Virus record (IMG/VR): IMGVR_UViG_3300045120_000167 | Coordinates: 1-45,313 of that record | Length of the DNA stretch: 45,313 nt | Direction: 5' to 3' (one strand) | Origin: a virus | Program-made: the position numbers and the translations under genes | In this document: one piece after another, positions 1-45,313 of the stretch | How the letters are laid out: every line of letters begins with the position of its first letter | Position numbering within the stretch: position 1 is the stretch's first letter | Notes under the pieces: generated by a model | Seen by the model: only the letters and a program-made list of their open reading frames with translations | The model's database searches: none | What the model was told of the DNA's origin: nothing

Positions 1-119
1 TTGCGCGGGGCCGGCGGAGCGTGCGCCTCGAGCTGCGCCTGGGCGATCTTCCGGGTCATCGCGTCGGTGCGCGGATCGTCGGCCAGGCGCTTGATCTTGG
101 CGTAGAGCTTCGGGTTCAT
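1..119 (-). CDS. Small basic/helical protein, 3' end beyond window edge
   Basis: Starts at ATG 119 on the minus strand and encodes 39 residues beginning MNPKLYAKIKRLADDPRTD before running off the left edge without a stop. It is lysine/arginine rich and looks helical. If the molecule is circular and position 1 is followed by 45313, the frame continues as K-K-A-K and a stop, giving a 43-residue protein with a basic tail. It lies just after the SSB-like gene in the leftward block. I recognise no family. Confidence 0.6.
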   Translation of the reverse strand, partial: MNPKLYAKIKRLADDPRTDAMTRKIAQAQLEAHAPPAPR

Positions 120-122
120 GGC

Positions 123-1013
123 TCAAAAGGGGACCGAGTCAGGGTCGATCGCCGCCTGCCGCGCAGGAGCATCGTCATGCCCGCCGACGGTAGCCGCGAA
201 GAACGCCGGCCGGTACTGGTCGTAAAGAGCGCGCATCGCCATCGCCTCGTTCTCGTCCTCGATCAGTTCGACGAATTGGTAGTCATAGGCAAAAAAGTCG
301 TCTCCGCTCGAGCCGCGAGACTTCTTCACCACAATCCGCCATCGCTGAAGAAATCCGGCGACTCCCCTGGCGCTTATGGCGTTGGCCATATTCTCGGTCG
401 GTTGCTGCCCCGTCCGCGACGACCTGAAAACCACAATTTGTTTCTCGCCGGCCGGGAGATCGATAAGCCAGAGAACGTCGAACGTCTTGACCGCAATCGG
501 CTTGGAATGAGGATCGTCATCCTGCGACGTCCCCCATTCATGCGCCCCCGTCTCCATAACGGTGCGTCCCAGCTTCCAGGTGTAGGTGCGCGGATTCATG
601 GGATACTTGATCTCGAACGACAGATTGGGAACGTCCCAGTTGATTCCATCCGACGCCACCGCGAGCGGCCCCTTGCCTCCTTCCGTGTTGGTCCCCCTCG
701 GAGCCCAGACTTGGTAGCTCTTGCGCACCATGAGAGGCGAACCGATCACGCTCGTTCCGATGTTCTGGTTGAGAACCGTCACCCAAAAGTTTCCCGGGCG
801 CGCATCGGGGACGCCGTCGAGAACCTCGGGCGACTGACCGGCGAGCAGCTTGAGAAGCGGCGGCTTGAGGTCGCTCGCGTCGAGGTTGCCGAATGAGGTT
901 CCTTCGGACAATTTGCGAAGATGCGCGGGAACGCCGCCGCTGCGATGTTCGATGATTTCACTGGCCATGGGAATTGCTTTCAGTTTGAGATGGGGTTTGA
1001 GCGGCGCGTTCAT
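123..1013 (-). CDS. Phage conserved protein, possible single-stranded DNA-binding protein
   Basis: A 296-aa protein. The start at 1013 forms an ATGA overlap with the stop of the upstream gene; an internal ATG at residue 16 (MASEIIEHRSGG) is the alternative. The C-terminus ends DPDSVPF, an acidic stretch followed by a hydrophobic PF tip like the bacterial SSB tail that recruits replication proteins. The middle (NFWVTVLNQNIGTSV, PLMVRKSYQVWAPRG) resembles a conserved phage protein I know only as a replication-associated hypothetical. Its place in the replication block fits a ssDNA-binding role, but I see no classical OB-fold signature, so the function is inferred from the tail and the context. 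Confidence 0.55.
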   Translation of the reverse strand: MNAPLKPHLKLKAIPMASEIIEHRSGGVPAHLRKLSEGTSFGNLDASDLKPPLLKLLAGQSPEVLDGVPDARPGNFWVTVLNQNIGTSVIGSPLMVRKSYQVWAPRGTNTEGGKGPLAVASDGINWDVPNLSFEIKYPMNPRTYTWKLGRTVMETGAHEWGTSQDDDPHSKPIAVKTFDVLWLIDLPAGEKQIVVFRSSRTGQQPTENMANAISARGVAGFLQRWRIVVKKSRGSSGDDFFAYDYQFVELIEDENEAMAMRALYDQYRPAFFAATVGGHDDAPARQAAIDPDSVPF

Positions 1014-1210
1014 TGCAGCAACCGCGCGTCGAGCAGGGCCTTGGCGGCCTTGTTATAGGCGTCGCGCGCGTCCTGTAAGAAAAAAATAGCGCGCACAATC
1101 TCATCCGTCTTTGGATCTTCGAGCTGCAGGATGACGCCATCGACCACGCCAAGCAGGAATCCGAGCGCCTCGGCGCGAGCGATCTCCAGATCGACGTCAG
1201 ACGGGCTCAT
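1010..1210 (-). CDS. Small hypothetical protein, translationally coupled
   Basis: A 66-aa predicted helical protein (starts MSPSDVDLEIARAEALGF, ends KALLDARLLQ). It overlaps the upstream gene's 3' end by 14 nt, and its own stop overlaps the next start (ATGA), so it sits in the middle of a coupled three-gene unit with the 170-aa protein and the SSB-like protein. A GGAG lies about 11 nt before the ATG. No family recognised. The context suggests an accessory role in DNA metabolism, as inference only. Confidence 0.7.
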   Translation of the reverse strand: MSPSDVDLEIARAEALGFLLGVVDGVILQLEDPKTDEIVRAIFFLQDARDAYNKAAKALLDARLLQ

Positions 1211-1709
1211 CGTTCGACACTCCGCTCTTGGTGATCGAAACCAGCTGAGAGGTGCCGACTTTGAACAAATCCTTCGGCAACGGCCGGCCGGCGAACTCTT
1301 CCTCCTTGGCGAACGACGATAACGTCGGCGCGGCCACGGTCTCGATGATGAGTCCCGAGTTGCCCGTCTCCCGCAGCCATTCCAAGCCCTTTTCCTTGTT
1401 GAGCATGGTCGCGCCCCACCGGACTTTGATCGTCACCGTCCCAAGGCCGACCACGTTGACCGTCTTGATGTTTTGATTGGTGAAGATCGTCGGAATGGTG
1501 TTGTAGGAAAGCCCGTTAACGTGCTCTCCCAGCGCGCTGACGCGATCCTTCAGCGAACGATACAGTTCGCGCACATAGGCGAAATGGGTGACAATCGTGG
1601 GGATGTCGTTGGTCTGGACGACCGCAGTCGTGTCCGCCTCGATATCGTCCAGCAATCGGCTGAGTCTGGCGACGGCGCAATCGCCAATCGCCTTGGTTTC
1701 GTCTTTCAT
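1197..1709 (-). CDS. Conserved phage hypothetical next to SSB-like gene
   Basis: A 170-aa protein. The N-terminal 60 residues are helical (KAIGDCAVARLSRLLDDIEA); the C-terminal half is mixed and includes VTIKVRWGATMLNKEKGLEWL and LIIETVAAPTLSSFAKEEEF. The start at 1709 is preceded by AAAGGACACGCGCC, the strong leader reused before many leftward genes here. It is the first gene after a promoter-like element at 1759-1785. I recognise it only as a hypothetical that travels with phage ssDNA-binding/exonuclease modules. Function unknown. Confidence 0.7.
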   Translation of the reverse strand: MKDETKAIGDCAVARLSRLLDDIEADTTAVVQTNDIPTIVTHFAYVRELYRSLKDRVSALGEHVNGLSYNTIPTIFTNQNIKTVNVVGLGTVTIKVRWGATMLNKEKGLEWLRETGNSGLIIETVAAPTLSSFAKEEEFAGRPLPKDLFKVGTSQLVSITKSGVSNDEPV

Positions 1710-1758
1710 GGCGCGTGTCCTTTCGAAGAGCCAATAGGGTTACGGCTCACGGATAGGA

Positions 1759-1785
1759 CTACATGGGGGACTGCGCCGCTGTCAA
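1759..1785 (-). promoter_or_regulatory. Possible sigma70-like leftward promoter
   Basis: On the minus strand a TTGACA (1780-1785) is followed by CATGTAGTCC; the best -10-like hexamer (ATGTAG, 1759-1764) is only 15 nt away, shorter than the usual 16-18. The same CATGTAGT string follows TTGACA at 10908-10937. It lies in the 86-nt gap ahead of the gene starting at 1709. Confidence 0.4.
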
Positions 1786-1795
1786 GCGGAAAATG

Positions 1796-2368
1796 TCAGG
1801 GAATGCGAATACCGTTGGACGGCGGCGCGACGGTCGAGCCCTGCGCGTTGATCGCGGTGACCACACAGTCGATGACCTTGCCCGTGTCGGTTGCGGTGAC
1901 GATCGTGTAGGTCGCCGTGGACGAATTTGATCCAAAATTCACCGAGTTGCGGCGAAACTGATAGTTCTTGCTGGTTGGCGTGCCGACCCAGTTGCCCTGC
2001 GTGCAGGTGAGCACCGAACCGTTGGCGTAAGGCGGGACGCCGGAAAGATAAGGGACGTCGACGAGGCCCGGCGGCGAAACGACGCCAAGCACGCCGTCGA
2101 TCGCGGCGATCATCGTGTTGTTGCTCAGATTGCCGCCTTTGCCCTTGTTGACGATCAGATTGATGTCGTTGGTGAAGCGCGAATGCACCGGCGGCATGAT
2201 GATCCTGAGCGCCGCGGCGGGAGCCTGGATCGTCATGTCATGAGTCGTCACGTCGGACGCCAGCGCGGCGCTGATCGCCGTCAACTCGGCATTGCGATTC
2301 GCATTGGTCTTGTGGATCGCGTAGGCAAAGGCGATCTGCTGGGCGAAGTCGACTTCACGAAGGCTCAT
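1796..2368 (-). CDS. Virion-like protein with C-terminal bacterial Ig-like domain
   Basis: A 190-aa protein. Residues 1-75 are helical and alanine rich (REVDFAQQIAFAYAIHKT). From about residue 100 a beta domain follows the pattern of phage/bacterial Ig-like repeats: VPYLSGVPPYANGSVLTCTQ, then GNWVGTPTSKNYQF, ATYTIVTATDTGKVIDCVV and TAINAQGSTVAPPS. Ig-like domains of this type usually sit on virion surface proteins and bind carbohydrate weakly. The start at 2368 has GGAG 7 nt upstream and an ATGA overlap with the proline-rich gene before it. It is odd that a virion-like gene lies on the strand opposite to the structural operon. Confidence 0.7.
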   Translation of the reverse strand: MSLREVDFAQQIAFAYAIHKTNANRNAELTAISAALASDVTTHDMTIQAPAAALRIIMPPVHSRFTNDINLIVNKGKGGNLSNNTMIAAIDGVLGVVSPPGLVDVPYLSGVPPYANGSVLTCTQGNWVGTPTSKNYQFRRNSVNFGSNSSTATYTIVTATDTGKVIDCVVTAINAQGSTVAPPSNGIRIP

Positions 2369-3699
2369 GGACCGGCTCCAAAGAAGGCAAGCGGATTATA
2401 GCCAAAGCCGCCCGGCGTGGGACGAGGCGGCGCAGGTGGAACATATGGAGAGTGCGCAATCGCATGGGCAATCGCATTTGGGTCCGCTCCAGGGGGCAAG
2501 GGCATAGGCTGCAACTGAGACCCGCTAAATGTATTACCGCCCATGAACTGATCGCCAAGCGCGGCATTGTCTACCCAATTCGATCTATTGATGGCTCCAG
2601 CAGTGGGCGCCCCGCCGCGGCCGCTGACGGGCTGCGCTTGGGCGCTCGGGATATCGGCCGCGAACGCCGCGAGCGGGCCAGCGACCGGCCCGGTCCCGGT
2701 CCAATCGCCGGGAGCCATAGGCGCTGAACCGGGCTGGTAATAGTTCTGCGAACCTCGAGGGCCGTTGCCGCTGTTCGGAGCGCCCCACGCGGTCGTAGGG
2801 CCGCGAAAGATCTGCGGCGCGGGCGCATCCATGCCGCCAGGCACCCACGTCGGCGTGCGGGCGTTGCCCACCGTTTGGCGATAATGCCCAAGGTCGACGT
2901 CGGACGGCTGAATCATGCCGGGGCTAGCCGAGCCTCCGCCGCCTTTGCCCCCGCGTTGTTGCTGAATCGAAGGGGCGCGCTGCGGTCCATGCTGCGGCAA
3001 ATAAGCGGGAATCGGGCCGCGATTGAACGGCGGCAGGTAATTCGAGGGACCCGCCGGCCCAAACGGCGGCGGCGGACTAGGCGGAACGGGTCCGCTCGGA
3101 CCGCGGCCCGGGCCGGATTGCGTCTGCGTCTGCGTGTCCGTTTGAGGCCAAAGATATTGTTTAACCGCACTACCCAACTCACTCAGCGTTAGGGGATTGT
3201 TGAGCCTCTCATTGACCTGCGCCTCTGTAGGCTGGTTGGCGGCAAGAGCGCCGATCGCACTAACAATCGGAGGGCCCATGGGCATCCGAAACGTCGGCGG
3301 CGGAGCGGCAGGCGTGCCAAAACGAGAACTCGGCGTCAGTTGACCGCTGACCGTCGGAGAGGTTTCCGGCGCAACCGCAGATGGGGACAGATAACGCGGA
3401 GCGCCACTCGAAGAGTCAGGGGTGGTCAGAGGGCGAACCGCCGGCAGATTGCCGCTCGGCGCAGCGCCGGGAGTGGCCATTTCAGGATTAGGCATCCTGG
3501 TAGCCGTAGCGACGTCCGGGAAATACGGACGACCCGCAACTCGGGGATTGCCCTGCGGCCAGCTCCTTGCCGACAGTTCATCCGGAACACTGTTTATGCG
3601 CGTGCCAGGCGGCTGCGATTTCGGAACCAGGTTCCCGTACTCGTCTAAATCCCAGCCGCTGGAACCAATAGCGGTATCATAATCAGGAGGGCCAGCCAT
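2365..3699 (-). CDS. Large Pro/Gly-rich disordered protein, probable virion component
   Basis: A 444-aa protein dominated by P, G, A, S and Q, with few predicted structured segments. Recognisable strings are the N-terminal SSGWDLDEYGNLVPKSQPPG, a short helical patch near residues 150-175 (LTLSELGSAVKQYLW) and several PPPF/GPSGP runs. It resembles in composition the disordered proteins of the late block (22161-22703, 34466-35365) and carries PGTRINS, close to their PGTTLNS motif. The start shares one base with the preceding stop (TGATG). No family recognised; a capsid-internal or scaffold-like role is an inference from composition. Confidence 0.65.
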   Translation of the reverse strand: MAGPPDYDTAIGSSGWDLDEYGNLVPKSQPPGTRINSVPDELSARSWPQGNPRVAGRPYFPDVATATRMPNPEMATPGAAPSGNLPAVRPLTTPDSSSGAPRYLSPSAVAPETSPTVSGQLTPSSRFGTPAAPPPTFRMPMGPPIVSAIGALAANQPTEAQVNERLNNPLTLSELGSAVKQYLWPQTDTQTQTQSGPGRGPSGPVPPSPPPPFGPAGPSNYLPPFNRGPIPAYLPQHGPQRAPSIQQQRGGKGGGGSASPGMIQPSDVDLGHYRQTVGNARTPTWVPGGMDAPAPQIFRGPTTAWGAPNSGNGPRGSQNYYQPGSAPMAPGDWTGTGPVAGPLAAFAADIPSAQAQPVSGRGGAPTAGAINRSNWVDNAALGDQFMGGNTFSGSQLQPMPLPPGADPNAIAHAIAHSPYVPPAPPRPTPGGFGYNPLAFFGAGP

Positions 3700-4073
3700 C
3701 AGCGTTTATCCGTGGACCCGACCCCCGGAACAACCCCTCGCCGCGTCTCGAGCGCGTCAGGAGCGGACTCTTCCTCCTGCGCCTTCATCCAGGCTTCGGG
3801 ACCGCCGGCCGCTTCCATCGCAGCGCTGCGCGCGCGTTGCTCGTCGCCAATCGTCGCATACGGGAAGGCGGGGTCGTAAGGCTGGCCCGGCACATATTCC
3901 CGCAGCTTTGTCTCTGGCGGCTGATCGCGCGCGGCAAGCTCGAGCTTCATTTCCTGCGGGTCGCTCGTTCCGGACGGCGCGGGCGGGTTGCGAGTGACGG
4001 GCGGCCTCGCGTCGTCATCGCGCTTGTGCGCTGGCGGTTCATGCTTGGGAGGCGGATGCGGAGTGCTGGCCAT
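3699..4073 (-). CDS. Proline-rich, charged hypothetical protein
   Basis: A 124-aa protein starting MASTPHPPPKHEPPAHKRDD. I chose ATG 4073 over the upstream TTG at 4088 because a GGAG sits 9 nt before it. Residues 1-45 are His/Pro/Lys-rich and disordered. The C-terminal half (PGQPYDPAFPYATIGDEQR, GPEAWMKAQEEESAPDALET) is acidic. It precedes the 444-aa disordered protein with a one-base overlap, so the two are probably co-translated. Function unknown. Confidence 0.6.
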   Translation of the reverse strand: MASTPHPPPKHEPPAHKRDDDARPPVTRNPPAPSGTSDPQEMKLELAARDQPPETKLREYVPGQPYDPAFPYATIGDEQRARSAAMEAAGGPEAWMKAQEEESAPDALETRRGVVPGVGSTDKR

Positions 4074-4091
4074 GGGTGCAATCTCCAAAGA

Positions 4092-4430
4092 TCACCGCGG
4101 ACTATCGTTTAAATCCCGCAAAAGCGCAATGCCCCTAAGCCGTTCGTCGCCGTCCGGGCAAACGACAAAAACTAAGGACGGCACAGGAACGACAACCTTA
4201 ACGGAAATAGGCGTCACGATTCGCTTAATAGGCGTCACGATTCTTTTTGCCCCCCAACACCGCTGCGGATATGGATAATGCCATATGGCGTAGCAATGCG
4301 CCTCAGAAGGGGTCGATGTGATCAGGATCGTCGCGCTCGCCAGGCTCGAAAGGACGATAGCGGCCGTCATCCTTCTTCTTGTTGCCGCGCCATGGCGGCG
4401 GGCTGACCATCGATTGAACAGGATTGTCAT
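4092..4430 (-). CDS. Small secreted protein of the HCY..WHYPYPQRC type, overlapping the primase gene
   Basis: About 112 aa. An arginine-rich start (AATRRRMTAA) leads into a hydrophobic stretch and an apparent signal-peptidase site (TSTPSEA|HCYAIW), then the motif HCYAIWHYPYPQRCWGA. I know small exported proteins with HCY.xWxYPxPQRC from rhizobial genomes, where they are uncharacterised. The ATG at 4430 is preceded by GGGGGA 6 nt away; a shorter start at 4370 lacks positive charges ahead of the hydrophobic core. The first 128 nt lie in another frame inside the 3' end of the primase-helicase gene. It could act in the envelope at lysis or as a host-modifying protein; both are guesses. Confidence 0.5.
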   Translation of the reverse strand: MTILFNRWSARRHGAATRRRMTAAIVLSSLASATILITSTPSEAHCYAIWHYPYPQRCWGAKRIVTPIKRIVTPISVKVVVPVPSLVFVVCPDGDERLRGIALLRDLNDSPR

Positions 4431-6807
4431 CAAAGTCCCCCGGTCCCATGTCCCATTGCGGCTCCAATTTCAGGTTGTGCGCGTCGCTCAGTTTCTGCAG
4501 CAATTTGCCGTAACCCCACCGAAACTTGAAGTAGCCTCCGCCGCCCGCGCGCGCCGGCTCGATCACGCCAGCCCTTTCGTATTCAACCATCACGCTCGAC
4601 GCCTCGACGCGGCTCCTCGCCCCGTCCTCGCGCAGGATGGCGGCGCGCAGGTGATAGAGGTTGAACCAAGCCGTGATGTCGTTGGCGGGCAGAACGCGAG
4701 CGGACGCGACGATCTGGCGGGCGAGTTCGCGCGCCTTCGACATGGTGCTCTTGACCACGTTCTCATCGTTGCGCGACGAATGCGTCAGATCCTCAAGCCC
4801 TTCGCGCGAGCATGGAAAATCGCGAAAATACCTCATCAAATGTTGCTTGGCGTCGACCGACTCCAGCATGTCGACGAAGCGCTGGTAGAAAGGCTTTAAG
4901 CCTACCGTCCATTCCAGAAACTCAACGTCCGTCATTCCTTTGTTCTGGGCGGTCCACGCCGTGATGAAAAATAACGCGCGATCGACGGCGTCCTCGGGCT
5001 TCAGGCCGATGTCGGTTTGATTGGCGGCGAGGATCAGGCGCGCGGGAATGTAATAGTCGCGCTGATGGCCGAATTTGACCTGCCCTGAAATCTGCGTTTG
5101 GCGAACGATCTTCTTCACCTCGTTGATGCCGGCCTGGCCCTCGATCCGCACCTCGTCGATGAAGACAATCAATTTGCCGATAAACGGCGTGATGAGAAAA
5201 TTGTTGTTGACCAGTGCGGAGCCTGTGCCATTACCAGCGAGTTCGCCAAACAAGGCCCGCATCAGATTGTCGCCAAACAGCGACTTGCCGATGCCCTGGC
5301 CGCCAATGATCACGGGGCAAACCTGTTGCTTTTTCTCAGGATGCTGAATCGTCCAGGCGACGAAGGCTTTAAGCCAGTCCATCTGCGCCGGGTTGTCGCG
5401 GGTCAGCAGCCCCAGCATGGTGTCGAGCATGCCGACGACCTTGGCCATGATCGCCTGGTCGATCGTCCCCGCGGGCTTGATGGCGAACCCCCGATAAATA
5501 TTGAGAACCTTGTATTCCTCGGGCTGCCAGTCGCCCGTCAGTAGTCCGTGCACCGGCGAATGGCGCAGGATGACGCCGGGGTCCTCGCCCGGGAACATGT
5601 CGCTCTTGGCCACGTCGGTGCGAAGCGGGCTTGAGGCGTACAGTCGAAAGACGTTGTGTTTCTTCTTGCCGACGAACACGAACTGATTGTCGTGATTGCG
5701 AACCAGCTCATCGTGGCTAAACTCGTAACGCAGCCCCTTCGTGATGTTGTCGCGGTCGATGTAGGCGCCGGCCGAAAGGTCGAGGATGTATCGCTCGGCC
5801 ATTTGCTCGATCACGGTGATGTCGGAGCCTGCCTTCATCGCGCGCCGAACGCCGCGCATGCCCTCGGGTCCAAAGGTCTCCTCGATCGCCTTCCAGCCCG
5901 CTATGGGCGCGTCGGGATTGTGGGCGAGCGCGGTCTCGCCTTGGAGGTATGCCGACTTCAAATCAGCGTCCGCTCCAAAGCGGCCAAGAAAAGCAATCAG
6001 ATCAAGCGCGTGCTCGGCCGCGTCGATCGGACTCCAGCAACCGCCTTCCAGATTTTTATCGGGAGCGTTGATCGCCGCGCCCTCGCGAACCAGGCGCGCA
6101 ATCCAACCGCCGACGCGGCGAGTGAGGATCGCGTCCCACTCGGTTAGCCCATCGAGATAAGTCCGCACCCAATAGGCAAGCGTCGCGAACGCGACGGCGC
6201 GGGCGATCTCGGGCATGGTCGTCGAGGCGATCGCCCGGGGCTCAAGGTCTTCGAGGCCCAAGGCGGCGTCGAGCGCCGCGGCCCTGCCCCTCGGCCGCCA
6301 CACGACAATGCCCTCGGGCGTGCGCGACCCCGGCAGGGGCCTGGAGAACCGTGAGAGGCCCTTGACGGTCTTGGCGGGAGGCGTGGACGCCTTGATGCTG
6401 GTCTCGGTCCAGTGGCCTCGCTTGTCCTTGTAGCCGCGCGGCCAGAGTTGGCGCGCGATCGTCTCATGGTCCTCGACTTTGAGGATGACGGCGTGGATGC
6501 GCTCGACCCCAAACGCGGCGCGCGCGTCGACCTTGAGATGATCGGCGGCGAGAAAGAAGGCGTGGGCGAAGGCGTCGTCGCCGGCCTTGATGCCGAGTTC
6601 GAGGTAACCGCCTTCGAGGCGGACGCCCAAGTTGGCGTCGTTTGTGCTGTCCCATCCCTCGATGTCGATGTCGAGCGCGCCGGCAATCTCATCCTGGGCG
6701 CTGGGCGTGTCGCCATGCGGGCGGAAAAAGACAGCGGGAGCGTTGAGTCGGTGCTTGACGATGAATTGCGTGGTTAATAGGCGCTGGACGCCGGCGTCCG
6801 CTGACAT
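4303..6807 (-). CDS. Phage primase-helicase (DUF5906/D5-like P-loop ATPase)
   Basis: An 834-aa protein, the main replication enzyme of the window. A Walker A GGQGIGKS lies at residues 502-509 and a Walker B LIVFIDE at 546-552, followed by a helical sensor region (AANQTDIGLKPEDAVDRALF), the layout of SF3-type helicases in phage primase-helicases. The N-terminal 500 residues hold the presumed primase region (IAGALDIDIEGWDS; HAVILKVEDHETIARQLWPR), where I cannot place catalytic carboxylates with certainty. The start follows GAAAGACACGCC, a weak form of the recurring leader. Expected role: unwinding and priming at the phage origin, with host polymerase doing synthesis since no phage polymerase is visible. 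Confidence 0.85.
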   Translation of the reverse strand: MSADAGVQRLLTTQFIVKHRLNAPAVFFRPHGDTPSAQDEIAGALDIDIEGWDSTNDANLGVRLEGGYLELGIKAGDDAFAHAFFLAADHLKVDARAAFGVERIHAVILKVEDHETIARQLWPRGYKDKRGHWTETSIKASTPPAKTVKGLSRFSRPLPGSRTPEGIVVWRPRGRAAALDAALGLEDLEPRAIASTTMPEIARAVAFATLAYWVRTYLDGLTEWDAILTRRVGGWIARLVREGAAINAPDKNLEGGCWSPIDAAEHALDLIAFLGRFGADADLKSAYLQGETALAHNPDAPIAGWKAIEETFGPEGMRGVRRAMKAGSDITVIEQMAERYILDLSAGAYIDRDNITKGLRYEFSHDELVRNHDNQFVFVGKKKHNVFRLYASSPLRTDVAKSDMFPGEDPGVILRHSPVHGLLTGDWQPEEYKVLNIYRGFAIKPAGTIDQAIMAKVVGMLDTMLGLLTRDNPAQMDWLKAFVAWTIQHPEKKQQVCPVIIGGQGIGKSLFGDNLMRALFGELAGNGTGSALVNNNFLITPFIGKLIVFIDEVRIEGQAGINEVKKIVRQTQISGQVKFGHQRDYYIPARLILAANQTDIGLKPEDAVDRALFFITAWTAQNKGMTDVEFLEWTVGLKPFYQRFVDMLESVDAKQHLMRYFRDFPCSREGLEDLTHSSRNDENVVKSTMSKARELARQIVASARVLPANDITAWFNLYHLRAAILREDGARSRVEASSVMVEYERAGVIEPARAGGGGYFKFRWGYGKLLQKLSDAHNLKLEPQWDMGPGDFDDNPVQSMVSPPPWRGNKKKDDGRYRPFEPGERDDPDHIDPF

Positions 6808-6864
6808 GGCGTGTCTTTCAGGGAATGGACAAAACGCTCAGACGCAACTATGAATGTTCAGGGG

Positions 6865-7347
6865 CTACGCGTGTCCAGCCCCTTCTTTAGGGCTTCCTGT
6901 TGTTGGCGCGGCGGGAAGCCCGTTTTCTTTCAACGCCGCCGACGCGGCCTCGACATAGCTCTCCCATTTGGCTTTCTTCAAGTCGATATGCCATTCCTCG
7001 CCAAAACTGTTGACGATCAGCCAACCGTCCAGGATCTTCCAGACGCGCCAGGCGCGGCCCTTGGAGACCAGCCAGCAGTGGGCATCCACCTGAGCCTCGA
7101 AGGGGCATGGGCGGCGCTCTGTGAGGCTCCTAGGGGGCATGACGCCGAGTTGAGCGAGGGCAATGATCGCGTCAGTCGGCGGGGCAGCTTGTTTCTTGGC
7201 CTCGCCGTTGATCTCGATCGGCGTCCAATGCCAGCGCCGCCATTGGCCAAGGAGAGCGTCGAAGCCGTCGTCAGCGGCCTTGAGAAGCTCCCACTGGGCG
7301 ATCCAATCGGGCTCATCGAGGCTCGCGGCGACCTCGGCCGGGGTCAT
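6865..7347 (-). CDS. Hypothetical protein upstream of primase-helicase
   Basis: A 160-aa, tryptophan-rich protein (QWELLKAADDGFDALLGQWR, then CWLVSKGRAWRVWKILDGW and LIVNSFGEEWHIDLKKAKWE). The start overlaps the stop of the preceding gene (ATGA at 7344-7347). The C-terminal tail is disordered. It is the last gene of the 8294-6865 chain before the primase-helicase and may assist replication or host takeover; no family recognised. Confidence 0.65.
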   Translation of the reverse strand: MTPAEVAASLDEPDWIAQWELLKAADDGFDALLGQWRRWHWTPIEINGEAKKQAAPPTDAIIALAQLGVMPPRSLTERRPCPFEAQVDAHCWLVSKGRAWRVWKILDGWLIVNSFGEEWHIDLKKAKWESYVEAASAALKENGLPAAPTTGSPKEGAGHA

Positions 7348-7682
7348 GTCCGGTAGCCCGCGACCTTGGCCGCGAGGGCTTCGTTGACGGCCTGGGTCAT
7401 GTCGTCGGTCACATAACGGCGTCGCGCCTCATCAACGCCCAAGGCTTCAACCAGGTCGTTGACCTCCCGCGCCGGATGACTGCGCGGATAGCTCGCAGCC
7501 TCGCCGGTGAATGCGGAATAGAACAGCGTGTTCTTGCTGCGCTTAAACAACTTGACCAGGACAGGAATAGGCACGCCGTCGCGCCACAGCACATTGGCGG
7601 CGATGCGGTCGGATTGCGAGATGGCGTCCTTGCGCGGGGCGACCCGCGCTTGGCGGATGAGATTGCGGTCGAGTTCTGTCAT
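7344..7682 (-). CDS. Small putative helix-turn-helix DNA-binding protein
   Basis: A 112-aa protein. Residues about 25-60 (RIAANVLWRDGVPIPVLVKL then FKRSKNTLFYSAFTG) have the rhythm of a helix-turn-helix that reads through G-V-P-I-P-V-L as the turn and RSKNTLFYS as the recognition helix. The C-terminal half is helical (AREVNDLVEALGVDEARRRY). It overlaps both neighbours by ATGA. A small regulator of phage or host transcription is plausible, but family and target are not recognised. Confidence 0.55.
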   Translation of the reverse strand: MTELDRNLIRQARVAPRKDAISQSDRIAANVLWRDGVPIPVLVKLFKRSKNTLFYSAFTGEAASYPRSHPAREVNDLVEALGVDEARRRYVTDDMTQAVNEALAAKVAGYRT

Positions 7683-7888
7683 GTCTGCGGCCTTCCAAAA
7701 GCGCGGGCGAGGCGGTCGCGCGCCTCGTCCTTATCACGTTCCTCCAAGGCGATCATGCGCTCGGCCTCCTTGAGGAGGGCAATGTCGATAGCGCGCCGCT
7801 TGGCGCGGTACATGCGCGCCCAATGAGGATTGGATTTCGAGCTGGATGGATCGGCGCGGCCGCGCCATGGGCCGGGATGGGCGGTCAT
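7679..7888 (-). CDS. Small basic, helical hypothetical protein
   Basis: A 69-aa protein starting MTAHPGPWRGRADPSSSKSN. It has two charged helices (RAKRRAIDIALLKEAERMIA, LEERDKDEARDRLARAFG). I chose ATG 7888, which overlaps the previous stop (ATGA), over a longer open frame reaching 8287 whose extra 133 residues are the shadow of the next genes. Highly charged; may be RNA or DNA binding, without a family match. Confidence 0.6.
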   Translation of the reverse strand: MTAHPGPWRGRADPSSSKSNPHWARMYRAKRRAIDIALLKEAERMIALEERDKDEARDRLARAFGRPQT

Positions 7889-8097
7889 TCGATTATTCCT
7901 TGTTCGCGAAGCAATTGATCGACCGCCGGCGCAGCGGCCCTGAGCGACAGAAGCTCGGCCCGTTCCGTTCTTTTCCACCGAAGGTAGTCGGCGCGTAAGG
8001 CGAAGCACATGAAACCGCCCGGGACCCGGGAGATGGTCTGGGCGCGCGGACAATAATGCCGCGCGGTTTGATAGGAGCGGCAAGCGATGAAGATCAT
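7885..8097 (-). CDS. Small hypothetical protein
   Basis: A 70-aa protein (MIFIACRSYQTARHYCPRA start; C-terminal RAAAPAVDQLLREQGIIE). Both ends overlap neighbours by ATGA, so it belongs to the translationally coupled string 8294-6865. Three cysteines (C6, C16, C31) are present but not in a clear zinc-binding spacing. No function recognised. Confidence 0.6.
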   Translation of the reverse strand: MIFIACRSYQTARHYCPRAQTISRVPGGFMCFALRADYLRWKRTERAELLSLRAAAPAVDQLLREQGIIE

Positions 8098-8294
8098 CGC
8101 TCAAGATCCTCGTAGTTTCGCAACCGGCGCAGCTCGGCGTAATAGCCGGCCAGGAAGGCGTCGCCTTCGCGCACAGGCATGGCCTCGGCCATCTTGTTGA
8201 CGGTCTGGCGAGAAACGTCGCCAGCAGCCATCCTGAGCCCTTCGCGATAGGCTTCTTGCCGCTCGATGCGGTCGTGAAATCCGTCATTCCTCAT
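8094..8294 (-). CDS. Small hypothetical protein heading the 8.3-6.9 kb gene chain
   Basis: A 66-aa charged helical protein (MRNDGFHDRIERQEAYREGL; ends AELRRLRNYEDLER). The start at 8294 is preceded by AAGGATGCGCGCC; the upstream ATG inside that leader (8303) would put the SD too close, so 8294 is preferred. The leader is nearly identical to that of the gene starting at 8582. The stop overlaps the next start (ATGA). The sequence GLRMAAGDVSRQTVNKMAEA could form a short helix-turn-helix, but I am not confident. Confidence 0.6.
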   Translation of the reverse strand: MRNDGFHDRIERQEAYREGLRMAAGDVSRQTVNKMAEAMPVREGDAFLAGYYAELRRLRNYEDLER

Positions 8295-8318
8295 GGCGCG
8301 CATCCTTGTGTGCGGGGG

Positions 8319-8582
8319 TTACGAAACATAAATCCAGATATTGCGGCCTTCACAGCCATTGCCGACCGTGCGGCCGACAAAGGCTTCAAACGTAGCCTGA
8401 CTATTGTCCATCGTCCGACAATCATAGCGAACATGATGACAGTAGCCCTTGCGGCCATACCATCGGCGCGCGATACGATCAGCGACCTTGCCCGCAGCTT
8501 CCTCGCGGGTCTCGGCGCGAATGCGCGTAGACGGCTCATAGGTCGTTCCCGTCGTCACGCGATAAAGGCTGGTCTCAAACAT
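8319..8582 (-). CDS. Small cysteine-containing hypothetical protein
   Basis: An 87-aa protein (starts MFETSLYRVTTGTTYEPSTR, ends EGRNIWIYVS). The start at 8582 follows AAGGATGCGCGCC; the ATG embedded in that leader at 8591 is rejected. It has the beta-alpha-beta pattern of small phage regulators, with R-x-EAAGKVADRIARRWYG as the helix and three cysteines (GYCHHVRYDC, NGC). It is the first gene after the promoter at 8614-8642. Function unknown. Confidence 0.6.
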   Translation of the reverse strand: MFETSLYRVTTGTTYEPSTRIRAETREEAAGKVADRIARRWYGRKGYCHHVRYDCRTMDNSQATFEAFVGRTVGNGCEGRNIWIYVS

Positions 8583-8613
8583 GGCGCGCATCCTTGTGTG
8601 TGTCGATAAGGGG

Positions 8614-8642
8614 TATCTAGTCCTGTTTGCGGTCCTTGTAAA
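8614..8642 (-). promoter_or_regulatory. Leftward sigma70-like promoter
   Basis: Minus strand: TTTACA (8637-8642), a 17-nt spacer, and TAGATA (8614-8619), 31 nt before the start at 8582. The spacer begins AAGGAC and ends AGGAC, matching the spacer of the element at 10908-10937 (TTGACA, AAGGACTACGAATAGGACC), so the two look like copies of one phage promoter or promoter-operator. Confidence 0.6.
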
Positions 8643-8656
8643 GTGGGTTTTAAGAT

Positions 8657-9424
8657 TTATCTGCGCGGCCGGCCGGGCTTGGGACGGGGCGACTCTTCGC
8701 CGTAGAAGGCGTAGACGCCGTCGAAGGCTTCACCGCTGGTGCGGAACGGCATATCGGCATTCATATCGTCGCCGCGCCAACTCCAACCCGCCTCCAAACG
8801 CTCGCCGTTCTCTTGGCAAGGACTGATCTTCCAGCCAGCCTGGGCGGGATCGGTCTTGTGGCCAAGCCATGACACGCGCCAATGTTCGCCATGCATGTTG
8901 ATCGTCTTATGGGTGATGCGGAATGAATATTTGTCCGCCGCCGGATTGGGGCCGGCCAGACGGGGCTTGGCCGTCACGTGCTTGGCTGTGACTTCATTGC
9001 GGGCTTTCCATAGGCGGTCGTGGAACGGCCGATAATACCGCTCGTTGAAGGCGTGCTCGCCCAAAGCGATAAATTCCTTCGCAACATCTTGATAATGCTG
9101 CTTGCGGCCCTCAATGCGATTGCGGGACAATCCCTGATATCCGCCAATATACGTCTTTGTTTCAGGATCATAAGCGCGACGGCCGGGGTCGGGGTCGTAA
9201 GGCAGACAGCCAGCAAGCAAAGATACCGTTGTCGGCGTAACCCCAAAGGCCCGCGCCACAACACTGTGGCGAGCCCCGCCATAAAGCGCCGCAAACGCCC
9301 CACACTTCTCTTCGAAGGATAGCTTGCGAGCGGCAAAATCAGGCTGATCGGCCGTGAGCTCCGCCATCGCTTTTTTGACGTCAAAAACAGGCTCTTCAGC
9401 AGGAATATTAGCTTCATTTGACAT
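8657..9424 (-). CDS. Putative helix-turn-helix protein of unknown function
   Basis: A 255-aa protein starting MSNEANIPAEEPVFDVKKAM. ATG 9424 is chosen because AAGGATATTTACGCC precedes it; the frame extends upstream to 9481 without an SD. Residues 36-75 (EEKCGAFAALYGGARHSVVA, RAFGVTPTTVSLLAGC) read as a helix-turn-helix with RAFGVTPTTVSLLAG as turn plus recognition helix. The rest (KTYIGGYQGLSRNRIEGRKQ; GEHWRVSWLGHKTD) is a mixed domain I do not recognise. It is transcribed from the promoter at 9488-9517, next to the AT-rich noncoding region, so a role as regulator or origin-binding protein is possible. Confidence 0.6.
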   Translation of the reverse strand: MSNEANIPAEEPVFDVKKAMAELTADQPDFAARKLSFEEKCGAFAALYGGARHSVVARAFGVTPTTVSLLAGCLPYDPDPGRRAYDPETKTYIGGYQGLSRNRIEGRKQHYQDVAKEFIALGEHAFNERYYRPFHDRLWKARNEVTAKHVTAKPRLAGPNPAADKYSFRITHKTINMHGEHWRVSWLGHKTDPAQAGWKISPCQENGERLEAGWSWRGDDMNADMPFRTSGEAFDGVYAFYGEESPRPKPGRPRR

Positions 9425-9487
9425 GGCGTAAATATCCTTTGCGATGGCCACTATGGACGCTATGTCCGCATTAGGTGGCATAATTCC

Positions 9488-9517
9488 AGATTACGGGAGC
9501 AAATGACGCCGTGTCAA
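9488..9517 (-). promoter_or_regulatory. Leftward sigma70-like promoter ahead of the HTH gene
   Basis: Minus strand: a perfect TTGACA (9512-9517), an 18-nt spacer and TAATCT (9488-9493), giving a leader of about 55 nt to the start at 9424. This is the best match to a host housekeeping promoter in the window. Confidence 0.6.
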
Positions 9518-9803
9518 GGGTGTTCCGCTTTTCCGCCGCCTCGCCACCCGTTCCCAGATTACAGAAGGTTTCCCCCAAGTCAGTGAGTGCTTTCACCCTA
9601 TTTTGGTATGTTAAAGGGTATTTAATCTATCTATCCTTAATTTATTCTTCTAAGTTACGCGTGTGAGAGATTTAAGGGGGGGGGAAGAGGGAGAGGGAGA
9701 GGTATTGCACTGGGGAAGCGACTTGGGCCATCTAATTAAAGGAAGCTAGGTTAAATACCTTATTAAGGTTTCAACCTGCCTTTTCATGCCACGCTCGGAG
9801 GCA
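9518..9803. other. Noncoding AT-rich and polypurine region, possible origin/operator
   Basis: No gene-like ORF. Within an otherwise GC-rich genome this stretch holds an AT-rich block (about 9600-9660), a polypurine tract with nine consecutive G (9676-9684) followed by GAAGAGGGAGAGGGAGAGG, and a second AT-rich block (9731-9772). A 13-nt palindrome ACCTTATTAAGGT sits at 9757-9769, and the 9-mers GGTATTTAA (9617-9625) and TTAAATACC (9751-9759) are inverted copies. These are the ingredients of a replication origin or a regulator-binding region. No iterons are obvious. Confidence 0.4.
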
Positions 9804-9828
9804 AAAAAATGAGGGCGCGAACGCCCTC
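9804..9828 (-). terminator. Rho-independent terminator, UUCG tetraloop
   Basis: Read on the minus strand: GAGGGCG-TTCG-CGCCCTC, a perfect 7-bp stem with a stable tetraloop, then A and seven T. The stem starts inside the stop codon of the 22-aa peptide, so it ends the 10872-9827 transcript and separates it from the promoter at 9488-9517. Confidence 0.85.
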
Positions 9829-9895
9829 AAATCAGCCCGATTGCAATCGCCCAAACGGCGAAGGCGAGCGCGGCGAATAGCGCGACCTCGCTCAT
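9827..9895 (-). CDS. 22-aa membrane peptide coupled to the GP88-like gene
   Basis: ATG at 9895 overlaps the stop of the preceding gene (ATGA) and a GGAAG lies just upstream. It encodes MSEVALFAALAFAVWAIAIG plus L-I, essentially a single transmembrane helix. The stop codon is immediately followed by a strong terminator whose stem begins at the stop, which supports this as the true end of the operon. Function unknown. Confidence 0.5.
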   Translation of the reverse strand: MSEVALFAALAFAVWAIAIGLI

Positions 9896-10638
9896 GCCGC
9901 TTCCGCCATGGTCAAGTCGCATGACCACACCACAAAGCCGGACGCATCGCGCTTGGCTTTCATGCCCTTGGGCGTGAGACCGATAACGAAACCGCCTTTC
10001 GGGTCCAGATGGCGCAAGTCGTGATCGTCGCCCGAAACGACAGGACAGCCAAGATAGCTGCGCGGCATGTCGCAACCAAAAACGACCGCGACATTGCCGC
10101 CGGCCGCGAGAACCGCAGCGCAATCCGCCTCGTTTGCCTCGCTGCGGCTGAACGTCACGTGATAGTTCGAAGGCAATTTGCCCGCCGCATGGGCGAGGGC
10201 GCGGCCGACCGACTTGGTATAGTCAACAAATTGGATATGGGGATATCGCTTGATGACGGCGAGCCAATTGATATCGGTTGCGCCGTTGAGGCGAACGCAG
10301 AGCTTCAGGCCAAGGCGCGCGGCCTGACGCTCGGCGCGGACTATGCCGGCGTCAAGCTCGCGCATGAACGCGGCGCGGTCTTTCATGAACATGACCGCCT
10401 TGGCCTTGCGGCTCTCGAGCACGGCGTTGGATTGTCCTGGCGCGTGCATTGCGGCCTGTCCCGAATGCTCGCCTAGGCATAGCGCGCGGCAGCCGGCGCT
10501 TGACCAAGGGCAAAGATCGCCAACGCCAGCGGTATGAGCCGGCGCCATATAGTTGATTGCGTTTAGCCAACCATAGCTCTGGGCTTTGATTGCTTTCGGG
10601 CTATCGACGGAGAAAAACTTTGTGAAGTGATAAGACAT
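9892..10638 (-). CDS. GP88-like phage protein with N-terminal cysteine cluster
   Basis: A 248-aa protein. The N-terminal half has C43-x6-C50-x3-C54 in the string DLCPWSSAGCRALCLGEHSG, the hallmark of the mycobacteriophage gene-product-88 type family (also annotated as DUF7227 in other phages). RLNGATDINWLAVIKRYPHI and VDYTKSVGRAL follow, like beta-alpha units of a barrel. The cysteines suggest a metal or Fe-S site, but enzymatic activity is not known to me. The start at 10638 is preceded by AGGACACGCCA. The C-terminal extremity is coupled to a 22-aa membrane peptide. Confidence 0.7.
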   Translation of the reverse strand: MSYHFTKFFSVDSPKAIKAQSYGWLNAINYMAPAHTAGVGDLCPWSSAGCRALCLGEHSGQAAMHAPGQSNAVLESRKAKAVMFMKDRAAFMRELDAGIVRAERQAARLGLKLCVRLNGATDINWLAVIKRYPHIQFVDYTKSVGRALAHAAGKLPSNYHVTFSRSEANEADCAAVLAAGGNVAVVFGCDMPRSYLGCPVVSGDDHDLRHLDPKGGFVIGLTPKGMKAKRDASGFVVWSCDLTMAEAA

Positions 10639-10671
10639 TGGCGTGTCCTGTTCGCGCCTGATTGCGCGCCA

Positions 10672-10694
10672 ATGCCAGCTGCGCGGGCTGGCAT
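10672..10694. other. Stem-loop in the 10639-10713 gap
   Basis: ATGCCAGC (10672-10679), a 7-nt loop and GCTGGCAT (10687-10694) form a perfect 8-bp stem between the 52-aa gene and the GP88-like gene. No T-run follows, so it may be an attenuator, processing site or protein-binding site rather than a terminator. Confidence 0.4.
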
Positions 10695-10713
10695 GAGCTT
10701 GCGATCAGCGATC

Positions 10714-10872
10714 TTATCGGCCGTCAAGCCATATGAGGGTGCGGGCTTGCTCTACAACCTCAAGCAGGCGCTTGGAGGCCCAGCGCGAGCCTTCGATGCG
10801 GTAGAGCTGACCGAAGCGCGTCTGAACGGCGCTAATCTGATAAGGCCCGATTGTTGTGATGTGGCGTATCAT
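10714..10872 (-). CDS. Small hypothetical protein, first gene of the leftward block
   Basis: A 52-aa protein (MIRHITTIGPYQISAVQTRF; ends LLEVVEQARTLIWLDGR). The start at 10872 is preceded by AAGGATACATGCC, and the promoter at 10908-10937 lies 36 nt upstream. The pattern ISAVQTRFGQLYRIEGSRWA-SKR looks like a small beta-hairpin plus helix. As the first leftward gene it could be an early host-takeover or regulatory protein. No family recognised. Confidence 0.6.
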   Translation of the reverse strand: MIRHITTIGPYQISAVQTRFGQLYRIEGSRWASKRLLEVVEQARTLIWLDGR

Positions 10873-10907
10873 GGCATGTATCCTTAGGCGCGACCATCGC
10901 GCACACA

Positions 10908-10937
10908 CTACATGGTCCTATTCGTAGTCCTTGTCAA
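10908..10937 (-). promoter_or_regulatory. Leftward promoter at the divergent region
   Basis: Minus strand: a perfect TTGACA (10932-10937), 18-nt spacer and ATGTAG (10908-10913). Its spacer AAGGACTACGAATAGGACC parallels that of the promoter at 8614-8642. It should drive the genes from 10872 leftward. Confidence 0.55.
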
Positions 10938-11162
10938 GAGGGAATGTGAGGCCGCTTGTCCGAAAGGGGGGATATTGTAAGAACGGCGCTCGGCGGCGAG
11001 GCCGGACCTCAGCGTTTGCTAGGCGTTGCGGGCTGACTGGACGCAATGTCCTCTTGCGTCCGGCTCGCGGGGCATGGCGTGAACGCGTGGCGCAGCGCAG
11101 CGGCCGCGGCTTGGCGACGATCGAAAGGCCCCCCCCCCTCCACCATCCTTTATAGAGACCGG

Positions 11163-11176
11163 AACCGGGAGTCCCC
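11163..11176. repeat. AACCGGGAGTCCCC element, copy 1
   Basis: A 14-mer with the near-palindrome GGGA-G-TCCC, identical to 19207-19220 in front of the major capsid gene. Here it lies 15 nt upstream of the putative late extended -10. It may be an operator or a late-gene regulatory element. Confidence 0.4.
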
Positions 11177-11190
11177 TCCGCCCATTGATG

Positions 11191-11199
11191 TGCTAAAAT
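11191..11199 (+). promoter_or_regulatory. Possible rightward late promoter (extended -10)
   Basis: TGCTAAAAT (TGn plus TAAAAT) lies about 30 nt before the small terminase start in a locally AT-rich stretch that ends with the SD AAAGGACAACATC. No good -35 was found at the right distance, so an activator or phage factor may be needed. Confidence 0.4.
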
Positions 11200-11228
11200 A
11201 ATAAAACAAAACCCAAAAGGACAACATC

Positions 11229-11705
11229 ATGTCGGAGATGGATGAAGAATTTCTACCGCTTCCGCACTTTCCGTATGACGAGCGCCCCAGCACGACGCCA
11301 CTTGACGTTGAGGAATGCGCGACGGCCTTGTATCTGAAGGGTGGGGACACGGATGCGGCTGCGGAGCGATTGAAGGTTCATCCGCTTCGGTTGCAGCGTG
11401 TGATCGATCACTCTCCTCGGCTGCAGCGGCTGCACCGGGAGCTAACCTCTCTCATGAACAATCGCGTTCTGGTGGAGTATAAGCGCGCCTTCGAGGACGA
11501 GGACAGTCGGCGGCGGGAGTGGGCCAGCGCCAAGCTTTCCCAAACGGCTCAGTTTCAGAGCCATCCCTTAGCGCCTCGGGCGGACAGCGCGCCCTCTCTC
11601 ACGCTTGCTGGGCCTACTCGCATAGTCATAAGCTGGGACGATGGAAGCGACGACGATCGAGCCACTCTCCCCGCCCCTCGAGACGCCCCTCGAGACGCGG
11701 GTTAA
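11229..11705 (+). CDS. terS: Terminase small subunit (putative)
   Basis: A 158-aa protein directly upstream of, and overlapping by 65 nt, the large terminase. Residues 26-60 (DVEECATALYLKGGDTDAAA, ERLKVHPLRLQRVIDHSPRL) have the helix-turn-helix layout used by small terminases to bind the packaging site, followed by a helical oligomerisation region (TSLMNNRVLVEYKRAFEDED). The start has SD AAAGGA 8-9 nt upstream. The 3' end holds a tandem 12-mer encoding RDAPRDA. Identified mainly by position and the HTH. Confidence 0.65.
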   Translation: MSEMDEEFLPLPHFPYDERPSTTPLDVEECATALYLKGGDTDAAAERLKVHPLRLQRVIDHSPRLQRLHRELTSLMNNRVLVEYKRAFEDEDSRRREWASAKLSQTAQFQSHPLAPRADSAPSLTLAGPTRIVISWDDGSDDDRATLPAPRDAPRDAG

Positions 11706-12972
11706 GATTCCGTATCGGCCGCGGCCTCATTTTGCGCCGTTGCACGCCAGCCCCGCGCGGTTCATGTTTGTTGTTGCGCATCGGCGTGCGGGGAAGACGG
11801 TCGCCTTGGTCAACCACTTGATCAGGGCGGCCAATCTCAATCCCCGACAAACCCCTCCTCCGCGGTATGCGTATATTGGCCCCAGCTTTGACGCGGCGAA
11901 GGATCTGGTTTGGGGTTATCTCAAGCATTACACGGCCAACATTCCTGGCATTCGCACGATGGAGGGCGAGCTCAGTGTCACTCTTCCGAACCAGGCTCAG
12001 ATCCGGCTTTATGGCGGGGCTCTCGCGTATGAACGCATGCGGGGTATCTACCTCGATGGCGCTGTTTTGGACGAGTACCCTTTGCTTCACCCTAATGCTT
12101 ACACCTCGGTTATTCGCCCTTGCCTGGCTGATTACCGGGGTTTTGCGATTGTCAGCGGCACTGCTGCGGGCGAGGATCATTTCCACGCGCTGAAGCTGCG
12201 GGCCGAGGAGGATCCGAACTGGGCGATGTTTGACATACCGATCACCGCGACGGGGGACACGGCTCTCAATCCTGAGGAGGTTCAGGAGATGCGGCAGGAC
12301 ATGAGTCCGGACGAGTTTGCTCGAGAAATGTTGTGCAGTTTCGCGGCTCCGGTTGAAGGCGCTTACTACCAGGAGGCGATTAACAGCCTCCAGACCCAGA
12401 ATCGGGTGACCAAAGTCTCTCCGGACTTGAACACGGGGGTTCTGACCAGCTGGGACCTTGGGATGCGGCATCTTCAGGTGATTTGGTTGTTTCAGATATG
12501 CGGCCGGGAGCTGCATTGGATCGATTACATTGAGGGTCGTGGCAAATCTCTGAGCCATTACGCCGAGCTTCTCGCTCTCAAGGCGAAGGCGGGCGGATTT
12601 CAGTACCGGGCGCATCTTTTGCCGCATGACGTCGAGGTGAGGGAGCTGAGCACGGGTCATTCTCGGCGGCATGAGTTGGTCGGCCTTCTGAAGGAGCCTG
12701 TGATTACGGTTCCGAATCACAGCACGGACGACGGGATCACGGCCACCAGAGGCTCTTTGGGCATCAGTTGGTTTGACGAGGAGAGCACGCGGAAGGGGTT
12801 AGCGCGTCTTCGCTCGTATCGCCGCGGCAAATCGGGGATAGCGGTTGCGGACGAGGCGGAGGATGCGGCGGATGCGTTTCGGACTGGGTGTGTTGGAATC
12901 CCCTTGATCAGCGGCGGGTTTAGCGCCAGACATGGGGTCCGGCTGCGTCGGAGGCTGAGAAGCATTATCTGA
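11641..12972 (+). CDS. terL: Terminase large subunit
   Basis: A 443-aa packaging motor. Walker A AHRRAGKT is at residues 46-53, Walker B AVLDE at 141-145 with the catalytic acidic pair, and the coupling region VSGTAAGEDHF at about 171. The nuclease domain begins with SWDLGM (D272) and ends with DEAEDAADAFRTG near residue 410, the usual acidic helix. Its length is typical for podoviral TerL. The start lies inside the terS gene in another frame. The stop shares one base with a following 32-aa membrane ORF. Confidence 0.9.
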   Translation: MEATTIEPLSPPLETPLETRVKIPYRPRPHFAPLHASPARFMFVVAHRRAGKTVALVNHLIRAANLNPRQTPPPRYAYIGPSFDAAKDLVWGYLKHYTANIPGIRTMEGELSVTLPNQAQIRLYGGALAYERMRGIYLDGAVLDEYPLLHPNAYTSVIRPCLADYRGFAIVSGTAAGEDHFHALKLRAEEDPNWAMFDIPITATGDTALNPEEVQEMRQDMSPDEFAREMLCSFAAPVEGAYYQEAINSLQTQNRVTKVSPDLNTGVLTSWDLGMRHLQVIWLFQICGRELHWIDYIEGRGKSLSHYAELLALKAKAGGFQYRAHLLPHDVEVRELSTGHSRRHELVGLLKEPVITVPNHSTDDGITATRGSLGISWFDEESTRKGLARLRSYRRGKSGIAVADEAEDAADAFRTGCVGIPLISGGFSARHGVRLRRRLRSII

Positions 12973-13070
12973 TGGGCTACGGCTACATGAATCCGCCTTG
13001 GCATTATCTGGTTGGCGGACTTTTGTGTTTGGCGTTGGCTGCGTTGATTTATGGGGCGGGTCTGGTGTGA
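12972..13070 (+). CDS. 32-aa single-TM membrane peptide
   Basis: ATG at 12972 shares a base with the terminase stop (TGATG). It encodes MGYGYMNPPWHY followed by a hydrophobic helix (LVGGLLCLALAALIYGAGLV). Its stop overlaps the GTG of the next gene (GTGA). Tight coupling on both sides makes translation likely. Function unknown; it might be a superinfection-exclusion or holin-accessory peptide. Confidence 0.5.
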   Translation: MGYGYMNPPWHYLVGGLLCLALAALIYGAGLV

Positions 13071-13360
13071 ACTGGCGTGATTTTCCGACGTCGCAGAATG
13101 TCGCCAACGCTCCTCCCGATGAGTCTATGCTTCGGAGGCTGTATGGAATTTTATGGGCAAACCCTTCCACGGGGCGTGGGGTAGGAGGGTGGGGAGCGCG
13201 CGCGCCTTCTGGACAACAATCGTGGGCCGATGCGCATATGGGCAATTTGCCTTTGAATGCGATTAGTGATCCGTCGATGGATCAGGCGTTTGACCCGAGC
13301 ATAATCGCACGTTCGAACCCATATGGTTTGACTTTAAACTCTATATCGGGGTTTCAATGA
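13067..13360 (+). CDS. Small disordered protein ending in TLNSISGFQ
   Basis: A 97-aa protein from GTG 13067 (VNWRDFPTSQNVANAPPDES). The longer frame from 12998 is rejected because GTG overlaps the previous stop. Trp/Gly/Pro-rich, with no clear fold. It ends YGLTLNSISGFQ, a version of the TLNS(I/M)G tag found at the C-termini of the proteins at 22161-22703 and 33589-34473, suggesting it is also a virion component. Confidence 0.55.
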   Translation: MNWRDFPTSQNVANAPPDESMLRRLYGILWANPSTGRGVGGWGARAPSGQQSWADAHMGNLPLNAISDPSMDQAFDPSIIARSNPYGLTLNSISGFQ

Positions 13361-13540
13361 ATGGGCGATTTGCCGCAACTGACGGCGGTTCAGAAGGCGG
13401 CGATGGCGACGTTGCGTGAGATGGCGTTGAATTTCATGTCTGCGATCGACGCGGTGGTTCCTGTCGGGCCGTCGGCGGATATGGCCAAGGTGAAGGTTCA
13501 GGAGGCCGCGTTTTGGGCGGTGCACGGGCTGACCAAATGA
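13361..13540 (+). CDS. 59-aa helical protein resembling Acb2-type anti-CBASS proteins
   Basis: ATG 13361 directly follows the previous stop, and the stop overlaps the next start (ATGA). The protein begins MGDLPQLTAVQKAAMATLRE, has a second helix FMSAIDAVVPVGPSADMAKV and ends VQEAAFWAVHGLTK. The pattern of a first helix, a short P-G linker, an A-x-x-K-x-x-E-A-x-x-W-A-V helix and LT at the end is how I remember the Acb2/DUF7681 family of small phage proteins that sequester cyclic nucleotides of CBASS. It is shorter at the N-terminus than the characterised examples. The match is from memory of the pattern only. Confidence 0.5.
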   Translation: MGDLPQLTAVQKAAMATLREMALNFMSAIDAVVPVGPSADMAKVKVQEAAFWAVHGLTK

Positions 13541-13824
13541 GCGATGATCTGAAGCGTTACTATGCCGATCGCGGCGTGGAGTTGCCGTCGAATGCGGACA
13601 TGCCGAAAGGAGCGGAGAAGATGACCAAGAACCTGGACATGCTGGTCGAGTTGGATGAGCCGGAATCGTTTGTGCATGAGGCAATTCGGGTGATTGAGGT
13701 GAGTTCTGACGATCGGTGGAAGCCGGTGTTGGAGGCGTTGCGCGAAATTGATGCGAAGTTAGCGGCGGCGAATGAGCCGGCGTCACAAAAGTCTGCTACG
13801 GCTGAGGCGTCTCCAACCGAGTGA
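13537..13824 (+). CDS. Acidic helical hypothetical protein
   Basis: A 95-aa protein starting MSDDLKRYYADRGVELPSNA at ATG 13537 (ATGA overlap). It is helical with an alternating acidic pattern (MTKNLDMLVELDEPESFVHE, RWKPVLEALREIDAKLA) and an Ala/Ser/Thr tail. It lies in the accessory cassette between terminase and portal. No family recognised. Confidence 0.6.
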   Translation: MSDDLKRYYADRGVELPSNADMPKGAEKMTKNLDMLVELDEPESFVHEAIRVIEVSSDDRWKPVLEALREIDAKLAAANEPASQKSATAEASPTE

Positions 13825-13832
13825 GGAAGCCC

Positions 13833-14261
13833 ATGCCGCAGCTTTACTGGATAATTCCGCTTGAGGGCGGGCGCGTCGACAACAGCCTTCCTGGCGGCCC
13901 GCCCGATCACATCAGCAACCGGCCGATTTATCATCCGGGTCATCCGGAGCATGGTCTGCCGCCCAATCCGGCGCATATTGGCGGCGGGCCGATCTACCAT
14001 CCTGGGCATCCGAGTCACGGACTTCCCAGTCAGCCCGGCCATCCCGGCAATCGGCCGCCGGGGAGCGGCAATTATCCGAGCGGACAGCCGGTTCCTCCCG
14101 ACGCGATTGATCCGCCCTTGCCGGATGATTTGCCTGAGCCTTACGCCGACAAGGTGATTGTTGCGGTCAAGCGTCCCGGCGTGACGGAGTGGCGTGTGAC
14201 GGCGTATGACGTGGATTCTGGCATCGACAACGCGTTGCCGGAGGCTCCCGAGCCAAAATGA
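13833..14261 (+). CDS. HPGHP-repeat proline-rich protein
   Basis: A 142-aa protein. ATG 13833 is chosen because GAGGAAG lies 3-4 nt upstream, over GTG 13821. The N-terminus PQLYWIIPLEGGRVDNSLPG is followed by two degenerate repeats of about 22 residues, RPIYHPGHPEHGLPPNP and GPIYHPGHPSHGLPSQP, then a P-rich linker and a small C-terminal domain DKVIVAVKRPGVTEWRVTAY. Proteins with this HPGHPxHGLP repeat occur in phages of rhizobia, function unknown. Histidine-rich repeats could bind metal or mediate assembly. Confidence 0.65.
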   Translation: MPQLYWIIPLEGGRVDNSLPGGPPDHISNRPIYHPGHPEHGLPPNPAHIGGGPIYHPGHPSHGLPSQPGHPGNRPPGSGNYPSGQPVPPDAIDPPLPDDLPEPYADKVIVAVKRPGVTEWRVTAYDVDSGIDNALPEAPEPK

Positions 14262-14938
14262 TGAAGCCGCTCGCCATCGATCTTTTCTGCGGTCTTGGCG
14301 GGTGGACGGATGGCTTGCTTGCCGAGGGCTACGATGTCGTTGGGTTTGACATCGAGCGTCATGTCTACGGCGAGCACGCTTATCCGGCGCAATTGGTGTT
14401 GCAGGATGTTACGACGTTGGATGGCGCGCAGTTCAGGGACGCGGCGCTGATCGTCGCCAGTCCTCCCTGTCAGGCGTACAGTTATCGGGCGATGCCATGG
14501 AGTCGGGCGAAGGCGTTGCCGCCTCCTGATAATACGCTGTTCAATGTTTGTTTTCGCATTCAGCGTGAGGCGAGCGAGGCTGCGGGGAGGCGGATTCCGC
14601 TGGTGGTCGAGAACGTGCGCGGAGCGCAGAAGTGGGTTGGGCGGGCGCGGTGGAATTTCGGCAGCTTTTACCTTTGGGGCGATGTGCCGGCGCTGATGCC
14701 GACGAGGTTTGAGAGGGAGGCCGTTAAGGTTGAGTTTCCCAATGAGAAATATCGTTTCATCCACATGAAGGGGGTGAAGCAGGGCGGCGACTGGTTCGCG
14801 GAGGCTCGCAAGGGTGGCGTTGGTGGAACGTCGGCGAGTTTTGGCTCGAAGTCGCCTGCGCGCAAGATGGCTGCGGCGATGATCGCCAAGATCCCGTTGC
14901 CGCTCAGTCGGCATATCGCGGCGGTGTATCGGCCGTGA
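14258..14938 (+). CDS. DNA cytosine-C5 methyltransferase, compact
   Basis: 226 aa with the C5-MTase motifs in order: motif I DLFCGLGGW (residues 8-16), motif IV ASPPCQAYS (68-76, catalytic C72), motif VI VVENV (117-121), and a final motif X-like SRHIAAVYRP. It is shorter than the roughly 300-plus aa of host enzymes because the target-recognition region is reduced. It methylates cytosine in DNA, probably to protect phage DNA from host restriction. ATG 14258 overlaps the previous stop. It has an unusual location inside the late operon. Confidence 0.85.
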   Translation: MMKPLAIDLFCGLGGWTDGLLAEGYDVVGFDIERHVYGEHAYPAQLVLQDVTTLDGAQFRDAALIVASPPCQAYSYRAMPWSRAKALPPPDNTLFNVCFRIQREASEAAGRRIPLVVENVRGAQKWVGRARWNFGSFYLWGDVPALMPTRFEREAVKVEFPNEKYRFIHMKGVKQGGDWFAEARKGGVGGTSASFGSKSPARKMAAAMIAKIPLPLSRHIAAVYRP

Positions 14939-15411
14939 GCGAACGTCTACCCCCGTCTCAGTTGTATCTGTCCAGGGCGGGGGTGGATGTTCTGTCGGAT
15001 CGCGAGGGGTGTAAGCTGACCGCGTATCTCGACACCACGGGCGTACTGACCATTGGCATTGGGCATACGAGCGCCGCGGGGCCGCCCACGGTTTATCAGG
15101 GCATGACGATTACCCTTGAGGCGGCGCACACGATTTTCCGATCCGACAACAGGCGTTTTCGCGCCGAGGCGTTGCCGTTGATTGAGGTTCCTTGTCATCA
15201 GTATGAGTGGGATGCGCTGTGCAGTTTTCTGTTCAATCTTGGGACGACGCAGTTCGCCGGGAGCACCGCCCTTGAGCGGCTGAACGAAGAGAACTATGCT
15301 GGCGTGCCGGAAGCGATGTTGTGGTGGTCAAAGCCGCCCGAGATCATTCCGCGTCGCAAGGGTGAAGCGCATCAATTTGCGACTGGCGAGTATGTGGCGA
15401 GAATCCCATGA
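14935..15411 (+). CDS. Endolysin, GH24 lysozyme (T4/P21-type muramidase)
   Basis: A 158-aa protein from GTG 14935 (GTGA overlap). The catalytic arrangement E24-x8-D33-x5-T39 in REGCKLTAYLDTTGVLTIG matches the spacing E11/D20/T26 of T4 lysozyme. FNLGTTQFAGSTALERLN and the C-terminal RRKGEAHQFATGEY are the other GH24 signatures. It cleaves peptidoglycan between MurNAc and GlcNAc at the end of infection. There is no cleavable signal peptide, so it would need a holin; candidates lie 6-7 kb downstream rather than next to it. Confidence 0.85.
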   Translation: MSERLPPSQLYLSRAGVDVLSDREGCKLTAYLDTTGVLTIGIGHTSAAGPPTVYQGMTITLEAAHTIFRSDNRRFRAEALPLIEVPCHQYEWDALCSFLFNLGTTQFAGSTALERLNEENYAGVPEAMLWWSKPPEIIPRRKGEAHQFATGEYVARIP

Positions 15412-17885
15412 CGATGGAACGCATCTTCGCCCATTTCAAGGACGGGCAAAACCCGCGCGACGCCGCCTACGACCCCAGCGATCCTGAAAGCTACTCGGCC
15501 TACATCAAGGCGATGATGGGCGACGCGCGCGATTACGAGGAGGCGTTTCTCGCGGTCGATCGCAATCACGCTCAGTTGTATTATTACGGCTACGAGCCAT
15601 GGATTGGGCCTTACAATCCCGGCACTCCGGCTGCGGGTGAGGATCCCAACGCCACGTTGGGCGAGATTCTCAACAAGGACAACACCGATCAGCCGAATCG
15701 CAGCAGTTTTGTCAGCACGGACGTCCGCGACGCGGTGATGATGATGCTTCCCTCTCTGGTGCGGTTATTTGGCGCATCGGAGGCTCCTGTAGCGTTGGTT
15801 CCGCGCAATGAGACTGAGGTCGACACGGCGGATCAGGCGACGGATTACGTCAACTACACGTTTTGGAACGACAACCCCGGTTTTCTGATCCTGTATGGGG
15901 CGATAAAGGACGCCTTAACCGTAAAAGCGGGGTTTGTGAAATGGTGGAGCGACACCGAGACGGAGAAGCAGACCAAGACGTTTGAGAACATTGGCGCGGA
16001 TCAGATTCAGATGCTGATCATGGAGGATCCGAGCGCGAAGGTGCTTGATCTTGGTCAGCCGATCCAACAACCGGCGCCTATGCCGCAGATGCAGCCTCCG
16101 CCTGGGCCGCCTGGCGCGATCCCGGGCGTGGGGCCTCCTGGCGGGCAACCACAACCCCCCGGCAGCCCGCCAGGCATGGCTCCTCCTCCTCCGCCGCCGA
16201 TCTACGACAAGGTGGTGATCCAATTCGAGAAGTCGAAACCGCTGATTCGGGTCGCCGGCGTGCCTCCAGAGGAGATGCGGCTCGATCGTTATGCGCGGAC
16301 GTTCAAGGACAGCCGGATCATCGGTCACGAGCGGATTATTCCGGTCGATGAACTGGTGGCGATGGGGTACGACCGCGACGATTGCCTCGAGCATATTCAG
16401 ACGTCGGATAGCGCGTTTACGAGTGAGCCGCAGCTGCGCAATCCTGGCCGGTTCATGGGGACGCGGCTTGGCGACGGGGTGAAATACGGCGAGTGGTACA
16501 TCAAGGCGGACAAGGACGGCGACGGTTTTCCCGAGCTTCGTTACATCTGCACGTTTGGCGAAGAGCGGGAGATTATGAGCGACGAGCCGGCGAACCGGGT
16601 CAAGTTCGCTTTGTTCTCGTGCGATCCGACCAGCCACACCATCATCGGGGAGTCGCTGGCCGACTACACCGAGGACATTCAGCGCATCAAGACCAACATG
16701 ATGCGGGCGATTCTCGACTCGGCGGCGGAGAGCATCAATCCGAAGACGGTGATCAACGAGTTGATGGTCGACGTCGACGACGCGTTGAACGACGATCTTG
16801 GCGCGGTCATCCGCACTCGCGGCGATCCCGGCCAGACGGTGATGTTCACCTCGACGCCGTTCTTGGGCCAGCAGGCTCTGCCGGTGGTGCAGATGCTCAA
16901 CGAGGTTCTGCAGCGGCGCACGGGTCTCTCCGATGCGGCCAAGGGGCTTGATCCGAAGGCTTTGCAGTCGTCGACGATGATTGGGGTCGAGGCGGTGATC
17001 AATGGCGCGCAGGAGCGCACCGAGCTGGTTGCGCGCGTGTTGTGCGAGACCGGGTTCAAGGATTTGTTTGTCGGCCTCTACAACGAGATTTGCGAGAATC
17101 CCAATCAGAAGCGGACGTTGAAGATCCGCGGCAAGTTCGTTCCCTATGACACCGGGACGTTCGACGCTTCGATGGCGGTCGAGGTCAACGCCAATCTCGG
17201 CAAGGGCTCGGACATGACGCGGATGCTGGCTCTGAACCAGATCAAGCAGGATCAGCAGTTGGTGGTCAGTCAATACGGATTGCAGAACCCGGTGGTCGGC
17301 ATTCCGGAGATATTGAACACGATTGGCGACATCATGGCGATCGCCAACATCAAGAATGTTGGGAGGTATTTCAAGACGCCGACGCCGCAGCAGTTGCAGG
17401 CGATCATGGCGCAGCCGAAGACGCCCGATCCGATGGCGATGGCGGCTCAGGCGCAGATGGAGAAGGTTCGTTCCGACACGGCGAAGGCGGTTGGTCAGCA
17501 GCAGCTTGATCGTGAGCGGATGCAGGCCGAGGGCAAGTTCAAATACGATCAGCTGCAGGCCAAGCACCTCTATGAGATGCAGAAGCTTCAGCTTGACGCG
17601 CAGAAGAGCGGCGTCGATCCGTCGCAGATCGAGCGCGAGATGCAGCTCGAGGAGCAGAAGGCGCAGCATGACATGGCGCTCAATCAGCAGAAGATGGCGA
17701 GCGACCAGCAGATTGCGCAGCAGAAGGCCGAGAACGACATGATCGTGTCGAACCAGAAGATGCAAAGCGCGCATCAACTGGGTCTGATGAAGGCGCATTC
17801 GGCGCATCAGATTGGGCAGCAGAAGGTGGCGAGCCAGCATGTGCTGGGCGCTCTGGCGGCGCAGAACGCTCCGAGTGACGAATGA
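15408..17885 (+). CDS. Portal protein
   Basis: An 825-aa protein in the canonical position after terminase and before scaffold and capsid. The N-terminal 200 residues (DRNHAQLYYYGYEPWIGPYN, DVRDAVMMMLPSLVRLFGA) and the core (RIKTNMMRAILDSAAESINP; LPVVQMLNEVLQRRTGLSDA) match podoviral portal proteins of the SU10/P22-like size class. A Pro-rich insertion lies around residues 215-265 and a long Q/M/K-rich coiled coil covers about 655-820, probably the barrel or crown. It forms the dodecameric DNA gate at the unique vertex. ATG 15408 overlaps the endolysin stop. Confidence 0.85.
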   Translation: MTMERIFAHFKDGQNPRDAAYDPSDPESYSAYIKAMMGDARDYEEAFLAVDRNHAQLYYYGYEPWIGPYNPGTPAAGEDPNATLGEILNKDNTDQPNRSSFVSTDVRDAVMMMLPSLVRLFGASEAPVALVPRNETEVDTADQATDYVNYTFWNDNPGFLILYGAIKDALTVKAGFVKWWSDTETEKQTKTFENIGADQIQMLIMEDPSAKVLDLGQPIQQPAPMPQMQPPPGPPGAIPGVGPPGGQPQPPGSPPGMAPPPPPPIYDKVVIQFEKSKPLIRVAGVPPEEMRLDRYARTFKDSRIIGHERIIPVDELVAMGYDRDDCLEHIQTSDSAFTSEPQLRNPGRFMGTRLGDGVKYGEWYIKADKDGDGFPELRYICTFGEEREIMSDEPANRVKFALFSCDPTSHTIIGESLADYTEDIQRIKTNMMRAILDSAAESINPKTVINELMVDVDDALNDDLGAVIRTRGDPGQTVMFTSTPFLGQQALPVVQMLNEVLQRRTGLSDAAKGLDPKALQSSTMIGVEAVINGAQERTELVARVLCETGFKDLFVGLYNEICENPNQKRTLKIRGKFVPYDTGTFDASMAVEVNANLGKGSDMTRMLALNQIKQDQQLVVSQYGLQNPVVGIPEILNTIGDIMAIANIKNVGRYFKTPTPQQLQAIMAQPKTPDPMAMAAQAQMEKVRSDTAKAVGQQQLDRERMQAEGKFKYDQLQAKHLYEMQKLQLDAQKSGVDPSQIEREMQLEEQKAQHDMALNQQKMASDQQIAQQKAENDMIVSNQKMQSAHQLGLMKAHSAHQIGQQKVASQHVLGALAAQNAPSDE

Positions 17886-18130
17886 ACGAGATTCCCAGGA
17901 CCGACGCGCAGATCGTCAGGGAGTTGGCGCGCGACGCCAAGAGCTTGAAGGATGATCGCGCTTTTCGGGCGGCGACGGGATTGCTTGAGAGGCAATGGCG
18001 CGCCGAATGGATGAGTTGTCCGGCGGAGAAGCTGGTTGAGGTGCGGGCCAAGCTGCAGGCGCTTGAGGGCATTTCGCAGATGCTGGATCACTTAATCGCC
18101 AGCGAGAAGCAGAGAGAGCGAAATGGCTGA
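17882..18130 (+). CDS. Small helical protein between portal and scaffold
   Basis: An 82-aa, highly helical protein (NEIPRTDAQIVRELARDAKS, KLQALEGISQMLDHLIASE). It overlaps the portal stop by ATGA and the scaffold start by 8 nt. Genes of this size often sit here in podoviruses as head-assembly accessories; no specific family recognised. Confidence 0.65.
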   Translation: MNEIPRTDAQIVRELARDAKSLKDDRAFRAATGLLERQWRAEWMSCPAEKLVEVRAKLQALEGISQMLDHLIASEKQRERNG

Positions 18131-19208
18131 CGGCGTGGATGAGGTTGCTGGATTTTTCGGTCGGGAGATAGCGCCTTCTGCGCCTCCGGTCGATCAGCGC
18201 GGAAAGATGGTGGAGACGCCGAGTCGGCCTGAGGCGATGTTTCAGGAGCGGCGGATTGAGGGCGACGATAGCGGCGATACGAGCGACGGCGGCGACGACG
18301 ACGGCTACCGCAGGCGTGAGAGAGAGATTGCCGACGGCGACGAATCCGGAACGCGGGGGAAAGCGCCGAAAGACGTCAAACCCGTCATCGATGACGGCGA
18401 GGCGTCCGACGACGATCAGATTGTTGCGCAGTCCGACGATGAGCCCGAGGCTGACGAGGGCGAGAAATATGAGGTCACGGTTGACGGCAAACAGTATGAG
18501 ATAACGCTTGCCGAGGCGTTGCGTGGGTACGTTCGTCAGGCGACGTTTCATCAGCGCGCGACGCAACTCAATCAGGCCAACGCCGAGATCGAGACCAATG
18601 CGGCTCAGTTGCGGCAGGGCTGGGCTGAGTGGAGCAAGGCGCGCGCCGATTACGAGGAGGATCTCGCTCATCTGATTCCGCAGGAGCCGAATTGGGATCA
18701 GGAATTTGCGGTCAATCCGCAGGCTGCGCATGCGACACAGAAGATTTTTGAGACGCTGTATGGCAAATTGGCGCAATCGCGGCAGATGCGGGCGAACCGT
18801 GAATCGGCGGAGGCCCAGGAGACGGATAGACGGATCCAGAAATATGCCGTAGAAGGCTTTACCAAGTTCGTCACGGCTCACTCCAAGTGGATGCCTGACG
18901 AGTCGACGCTGAAGAAGGAAGTCCAGTCGATGCGCCGCACTGCGGCGGACGCTGGATTCAGCGAGTATGAGACGGCGACGGTCTATGATCCGCGCATGCT
19001 CACCGTCCTCTGGTGGGCGAGCCGATTTAGACGAATGACGGCCACCCAGCCGAAGGCTGTCATTCCCGGCAAAGGCAAGACGTTGACCCCCGGCGCAGCT
19101 ACACCCTTAGGGAATGTGCGCAGGAAGGGCTTCGACGACGCACAGCGCAAATTAGCGCAAAGCGGACGTCTCGATGACGCCGCTGAAGTGATTCGCCGTA
19201 TGCTCTAA
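18123..19208 (+). CDS. Capsid scaffolding/head morphogenesis protein
   Basis: A 361-aa protein directly before the capsid gene. Residues 40-110 are very acidic and disordered (runs of D and E), followed by KYEVTVDGKQYEITLAEALR, a motif I associate with phage scaffold proteins, a coiled-coil region (TQLNQANAEIETNAAQLRQG) and a basic C-terminus that would bind capsid subunits. It drives procapsid assembly and is lost on maturation. Confidence 0.8.
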   Translation: MADGVDEVAGFFGREIAPSAPPVDQRGKMVETPSRPEAMFQERRIEGDDSGDTSDGGDDDGYRRREREIADGDESGTRGKAPKDVKPVIDDGEASDDDQIVAQSDDEPEADEGEKYEVTVDGKQYEITLAEALRGYVRQATFHQRATQLNQANAEIETNAAQLRQGWAEWSKARADYEEDLAHLIPQEPNWDQEFAVNPQAAHATQKIFETLYGKLAQSRQMRANRESAEAQETDRRIQKYAVEGFTKFVTAHSKWMPDESTLKKEVQSMRRTAADAGFSEYETATVYDPRMLTVLWWASRFRRMTATQPKAVIPGKGKTLTPGAATPLGNVRRKGFDDAQRKLAQSGRLDDAAEVIRRML

Positions 19209-19220
19209 CCGGGAGTCCCC
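19207..19220. repeat. AACCGGGAGTCCCC element, copy 2 (capsid leader)
   Basis: Identical 14-mer to 11163-11176, here starting in the scaffold stop codon and containing GGGAG, which also serves as the SD of the capsid gene (ATG 19223). Its near-palindrome could let translation or transcription be regulated. Confidence 0.4.
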
Positions 19221-19222
19221 CA

Positions 19223-20239
19223 ATGCCGACAGGAATGGTCGTCAGCGCCTTCACTTCGTACAAGGCGACTGGCAATAGAGAAGATTTGTCCAACGCAATC
19301 TACAACATTGACCCGTTCGATACGCCGGTGATGTCGGCTGTTCGCCGGCGCAATGTCAAAAATCGACGCTTCGATTGGCAGACAGAATACCTGCCGACGG
19401 TTGCGCCGGCGTATCCGACGGCGGGCTATAACGCTCAGTTCGAAGGTTTTCAGCTCACCAATGCGCTGTCGACGCCGACGCTGCGTCCGTTCAATGTGAC
19501 GCAGATTTCCGAGCGCGACGCGACCGTCGCGGGAACCCAGGAAGAGGCCGACGCCGCTGGCAAAGGGAGCGAGATGGCTCACCAGATGGCGATGGTCAGC
19601 AAGGTGCTCAAATCCGATATTGAGGTTGGATTGTGTTCACGCCAGCCCTATGTCGCCGGCGACGACACCACGCCGGTTGCGCGCGTCACTGAGGGGATTG
19701 CGCATTGGCTCGGCCGTGCGACCTTCCCGCCGCGTTTGGGCGGCGGCGCTGGCGGCGCGGTTGGGATTGGGACGATCGCCTCAGGCATCACCAACCCCAC
19801 GGACACCTTTCCTGCGGTTGCGGGCGGCACTCAGGTCAGTCTGACGGAGCAGATGCTCAACGATGCGATGCAGCAGGCTTACAGCAATGGCGCGAGTCCG
19901 TCGCTGCTGGTGGTGCCGCCTGGGCCGCGGCGCACCGTGTCGAGCTTCGTTGGCCGTTCCACCACGCAAGTTTTGGTGGGCAAGACCGAGGTGGTGTCGA
20001 CGGTCGATGTGATCGCGACCGACTTTGGCAGAATCAAGGTTATTCCGTCGCGTTGGCTTGCCGCCGACGTCGGTCTTCTGCTTGATCCGGATTATATCGC
20101 GGTCGCGTTCTTCCGCTCGTTCCGTCAGTATCTGATGGCGAGAGTAGGCGACGCCGAGACGCGCATGATCGTGGTCGAGTGGGGCGTGGAGATGAGAAAT
20201 TCTCTAGCCCACATCCTGCTGAACGGAATCAAGCAGTAA
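19223..20239 (+). CDS. Major capsid protein (DUF5309, SU10-type HK97 fold)
   Basis: A 338-aa protein. The N-terminus TSYKATGNREDLSNAIYNID followed by PFDTPVMSAVRRRNVKNRRF and FDWQTEYLPTV is the signature of the DUF5309/SU10 major capsid family. VVSTVDVIATDFGRIKVIPS and the late VARVGD-like segment (LMARVGDAETRMIVVEWGVE) complete it. It has SD GGGAG and is followed by a strong hairpin, consistent with very high expression. Confidence 0.9.
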   Translation: MPTGMVVSAFTSYKATGNREDLSNAIYNIDPFDTPVMSAVRRRNVKNRRFDWQTEYLPTVAPAYPTAGYNAQFEGFQLTNALSTPTLRPFNVTQISERDATVAGTQEEADAAGKGSEMAHQMAMVSKVLKSDIEVGLCSRQPYVAGDDTTPVARVTEGIAHWLGRATFPPRLGGGAGGAVGIGTIASGITNPTDTFPAVAGGTQVSLTEQMLNDAMQQAYSNGASPSLLVVPPGPRRTVSSFVGRSTTQVLVGKTEVVSTVDVIATDFGRIKVIPSRWLAADVGLLLDPDYIAVAFFRSFRQYLMARVGDAETRMIVVEWGVEMRNSLAHILLNGIKQ

Positions 20240-20245
20240 TTGTGC

Positions 20246-20282
20246 GGGAAGCGGCTCGCCCTGCAGAAGCTCGCCGCTTCCC
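20246..20282 (+). terminator. Long stem-loop after the capsid gene
   Basis: GGGAAGCGGC (20246-20255) and GCCGCTTCCC (20273-20282) form a perfect 10-bp stem with a 17-nt loop, 6 nt after the capsid stop. No T-run follows, so it is probably a partial terminator or an mRNA-stabilising/processing element that sets the capsid apart from downstream genes. The rest of the 20240-20386 gap holds nothing obvious. Confidence 0.55.
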
Positions 20283-20386
20283 CGTGGGTTCTCCGTCGTC
20301 CGTGAAGAGTTACTTTCATCGGTTGGTCCCGACGGGCGACGGGGAAACTACAAGCAAGACATAGTGTTCCGCAAGCGGGGTGGGTG

Positions 20387-20692
20387 ATGGGCGAACAGAA
20401 GCGGCGATATTCGGCTCGCGGCGGGGTTGTTCGGACCATGATTTCCGGCGACCTGGATCCTGGCCAGTTTCATGTGAGGCATGATCAGGATGTTGGTCCG
20501 ATCCTCGACGGCATTGCGCGCGATCGCGAGATCATGCGCAACAACGGCGACAACCGGCTGACCCATCGCATTCCGACGATCATCTATGAGGAACTCCAGC
20601 GGCAGGGCATCGCGGACGATCCTGATCTGTTCAAGGTGTGGCTGAACTCGAGCGACGCCGATCCGTGGCGGATCTGGAAGGGGCGGCTCTGA
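20387..20692 (+). CDS. Virion-associated hypothetical protein
   Basis: A 101-aa protein from ATG 20387 (GTG 20384 is the alternative): MGEQKRRYSARGGVVRTMIS start. Residues 52-101 (NGDNRLTHRIPTIIYEELQR, DLFKVWLNSSDADPWRIWKG) match a small conserved protein that follows the capsid gene in several podoviruses. Role unknown; head completion or decoration is possible. The stop shares a base with the next ATG. Confidence 0.6.
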   Translation: MGEQKRRYSARGGVVRTMISGDLDPGQFHVRHDQDVGPILDGIARDREIMRNNGDNRLTHRIPTIIYEELQRQGIADDPDLFKVWLNSSDADPWRIWKGRL

Positions 20693-21528
20693 TGGCCTTG
20701 ACCAGCCCAGTTTGGATTGTTGGGTATGGCGGCCCGATCGCTGGAGCTACGGCGGTCTGGCTTGCGTCTGGCGACGGCACCGTTCCATCAGCGACTAGGC
20801 TCTACGTTTCCGGAGTTGGCTATGGCGTTCCGACTGGCGGCGCGATGCCGGTTTGGGTTGCCGGTCACGGGAAGTCGCCCCCCGCGGCGATTGGCGCAGT
20901 CCCAGTTTTGTTTGCGGGAACGGGAAGGGGTCCAGCGGCTTCCTCTGTTTGGTCCGCCGACGCCGTCGCGGGCGGTATGGCGCTTTCCAACGGCGGGCTC
21001 AAGGTAACGGCTCCCGTAAGCGGCGCGGTATGGAATTGCGTAAGGTCCACGGTTAGTCATGTCGCCGGAAAGTTTTATATTGAATTTTTACTCAACTCCG
21101 GGGATAATTTTTACGTATCGATGGGATTATCCGATGCGGGGTTTAATCCTGTTGGTGATTTTCTTGGTAATGATCCTTATACATTCGGCGAAAATACCAA
21201 TTTTGGATCGGTATCCAAGGCCGGCTTTAACGGTCTTTCTACAAGCACGCTTAAGGTTAATGCTGTTCCAGGCGACGTTATGAGTATGGCTGTCGACTTC
21301 GACGCCGGCAAGGCTTGGATAGCCTATAATAATGTTTGGTCTGACGCGGGCAGTCCGTCTGCGGGAACGAACCCCCTTATAACCAGCTTCTTCCCAGCCG
21401 TTGTTGGGTTGCCGCTGTTTCCGGCTTTGGGGATGAGGCCGCAAACGCAGACGACGGCCTGGACTCTCCAGCCCACAGCCACCAGCCAGAAATACGCTGC
21501 GCCGGCGGGGTTCGCGCCATGGGGATGA
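20692..21528 (+). CDS. Decoration/host-binding protein with SPRY-like domain
   Basis: A 278-aa protein (MALTSPVWIVGYGGPIAGAT). Residues 1-85 carry three copies of a PVW(I/V)xGxGxxP motif (PVWIVGYGGP, PVWVAGHGKSP, PVLFAGTGRGP). Residues about 110-275 look like a SPRY domain: KFYIEFLLNSGDNFYVSMGL, GDVMSMAVDFDAGKAWIAYN, NPLITSFFPAVVG and LFPALGM. SPRY domains bind protein or sugar partners. The SPRY-coding stretch is visibly AT-richer than its surroundings, suggesting recent acquisition. It could be a capsid decoration or tail adhesin. Confidence 0.65.
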   Translation: MALTSPVWIVGYGGPIAGATAVWLASGDGTVPSATRLYVSGVGYGVPTGGAMPVWVAGHGKSPPAAIGAVPVLFAGTGRGPAASSVWSADAVAGGMALSNGGLKVTAPVSGAVWNCVRSTVSHVAGKFYIEFLLNSGDNFYVSMGLSDAGFNPVGDFLGNDPYTFGENTNFGSVSKAGFNGLSTSTLKVNAVPGDVMSMAVDFDAGKAWIAYNNVWSDAGSPSAGTNPLITSFFPAVVGLPLFPALGMRPQTQTTAWTLQPTATSQKYAAPAGFAPWG

Positions 21529-21538
21529 TCACAGGCAG

Positions 21539-21718
21539 ATGACCCAGCTCGGCATCGAGACGGTCGGGGCGCTCAAAACGAGCCCGCTTCTGCTCGTCGT
21601 CGTCGTGTTGAACGCCGGGATGATTTTTGCGCTGTTGTGGGTCGCCAGCTCACAGCGGGATGAGCGGCAGATGCTAACGAGAATGCTGACTGAGAACTGC
21701 GGAAAGGCGGCCCCGTGA
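21539..21718 (+). CDS. 59-aa single-TM protein, holin or spanin candidate
   Basis: ATG 21539 to the TGA at 21718; MTQLGIETVGALKTSP, then a hydrophobic helix LLLVVVVLNAGMIFALLWVA and a charged C-terminus SSQRDERQMLTRMLTENC. One TM segment with a charged cytoplasmic-type tail fits small phage lysis proteins or a spanin-like subunit. Its stop shares a base with the start of the next membrane protein (TGATG), supporting a paired lysis function. GGCAG is the only weak SD. Confidence 0.5.
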   Translation: MTQLGIETVGALKTSPLLLVVVVLNAGMIFALLWVASSQRDERQMLTRMLTENCGKAAP

Positions 21719-21969
21719 TGTGTGGATTTGGAATCGGCACGATCTTTCAGGTCGCGATATTCGTCATTGTGGTGTTGGTCGTCTTGGCGCTGCTTCGCGC
21801 GCTCTTGGGCGGCTGGTTTGAGAACATCACTAGCGCGCCTTACTGGAACATTATTCAGATCGTCATCGGCGGCGTGGTTGCGATCCTGATCCTGCTGTTC
21901 CTGTGGCGTCTGGCGGAGTGCGCGGGTTTGTTTGGCCGAGTTGGGTTGGCGTCGTTGGGAATGGCTTAG
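21718..21969 (+). CDS. Two-TM membrane protein, holin candidate
   Basis: An 83-aa protein with two hydrophobic helices, VAIFVIVVLVVLALLRALLG and IIQIVIGGVVAILILLFLW, joined by a short polar loop (GGWFENITSAPYWN). The size and two-TM layout match class II holins, which would let the GH24 endolysin reach the peptidoglycan. ATG 21718 overlaps the previous stop (GTG 21715 is an alternative). It is distant from the endolysin gene, so the assignment rests on topology. Confidence 0.5.
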   Translation: MCGFGIGTIFQVAIFVIVVLVVLALLRALLGGWFENITSAPYWNIIQIVIGGVVAILILLFLWRLAECAGLFGRVGLASLGMA

Positions 21970-21978
21970 GAGGAGAGC

Positions 21979-22164
21979 ATGAAGCTGCCGCGCGGAAAGA
22001 CATTCATGCCGAAAGGCAATCCGGCCAAGCGACCTCCCAAGCTGAAGGGAAAGGTGGCCAATGATCTATGGCCGAACCCGGTGCGCAGCGCCGCGGGTCC
22101 GTCACCGACCAAGGACACTCAGGAGCCGCGCGGCAAGGGTCTGACCAGGGGACGTCATCGGTGA
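21979..22164 (+). CDS. Small very basic protein
   Basis: 61 aa, rich in K, R and P (MKLPRGKTFMPKGNPAKRPP; ends GKGLTRGRHR). The SD AGGAGGAGAGC before ATG 21979 is one of the strongest in the window, so it is highly translated. Such basic peptides in late operons may condense DNA or bind RNA/capsid. No family recognised. The stop overlaps the next GTG (GTGA). Confidence 0.65.
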   Translation: MKLPRGKTFMPKGNPAKRPPKLKGKVANDLWPNPVRSAAGPSPTKDTQEPRGKGLTRGRHR

Positions 22165-22703
22165 ACGAGTGGTTGGCGTCTTTGTTTGGCATTGGGGCGG
22201 CGCGTCCGACATCGTCGGGGACGGGCTACCAAGCGATGCCGACATCGTCGAACATTGAGGATCGGCGTTCTGGCGCTGCCGATTACGTCAATCGGTTGAA
22301 GAACTATGGGAGTCAGGGCCAGTTTACCCCCGAAGAATCTTTCGCTTACGTGGCCAATCCAAACATGAATAGCATGTTTTATGGCTCTGGAGATTATTCT
22401 GCTTCATATAATCGGCGTTATCATCCGCAGGTTGCGGCCTATCAAAGATCGAATGTTCCTCCTTCGAATGCGCTGCCGTTTCTTTTTCCTCATCAGCCGA
22501 CGATTCCAGGTGAACCGGGGTATAGTCCGCATGGGTTTGGTCCGCCTGACGTCACGCCTCCTTTTGAGCCTTCCCGCGGTCTCTCACCTGGTGATTTTCC
22601 TACAGCGCCGTCGCCGTCCGGGCCGCACAGTCCGGGGGGCGATCCTGATCGGCCTGGGGTTCCTATGGGAACCACGCTCAATTCTATGGGGTGGGGCCAA
22701 TGA
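22161..22703 (+). CDS. Disordered Pro/Ser/Gly-rich protein ending in TLNSMGWGQ
   Basis: A 180-aa protein from GTG 22161 (VNEWLASLFGIGAARPTSSG). The longer frame from 22068 is the shadow of the basic protein gene. It has mid-region aromatics (PEESFAYVANPNMNSMFYGS) and a proline-rich C-terminal half ending PMGTTLNSMGWGQ. It shares the C-terminal TLNS tag with the proteins ending at 13360 and 34473. A virion component by context. Confidence 0.6.
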   Translation: MNEWLASLFGIGAARPTSSGTGYQAMPTSSNIEDRRSGAADYVNRLKNYGSQGQFTPEESFAYVANPNMNSMFYGSGDYSASYNRRYHPQVAAYQRSNVPPSNALPFLFPHQPTIPGEPGYSPHGFGPPDVTPPFEPSRGLSPGDFPTAPSPSGPHSPGGDPDRPGVPMGTTLNSMGWGQ

Positions 22704-23359
22704 CCGATTTCTCTGACCTTCAGGCGCAGATCGCGGACTACGCCAATCGGCAGGATTGGTCGTCGGCGCTCGTCACTGGGTTCATTCGACAGTGTGAGCA
22801 GAAGCTCAACGCCGAGCTCAAGATCGATCGGATGATCAAGACGGTGGATGGGCTGGTGACGTGCGGCTGCGCCGAGGTGCCGGACGATTGGCTTCGATCG
22901 GATTTGATGCTGGTGCAGAGCGGGTTGACGCCGACGGGGATGAAGCCGATTCGTTACAAGCCGCGCGACGAGTTTTTCCGTCTGCCGAGCACGCCTTACG
23001 CCAGCGCTTCGGTGCCGAATTACAACAGCACCTATGGCTATTATACAATTGAGGGACGGACGATATATTTCGGAGGTCCCCCTGATACGACCGAGGGCAC
23101 CGATTTTCGGATGAGCTATTACGCCGAGGTGCCGGTGTTTTCGGATGATCAAGATTCGTGGGTCTACACCAAATATCCGTCGCTCTATCTCTACGGCTCG
23201 CTGATGCATGCCGATTATCATGCGGTGGGCGAGGAGGACAAGGCGGGGGCGATGAAGCAGCTGACTGAGGACATGATCAACAAGCTCAACATGGATCACT
23301 GGAAGGCGAAGGCGAGCGGGTCGCGGCTCTCTCGATCGAGAACGAGATCGTTCGGATGA
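22700..23359 (+). CDS. Head-to-tail adaptor protein (SU10 adaptor-like)
   Basis: A 219-aa protein. DLQAQIADYANRQDWSSALV and FIRQCEQKLNAELKIDRMIK are followed by VPDDWLRSDLMLVQSG, YYTIEGRTIYFGGPP and MSYYAEVPVFSDDQDSWVYT then YPSLYLYGSLMHADY. This order (helical start, LPxDFL-like, YxIxGxxIxFxP, YYxxxPxLSD, P-LYLYG-L) is that of the SU10-type adaptor that sits under the portal. ATG 22700 overlaps the previous stop. Confidence 0.75.
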   Translation: MTDFSDLQAQIADYANRQDWSSALVTGFIRQCEQKLNAELKIDRMIKTVDGLVTCGCAEVPDDWLRSDLMLVQSGLTPTGMKPIRYKPRDEFFRLPSTPYASASVPNYNSTYGYYTIEGRTIYFGGPPDTTEGTDFRMSYYAEVPVFSDDQDSWVYTKYPSLYLYGSLMHADYHAVGEEDKAGAMKQLTEDMINKLNMDHWKAKASGSRLSRSRTRSFG

Positions 23360-23375
23360 AATTGGAGGCAAAGAA

Positions 23376-23765
23376 ATGACAGGTCTATCAGCCGCGGGCG
23401 AAGCCGCAATTCTCGCCCCGCTCACCACCGGAATTTCAGGCGGCACGGCCTACATTTCGCTGCATACCGGCGATCCCGGTTCGGCCGGGACGCTGCTCGA
23501 GGTGTCGGGCAATAACTATACGCGCGTCGCTGTCAGCGGCTGGGTGAATACCGGCTCGAATCCGACCGTCGCGCAGAACAGCGGCATTCTCACTTATCCG
23601 CAGGCCAACCCCAGCGGTTGGGGGACGATCAGCAATTTTGGCGTTTGGACGGCGGCGACCAGCGGCACGTACATGGGTTCGGGAGGCATGACGACGCCGA
23701 AGACGGTCAACGCCGGCGACACCGCGCGCTTCGCCGCCGGGGCGCTAACCTTCACGGCTGACTAG
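23376..23765 (+). CDS. Beta-rich phage structural protein
   Basis: A 129-aa protein with SD GGAGG. GGTAYISLHTGDPGSAGTLL, EVSGNNYTRVAVSGW and TISNFGVWTAATSGTYMGSG form a pattern I know from phage tail-fiber-like or decoration proteins (LHTxDPGxxGxxxEVxxxxYxR). A surface or fiber-associated role is likely. It is followed by two similar small beta proteins. Confidence 0.65.
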   Translation: MTGLSAAGEAAILAPLTTGISGGTAYISLHTGDPGSAGTLLEVSGNNYTRVAVSGWVNTGSNPTVAQNSGILTYPQANPSGWGTISNFGVWTAATSGTYMGSGGMTTPKTVNAGDTARFAAGALTFTAD

Positions 23766-23773
23766 GAGGATCG

Positions 23774-24193
23774 ATGCCCGCCAACTATTCGGTTAACGCG
23801 CGTCATGCGCGCCTCAACGCCTGCCTCAACGCGACGAGCGTGGCTGCGGGGACTTCGATTAACGGCGTGACGGCGGGCGCGGGCCAGCTGGTGATTCTCA
23901 CGGCGGCGGGCGGGACCGTGCTGGCGACGGTTACGTTGACCGGCACTCCGCCGTTCACCCTGGGCGACATATCCGCGACCACTGTGGCGACGCTGGTGAA
24001 TACCCCTTTGAGCGCGACTCCAAGCGCGTCGGGAACGGCGGCGGCGGCCGAATTCCGCGACAGCGGCGGCGCTACGGTCATATCCGGGCTCACGGTTGGC
24101 GCGTCGCCCTCTTTCGATGTTCAGGTGACGACCGTTTCCATCGTGACGACTCAGACCTTTCAAGTGACCGGGGCCACGATCATCACCAGCTAG
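23774..24193 (+). CDS. Small beta-rich virion protein
   Basis: A 139-aa protein, Ala/Thr/Val-rich (MPANYSVNARHARLNACLNA, then LVILTAAGGTVLATVTLTGT). SD AGGAGG lies 4 nt before ATG. It has one charged N-terminal helix with two cysteines, then all-beta. Similar proteins follow the adaptor in related phages, presumably as decoration or fiber components. No family name known. Confidence 0.6.
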   Translation: MPANYSVNARHARLNACLNATSVAAGTSINGVTAGAGQLVILTAAGGTVLATVTLTGTPPFTLGDISATTVATLVNTPLSATPSASGTAAAAEFRDSGGATVISGLTVGASPSFDVQVTTVSIVTTQTFQVTGATIITS

Positions 24194-24206
24194 CGAGGAT
24201 ACTCCA

Positions 24207-24698
24207 ATGGCTAATAATACGGCATGGGTTGGTGGGAGTATAAACTCCGGTCTGGCCTGGGCGACGTTGATCAACTCAACGGACATAGCGAGCATGGTGA
24301 CCGGCAACAGCGCGATCTCGAACGCGATCTCGATCGCCAACGGAACTGGCCTGGATCAGTTCATGGATATTTCGATTCAGTTGGCCATCGCGTCCAGTGC
24401 GGTGGCTGCGGGAGCCAACGTCGCGATCTGGCTGGCGATGCTGCAGCAGGACGGGACGACCTATGGCGATGGCATTCTGGTTGCGGGCACTCCCGCAGCG
24501 GTGACGCCGCCCTGGCCGCCGATCGCCGTTATTCCGCTCTATGCCAGCACGCGCACTTCTTTGACCGGGCAGGTCAACGGCATCATCATTCCGCCGGGCA
24601 GCTTCAAGGCCATACTACAGAACAACTCTGGATTCGCGCTCACTTCGGGAACCCAATCCGTCAGCTTCCGCTCTTACAACCAGCAGCTGAACCACTAA
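24207..24698 (+). CDS. Beta-rich virion protein
   Basis: 163 aa (MANNTAWVGGSINSGLAWAT; FMDISIQLAIASSAVAAGAN; IWLAMLQQDGTTYGDGILVA; ends FRSYNQQLNH). The sequence FMDISIQLAIASS..VAIWLAMLQQDGTTYGDG is recognisable from phage structural proteins that often accompany LamG/receptor-binding genes, as here. Likely surface or fiber-associated. Confidence 0.65.
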   Translation: MANNTAWVGGSINSGLAWATLINSTDIASMVTGNSAISNAISIANGTGLDQFMDISIQLAIASSAVAAGANVAIWLAMLQQDGTTYGDGILVAGTPAAVTPPWPPIAVIPLYASTRTSLTGQVNGIIIPPGSFKAILQNNSGFALTSGTQSVSFRSYNQQLNH

Positions 24699-24707
24699 GC
24701 CGGGTTG

Positions 24708-27017
24708 ATGCGTGCGCCGATACGATTTCGCAACTCACTTGCATTCCCGGGCGGCGTCCGCCCGGGGATAGACTGGACGCATCCGGCGCTCATTGCTGTG
24801 CCGGCGAGCCAGCTAACCACGCTTCAGTCGTGGATACCGAGCGGCAAGGCCCTTATCAATCTCACCAATGGAGCAAAGACTGGCGCGGTCGGGACCGTCA
24901 ACGCCGCGAACACTGTAATTGGCCCGACGACTGTCTACCCTCTCGCTTCCAACAATTATAGCACCTATACGCCGCCGGGAGCGGGCGTCGTTTGGACGAC
25001 GGGGACGTTTGGTTCGATCTTTATTCTGACAGCCGCGTCAACTCAGGTATTTCTATGCCGAACACTTAACGGGTCCGCCAGTTATGTGCAGATGATCCTT
25101 ACCATGCAGCCGGGGTTTTCGGTAGCTGGAATTCAACAAACATTCACGAATATCCCCGCGCTCTCATTAAATGTGCCGTACTTCTACGGTTTTTCGCTTA
25201 GAAACGGGCGGCAATACGCCGTCGTTGTTGATCTTTCAACTGGCAAAACATGGGTTGATACTAAGACTATTGGCATAGTCAACGAGACGTCCGGTCAGTT
25301 TTTGTTCGGGGCGCTGATGGCCGGCAATATCGCCGCGCAAATGTGCGTGTCGGGATCTATCGGCCTTCCTGGGCTTCTCGCCTGGGCCGAGCGTCCGTGG
25401 GATTTCTGGTACCCGCCGACGCTAGGGGACATGATCCTCTCGAGCGGCAAGGCGTTTCCGCCTCCCCCTATCACGGCGACGGTCGCCGTCACGGAAACTC
25501 CGGACACCGTTTACGTCAACGCGACGGGCGGCCCCAACCCCGCCACGATTGCGGTCACCGAAACGCCCGACGTCGTCTCGGTCAACGTCAGCAACGCCAG
25601 CATAGTGACTACGACGGTCTCCGTGACCGAAACGCCCGACAGCATTCGGGCGTCAGTATCGATTACGGGTCAAGTGGCCCCTCAGTTCGGCGCTACGGGT
25701 CATCGCCGGGTTTCGCTCCGCAGTCCGTTTGCCTATCCAGGAGCATCCGCCATCGCGGCGGTCGACAGGCGGCATCCAGTCTACACCACCGGGCTGCGCC
25801 ATTCGTGCGTCGCGCTCGGCAACGGCGCTATGGTCAATCTGCTCACCGGGAAGGTGCTCGGCGTCGGCAATCCGGGTTCGGGGCCGGGTCCGATCATTTC
25901 AGTGATGACGCCGTTTGGCCCGGCGGTGAACACGGCGAGGCAGTGGGCGGCTCTGCAAGTTCCCGCTGTCATCCCGAAAGAGCAGTTTGCAAATTTCACC
26001 GGAGCCGCCATCGTTTATGTTGATAGCATAAGCACAAACAATCAACATTTGACCGGAACATCTTCGACGAACATAAGTCAAGACACCACCACCTGGCTGC
26101 TGGGAAGCGGCGCCGGGTTCAACTTTAGCAATAGGGGGGTCAACTTCATTACTAACGGTACATTCCCAGCTGTCGCGGGTCATACTTACTTTTTTGCCGC
26201 GAGCGCGATTGCGAATGGAACCGGCTCTCGGAGACACGCGGTTTGCGTCGACCTGACAACGGGTAAGACGACAAGCATATCCCAAGCCGGTGGAATTAAT
26301 ACCGTTACGGCTGATGTCAATTACGTAGTCGGGAGCACCTTCGACTACAATCCTCCTCACGTTGGCGGCCAGATGATCGCCGCCATGATGGCGAATGCGT
26401 ACACGTCGCTCAATGATCTCCTGGCGTGGGCCGAGCGGCCGTGGGACTTTTGGTATCCGCCAGAGGTCGAAAGGGCGCTGCTCAAGTCGTTGACGGTGGT
26501 GAGTTCCTCCTTCAACGCCGTCGACTTCCGCGGCAATCTTCAGGTGACTCCGACTCTCGCCGCGACGCTCGAGGGCGGCTCGGCCTACGGCAAGGGGTTC
26601 TACTCCAGGGGACTTTATAGCCGCACCAGCACTTGGGACTTCGTCGGTAATATTCCGGCTTCGGTCATCATCCGCGGCGACTTCGATATTATCGGCCAGG
26701 ATTATTTCACAGCTCCGCTGACTCCCTCCATTGTCCTTGGCGCGACGACGCTGGATGTCGCCCCGCTTACTCTCGTCGGCAATATCAGCCCGAACATCGT
26801 TCTCGGAGCAGATCTACAGCAGGTACTTGAGCTTGTCGGGAATCTCAACGTCACCGTGGCCCTGGACAGCGACTTCGGGGGCGATACGTCACTCGCCGGA
26901 AACATCTACGTCTCGGTTTCCATGCAGGACAGCGAGATCATTTCGGGTCCATACTGGGATCCGGTCGATCCATGTCCTCCGGTCGACTGGAAAGAAGCGG
27001 AGCTTTGCAATGGCTGA
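24708..27017 (+). CDS. Receptor-binding/tail spike-like protein with internal duplication
   Basis: A 769-aa protein from ATG 24708. Two modules of about 230-260 aa (residues about 8-240 and 333-590) share an FAFPG-type start, an NL-TG-K segment, a beta core with VCVDL/VVDLSTGKT, and the end LLAWAERPWDFWYPP; they look like LamG/concanavalin-type lectin domains. Between them come three copies of VTETPDxVxV. After about 600 there are repeats of LVGNLxVxVxLxxD and a Cys/Pro-rich C-terminus (DPVDPCPPVDWKEAELCNG). Probably the main adhesin. Lower-GC stretches sit inside both modules. Confidence 0.65.
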   Translation: MRAPIRFRNSLAFPGGVRPGIDWTHPALIAVPASQLTTLQSWIPSGKALINLTNGAKTGAVGTVNAANTVIGPTTVYPLASNNYSTYTPPGAGVVWTTGTFGSIFILTAASTQVFLCRTLNGSASYVQMILTMQPGFSVAGIQQTFTNIPALSLNVPYFYGFSLRNGRQYAVVVDLSTGKTWVDTKTIGIVNETSGQFLFGALMAGNIAAQMCVSGSIGLPGLLAWAERPWDFWYPPTLGDMILSSGKAFPPPPITATVAVTETPDTVYVNATGGPNPATIAVTETPDVVSVNVSNASIVTTTVSVTETPDSIRASVSITGQVAPQFGATGHRRVSLRSPFAYPGASAIAAVDRRHPVYTTGLRHSCVALGNGAMVNLLTGKVLGVGNPGSGPGPIISVMTPFGPAVNTARQWAALQVPAVIPKEQFANFTGAAIVYVDSISTNNQHLTGTSSTNISQDTTTWLLGSGAGFNFSNRGVNFITNGTFPAVAGHTYFFAASAIANGTGSRRHAVCVDLTTGKTTSISQAGGINTVTADVNYVVGSTFDYNPPHVGGQMIAAMMANAYTSLNDLLAWAERPWDFWYPPEVERALLKSLTVVSSSFNAVDFRGNLQVTPTLAATLEGGSAYGKGFYSRGLYSRTSTWDFVGNIPASVIIRGDFDIIGQDYFTAPLTPSIVLGATTLDVAPLTLVGNISPNIVLGADLQQVLELVGNLNVTVALDSDFGGDTSLAGNIYVSVSMQDSEIISGPYWDPVDPCPPVDWKEAELCNG

Positions 27018-27750
27018 CGTGATCAATCCCCTCAGCTCTCCGACAGCCCACTATGGCTGGGCCAAGCCGACGGTCGGAGGGGACCTGGACGTTTGGGGCG
27101 GCATGCTCAACGCCGATCTCGACGGCATCGACACGACGGTGTTCACCCTCTCGGGCAGCATTCCTCTGCCGTCCGACAATCCTCCGGTCATGGACGGGAC
27201 GGCGGCGGGCGGCACCAGCGCGCTGTACGCCCGCTACAACCATGTTCATCCGAGCGACACCAGCCGCGCATCGAAGGACAGTCCCACCTTCACCGGGATC
27301 GTCACGATCCCGGCGGGCGCCTCGATCGCCGGCTATGCGACGACAAGCTCGGTCGCGCTCACCTACCTGCCTTTGACCGGCGGCTCACTCAGCGGCGGCC
27401 TCTCCATCGCCGGGCCGGCCGATCTCAAGGCGCAGACCGTTACTCAGTCGGGCGCATCGCTCGCGATCAGCCGCACGCTGGGCGAGAACTGCACGCTGTC
27501 GCTGACGGCTTCGATCACGGCGGTAACGGTAACGGGTTGGCCTGCGTCTGGTACAACGGGGAAGGTGCGTCTGATCGTCGCCAACACCGGCGCGTTCACG
27601 ATCGCCGGTTGGCCTTCCGGGACGATTTGGCCAGGCGGAACCGTTCCCGCCATCACTTCTGGCGCGGGCAAGAAGGACATCATTCTGCTGATGTCCGACG
27701 ATGCCGGGGCGACAATCTACGGCTCGGTTGTGGGGCAGGACTATCACTGA
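27010..27750 (+). CDS. Tail fiber protein
   Basis: A 246-aa protein from ATG 27010 (8-nt overlap with the upstream gene). The N-terminus TAHYGWAKPTVGGDLDVWGG and MLNADLDGIDTTVF is shared with the collar protein at 28750 and is probably the virion-docking part. ALYARYNHVHPSDTSRASKD is a classical phage tail-fiber/collagen-like repeat motif. LPLTGGSLSGGLSIAGPADL follows, then a beta C-terminal domain with GKVRLIVANTGAFTIAGWP. A fiber with several short repeats. Confidence 0.7.
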   Translation: MADVINPLSSPTAHYGWAKPTVGGDLDVWGGMLNADLDGIDTTVFTLSGSIPLPSDNPPVMDGTAAGGTSALYARYNHVHPSDTSRASKDSPTFTGIVTIPAGASIAGYATTSSVALTYLPLTGGSLSGGLSIAGPADLKAQTVTQSGASLAISRTLGENCTLSLTASITAVTVTGWPASGTTGKVRLIVANTGAFTIAGWPSGTIWPGGTVPAITSGAGKKDIILLMSDDAGATIYGSVVGQDYH

Positions 27751-28748
27751 TGCCTACCGTCGTTATCACCGCGAGCGGCTCCTGGACGGTTCCGAATGAT
27801 TTCGGGCCGGTCAACCAAGTTCACGCTATCGGCGCAGGCGGCGGCGGATCTTCGCTGATTACCGCCAATACGCGCGGCGGCTCAGGAGGTGGAGGCGGGG
27901 CTTACGCAACGATCTCAAACATCGCCCTGACGGCGGGGGCATCGGTCCCTGTCGCCATCGGAACGGCAGGGGTTGGCGGCGTGTTCGGCCCCCCGACTGC
28001 GGGGACGGACGGCGGCGACACGAACTTCAACTCGGGCCAGGTCATCGCCAAGGGGGGCGGCGGCGGTCAATTGAACTCCAGCTTGCCCGCTGGCGGGCTG
28101 GCAAGCGCCTGCACGCCGACGGCGGGGGCGTTCAACGGCGGCAATGGCGGCCTTTGGCCTTCGGTCAGCGCGACGCCTAGTGGCGGAAGCAGCGGCGGCG
28201 GCGCGGGCGGCCCTAACGGGGCAGGCGCGGCGGGAACGCAATGCACCACCGGCGGCGCATCTGGCGGCGGTGGATCTGGCGGCGGGGCCGGTGGAGGAGG
28301 CGCATCCGGGGGCGCGGGGTCGACGCAGACTGGCGGTAATGGCGGCGCTGCCTTTGATGCAACGGCGGGCGGCGCAGGGGGGACGACTGGGATCGCTGGC
28401 GGCGCAGGCTCGCATGGTTCGGGCGGCGGAGGCGGCGGCGCCATTCAAAGCAGCAGCCTTGTGGCTGGCGCAGGCGGTTCTGGCGGCGCTGGCGTCGAAC
28501 TGGGTGGCGGAGCCATCGGGGCTGGCGGCGGCGGGGGCGGCGGCGGGGCCAACGGTTCAGGAGCGGGTACGGGCGGCGCAGGCAATGGCGGTTCTGGCGG
28601 CCTCTATGGCGCTGGCGGCGGGGGCGGCGGCTATACAGGTGGGCCGGGCACGATCAAGGGAAACGGCGGTAATGGCGCTCCTGGCGTGATCGTCGTCGTC
28701 TACACGCCAGTGGTGCGGGGCGCGTCAGCTTTGATGATGGGAGTTTAA
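27750..28748 (+). CDS. Glycine-rich adhesin-like fiber protein
   Basis: A 332-aa protein from ATG 27750, which shares a base with the upstream stop. After TVVITASGSWTVPNDFGPVN and VHAIGAGGGGSS, most of residues 30-320 is Gly/Ala/Ser with GGGG runs, like the polyglycine-II sandwich tips of phage adhesins (S16 gp38 type) and the Gly_rich fiber domain. It ends GVIVVVYTPVV, the typical closing strand. Probable receptor-contact or fiber-tip protein. The DNA is repetitive and prone to slippage. Confidence 0.65.
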   Translation: MPTVVITASGSWTVPNDFGPVNQVHAIGAGGGGSSLITANTRGGSGGGGGAYATISNIALTAGASVPVAIGTAGVGGVFGPPTAGTDGGDTNFNSGQVIAKGGGGGQLNSSLPAGGLASACTPTAGAFNGGNGGLWPSVSATPSGGSSGGGAGGPNGAGAAGTQCTTGGASGGGGSGGGAGGGGASGGAGSTQTGGNGGAAFDATAGGAGGTTGIAGGAGSHGSGGGGGGAIQSSSLVAGAGGSGGAGVELGGGAIGAGGGGGGGGANGSGAGTGGAGNGGSGGLYGAGGGGGGYTGGPGTIKGNGGNGAPGVIVVVYTPVVRGASALMMGV

Positions 28749-28749
28749 A

Positions 28750-29373
28750 ATGGCTGACACGCAAACCGTTCATTATCGATGGGTCATGCCAGAGGTTGGC
28801 TCGGCCGCCACGACCTGGGGCGGGTCGCTCAATGGGGATTTGGCGGACATTGATACGCAGGTGTTCGCTGCGCAACAGGCGGGCTTGCCGATCGGCGCGA
28901 TTTCGATGTTTGCCGGCGTTGGTCCTCCTCCCAACTGGCTTATCTGCGATGGCCGATCGCTTTCAACGACGACCTACGCCGGGCTGTTCGCGGTCATCCT
29001 CTATACCTATGGCGGTTCGGGAGGGAGCTTTAATCTACCCAATATGCAAGACAAGTTCGCTATCGGCGCGGGTCCAAGCCACACCGTGGCGGCGACCGGG
29101 GGCGAGGCGACGCACACTCTGACCACCGCCGAATTGGCGGCTCACTCGCACACCATCGCGCCAGTCAGCCATACCCACACCGTCAGCGCTTACGCGGCCT
29201 CGGGCAGTCAGCATGGCACGTTCGCCAGCACCGGGCCTCTGTTGAGTTCGACCTCCATCACGACTGGCCCTAACTCGGCTGGCCCGACTGGCACCAACTC
29301 GACCGGCTCGGGGACGCCGCATAATAATCTTCCGCCCTATCTGGTCATCAATTTCATCATCAGGGCGTCATGA
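28750..29373 (+). CDS. Phage tail collar domain protein
   Basis: A 207-aa protein. The N-terminal VHYRWVMPEVGSAATTWGGS/LNGDLADIDTQVF is the docking module shared with 27010-27750. GAISMFAGVGPPPNWLICDG, RSLSTTTYAGLFAVILYTYG and FNLPNMQDKFAIGAG are the tail collar (PF07484-type) signature. The C-terminus LAAHSHTIAPVSHTHTVS is the usual metal-binding H-x-H knitted region, ending in LPPYLVINFIIR. Short receptor-binding fiber. Confidence 0.8.
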   Translation: MADTQTVHYRWVMPEVGSAATTWGGSLNGDLADIDTQVFAAQQAGLPIGAISMFAGVGPPPNWLICDGRSLSTTTYAGLFAVILYTYGGSGGSFNLPNMQDKFAIGAGPSHTVAATGGEATHTLTTAELAAHSHTIAPVSHTHTVSAYAASGSQHGTFASTGPLLSSTSITTGPNSAGPTGTNSTGSGTPHNNLPPYLVINFIIRAS

Positions 29374-31223
29374 GCACGAAGTTTTTTCCGATCGACATAC
29401 CGGGAGGCGTCGTCGCCAAAGCGACGAAGAAACAGCTGTCCAGCAACTGGGCCGAGGTCAACCTGGTTCGTTGGCAGTCAGGGCAGATGGCTCCCGTCGG
29501 CGGCCAATCCCAATTCAATTACAGCTTCGCCTCTCGCTGCAAGGCGATCCACGGTTGGTATGATCTCAATTACCAGTACTACGTCGCCTATTTATGCGAG
29601 CAGAACCTTTACATCGAAACCAATGGCGCGCTGTCCGAGATCACGCCGATTGACGGGATCGCCGCGCCGTCGGGATCGACAGGCGGTTACGGCGACGGCC
29701 TCTACCAGGATGGGGTTTCCCTGTACGGCAAGCCGCCCAACCCGCCCTTCGCGCAGCAAATCAGCGAACTGCCCGACGCCTATTCGCTCGATAATTTTGG
29801 CGAGGTTCTCTATGCGATGACCTCGTCCGACGCGCGGCTCCTGAAGTTCGACCCGACCATTCCGCCGGCGACGACCGTCGTCACGCTGCGCGGCAGCCTG
29901 CCGTGGTTGGCCGGCGATATAGTCATCCACATGGGTCAGGCGAATCCTTCCGGCGCTACCTCGGTGCTGCCCGGAATGACCGTGTTCAACAACACGACCA
30001 AGCTGGCGGTAGGCACGGTGTCGACCTTTCCCGTTGGATCAACGACGTTGACATTAACGGCGGGCGCGACCAGCGCGAGCACGAGCAAGCGTCACATCAA
30101 GGACAAGCTGGCGTTCACGCCCGCGCCCGACTACGCCTTCATCAAGGCGGCTGCGCAGACGGCGGATTCAGGCCGCGGGACAGTTCCGCTCGGTCGCTGC
30201 TTCGTCATCACGCCAGAACGCTTCGTCATCATTTTCGGGTCGTTTCAGGACGGCACCGACAGTACGGCCGACAATGGAGGCGGCGGGTTCAATCGCTTCG
30301 CTTGGTGCGACGAGGAGAATCCTGGAGCGTGGGATTATTCCAACGTCGTCAGTCAGGCGGGCTTCCTCGATATCGAGCCGTCAAGTCCGATCATCACGGC
30401 GCTCTGCACTCGGACGGGAACGCTGATCTGGACCGGAAAGAAGGTTTATCGCTCAAGGTTTCTCGGCGCTCCTTACATCTACAATTGCGAGGAGTTGGGG
30501 GACAACTGCGCTCCCTGGTCGCCGCAAAGCGCCACCACCACGACGGCTTTGGCGCTGTGGATGAGCGATCAGGGGATGTTCAGCTACGACGGCACCTCGA
30601 TCCTTCCGGTGGTGTGCCTGGTTTGGCCGTGGATTTTGGACGACGTCGACCTCGTGACCGTGCGGGAGCAAGCCTGCTGCGCCCATGTCTCGGATTTTTC
30701 GGAGTTCTGGTGGTTCTTCCCGCAGAAGGGCAAGCCTTACAACACCAGGGTGGCAATCTACAATTACAAGGAGGGAACCTGGTCGCAAGGCAGGATGTCG
30801 CGTTCGGCGGGAAGCACGGCGGCTTATAACGCTTACACCATAATGGCGGACGGCTTGGTGGCGTACCGGCACGAGCTCGGCTCGATCTACGGCAACGCAA
30901 GCATGCCGGTTGAACTGCCGTGGGCGGAGACGTTCAATCTTAATCTTGGCGCGGGCGCTCAATTGATGACGGTCAAGCAGCTGATCCCGGACATCGAGGG
31001 CGACGTCGGGAATGTCCAGTACACCTTGTTCTATCGCAATTCGCGCAGTTCCGGAGCGCCGGAAAGCCAGACTTCGCCGGTCCAGCTTCGGCCCGACGGC
31101 TATGTCGACTTCAGAATGACTGGCCGCGACATTCGGCTGCGGTTTGAGATCATCGGCCCGGAGGTGAGAAACGTCACCGTTGGGGCTCATATGATCGACG
31201 TTGTTCCGCGGGGCGATCGCTGA
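29370..31223 (+). CDS. Tail nozzle/stopper-like protein (SU10 nozzle candidate)
   Basis: A 617-aa protein from ATG 29370 (ATGA overlap). FFPIDIPGGVVAKATKKQLS, NWAEVNLVRWQSGQMAPVGG and CKAIHGWYDLN open a beta-propeller-like protein. GTLIWTGKKVYRSRFLGAPY and WMSDQGMFSYDGTSILPVVC repeat blade-like patterns. The size and position after the adaptor and fibers fit the nozzle of SU10-type podoviruses or the P22 gp10-like stabiliser. Identification is from layout; no decisive motif is visible. Confidence 0.7.
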   Translation: MSTKFFPIDIPGGVVAKATKKQLSSNWAEVNLVRWQSGQMAPVGGQSQFNYSFASRCKAIHGWYDLNYQYYVAYLCEQNLYIETNGALSEITPIDGIAAPSGSTGGYGDGLYQDGVSLYGKPPNPPFAQQISELPDAYSLDNFGEVLYAMTSSDARLLKFDPTIPPATTVVTLRGSLPWLAGDIVIHMGQANPSGATSVLPGMTVFNNTTKLAVGTVSTFPVGSTTLTLTAGATSASTSKRHIKDKLAFTPAPDYAFIKAAAQTADSGRGTVPLGRCFVITPERFVIIFGSFQDGTDSTADNGGGGFNRFAWCDEENPGAWDYSNVVSQAGFLDIEPSSPIITALCTRTGTLIWTGKKVYRSRFLGAPYIYNCEELGDNCAPWSPQSATTTTALALWMSDQGMFSYDGTSILPVVCLVWPWILDDVDLVTVREQACCAHVSDFSEFWWFFPQKGKPYNTRVAIYNYKEGTWSQGRMSRSAGSTAAYNAYTIMADGLVAYRHELGSIYGNASMPVELPWAETFNLNLGAGAQLMTVKQLIPDIEGDVGNVQYTLFYRNSRSSGAPESQTSPVQLRPDGYVDFRMTGRDIRLRFEIIGPEVRNVTVGAHMIDVVPRGDR

Positions 31224-31912
31224 TGGTCGCCTCGACGGTTACTCCTCCCGCCGCCCAGCCGCCGCCCGAATTGCCGCCGTTGCCTGGAGTTCCGCAGGCG
31301 TTGCCCGATTATCTGCGCCGTTTTTCGCTGTGGTGCCGTAACGGGTTTCTCGACAAGTTCGGCCTGCAGTCATCGACGCCGCATGTTTACATGACATCAG
31401 CAGGCGGTAAGGCTTTTAAGTTTTCGGTCAGCGATTCCGGACTTTTGCTTTCGACCGCTATCACGCCGGGGTCGGGCAAGGAGACGACGCCGGTCATCAC
31501 CTTCACGCCGCTGACAACGACGAACTCAGTGTCGAGAACGCACGGCGGTTCGGTTGCGGGCGGCTCCTCCTATCACATGGTCGGGCTGGCCCTGACGTTT
31601 ACGCCGGGGTTCGAGACGCAAGCAATAGCGATCGCGATAGGCGCGATCACCAACAGCGTCGCCAACGGCGAGACCGATGCGGTGATTTGCTTCGGCACGG
31701 GGACGGCGCCCACGACTGGCTCGGCTCTGGCCGGGACGATCATCGGCTCGCCGGCTCAGTACGTCGCGCCGACGGCGGGGGCGTCAGGAACGGGTTCAAT
31801 TTCTGGAATCGCCGCGCCTTTGACCCCGACTCCTTATTGGTTCGACGTCGCGGTCAAGGGCTCCACCGGCTCGGTAGGCAATGTAACTCTGACCATATCG
31901 GGGTTGCCATGA
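31223..31912 (+). CDS. Virion protein, fiber or decoration-like
   Basis: A 229-aa protein. A Pro-rich start (TPPAAQPPPELPPLPGVPQA) is followed by LPDYLRRFSLWCRNGFLDKF and a beta-sandwich part with TPVITFTPLTTTNSVSRTHG and AIAIAIGAITNSVANGETDA. ATG 31223 shares a base with the nozzle stop. Probably a trimerising fiber or tail protein. No specific family recognised. Confidence 0.6.
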   Translation: MVASTVTPPAAQPPPELPPLPGVPQALPDYLRRFSLWCRNGFLDKFGLQSSTPHVYMTSAGGKAFKFSVSDSGLLLSTAITPGSGKETTPVITFTPLTTTNSVSRTHGGSVAGGSSYHMVGLALTFTPGFETQAIAIAIGAITNSVANGETDAVICFGTGTAPTTGSALAGTIIGSPAQYVAPTAGASGTGSISGIAAPLTPTPYWFDVAVKGSTGSVGNVTLTISGLP

Positions 31913-32268
31913 CGGCGCATCCCTTCCATCGCAAGCTCGATCGCGCGCTCGACCGCATGGGCGGTCTTTATCGGACGTCCGATATCCTGCGTGAGATTGG
32001 GATGGGCCGGATGCAATCCTTTGTCGAGGGCGACAGCTGGGCGATCACCAAGGTGGTCGACTTCCCGCGCGCCAGGATGCTCGAGATCATGGTGGCGATT
32101 GGCGATTTTGATGAGTGCTGGAAGCTCCACGATCGGATTCTACAATATGCGCGCGACAATGACATTGACCTTGTTCAGGCTTATGGTCGCCGCGGCTGGG
32201 TCAAGGGGGCGGTCGCGGACGGCTGGAAGGTGAAGACCACCTCTTACCTCTATCAACGAGAAATGTGA
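31909..32268 (+). CDS. GNAT-fold-like internal virion protein
   Basis: A 119-aa protein from ATG 31909 (ATGA overlap). GLYRTSDILREIGMGRMQSF, VEGDSWAITKVVDFPRARML, EIMVAIGDFDECWKLHDRIL and YGRRGWVKGAVADGWKVKTT have the strand-helix order of GNAT-like proteins of phages, near T7 internal core protein gp13 in type. I do not see the acetyl-CoA loop, so it may be a structural relative. It lies just before the ejection proteins, supporting a virion-internal role. Confidence 0.6.
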   Translation: MTAHPFHRKLDRALDRMGGLYRTSDILREIGMGRMQSFVEGDSWAITKVVDFPRARMLEIMVAIGDFDECWKLHDRILQYARDNDIDLVQAYGRRGWVKGAVADGWKVKTTSYLYQREM

Positions 32269-33596
32269 TGGGCGGATCAACCACAACCACAACCAACGGC
32301 TCGTCGCAGTCCATCAATGAGATTCCGACGTGGGTCAATAACGCTGGTCAGCAAAATTATGGCCTAGCTCAACAGATCTCTTCGCAGCCTCTGCAGCAAT
32401 ATCAAGGACAGATGGTTGCGAGCGTCAGTCCGCAGATGCAGCAAGGCTGGAACCTCGCCGCCAATAGCGGCAGCGTCGGCGTCGACGCGCAGAATGCGGC
32501 CCAGGCCGGCTATTTGAATGCTGGAGGGTATACGCCGCAGAACATTACAGCCGGGCAATTGGCGACCACCGATTTGCAGCCTTACATGAATCCGTACACC
32601 CAATCGGTGATCGACGCGACCCTGCCGATCATGCAGCAAAATTTGGGGTTAAGCCAGAACGCGCAGCAAAACGCCGCCTCGTCGGCCAACGCCTATGGCG
32701 GCAGTCGGCAAGGGATCCAACAGGGCGTGACTCAGGCGCAGGGCGCGCTTGGCATGGGCCAGATGGCCGCTCAGTTGAACAACCAGAACTTCGCCCAGGC
32801 GCAGCAGGGGGCGTTGGCGGATATTGGGAACCAGCTTACGGCATCGCAGGCCAATCAAGCGGCCGGCCTGACCGGCAATCAGCAGCAGATCTCCGCCAGC
32901 CAGGGTTTGGGCAACCTCGGCGCGCAGCAGATGCAGAACAATCTCTCCCAATACGGCATGCTGTCGGCGGCGGGCGGGCAACAGGAACAGCAGCAGCAGA
33001 ACGACATCAACGCCCAGATCGCGAAATTCAACCAGGCGTGGACTTATCCGCAGCAGCAACTGGGAATGATGGAGTCGTCTTTGGGAATGACGCCCTACGA
33101 CACCGGAACGTCGGGGAGCTCGGCGTCGACCTCGACTGCGACCCAGAACAATCCCATGGGCATTGCGACGAGCGCCATGCAGATGCTTGGCGGCCTCTTC
33201 TCGGGCGGGCTGGGCGGGATTGGCGGCAGTTTAGGCACGGCGATCGGCGGCGGCGTTGCGGCGCGCGGCATCACCAAGGTTCCCGGCGCGCGGCTGAGTC
33301 GGAAGCACGAAGTCGACTATGTGCCGTTCACGCTGGCTCCTGGCGAGGCCGTTCTCAATCGGCACGCCGCGGAGCATCTGGGGAGGAGCAAGATCTCAAA
33401 ACTGAATGCGTTGCAACCGAAGAGTGCTTTGCCTCCCTCCTCCCCGGGAGTGGGCCGGGCGATCGGCATGCTAGCGTCCCCCGGCATGCCCGGTCGCCTG
33501 TCACCCATGGCGACGCCGCCGACGATGAGCGCATTGGGCAAGCTTCCGGCCAAGAACCGTCCGCGCATGCCGATCCTGGGAGCGTTGGGTGGCTGA
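32268..33596 (+). CDS. Gln/Ala-rich internal virion (DNA ejection) protein
   Basis: 442 aa from ATG 32268 (GTG 32265 is the alternative). Residues 10-280 are a Q/N/A-rich helical region (SQNAQQNAASSANAYGGSRQ; QQGALADIGNQLTASQANQA). A glycine-zipper TM-like stretch lies at about 305-335 (MLGGLFSGGLGGIGGSLGTA), followed by GGGVAARGITKVPGARLSRK, YVPFTLAPGEAVLNRHAAEH and a basic/proline tail. The APGEAVLNRxAxEHLG motif is seen in phage ejection proteins. It likely forms part of the trans-envelope channel for genome delivery. Confidence 0.65.
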   Translation: MGGSTTTTTNGSSQSINEIPTWVNNAGQQNYGLAQQISSQPLQQYQGQMVASVSPQMQQGWNLAANSGSVGVDAQNAAQAGYLNAGGYTPQNITAGQLATTDLQPYMNPYTQSVIDATLPIMQQNLGLSQNAQQNAASSANAYGGSRQGIQQGVTQAQGALGMGQMAAQLNNQNFAQAQQGALADIGNQLTASQANQAAGLTGNQQQISASQGLGNLGAQQMQNNLSQYGMLSAAGGQQEQQQQNDINAQIAKFNQAWTYPQQQLGMMESSLGMTPYDTGTSGSSASTSTATQNNPMGIATSAMQMLGGLFSGGLGGIGGSLGTAIGGGVAARGITKVPGARLSRKHEVDYVPFTLAPGEAVLNRHAAEHLGRSKISKLNALQPKSALPPSSPGVGRAIGMLASPGMPGRLSPMATPPTMSALGKLPAKNRPRMPILGALGG

Positions 33597-34473
33597 CACT
33601 TCTTACCCGCAGCCGAATGTCGCGGCGACAACGCCTGCGGCGGCTTATCCGCCTCCGAACGTGCAGCCTGTCGTTAACGAGCCGAGCATTCGAGCGCGTT
33701 CTGATCCGGCGTTGGTCGCCGCCGCTTCTGCGTCGATTCTTTACAATGAGAGCGGCTCGACGCGAGCGAAATTGCGGAACCCCGTCAGCCCGGCGGGCGC
33801 GGTTGGGCCGGGGCAGATCATGCCCGGTACAGCCAGGCCGTACATGCTGCCGGGAGAAAATCTCAACAATCCGGCTGACAATCTTAAGATCCATGACCGC
33901 ATCATGGCCGACTACGCCCGACGCTGGCCCAACGACCCGGCGCGCTGGGCGGTCGCTTATCAAAGCGGGCCTGGAAACGTCGCGCCGCCAGGCTCGCCGA
34001 CGCCGTGGAAGCGCAATATTGGCGACGTCAATGAAACCGTGTCCAAGTATGTCGCCAACACCCAGGCGAGGATGGGCGTTCATGGCGGAGCTTCTCCGCC
34101 CGCGCCATCATCCGCGCCATCCGCCGCTGCGCCCGCGCCGCCGACAACCCCGACCGTCGGCGCCATGCTCGCCGGCCTGACTCCGCCGACGGGATCCAGC
34201 GGGACGCAGCAGGCGTCTTCAGACACGGGCGGCGGCGGTGGGAGCCAACAACAGCCCGAAGCGCCGCAGAACGACCTCCAAGGTCAGCAGGCGGCCGCGG
34301 CGATGGGGCAGGCCCGTCAACAGCAGATCGCCGCCCAGGCGCAGCAGATGGTCGCGTCCATGCTGTCTCGCGGGCGTCAACCCTTGGCGTGGAGCGCGGC
34401 CCCGCCTGGCTCGGGCGCGGGGCAGATGGTTCCCGGCACGACACTGAACTCGATTGGAGACCAATATGGCTGA
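33589..34473 (+). CDS. Virion-associated lytic transglycosylase (SLT-type)
   Basis: A 294-aa protein from GTG 33589 (8-nt overlap). The SLT domain spans about residues 35-160: catalytic Glu in ASILYNESGST, GAVGPGQIMPGTARPYMLPG as the QIMP-x-TA motif, NPADNLKIHDRIMADYARRW and WAVAYQSGPGN as the AYNAG-like motif. The rest is Ala/Pro/Gln-rich and ends with PGTTLNSIGDQYG. It opens peptidoglycan locally during DNA entry. It differs from the lysis enzyme at 14935. Confidence 0.8.
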   Translation: MADTSYPQPNVAATTPAAAYPPPNVQPVVNEPSIRARSDPALVAAASASILYNESGSTRAKLRNPVSPAGAVGPGQIMPGTARPYMLPGENLNNPADNLKIHDRIMADYARRWPNDPARWAVAYQSGPGNVAPPGSPTPWKRNIGDVNETVSKYVANTQARMGVHGGASPPAPSSAPSAAAPAPPTTPTVGAMLAGLTPPTGSSGTQQASSDTGGGGGSQQQPEAPQNDLQGQQAAAAMGQARQQQIAAQAQQMVASMLSRGRQPLAWSAAPPGSGAGQMVPGTTLNSIGDQYG

Positions 34474-35365
34474 CGATGGCAGCGGGCAAGATCCTCTTGC
34501 CAATATGCAGAACTTATTGGGTTACTCGGGTCTGGTTGATCCAAACACCTATTTGACCTTCCAGAACAAACTTCCGTTCGGCAACGACGTCGCCGGCGGA
34601 GGCCAGGGCTTTGGGCAGTATTATACCGGCTTCAACGGGAGCATGCCGCCGACGAATGCGCAGGGTCAGCCGATCCACAGCTTCGTCAGCGCCAACCACG
34701 CGGCGAACCAGCAGTACCAGCAGCAGCAGTCGGACTATCAGAAGGCGTTGGCGGCCTATAACGCCGGCGGCGGCGGTTCAAGCCCAATACCAGGGAGCAC
34801 GCTCAACAACACCGGCGCGGGCGGGACTGCGAGCGGGTTGCCGCAGGCGCAGCAAAGCGCCTTGGGGCAATGGGGGCCGGCGATCAGCGAGCTTGTGGGC
34901 AACTACCAGGCTTCGCCGTCCGGCCAGGCCATGGCCAACAATCCCAACGCCGCCCTGATCGATTATATCCAGGGGCAAAATCAGAACATGCAGGCGTATC
35001 CGCAAGGCGGCTCGAACGGCTTCGGTTCCGGCAACAGTGGTCCGTTGAGCTCGGCCCAGCGCGACATGATGACGAACAACGCCCTGCAGATCCAGCAGCT
35101 GCAGGCGCAGGGCGGCTCCGCCGCGCCCAGCGGTTCGGCTGCCCCGACCGCGCCGTCGCAGCAGAACATGCGCCAGGCTTACCTCGACGCGCTCGCCAGA
35201 CCTGGTCCGTTGCAGCAATATGGCGCGGGTCCGCCGCAGACCGGACAGACGCGAACCGGCTCGGTCCAGACGCCGAGCGTGATGAGCGCCTACCTCAACG
35301 CCAATCAGGGCCAGTCGACGCCGCTTCTCAACACCCTTAGAGGACTTGGGGGAGCAACGGCATGA
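34466..35365 (+). CDS. Gln/Gly-rich internal virion protein
   Basis: 299 aa from ATG 34466, chosen because GGAG lies 6 nt upstream (TTG 34454 is rejected). It is Q/G/S-rich with short folded parts (LLGYSGLVDPNTYLTFQNKL; SSAQRDMMTNNALQIQQLQA; MRQAYLDALARPGPLQQYGA) and an internal PIPGSTLNNTGAGG like the TLNS tags. Genes of this type sit in the ejection module. No catalytic motif seen. It overlaps the transglycosylase by 8 nt. Confidence 0.65.
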   Translation: MADDGSGQDPLANMQNLLGYSGLVDPNTYLTFQNKLPFGNDVAGGGQGFGQYYTGFNGSMPPTNAQGQPIHSFVSANHAANQQYQQQQSDYQKALAAYNAGGGGSSPIPGSTLNNTGAGGTASGLPQAQQSALGQWGPAISELVGNYQASPSGQAMANNPNAALIDYIQGQNQNMQAYPQGGSNGFGSGNSGPLSSAQRDMMTNNALQIQQLQAQGGSAAPSGSAAPTAPSQQNMRQAYLDALARPGPLQQYGAGPPQTGQTRTGSVQTPSVMSAYLNANQGQSTPLLNTLRGLGGATA

Positions 35366-36585
35366 GCCTCGGAGACCTCGCCACCAACGCCTTATCCGGC
35401 AACCCGTCGGCGCAGATGGCCCAGGCGCTCGCTGGGCCGCAACCGGGCGCTCAGGGCGGGGGTGGGCAGCAGGGAGCGATGAACCCCTCTCCTGCGCCTG
35501 CTATGGCCCAGCCACAGGCTACCCAGAGCCCGCCCGACCTCGCCAAGCTCTACATGCAGCTTTACAACCAGCAGCGCGGGGCGGCGATGTTCGACCAGGG
35601 GGTGGCCGGGCTGCAGGCGGCGACGGCTCCGCCTGGGCAGCAGGCGGCGTGGCTCGCGCATGGGAACCAGGGCGGCCGGCAGGATCCTGGCCAGATGCTG
35701 CAGAATCTGATGCAGATGCAGTACATGCAGAAGTTGAACGCAATGCCGCCGCCTGGAGGTCAGTCGGGTCAAGGAGGCTGGGATCCTTCGACCTGGGCTG
35801 CATTACCGCCGGATGCAAAACTGAAAGTCATTGAGGCTCAAGCTCAAAGCGGCGTTCAGATCGCGCAGCAAGGCGCTGAAGCCAAGCAGAAGGAATTGAT
35901 TGAGGCGCAGGAGAAAGCGCCGGCTGCGTTGCAGCAAATGAGTGATATGGATTCGGTCGCCAATCAGCTTAAGGGGCCGCTGAACCCGGCGCTGACGAGT
36001 CTCATCTCAAGTCCGTCGGCAAGAATCGCGGCCGAGAAGCTTTTGGAGACGGATCCAGCGAAAGAACCATGGGATTCAACGAAGAATCTTGTTTATCAAA
36101 ATATGCTGTCGTCGGATCAATTGGCGGCGGTAAACCAGCTCAAGAAGCTCGACGCCCAGATTTATGGCGACGCCTTCCAGTCGACGGGTTCGCGGCGCAC
36201 GCAGGTGGAAGTCGCCAACTTGAAGAACGGCATTAGCACGTTGATGAACTTTAATCAGTCTCCTGAAGCTTACATGAATCAATTCAACGACTTCCATAAG
36301 CAATTACGCAAGACGATGGCGAACACCTACGGCGCGGCGGGACGAGTCGACGAAATCCCAGATGCTATGAAATGGGATATGACCGATCCAAAAAACCCCA
36401 AGCCAATGGTCGATACCGCCTATCTGCCCAACGGCGACAAGTATGGCGGCAAGGGCGGTCAGTGGGCGAGTCAGCCGCCGCCGACGCAGATCAACACGCC
36501 GGCTGACTTCAGCGCCGCTTATTCCAAGCTTTCATCGGGTGCGACCTACACTGCGCCGGATGGGACGCAGCGAAGGAAGCAGTGA
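35362..36585 (+). CDS. Internal virion/ejection protein with helical core
   Basis: A 407-aa protein from ATG 35362 (ATGA overlap). The N-terminal 140 residues are Gln/Pro/Gly-rich; residues about 145-330 are helical (KLKVIEAQAQSGVQIAQQGA; SSDQLAAVNQLKKLDAQIYG; MNQFNDFHKQLRKTMANTYG). The C-terminus has a small conserved stretch (YLPNGDKYGGKGGQWASQPP). Its context between two ejection-type genes gives the role. No family recognised. Confidence 0.65.
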   Translation: MSLGDLATNALSGNPSAQMAQALAGPQPGAQGGGGQQGAMNPSPAPAMAQPQATQSPPDLAKLYMQLYNQQRGAAMFDQGVAGLQAATAPPGQQAAWLAHGNQGGRQDPGQMLQNLMQMQYMQKLNAMPPPGGQSGQGGWDPSTWAALPPDAKLKVIEAQAQSGVQIAQQGAEAKQKELIEAQEKAPAALQQMSDMDSVANQLKGPLNPALTSLISSPSARIAAEKLLETDPAKEPWDSTKNLVYQNMLSSDQLAAVNQLKKLDAQIYGDAFQSTGSRRTQVEVANLKNGISTLMNFNQSPEAYMNQFNDFHKQLRKTMANTYGAAGRVDEIPDAMKWDMTDPKNPKPMVDTAYLPNGDKYGGKGGQWASQPPPTQINTPADFSAAYSKLSSGATYTAPDGTQRRKQ

Positions 36586-37946
36586 TGGCTGGGTGGGAGA
36601 GCGATCCCGTTGTCGGCGGTCCAGCCCCCGCAGCGGGCGGCGGCGGATGGCAAGGCGATCCTGTGGTTGGAGGCGACGCTGCGGCGACAGCACAACAGCG
36701 TCCCGGTCCGCCGCAGTCAATGCTGCACGACATCAGCGAGACAGCCGCCAACGCCTTTACGCTGGGCGCGGGCGACTGGTTATCGTCTAAGCTACCCGGA
36801 GCTCCTTCGCTCTCCCAAATCCAAGGCGAGACTGAAGCGTCGCGCGAGAGAGTGCCGTGGTACGTTCGCACGCCGATCGAGGTTGCGGCCTATGGAGCCG
36901 GTCCTGGAAAGGCGTTGGGGGCTCTCGCTGGTGGAAGCGTGCTTGGCGAGGGCGCTCTCGCGGGCGGATTGAGCGGAGGCTTTTCAAGCGACTTTGATCC
37001 GATGCGAACGGCGGGCAACGCCACGGTCGGGGCGGGGCTGGGAGCTCTTTCCGGCCTGATCCCCAAAGGCGTTAACGCGGGTCTTACAAAGGCGCTCGGC
37101 AAAGAGGGGACAGTCGACCCCGCCGCGGCGATCGCCTCGACGGCGAAAGACACCGCCGACGCCTACGCGGCCCTCCACCAGAAGGAGGTCAGTCCGTTCA
37201 GCGTTAATACGGCTCTTATCAAAGGCCGGTACAATCTCTCACCCAGCGAAGAGACCGGCCTGTCCGGCGGATTCAAGAGTCAGTTCAACGATATCAACAA
37301 GGCGAACGATAGCCTCACCTTGTCCGGCGGTAAGCCGACTGCGGGCGACGTCGACAGCTGGCAGCGTCAGATACAGGATGCGGCGGTTTCGTCCACCGAC
37401 AAGATCGCGGCCGGGAAGATCAGAGACAACCTAACCGACGTGCTCAAGCAACACGATGCATATGGGCTGCAACAGGACGCCAAGGCGGCCTATCAAAAAT
37501 CCAAGATGGCTGAGAACTTGGCGGAGTGGCAGCGGAAAGTCTCCGCCGGGGGTTCGGCTGGGCAAGCGCCGTTCACAGAGGCGGAGAATTGGTATCAGAA
37601 CGATCCGGCCAAATACGAAACGTTGGTGAAACTGGCTAATCAGCCAGATCAAAGCAGGGCGACTTGGGCGCTCGGCCATCTCGGCGCTCATACGCTTGGC
37701 ATGGGCGGTTATGCGCTCGGCGGAGTTCCTGGGTCATTGGGTGGTGAGGCGTTAGGCTATCTTTGGCTTAAGCCACAGATTGCTAAATTGATGAAGAGCG
37801 TTGACGCTCGCGCCAAGCTGCGAGGTTATCAGCAAGCCTATCCTCAATTCACCGGGGTGCAGCCGAAAGGCGCTGTGCAAGCCCCGCAACTCCCGCCGCA
37901 GGCGGGAGATCTGCTTAAGAACCTGATGCTTGGCGGCGCTTATTAA
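36585..37946 (+). CDS. Internal virion/ejection protein
   Basis: A 453-aa protein from ATG 36585. The first 35 residues repeat W-x-x-DPVVGG (WESDPVVGGPAP, WQGDPVVGGDAA), a repeat frequent at the N-terminus of podoviral ejection proteins. Residues 105-155 and 380-410 are Gly/Ala-rich amphipathic helices (LGALAGGSVLGEGALAGGLS; LGMGGYALGGVPGSLGGEAL) able to enter a membrane, with a coiled middle (YGLQQDAKAAYQKSKMAENL). It is the last rightward gene; its TAA overlaps the stop of a minus-strand peptide. Confidence 0.65.
   Translation: MAGWESDPVVGGPAPAAGGGGWQGDPVVGGDAAATAQQRPGPPQSMLHDISETAANAFTLGAGDWLSSKLPGAPSLSQIQGETEASRERVPWYVRTPIEVAAYGAGPGKALGALAGGSVLGEGALAGGLSGGFSSDFDPMRTAGNATVGAGLGALSGLIPKGVNAGLTKALGKEGTVDPAAAIASTAKDTADAYAALHQKEVSPFSVNTALIKGRYNLSPSEETGLSGGFKSQFNDINKANDSLTLSGGKPTAGDVDSWQRQIQDAAVSSTDKIAAGKIRDNLTDVLKQHDAYGLQQDAKAAYQKSKMAENLAEWQRKVSAGGSAGQAPFTEAENWYQNDPAKYETLVKLANQPDQSRATWALGHLGAHTLGMGGYALGGVPGSLGGEALGYLWLKPQIAKLMKSVDARAKLRGYQQAYPQFTGVQPKGAVQAPQLPPQAGDLLKNLMLGGAY
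37890..37908 (+). other. Stem-loop near end of the late operon
   Basis: CTCCCGCC-GCA-GGCGGGAG, an 8-bp perfect stem in the last codons of the final late gene, followed by ATCTGCTTAAG. No T-run, so it is at best a weak terminator, but it is the only strong stem before the convergent junction. Confidence 0.4.
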
Positions 37947-38017
37947 CTGCGCGGGGGTGGGTCGATCAGGAGCCCAACGACCACATAGATAAGCATAACA
38001 ATGAAAAACATTTCCAT
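37943..38017 (-). CDS. 24-aa membrane peptide, last leftward gene
   Basis: ATG 38017 with AAGGAG 8 nt upstream; the peptide MEMFFIVMLIYVVVGLLIDP plus PPRS is one TM helix and a proline tail. Its stop TTA (37943-37945) interlocks with the TAA of the rightward operon. The strong SD supports translation. Function unknown; it belongs to the microprotein cluster up to 39371. Confidence 0.5.
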   Translation of the reverse strand: MEMFFIVMLIYVVVGLLIDPPPRS

Positions 38018-38034
38018 TTAAGCGGCTCCTTGGC

Positions 38035-38175
38035 TTAGTCGTCGATAAAAAATAGCCGCCCCGTGCCAACGATCACGAGAATCGAGCCAGCTAAGAACGC
38101 GCCCCAGTTGAGCAGGAGGGTATCGCTCGTCGCCAAGCTGACGGCGAGGAGGATGATGCCGATCCCGATGGTCAC
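38035..38175 (-). CDS. 46-aa two-TM membrane protein
   Basis: GTG 38175 overlaps the stop of the preceding gene (GTGA), with SD AAGGAC 5 nt upstream. An in-frame ATG at 38202 is the alternative. It has two hydrophobic stretches, IGIGIILLAVSLATSDTLLL and WGAFLAGSILVIVGTG, ending RLFFIDD. Function unknown; small phage membrane protein, possibly a holin-like or exclusion factor. Confidence 0.55.
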   Translation of the reverse strand: MTIGIGIILLAVSLATSDTLLLNWGAFLAGSILVIVGTGRLFFIDD

Positions 38176-38339
38176 GGCTTGTCCTTGAGAGCGGACAGCC
38201 ATTTCTCGGCGGCCAATTCGATCAGATCCCACTCCTCGGCGCTCCTATCGTCCCTATCGGCCGAAAGAGCTTCCTCCAATTCAGAGGGATCAAGCGGTTC
38301 GGAGATGATTTGCGCATCCCGGTCGTCATGTTCGCTCAT
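38172..38339 (-). CDS. 55-aa acidic helical protein
   Basis: ATG 38339 with SD GGGAG. The protein is acidic (MSEHDDRDAQIISEPLDPSE, LEEALSADRDDRSAEEWDLI) and ends ELAAEKWLSALKDKP. Its stop is coupled to the next membrane ORF. The acidic character could mimic DNA or bind a host protein, but nothing identifies a target. Confidence 0.55.
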   Translation of the reverse strand: MSEHDDRDAQIISEPLDPSELEEALSADRDDRSAEEWDLIELAAEKWLSALKDKP

Positions 38340-38350
38340 CCCCCGCTCCC

Positions 38351-38761
38351 TTACGGTCGCCCTGCGGCGGCGAGAGCGGCGCGGGCCTGTTTGATTACGG
38401 CCTTATATTCACTCAAATGCGACAAGGTTTCAGCCTCAGACACGCTGACGAAGTTTTCGTTCAGGGCAACGCTTTCCTCCAGCGCCGCCACAAGCTCGGC
38501 GTTGTCTTCCGCGATGTCTTCGTTGACCGTCTCGGCTAATGATCTTCGAGCAGAATGGGACACTGCTTCGTGCCGCGCTTCCTCCAGCGCCGCCACAAGC
38601 TCAGCGTTCTGGGAGCGGAGGGCGGCGAGTGTCTCTTTTTCATGCTCGGCGCAGACCTCGACAATCTGATAGATCAGCCGTTCAGTTGCCTGTGCAACGA
38701 TGCTGCCATCCGCAACCTTTTGAGCGAAGCGAACGACTTCTGGCGAACGCTCCCTGATCAT
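38351..38761 (-). CDS. Coiled-coil protein with internal duplication
   Basis: 136 aa from ATG 38761 (SD AGGGAG). RFAQKVADGSIVAQATERLI is followed by LAALRSQNAELVAALEEARH and IAEDNAELVAALEESVALNE, so NAELVAALEE occurs twice; the DNA repeat is 29/30 identical (38474-38503 and 38579-38608). It ends QARAALAAAGRP, matching the C-terminal RAALAAAG of the adjacent upstream gene. Function unknown. Confidence 0.6.
   Translation of the reverse strand: MIRERSPEVVRFAQKVADGSIVAQATERLIYQIVEVCAEHEKETLAALRSQNAELVAALEEARHEAVSHSARRSLAETVNEDIAEDNAELVAALEESVALNENFVSVSEAETLSHLSEYKAVIKQARAALAAAGRP
38359..38385. repeat. 27-nt direct repeat, copy A
   Basis: GCCCTGCGGCGGCGAGAGCG followed by GCGCGGG; copy B at 38781-38807 differs at one base. 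Each copy is the 3' end (encoding RAALAAAG) of two consecutive leftward genes. Confidence 0.7.
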
Positions 38762-39120
38762 TTCCCACTCCCTTGCGTATGCCCTGCGGCGGCGAGGGCG
38801 GCGCGGGCTTCGCAGCCTTGGCAATCGGAGAAGATGTGGTCGGCTTCGTCGCACCAACCCTCACACATATCCGTCTTAAATTTCTTCAGCGCCTCCTCCA
38901 GCTTCGCCACGCGGGTGCGCAGAGCGTCATGCTCGTCCATGGGGTGGGAAGCCAGCCAGTCCTCGATGTTGTCGCGCAGCGCGGTCTGCGACGGCGGGAT
39001 ATGGTTCTGCGCTAAAAGCAGAAGCTCGCGAACCGAGTACCCGCGAAGACGGCGGCTCTCTCGTTCCGCCGCTGTATCTGGAATATCCAGGTCAATTGTC
39101 GGCAATGATTTATTGCTCAT
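38758..39120 (-). CDS. Hypothetical helical protein with cysteine-rich C-terminus
   Basis: 120 aa from ATG 39120 (the frame extends to 39144 without support). MSNKSLPTIDLDIPDTAAER and YSVRELLLLAQNHIPPSQTA are followed by a helix ALRTRVAKLEEALKKFKTDM and a Cys cluster MCEGWCDEADHIFSDCQGCE (C-x3-C-x9-C-x2-C) that could bind a metal. Its last residues RAALAAAG resemble those of the next gene. No family recognised. Confidence 0.6.
   Translation of the reverse strand: MSNKSLPTIDLDIPDTAAERESRRLRGYSVRELLLLAQNHIPPSQTALRDNIEDWLASHPMDEHDALRTRVAKLEEALKKFKTDMCEGWCDEADHIFSDCQGCEARAALAAAGHTQGSGK
38781..38807. repeat. 27-nt direct repeat, copy B
   Basis: Differs from 38359-38385 by a single A/G change. 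The similar positions in two adjacent genes suggest a duplicated 3' module or recombination between them. Confidence 0.7.
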
Positions 39121-39121
39121 C

Positions 39122-39271
39122 TCAGTCGCTCGGTTCTTCTTCAAGGTCCCACTTGGTGAACAACATCAGGACGCCCAAAAAGACCAAAAACACAATGAAC
39201 GCGCCGCCGGCGATGACTTCCAAATTGTAGACCATCAGGTCCGCGAATAACTGCGTTTTCCCGTCAACCAT
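39122..39271 (-). CDS. 49-aa single-TM membrane protein
   Basis: ATG 39271 with a very strong SD (GGAGGTGAGGGG). MVDGKTQLFADLMVYNLEVI is followed by a TM segment AGGAFIVFLVFLGVLMLF and an acidic cytoplasmic tail TKWDLEEEPSD. Its stop is next to the start at 39120. Function unknown. Confidence 0.6.
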   Translation of the reverse strand: MVDGKTQLFADLMVYNLEVIAGGAFIVFLVFLGVLMLFTKWDLEEEPSD

Positions 39272-39275
39272 CCCC

Positions 39276-39371
39276 TCACCTCCAAAGATAAATCAAACCC
39301 GTCACGACCATGGCGGACGCTAGCCACGCCACGACGAAATAGAGAAGAACCCAACTGCCTTCGTAGGACAT
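39276..39371 (-). CDS. 31-aa single-TM membrane peptide
   Basis: ATG 39371; MSYEGSWVLLYFVVAWLASA then MVVTGLIYLWR. It is hydrophobic along its length, with an aromatic start and a basic end, a typical TM peptide. It lies 4 nt before the next ORF, whose SD overlaps its stop codon region. The SD is weak, so the start is less certain. Confidence 0.45.
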   Translation of the reverse strand: MSYEGSWVLLYFVVAWLASAMVVTGLIYLWR

Positions 39372-39434
39372 GCCCGTTTAGCACCCTGTTAACGTCCACC
39401 TGCTTAACGGAGCCGAAAACTCACGGACGATCAA

Positions 39435-39454
39435 AGCGGCGGGGGACCACCGCT
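39435..39454 (-). terminator. Stem-loop at the stop of the first PEP-CTERM gene
   Basis: On the minus strand AGCGGTGG-TCCC-CCGCCGCT, an 8-bp stem (one G-T pair) that begins within the stop codon, followed by TTGATCG. Likely a weak rho-independent terminator or mRNA 3' end. The rest of the 39372-39453 gap holds no clear gene. Confidence 0.55.
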
Positions 39455-40155
39455 CAGATTGCGAGACGCGCGCCGCGCTTCTTCCAGCCGACGAGGCCGA
39501 GCAAGCCAAAGCCTGCAATGAGCATTGCCCAGGTCGAGGGCTCCGGCACGCCGATCACCGGGTTGATGACCGCGCCGCCGGTGATCAAGCCAGCATTGGT
39601 GAAGCTGGTATCCACGCCGGTTCCCGACAAAGGCGCGATATAGGTGCCCTCGGCAAACGAGCCGATCACCTTGATGAAGTCCTTGCCGCTGAAGTTGACG
39701 TTCACCACCGCCTCATAGGCGTCGTAGGCCGTCGGCACGCTGGACAGCGTGGTGTCGGCGGTGATGCCCGCGCTGAAGTTGACGAAATTCATGGAGTTAT
39801 TGCACGCGGTGCAGCCGACGAAGGTGTAGAAATCCTTGGTCGGAGAGCCGGTGAAATCGCCAAGCGCGGTCAGCTCAACCGGCCCGGTGAACGTCTTCAC
39901 CGTCACTCCGCCGTAGAGGATGCTGGTAATCGTCGGCGCGACCTCGCCCTCTGGCACTGCGAAGAAAATGTCGAGCGGCCCTGCCTCGGCCTTGTTGGGG
40001 TTGTCGGCAATGTAGAACGTAGTGTTGCTGGGGATCGCGTTTGGATCGTTGCCGGGGCCGCCATCGCTGGTCGCGCCGACATGGTAGGCGGTGGTGTCGG
40101 CGTAAGCAGGCATGGCGAGCGCACATAACGCCGTGGCGAGAAGTAACTTTTTCAC
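39454..40155 (-). CDS. PEP-CTERM exported protein 1
   Basis: A 233-aa protein from GTG 40155 (SD AAGGA 8 nt upstream). A signal peptide (KKLLLATALCALAMPAYA|DT) is followed by a beta-rich domain of about 180 aa with a CTACNNS loop, and the C-terminus VPEPSTWAMLIAGFGLLGLV then GWKKRG: PEP motif, TM helix and basic cluster, the complete PEP-CTERM/exosortase sorting signal. Such proteins are anchored or secreted with exopolysaccharide in biofilm-forming bacteria. In a phage it is unexpected; no exosortase gene is in this window, so a host exosortase would be needed. Confidence 0.85.
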   Translation of the reverse strand: MKKLLLATALCALAMPAYADTTAYHVGATSDGGPGNDPNAIPSNTTFYIADNPNKAEAGPLDIFFAVPEGEVAPTITSILYGGVTVKTFTGPVELTALGDFTGSPTKDFYTFVGCTACNNSMNFVNFSAGITADTTLSSVPTAYDAYEAVVNVNFSGKDFIKVIGSFAEGTYIAPLSGTGVDTSFTNAGLITGGAVINPVIGVPEPSTWAMLIAGFGLLGLVGWKKRGARLAI

Positions 40156-40183
40156 GTTGTTTTTCCTTATTGTTGAAGCGGTC

Positions 40184-40218
40184 GGGGAGGGCACGCGATA
40201 GTCGTTCCGACCCTCCCC
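40184..40218. other. Stem-loop between the two PEP-CTERM genes
   Basis: GGGGAGGG (40184-40191) and CCCTCCCC (40211-40218) form an 8-bp GC-rich stem with a 19-nt loop in the 89-nt gap. It could terminate or stabilise the upstream message; there is no T-run on either side. Confidence 0.4.
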
Positions 40219-40244
40219 TTCCTTCCGCTATCCTTGAGGGGTTC

Positions 40245-40952
40245 TCAGACAGCGAAACGCGGTGTCCTACGCTTACGCAACCCCAGCGCGGCCAACAGGG
40301 CGAAGCCTCCTCCCATCATCACCCAGGTGGACGGCTCGGGAACGGCATTGGTCGCGTCCATAGAAATCGACTGGACCCCGACGAACGCTCCCGGCTGCAG
40401 GGTGAGCTGCAACGACTCGGCCATGCCGTAAGGGCCAAGCGCCGGGAAGAACACGTTGGCCGAGTTGCTGGAGAACGAGAACGGACCTGTAAGCAGGCCG
40501 CTGTCGAATGTTCCGCCGATCTGGGTTCCGACAACCGGGCCGGTGTTCGTCCCGTTCAACGAGTTGGCGGCATCCACGAAAAAAGTGCCGGTCAACTCAG
40601 CCTGCCCCGTGGCGATCAGCACGGTCGCGGAGGCGTTGAACAGATTGCTGGGACCGCCGTAACCGTTCGCCCCCGCGATGATGTCCAATGTCTGGACGGT
40701 CCCGGTGGTGTTGGAAATAAACAGGTTGCTCTCGGTCAGGCTGTTGTTGGGCGAGGTCAGCCGCGTCGCGCCGCTGGTGGTGATGGTGATCCCGCTCAGG
40801 CTCGAGCCCGAAAGCACCGCCGTGTCGGTGCCGATCGCCGTCTCCGAGCCGCCCGGATTGCTCGAGTTCCATAGCGTTAACGCGGTGTTGGCCGCGGCCG
40901 CGGGCGTCGCGAGCGCCGCCGCAAGAGCCGTCGTCAGTAGAAGTCTTTTCAT
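40245..40952 (-). CDS. PEP-CTERM exported protein 2
   Basis: A 235-aa protein from ATG 40952 (SD AAGGG). Signal peptide KRLLLTTALAAALATPAAA|ANT, then a beta-rich Ser/Thr/Asn-rich domain (SSLSGITITTSGATRLTSPN; LIATGQAELTGTFFVDAANS), and the C-terminal VPEPSTWVMMGGGFALLAAL then GLRKRRTPRF. It is similar in size and plan to the next gene but not visibly homologous outside the termini. The frame extends upstream to 41192 but only by shadowing the helicase gene. Together they form a two-gene secreted cassette. Confidence 0.85.
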   Translation of the reverse strand: MKRLLLTTALAAALATPAAAANTALTLWNSSNPGGSETAIGTDTAVLSGSSLSGITITTSGATRLTSPNNSLTESNLFISNTTGTVQTLDIIAGANGYGGPSNLFNASATVLIATGQAELTGTFFVDAANSLNGTNTGPVVGTQIGGTFDSGLLTGPFSFSSNSANVFFPALGPYGMAESLQLTLQPGAFVGVQSISMDATNAVPEPSTWVMMGGGFALLAALGLRKRRTPRFAV

Positions 40953-40992
40953 GGTCCCACCCTTTGGTTGTGGCCGAGAGAGTCGGCTCCGC

Positions 40993-42438
40993 TCATTCCA
41001 CGGGCTCCGCCACCCTGAGATTCTTGAATACGCTACGGTAAAGGGCATCTTTCCGCTGCAGCGCCTTAACAATGCGCCGGTCGAGATCGGACCCGGACAA
41101 ATCAATATACAGCACGGATTCGCCAGTTTGTCCACGCCTATGTATGCGGTCCTCGATCTGGTCCCTTGTGTCGGCCGAATAGCTGTTTTCAAAAAAGATC
41201 ATGGTCCGGCACTTGTCGTCCGGCTCGGGGCCGCCAAGCAGGGTATGGCCATATTTGGCTGCGTCACATTGCAGGAGAATGACCCGGCAGGCCGGATCTT
41301 CGTTGAAACGGGCCTTCTGTTCGGAGACCTCGTCGGGCTTCATGCCGCCGCCGATCCAGGCGCAATCGTACAGGAAGACCTCGCCGGTCTCGGGGTCAAT
41401 TCGATCGATGAGATTGCTCCGTAGAAAAGGCAGCATGGCCCGGTGCCGATAAACGACGCAGACCTTGCCGGCGACCTCCTCGTGAAGAAGCTGGAGCAGG
41501 AGGTTGAGCCGAGGATTGGCCAACGGCTTGACGAGTTCGTGGGCCTCGCCAGACTCATCATAGATAAATCCACATTGGATCTGCGCCAATTTGGCGTATT
41601 TGGCGATCGCGACCTCGACCGTGATCACGCCTTGCTCGATCTCGAGTAGGAACTGGTGTTCCATTTGGTTGTACTGACGCCGCTGTTCGGCCGACATCTC
41701 GTAGTCGCGGATGGTGTAATCCTTGCGCGGCAGCGCCGGCAGCCAATCCTTCTTCTTCGCCTGGAACACCGCCGGCCCCATGATCTGGGCGAGCTCGTCG
41801 ACGTTCTTCGCCGCCAAGACCTCCTTATCCTGCCAGCCGCCCATGACGCAGTAACGACCGCGAAAGGAGTAGAAATTGGCGCCAGGCAGGAGGCCGATGG
41901 CTCGCAGCTGCCCCCACAAGTCATGCGGACCCTGAGTTTGAGGCCGGCCGGTCAGGAGCCGCGTATACAGGCACGTCGGGGCGAGGATCTGCATCGCCTT
42001 GGTCTGGAGGCTCTTCGGCCCCTTGATCTGGATGCTCTCGTCGATGGCCAGGTACGCCTTGCCGCGCGCCGCCCAGATGCATAGCGTTCGAAGCACGCCG
42101 GACATGCGGGCGGCGTCATAGTTGATGATCAGAACCGCCGGCCCCTTGGGGTGGTAACCGAGACTAAGGAAAGCGAGGGCGTCGGCCTTTTTTGCCGACT
42201 GCCAGATATGGACGTCGAACCGAAAGCTATGTTTCTCGATTTCGTCGAGCCACCCATTTTTGAACGTGTTCGGGCAAACGACGACCATTCGATCGACGAC
42301 GCCGGTCGACTGCAGGAACGAGAACTCGGTCAGGGCGATCAGCGTCTTGCCGAGTCCTTGCTCCAGAAAGAAACCGACGCCTTTCTTTCCGCGGGCGAAG
42401 TCCAGCGCGGCGATCTGGACCGGGTCGAGGGCGCTCAT
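40993..42438 (-). CDS. SNF2-family DEAD/H-box helicase
   Basis: A 481-aa protein from ATG 42438 (ATGA overlap). Motif I EQGLGKT is at residues 26-32, motif II is AIDESIQIKG (D133-E134-S, a DEAH variant), motif III is LLTGRPQTQGPHDLWGQLRA, and motif VI is DQIEDRIHRRGQTGESVLYI. It is compact, with no fused nuclease; phages often encode such SWI2/SNF2-like ATPases in their DNA-metabolism block. It moves along or remodels double-stranded DNA, probably in recombination or repair with the VRR-NUC-like nuclease at 44309. Confidence 0.85.
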   Translation of the reverse strand: MSALDPVQIAALDFARGKKGVGFFLEQGLGKTLIALTEFSFLQSTGVVDRMVVVCPNTFKNGWLDEIEKHSFRFDVHIWQSAKKADALAFLSLGYHPKGPAVLIINYDAARMSGVLRTLCIWAARGKAYLAIDESIQIKGPKSLQTKAMQILAPTCLYTRLLTGRPQTQGPHDLWGQLRAIGLLPGANFYSFRGRYCVMGGWQDKEVLAAKNVDELAQIMGPAVFQAKKKDWLPALPRKDYTIRDYEMSAEQRRQYNQMEHQFLLEIEQGVITVEVAIAKYAKLAQIQCGFIYDESGEAHELVKPLANPRLNLLLQLLHEEVAGKVCVVYRHRAMLPFLRSNLIDRIDPETGEVFLYDCAWIGGGMKPDEVSEQKARFNEDPACRVILLQCDAAKYGHTLLGGPEPDDKCRTMIFFENSYSADTRDQIEDRIHRRGQTGESVLYIDLSGSDLDRRIVKALQRKDALYRSVFKNLRVAEPVE

Positions 42439-42704
42439 GACGCCTTGTACCTGACAGAAGGTCGAATGCCTTCGTTGAGCATGACAAAGGCTTCCGCCAC
42501 ACAATCCCAATCATTGGTTTTGATAGCGCATTCCAACGCCATCAAGGCTGTTCTGACCAGCATTTCCCGTGAAGTGATTCGATCGTCCTTGATCGGATCG
42601 TTGGGAGCGGAGAATCCTGCGCCGTGGTCTATTGCGTCGCGTCGCTGATTGGTGATTTCCGCCTTGGCGATGAGACGCCTGAATCGCGCATCGGGATTGC
42701 TCAT
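42435..42704 (-). CDS. Small helical hypothetical protein
   Basis: 89 aa (FRRLIAKAEITNQRRDAIDH; MLVRTALMALECAIKTNDWD). Both ends overlap neighbours by ATGA, and the gene precedes the SNF2 helicase directly. It has two cysteines but no zinc-binding spacing. It may assist the helicase; no family recognised. Confidence 0.65.
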   Translation of the reverse strand: MSNPDARFRRLIAKAEITNQRRDAIDHGAGFSAPNDPIKDDRITSREMLVRTALMALECAIKTNDWDCVAEAFVMLNEGIRPSVRYKAS

Positions 42705-43138
42705 GCCGTTGTCTCGTCAGCGATCCCAAGCATCATCAAGGCTTTATCATATTGCTCGGTGCTCATTTCCTTCCGCTGTTTCATCCTGGTCAATTTCGCA
42801 TCCGCGCACTGACGATCCTGCTCCAGATCGGCGTCACAGATCTTGACCGCTTCGATCCGGCCGTGCTCGCCATATTCATAGATGAGAAGGTCGCTACGCT
42901 GGAAAAGAACCCAGAACAGACGCGGTAATGCGCGGCGCGTTCCTACTCTCGACCGTTCTGTGTTTTGGCCATAAGCGGTCCTCGCCAACTCGCCTACCTT
43001 CAACCATTTATTGCGACCGTGGTGATCGACGTAATCCGCCATCAAGCCGGGGTTAAATAATCCATGCGAGGTAACCTCACGATTGTTGACCACGACCAAC
43101 ACCGGCTGCACCCTGGTCTTTCTAAGCTCCTTAGACAT
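42701..43138 (-). CDS. Hypothetical protein
   Basis: A 145-aa protein starting MSKELRKTRVQPVLVVVNNR at ATG 43138, with SD GGAAGGA 5 nt upstream (the frame extends to 43165). VDHHGRNKWLKVGELARTAY and RALPRLFWVLFQRSDLLIYE look like a winged or small regulatory domain; the C-terminus is charged (KLTRMKQRKEMSTEQYDKAL). It could be a DNA-binding regulator, not assigned. Confidence 0.6.
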   Translation of the reverse strand: MSKELRKTRVQPVLVVVNNREVTSHGLFNPGLMADYVDHHGRNKWLKVGELARTAYGQNTERSRVGTRRALPRLFWVLFQRSDLLIYEYGEHGRIEAVKICDADLEQDRQCADAKLTRMKQRKEMSTEQYDKALMMLGIADETTA

Positions 43139-43155
43139 GATTTTCCTTCCGTTCT

Positions 43156-43725
43156 TCAAACGCACTGCTTCAGGTGATCTCGCACGCGGTTGAGACGGAT
43201 CATGGCTTCGCGAGAGCCGCCCCGGTCCGGATGCAATTCCTTGGCTAAGATCTTGAAGCCGATTTCGATCAAGCGCAGCGCAAGTTTCTGATCGGCCTCG
43301 CGCTCCTGCTGACGGGTGAGATTTTCCTCGCGAACACGATCCGCTTCGCGCTTCGCGCGTTCAATGCTTTCTTTGACGCCCTCATGCCAATCCTGTTTGC
43401 TGACAACGCTCCGATAAGAGGACGATCCTGTTTGTCGGTGGTAATCATTCAAACTGGAAAAACCGCCATTCGACGAATTTGGATCACCGGCAAAATTCAT
43501 GTATCGTTGAGCCGTGGTTTGTGAAAGTTCGAAATTACGCTGCAGCCACGGTCCCCACTCGCCCCGCTTTAATTGCGCTTTGGCTTCCCGCAGCTTTTCG
43601 CCGGCCGCCTGCTTGTACGGAAGCCCGGCATCCTCGGCGCGCTTCAAATCCTCCCTGATCAGCGTAACGAGTATGTTCAGCGGGCGAGCGACTCGGCCCT
43701 CGGGGCGAACGGCGACATTAACCAT
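43156..43725 (-). CDS. DUF3102-like protein with C-terminal J-domain-like HPD motif
   Basis: A 189-aa protein. Residues 40-80 (KLREAKAQLKRGEWGPWLQR/NFELSQTTAQRYMNFAG) match the DUF3102-type plasmid/phage domain (W-x-x-x-L-x-x-N-x-x-x-S-x-x-x-A-x-x-Y-M). A coiled coil follows (ESIERAKREADRVREENLTR), then KILAKELHPDRGGSREAMIR with the J-domain HPD (165-167) followed by RLNRVRDHLKQ. It could recruit host DnaK, or use HPDRGG as a DNA-binding element. DUF3102 proteins bind near origins. The combination is known in rhizobial genomes. Confidence 0.65.
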   Translation of the reverse strand: MVNVAVRPEGRVARPLNILVTLIREDLKRAEDAGLPYKQAAGEKLREAKAQLKRGEWGPWLQRNFELSQTTAQRYMNFAGDPNSSNGGFSSLNDYHRQTGSSSYRSVVSKQDWHEGVKESIERAKREADRVREENLTRQQEREADQKLALRLIEIGFKILAKELHPDRGGSREAMIRLNRVRDHLKQCV

Positions 43726-43749
43726 GTGACTTCTCCTGATTGACGACGA

Positions 43750-44118
43750 TCATGCCGCGCCGCCCTCGTCGTTGACCCGCGCCGGCACAATCGGCCGCAG
43801 CCGCTTGGCGATCGAAGAGATCCCGGCCTCGACGTCGTCCGTAACCGCAGGCCGCCGATAGCCAGGCGCAAAGGCGTTGGCCCGAAGCCGAGCATAGCCG
43901 GCAATGTCGTTCCAGTGGTCGGCGTTTGTCGCGTCGCCATTGAGGATGCGCGCCGCCTTGGTGGCCATCAGCTCGAGCGCTTCCTTGCTCGCCGGCGGCA
44001 GGTTGTCCCAGTTGCGGGCGCGGCGCATGAGAATCTTCAAGGTCTGAGCGATCGTCGCCGTATCCTCGAATGTCCCATGCGTCGCCTCCCTGTCACGCAG
44101 CAAATCGTCGATGTTCAT
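43750..44118 (-). CDS. DUF6378 phage protein
   Basis: A 122-aa protein from ATG 44118 (SD AAGGA; the frame extends to 44154). IDDLLRDREATHGTFEDTAT then AQTLKILMRRARNWDNLPPA and EALELMATKAARILNGDATN with ADHWNDIAGYARL is the signature of DUF6378, a common phage domain of unknown function, possibly nucleotide-metabolism linked (HWxDIAGYA resembles an MazG-like layout). It overlaps the next ORF (ATGA at 44115-44118). Confidence 0.8.
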   Translation of the reverse strand: MNIDDLLRDREATHGTFEDTATIAQTLKILMRRARNWDNLPPASKEALELMATKAARILNGDATNADHWNDIAGYARLRANAFAPGYRRPAVTDDVEAGISSIAKRLRPIVPARVNDEGGAA

Positions 44119-44312
44119 TCCTTTTCCTTCCACCATTTGCCGTCTGGGCCACATCGCCCTTCACCGCCCCAAAGGCGCTGATAGGAACAATCAAATTTAA
44201 GCGGAAACCCATCGACGAGGCTCGTGTAGTCGTTCCGCGGCTCATTGCAGATCGGCTTGCCATCCTGCAGCGCGACGCCGCCGTACCATGCGCACTTAAC
44301 GCAAAGCTTCAC
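44115..44312 (-). CDS. Small cysteine-containing protein
   Basis: A 65-aa protein, MKLCVKCAWYGGVALQDGKP then ICNEPRNDYTSLVDGFPLKF. C4-x2-C7 and C22, with C42 and C54, suggest a zinc-ribbon-like metal site. Both ends overlap neighbours by ATGA. Proteins with CVKCxWY starts are frequent in rhizobial phages and plasmids; role unknown. Confidence 0.65.
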   Translation of the reverse strand: MKLCVKCAWYGGVALQDGKPICNEPRNDYTSLVDGFPLKFDCSYQRLWGGEGRCGPDGKWWKEKE

Positions 44313-44746
44313 CGCATGAACTCCATCAAAGTCTTGACGTGGTCGACGCCGACAGCCCCGAAGCAGTCACGCCGATCGGCCTCCTGCTTCCACGGTGACA
44401 GGTACATCGCTCCGAAGTGCCAGCCGATTAGAACGACGCGCACGCCGGCCCCAAGCCATCGCTTGCCTTCTTCGTATTGAAGCGGACTCGGGCCGAAGGC
44501 GTTGTGCTTGACCACCTTGCCCTCGGCCCAGAACGCCGGGCCGCCTGGCAGCTTGATGATCAGATCCAGGATGCCGACGCCGTATTTGTCTTCGATCCGG
44601 CGCGCGCGGCCCTCTTCATTGGGGAGACGGTTGATCTCAGCCACAAGCGTGCGCTTGTAATCGGCCTCCGAGAGCTCCGTCCCCCCATGGCGCGGCTTCG
44701 CCTCGAGGGCTGCTTTCAGATCCTCAAGATGAAGCGGAGTTTTCAC
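44309..44746 (-). CDS. VRR-NUC-like nuclease (PD-(D/E)xK)
   Basis: A 145-aa protein. KYGVGILDLIIKLPGGPAFW and AEGKVVK carry D61 and E75-x-K77, the catalytic arrangement of PD-(D/E)xK nucleases; LQYEEGKRWLGAGVRVVLIG is the typical downstream helix-strand with Q. Size and order fit a VRR-NUC-type nuclease, which cuts branched DNA or resolves junctions. It probably acts in phage recombination or host DNA breakdown with the SNF2 helicase. Confidence 0.75.
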   Translation of the reverse strand: MKTPLHLEDLKAALEAKPRHGGTELSEADYKRTLVAEINRLPNEEGRARRIEDKYGVGILDLIIKLPGGPAFWAEGKVVKHNAFGPSPLQYEEGKRWLGAGVRVVLIGWHFGAMYLSPWKQEADRRDCFGAVGVDHVKTLMEFMR

Positions 44747-45102
44747 GCCGCGTCAGCCAGCGTGTAGGAGCCGCCCTCGCCGCGCCGGACTTTCCCGTCC
44801 TTCTGCAGGAGCGCAAGCCCCGTCGACAGCGAGCTAGGCGATAGCCCAGCCTGTTCAAGCGACGACCTCAGATCGGACGCGGCAGCCTCTCCCTTGCCAA
44901 GCCGGTCGAGGATCGTGTCTAGGACCTTGGAGCCGCGCTTGCGCCGGGCGACTGTCTTTTTGACGGCGCGAGGCGCGCGAACCGGGGCGTCGGAGGACTC
45001 CTCCCGAACCGCCTCGATCTTAACGTCGGTCGAGCCGTTAACATTGATGTAATTCAGCAGCTCCTTCTCACTAAAGGTTGCCGTTACGCGATATGTCGTC
45101 AT
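44743..45102 (-). CDS. Protein with C-terminal winged-helix-like domain
   Basis: A 119-aa protein. The N-terminus TTYRVTATFSEKELLNYINV is a small beta unit, then a basic linker VKKTVARRKRGSK. Residues 58-117 (VLDTILDRLGKGEAAASDLR, SLEQAGLSPSSLSTGLALLQ, KDGKVRRGEGGSYTL) read as a winged helix of the kind with L-x-x-L-x-x-x-G-x-V-x-R wing. ATG 45102 overlaps the previous stop. A DNA-binding regulator candidate. Confidence 0.65.
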   Translation of the reverse strand: MTTYRVTATFSEKELLNYINVNGSTDVKIEAVREESSDAPVRAPRAVKKTVARRKRGSKVLDTILDRLGKGEAAASDLRSSLEQAGLSPSSLSTGLALLQKDGKVRRGEGGSYTLADAA

Positions 45103-45281
45103 TGCACTCTTTCTCCTATTTTAATCTCGTCGCGGTTTTGCGCGAGATGTTCGCCATATAGTTCCCCGGCACAACGCGAACAACGCATCATCATCTTTAA
45201 ATAAGCCCCCATTCTAGCATCATCGTTCGAGTTGCGAGCCTCCTCTGCGAACTCGATCACCATCGTCAGGACATCGTTCAT
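45099..45281 (-). CDS. Small acidic helical protein
   Basis: A 60-aa protein MNDVLTMVIEFAEEARNSND, with a C-terminal MMMRCSRCAGELYGEHLAQN (a CxxC pair). No SD precedes ATG 45281 and the same frame stays open to the window edge, so the start could lie further upstream. With circular joining, the stop of the gene at 119 falls in the sequence 5' of this ATG, which favours a start at 45281. Function unknown. Confidence 0.55.
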   Translation of the reverse strand: MNDVLTMVIEFAEEARNSNDDARMGAYLKMMMRCSRCAGELYGEHLAQNRDEIKIGERVQ

Positions 45282-45313
45282 GGTGTCGAGATAGGCGACC
45301 TCACTTAGCCTTT

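Follow-up and report, generated by a model that had tools for sequence, protein, structure and literature searches.

We found that the four tiny membrane ORFs (24, 46, 49 and 31 aa) of a viral record are real genes. Sequence comparison indicates that three of them, p31, p49 and p46, form a mobile accessory cassette together with two putatively secreted PEP-CTERM proteins in otherwise different soil phages. The fourth, p24, is not a member of the cassette and fills a hypervariable slot for tiny membrane genes at a convergent operon junction.

The window, by which we mean the whole 45,313-bp record, carries replication genes running leftward near both ends and late genes running rightward in its middle; a terminal repeat was not found. 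We studied the region where the leftward block ends, head-on to the last late gene (36582-37946). Reading leftward, an SNF2-type helicase gene (40993-42438) is followed by two PEP-CTERM genes and then by the small genes. A short inverted repeat (GCCGACTCTCTCGGC) lies at about 40955-41000, between the helicase stop and the first PEP-CTERM gene, and it also occurs in L102, L079 and L084 with a changed loop. The terminase-nearest isolate was Ochrobactrum phage vB_OspP_OH (53% identity), in which about 125 bp separate the end of the helicase gene from the convergent gene. Closer relatives, denoted here by L numbers, were found using p46 and p49 as seeds, and none was found with the neighbouring 454-aa ejection gene as seed. 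All of them are metagenome contigs, many out of a few sampling projects.

The two PEP-CTERM proteins, PEP1 (minus strand, 40245-40952, 235 aa) and PEP2 (minus strand, 39454-40155, 233 aa), scored 31.9 and 26.5 bits with PF07589 against a cut-off of 20.7, on the basis of a PEP motif, a hydrophobic helix and a basic end. PEP2, a PEPxxWA-CTERM protein, also exceeded the cut-off of NCBIfam NF035944, and PEP1 has seven phage homologues with 61-90% identity. The N-termini of both, judged by eye, show a basic-hydrophobic-AxA-like start. An AlphaFold2 model of PEP1 was too poor for a fold search (mean pLDDT 48.6).

Downstream of PEP2 the minus strand encodes p31 (39276-39371, one helix), p49 (39122-39271, one helix and an acidic tail), the soluble cargo gene p120 (38758-39120, with an SVRELLLLAQ motif), the coiled-coil cargo gene p137 (38351-38761, 136 aa), the acidic p55 (38172-38339, 55 aa), p46 (38035-38175, GTG start, two helices) and p24 (37943-38017, one helix). 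The initial annotation had placed four hydrophobic ORFs here, and all are present. It had credited most of them with good Shine-Dalgarno sites; these are strong for p49 (GGAGGTGA), p24 (AAGGAG) and p46 (AAGGA), and weak for p31. The stop-start coupling that it described was borne out, with the small genes forming one translationally coupled run: 4 bp lie between the p31 stop and the p49 start, p49 and p120 are joined by TGAGATG, p120 and p137 by an ATGA overlap and p55 and p46 by a GTGA overlap, and p46 and p24 are spaced by 17 bp.

To judge these ORFs against chance we counted those with a Shine-Dalgarno score of at least 5, an ATG or GTG start and a strong hydrophobic segment, thresholds that were our own choice and varied between analyses. 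The 1.55-kb slot contains three such ORFs, or four at a score of at least 4, whereas more than 99% of 2,000 dinucleotide shuffles contained none and the maximum was one. With the same criteria there were none on the opposite strand of the slot and one in the remainder of the window. Across 28 loci with a complete slot, a set that includes the window and some near-duplicates, we found 19 such ORFs, compared with a shuffle expectation of 0.08 and with one on the opposite strand. As had been claimed, none resembles a known family: p31, p49, p46 and p24 had no match at curated cut-offs in PHROGs or Pfam, nor did p49 and p46 in NCBIfam and PADLOC. The stacked arrangement of the ORFs, their good ribosome sites and their conserved order led us to set aside a reading of the peptides as type I toxins. 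Two further peptides of this kind had been listed elsewhere in the window, and both recur in L002, that at 9827-9895 with 91% identity (with weaker matches in L004, L006, L008, L009 and L043) and that at 12972-13070 with 96%. The latter gene overlaps the terL stop codon.

We also checked for frame breakage in relatives. The frames of p31, p49 and p46 are kept in L098, L100, L104/L105 and L107, and p24 has only one weak homologue. Between the window and L098, its closest homologue, p49 is 100% identical at the amino-acid level, with six codon differences that are all synonymous and no non-synonymous change. Across five sequences dN/dS was 0-0.46 for p49 and 0.22-0.61 for p31, and the comparison shows purifying selection on both. 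For p46 the ratio ranged from 0.10 to 0.96, which is not uniformly low and makes constraint less clear by this measure; its pattern largely persists at about 45-50% identity. A further 20-aa peptide, p20 (MAIYAVIGMALMVIWIAWVA in L098), lies between p49 and p46 in L098, L100, L104/L105 and L107. Its dN/dS was 0.12-0.13 for L098 versus L100 and L105 and 0.35 to 1.5 for other pairs; because these values are mixed, the case for its coding rests mainly on its kept position and sequence. The window has no p20 and carries p120 in its place. Stretches homologous to p120 were found in L100 and, by sequence, in L104/L105, with none in L098; p137 has a homologous stretch in L054 and weakly in L086, and p55 has no convincing homologue. 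All these are short proteins, for which statistics are weak.

The conserved genes p31, p49 and p46 reappear alongside PEP-CTERM genes in phage contigs of about 12-65 kb, where their genome position varies. In the window the cassette stands at the end of the replication operon. In L098 a block aligned to window positions 40936-39118 comes immediately after terL in the late operon; next come p46 and a gene aligned to window position 13833 onward. L099 is an independent contig with the same junction from p46 to the late gene. PEP1 and p46 lie between the recombination genes ERF and NinB in L102, and the cassette follows ERF and YqaJ genes in L100, a large DUF927 gene in L107 (64.9 kb; its convergent gene had no Pfam match) and stands in another operon in L104 and L105 (30.9 and 62 kb). 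In L108, PEP1 and PEP2 lie behind a different terminase and the contig stops at the joint. It is this recurrence at different positions from which we conclude that the cassette is mobile and accessory. L058 and L086 have little or nothing in the slot, which indicates that the small genes are dispensable.

PEP2 and p31 are connected by a 126-bp joint (minus strand, 39372-39497) consisting of the final PEP2 codons and the p31 leader. The window, L098, L100 and L105 share it without a difference, and L107 has one mismatch; it is almost unchanged among phages that differ in size, in type and in the genes flanking it. It may be a recombination joint or a regulatory leader. Rfam contains no match to the leader, and its fold is weak. 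A repeated promoter was also considered and rejected, a 42-bp stretch of the leader occurring once in the window.

The position of p24 follows a different pattern. It is the last gene before the convergent stop and lies outside the moving block. In relatives this position is taken by different tiny membrane peptides, in 15 of the 28 loci by strict criteria and in more if weaker ribosome sites are admitted. Likely homology of p24 itself was seen in L073 only (LIDPPPR). In L084 and L079 the p46 gene is followed at once by a tiny membrane peptide. We take p24 as a separate resident of this slot, possibly with a similar inner-membrane role.

Linkage between p46 and PEP-CTERM genes was reached from two independent seeds. 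Among 30 related or cassette-bearing viral records, 17 had PEP-CTERM matches. Eight of the 30 had p46, six of them together with a PEP-CTERM match; the contigs of the other two (L104 and L105) begin inside the cassette, and L105 shows the end of PEP2. The L099 contig starts at the p46 start, so that its upstream content is not visible. PEP-CTERM matches also occurred in 11 of the 22 records lacking p46, and PEP-CTERM proteins therefore do not need p46. With PEP1 as the seed, ten of 11 complete loci, the window counted, matched the p46 profile, as did the p46-seeded loci. L237 and L239 are among the matches though outside the sequences of the profile; in the one remaining locus, L238, the profile failed to match an 80-aa two-helix ORF. 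The remaining profile hits among 62,862 ORFs, bacterial loci included, were none better than E = 6.6, and p46 was not found in bacterial genomes. By sequence, then, p46 is a new two-helix family. The locus DNA, PEP1 and a p46 homologue had no match in 50,697 annotated phage records, and no paper describing phage PEP-CTERM genes was found by title or abstract in the open-access literature searched.

None of the 30 phage records encodes an exosortase, and the enzyme must therefore come from the host. Of ten candidate-host-type genomes whose PEP-CTERM tails are similar, nine have exosortase. A Bradyrhizobium-type host is suggested by PEP-CTERM similarity only, which is mostly confined to the tag.

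An envelope-modifying module comprising all four tiny genes had been proposed in the initial annotation. The idea holds up in part. Its envelope-modifying side is strengthened by the linkage of p31, p49 and p46 with putatively secreted PEP-CTERM proteins in otherwise different phages. The four genes are not one module, p24 occupying a separate slot. A cassette with proteins tagged for surface sorting suggests that these phages alter the envelope of the infected cell. We tentatively favour the reading that the locus is an envelope-modifying, probably superinfection-excluding mobile accessory cassette. It would be made up of the two secreted PEP-CTERM proteins, the joint and inner-membrane micro-proteins (p31, p49 and p46, and elsewhere p20). 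PEP1 and PEP2 would cross the inner membrane during infection and stay anchored via their C-terminal helix, and host exosortase would take them to the surface or to exopolysaccharide. The micro-proteins may be inner-membrane partners of PEP1 and PEP2 that help or time their sorting, may change the membrane directly, or may do both. An envelope modified in this way would be expected to keep competing phages out. Both superinfection exclusion and inhibition of host transport are possible functions. PADLOC-DB models (E <= 0.1) matched none of PEP1, PEP2, p49, p46 and three soluble proteins. The exclusion reading is weakened because most records have no integrase, whereas many well-known exclusion genes are prophage genes. 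A broader proposal, which we consider doubtful, is a portable phage surface-display system, in which several lineages would bring exosortase substrates with dedicated micro-membrane partners (the p46 family and p31/p49), commandeer the host exosortase and so give the infected cell a coated or reprogrammed surface.

The micro-proteins might instead be only helpers of the two PEP-CTERM proteins, such as chaperones or sorting and stability factors, with the surface change serving not exclusion but another purpose, such as virion release or the remodelling of exopolysaccharide or biofilm. The tight linkage of p46 with PEP1 would fit such a role, as would the association of PEP-CTERM systems with exopolysaccharide genes (Haft et al. 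2006, PMC1569441); however, half of the other records have PEP-CTERM genes without p46, and we regard this explanation as rather unlikely. Less likely again is that the micro-proteins inhibit a host inner-membrane protein (in transport, division or energy, or a protease) and that their linkage with the PEP-CTERM genes is a passenger association. Small prophage proteins that act at the inner membrane are known, such as DicB, which acts through ManYZ (PMC6832061), but gene order and linkage with the PEP-CTERM genes are kept here across different phages and positions.

A pinholin/antiholin function had also been put forward, and the lysis genes do not bear it out. In such a lysis module p46 or p49 would be the holin or pinholin and a neighbouring single-helix peptide the antiholin; size and helix number fit, and the peptide of the junction slot resembles holins in being common and highly variable. 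However, the endolysin of the window (14935-15411, Pfam Phage_lysozyme) starts with MSERLPPSQLYLSRAG and lacks a hydrophobic signal-anchor helix, so that it does not qualify as a SAR endolysin. In addition, one or two small membrane genes with two to three helices follow the major capsid gene in the late operon of the window and of four of the six relatives read through. These match no named family and are called holin-like by position and shape. The best holin candidate is the 83-aa two-helix gene at 21718-21969, which is 92% identical in the record of L012 and 73% identical in that of L090; other genes stand there elsewhere. Moreover, the small genes of the window sit in the replication operon, and most relatives lack p46. 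We therefore rejected pinholin/antiholin as the main reading, given the endolysin without an anchor helix and the better holin candidates elsewhere; such a role is unlikely, and the lysis module as a whole quite improbable. A Phage_lysozyme-type endolysin was seen in only three of the 30 records, and L098 has an unrelated 188-aa gene without a Pfam match at the endolysin position. Finally, chance hydrophobic reading frames without a product, which the small size of the ORFs and the weak or absent conservation of p24 and p55 would allow, are highly improbable and are already contradicted for p31, p49 and p46 by the shuffle controls, by the frame conservation of p49 and p31 with excess synonymous change and by the same gene order in other phages.

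Annotation readily misses tiny membrane ORFs of phages. The set in this cassette is conserved, mobile and linked to putatively secreted proteins with sorting tags, and it offers a concrete, testable handle on micro-protein function, with a hint that phages use the exosortase pathway.

Several known systems invite comparison with the favoured exclusion cassette. As in holins and pinholin/antiholin pairs, p46 has two helices in about 50 residues, but the cassette is not tied to an endolysin. Like moron-type accessory genes, the cassette is found in some close relatives, is absent from others and lies between modules. It may differ from morons in its promoter, as a simple scan gave no promoter-like site of its own, and its genes in the window are coupled within an operon. 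This consensus scan gave no sigma-70-like site, though promoters of another type may operate in this organism. Visual inspection picked out TTGACA-like hexamers upstream of PEP1 in L098 and L107, but they failed the scan, and terminator-like sites were no more frequent at the cassette than in shuffles. With superinfection exclusion proteins such as P22 SieA (PMC10883804) and HK97 gp15 (as cited in PMC6832061), the cassette shares dispensable phage membrane proteins with an expected action at the inner membrane. It differs in having no sequence match to them and in coupling several micro-proteins to secreted tagged proteins, and exclusion is here a putative function. The PEP-CTERM/EpsH (exosortase) sorting system described by Haft et al. 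(PMC1569441) is bacterial and includes the exosortase, whereas here the genes are those of phages without an exosortase and are followed by membrane micro-proteins with no counterpart found; what PEP1 and PEP2 have in common with it is the C-terminal tag, together with an N-terminal stretch that looks signal-like by eye.

Follow-up and report, generated by a model that had tools for sequence, protein, structure and literature searches.

The window, a whole virus record of 45,313 bases from IMG/VR (IMGVR_UViG_3300045120_000167, here G000) with genes for a portal, a terminase, a scaffold, an MCP-like protein, a primase and tail proteins, encodes two adjacent exported proteins with PEP-CTERM tags, and in this phage and its relatives such genes are optional, swappable cargo in a preferred slot of the genome. 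Both genes are on the minus strand. pepA (gene A, 40245..40952) starts with ATG and encodes 235 aa with a phage-specific passenger of what we call passenger family 1, while pepB (gene B, 39454..40155) starts with GTG and encodes 233 aa with a passenger that is replaced in relatives. The two proteins are built alike. A segment resembling a signal peptide comes first and a passenger of roughly 180 residues second, and the motif VPEPSTW is then followed by a TM helix and, at the very C-terminus, by a basic cluster. The putative signal peptides (MKRLLLTTALAAALATPAAAA in pepA, 40890..40952, minus strand; 40099..40155, minus strand, in pepB) were recognized by inspection of the translations from K/R, a hydrophobic core and AxA, a pattern also seen in the aligned homologs. 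The tag consists of VPEPSTW, a TM helix and RKRR in pepA (40248..40343, minus strand) and of VPEPSTWAM, a TM helix and KKR in pepB (39457..39549, minus strand).

By curated models pepA and pepB are PEP-CTERM proteins and new members of that class. Against cut-offs of 16 bits for TIGR02595 and 20.7 bits for PF07589, pepA scored 27.2 and 26.5 bits and pepB 24.0 and 31.9 bits. The two were the only TIGR02595 matches in the 45,313 bases, and the same model matched nothing in 14 control genomes. pepB is also a member of the PEPxxWA-CTERM subclass (NF035944, 37.1 bits with a cut-off of 35), to which pepA comes near but stays below the cut-off (26.6 bits). The original prediction of a tandem pair of PEP-CTERM proteins was confirmed at the positions given above, with tags over the cut-offs of both models. 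The same plan of signal peptide, passenger of low homology, PEP, TM helix and basic cluster is known from bacterial substrates of exosortase (EpsH) (TIGR02595, PF07589; PMC1569441). Bacteria, however, usually have many PEP genes together with the enzyme, whereas the genes described here are phage-encoded, lie in a fixed slot and belong to a genome without exosortase. Beyond the PEP-CTERM models no Pfam or NCBIfam family scored over its cut-off for either protein, and neither was matched in PHROGs or PADLOC. Assignment of the pepB passenger to NF038126 (FxDxF family) was rejected at 33.6 bits with a cut-off of 50.

The whole cargo slot (37947..40992) extends from the helicase gene to the convergent last structural gene. 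Its upstream border is an SNF2-type helicase (40993..42510, minus strand; PF00176 64 bits, phrog_62; true start uncertain), which closes the leftward replication operon. This match and the ORF list bear out the earlier placement of the pair on the minus strand between an SNF2 helicase and small ORFs. Relatives were picked by portal and by helicase, and their selection was therefore not biased toward PEP genes. Of 13 relatives picked by portal with records of 38 kb or more, 11 had a PF07589 match, or 12 if a PEA variant is counted (VPEAPTWAM in the PF07589-negative G032). The other negative, the close relative G017, has an empty slot in which the helicase abuts the structural gene, and some portal-selected relatives carry the PEP gene elsewhere in the genome. 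For helicase-selected loci at least 1.2 kb of downstream sequence was required. At helicase identities of about 66-67% or more, a PEP-CTERM gene followed in 24 of 28 loci (21 recognized by script, and L478, L479 and L483 by tblastn), a count that includes near-identical loci from different metagenomes separately, so that the effective number is below 28. In a more distant helicase clade the corresponding count was 0/8. The nearest isolate found, Ochrobactrum phage vB_OspP_OH (Wolominvirus, MT028492), has the same helicase gene order with 62% identity in the MCP, 53% in TerL and 41% in the helicase, but differs from G000 in that the slot after the helicase is empty, the same junction comprising about 126 nt and no gene. 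Because the slot is filled in most relatives yet empty in G017 and vB_OspP_OH, we regard the PEP-CTERM genes as optional and exchangeable cargo.

Homologs of gene A were detected in two scans in 13 other viral IMG/VR records from several metagenomes with 51-92% identity. Values of omega in the aligned homologs were 0.12-0.32 (pairwise counting method), and the gene A protein is therefore under purifying selection. Otherwise, PEP-CTERM genes have been described as chromosomal genes of bacteria (PMC1569441), and a misjoin of such genes to a phage contig was one explanation considered. The original prediction of phage cargo had named absence from other isolates combined with a chimeric join to host DNA as what would speak against it. 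Instead the same slot is occupied in many records from several metagenomes, empty sites are clean, the cassette is common to unrelated phages, and the bacterial genomes searched yielded no passenger A. Recurrence together with the clean empty sites ruled out an assembly chimera or host contamination, to which we attach next to no probability.

Some carriers of gene A have other virions, as indicated by a phrog_156 portal in G001, a phrog_332 head-tail adaptor in G007, and a tail sheath and baseplate wedge in G015. On the DNA level G000 and G001 were 82% identical over 915 bp at pepA, 83% at the pepB tail with the adjoining single-TM gene, and 77% at a two-TM gene. Between G000 and G007 the pepB tail and the single-TM gene were 84% identical. 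The pepB passenger in G001 and G007 was far more divergent than the pepB tail and the neighbouring gene. Judged from these alignments, it looks like the cassette has been traded between phages and the passenger swapped between constant ends. In L007 (10756-11544) a gene B homolog shifts frame near its end, either by assembly error or by decay, while PF07589 recognized an intact tag in another frame of that record (G005). L006, L007, L009 and L011 also encode a small exported protein (about 90-108 aa) with a CHRFSxWxYPxPQxC-like Cys/aromatic motif immediately upstream of their PEP genes.

Carriers were also searched for outside this group. In INPHARED, tblastn with pepA, pepB and another family-1 protein as queries gave no match even at loose E-values with the low-complexity filter on. 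The DNA pattern for PEPxTWAM matched at least 120 stretches in IMG/VR (L285-L363 examined among them), and 73 of the 80 loci examined have it as the tag at the C-terminus of an ORF that ends in hydrophobic and basic residues. PEP-CTERM genes may be widespread among viral contigs far outside this clade as well, though some of these contigs may be host DNA.

Passengers were diverse, with at least 8 families found before the same tag in phage PEP proteins by composition-corrected BLAST, while PEP, W and the basic cluster were conserved across these unrelated passengers. Gene A belongs to family 1, as does a further branch (profile A5) that profile comparison links to it (probability 97.9, E 5e-13). 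A cellular origin of passenger A was rejected, since no member of family 1 turned up in the bacterial genomes searched, in scans of limited depth. A peptide-pattern scan of genome contigs found no passenger A, profile A3 matched 0/297 Bradyrhizobium-family genomes, and profile A5 matched 0/297 of these genomes and 0/385 Alphaproteobacteria, all at limited depth and without positive control. Genome matches to passenger B were mostly to its tail.

The predicted model of pepA (pLDDT 73) was mainly beta, with a beta sandwich and a C-terminal helix at residues 207-226; the pepB model (pLDDT 59) was left out of the fold search. Structural matches of the pepA model included CBM61, CBM16, CBM22 and tailspike domains, but TM-scores stayed below 0.46, so that a carbohydrate-binding-like passenger is only a lead. 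This weak resemblance would suit a role in which the exported proteins loosen or restructure the EPS matrix or aggregates and allow progeny to escape, and bacterial PEP-CTERM proteins have been linked to EPS production and floc formation (PMC1569441; PMC9850573). Pfam found no enzyme domain, however, and the operon position suggests expression ahead of the late genes. We consider such envelope or EPS remodelling unlikely, if still worth keeping in mind.

Two small TM proteins move with the cassette, one of 49 aa with a single TM segment (39122..39271, minus strand; matches in G001 and G007) and one of 65 aa with two (38035..38232, minus strand; matches in G001, G005, G007 and G008). Both are holin-sized and accompany the PEP cassette across unrelated phages. 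The stretch 38336-39144 contains small ORFs that are duplicated and have NAELVAALEE-type repeats, as well as direct repeats in the DNA of 51 bp at 84% and 30 bp at 97%; a NAELVAALEE-like motif also occurs in an ORF of the PEP-less slot of L477.

Unimolecular spanins combine a signal peptide ending in a lipobox cysteine, a beta domain and a C-terminal TM segment. pepA and pepB share this overall topology, and with the adjoining small TM genes acting as holins they could serve in lysis or envelope disruption, the PEP motif being secondary. Yet the signal-peptide-like segment of pepA lacks a cysteine close to its end that could form a lipobox, and the cysteine in the pepB signal peptide sits within the hydrophobic core in a context that is not that of a lipobox. 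The slot is empty in close relatives, which makes the genes dispensable, and PEP, W and the basic cluster are kept whatever the passenger. A lysis function therefore appears improbable to us.

A GC-rich hairpin occupies the intergenic space between pepA and pepB (about 40184..40218, minus strand; window z -2.3) and is present again in relatives, where z-scores range from -0.9 to -3.2. Stem-loops, as noted in the original prediction, do exist, but they are not terminator-like and the z-score of this hairpin is only modest. Its equivalents in L003, L004, L007, L008 and L009 have changed arms and are directly followed by a purine-rich AAGGA-like stretch. No sigma-70 promoter was found in the region, with 0.8 expected by chance.

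In 37 phage records no exosortase was detected, and a host enzyme would therefore be needed, in line with what had been predicted. Exosortase was present in 7 of 8 searchable genomes with similar tags. In the Bradyrhizobium family it was found in 3 of 120 genomes. Two of these had a strong EpsH match and hold 14 and 22 PEP-CTERM genes, the third had a weaker match, and all others hold 0 or 1 PEP gene. In B. lablabi SZCCT0422 (G051) the exosortase is encoded on contig 8 at 53.4 kb, with PEP genes behind it at 54.9-70.8 kb. PEP and the basic cluster were 18 residues apart in 28 of 36 phage tags, and the same spacing held for most of the small number of Bradyrhizobium tags that were read, compared to 17 residues in 85 of 86 mostly Sphingomonadales tags. 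In this respect the phage tags match the Bradyrhizobium type and not the Sphingomonadales type. Relatives by portal and capsid include phages of Ochrobactrum, Sinorhizobium and Rhizobium, which together with the tag spacing points to Rhizobiales-type Alphaproteobacteria as candidate hosts. A host call by prophage was rejected with capsid matches in Alphaproteobacteria of at most about 40% identity (one fragment with 43%), and 21 records searched for tRNA genes as a host clue contained none.

In two Bradyrhizobium-family genomes without detected exosortase, lone PEP-CTERM genes (loci L436 and L440) have as neighbours ORFs that by eye are phage-like (RusA-like, D5-primase-like). As lone PEP-CTERM genes occur without detected exosortase, the tag may sometimes act merely as a membrane anchor. 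These two genomes would also fit a gene pair that is carried from host to host as fitness cargo and benefits the infected cell in a lysogenic or pseudolysogenic state, as would a cassette that is optional and moves between unrelated phages. No integrase or repressor, however, was seen among the window proteins scanned, which were part of the ORFs, and prophage-like capsid matches in Alphaproteobacteria were distant only. The phage looks lytic from its gene content, and because neither integrase nor repressor was seen it is likelier that the phage profits in the course of a lytic infection than that a lysogen does. We therefore think it rather unlikely that the genes serve the host.

Our favoured explanation, to which we would give not quite an even chance, is that pepA and pepB are exchangeable phage cargo sorted by a host exosortase for display in the envelope or EPS, where they shield the infected cell from competing phages or alter EPS adhesion. 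The proteins would be exported by Sec during infection, and the host's own exosortase would recognize and cut the PEP tag. Once cut, the proteins would be set free or become attached to the outer envelope or the exopolysaccharide, and the beta-rich passenger might bind or mask surface glycans or receptors. The infected cell could in this way be protected from competing phages (superinfection exclusion), or the adhesion of EPS could be changed. Since the proteins are exported, whereas virions assemble in the cytoplasm, they are not expected to be virion parts, and the position of the genes behind the replication genes argues for expression before lysis. Varied passengers on a constant tag would also fit an arms-race role. 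On the other side, a lytic cycle may leave little time for surface decoration, exosortase is rare in the family whose tags fit best, and superinfection exclusion is drawn from analogy with other phage-encoded envelope proteins. Taken together, we would rank surface masking and superinfection exclusion first, then a change of EPS, and then host benefit or lysis.

Among known systems, Llp of T5 and Cor of phi80 are likewise envelope proteins that are exported, are encoded by optional phage genes and alter the surface of the infected cell. They use lipoprotein or other targeting and have no exosortase tag. For hot-spring viruses, one study lists 13 TIGR03118 proteins acquired by horizontal transfer, whose C-terminus is putatively one for interaction with exosortase (PMC11003980); this is a different family, which appears there as a single entry among the transferred genes, and the passage on it presents no analysis of a slot, a cassette or sorting. 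In the open-access literature, to which the search was confined, we found no study of PEP-CTERM phage cargo and no paper that brings PEP-CTERM together with auxiliary metabolic genes. Papers that mention PEP-CTERM along with phages dealt, judged by titles and passages, with subjects other than phage-encoded proteins of this class. This suggests that use of the PEP-CTERM tag for phage cargo is new, within the open literature searched.

More broadly, and tentatively, we propose that soil-type phages may carry a re-armable surface-display module, in which phage-specific, beta-rich passengers on a constant tag are sorted by the host exosortase in the course of a lytic infection, swapped between podo- and myovirus-like phages and used on the host surface as an inter-phage weapon. 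If so, phages would exploit the bacterial exosortase sorting pathway, for which we found no viral clients described, and this would raise the question of what a phage gains from decorating the surface of a cell that is soon lysed. IMG/VR would already hold many candidate examples. Phage PEP-CTERM proteins would then provide short and independent substrates for exosortase biology, and their tag might serve as a clue to the pairing of phage and host.
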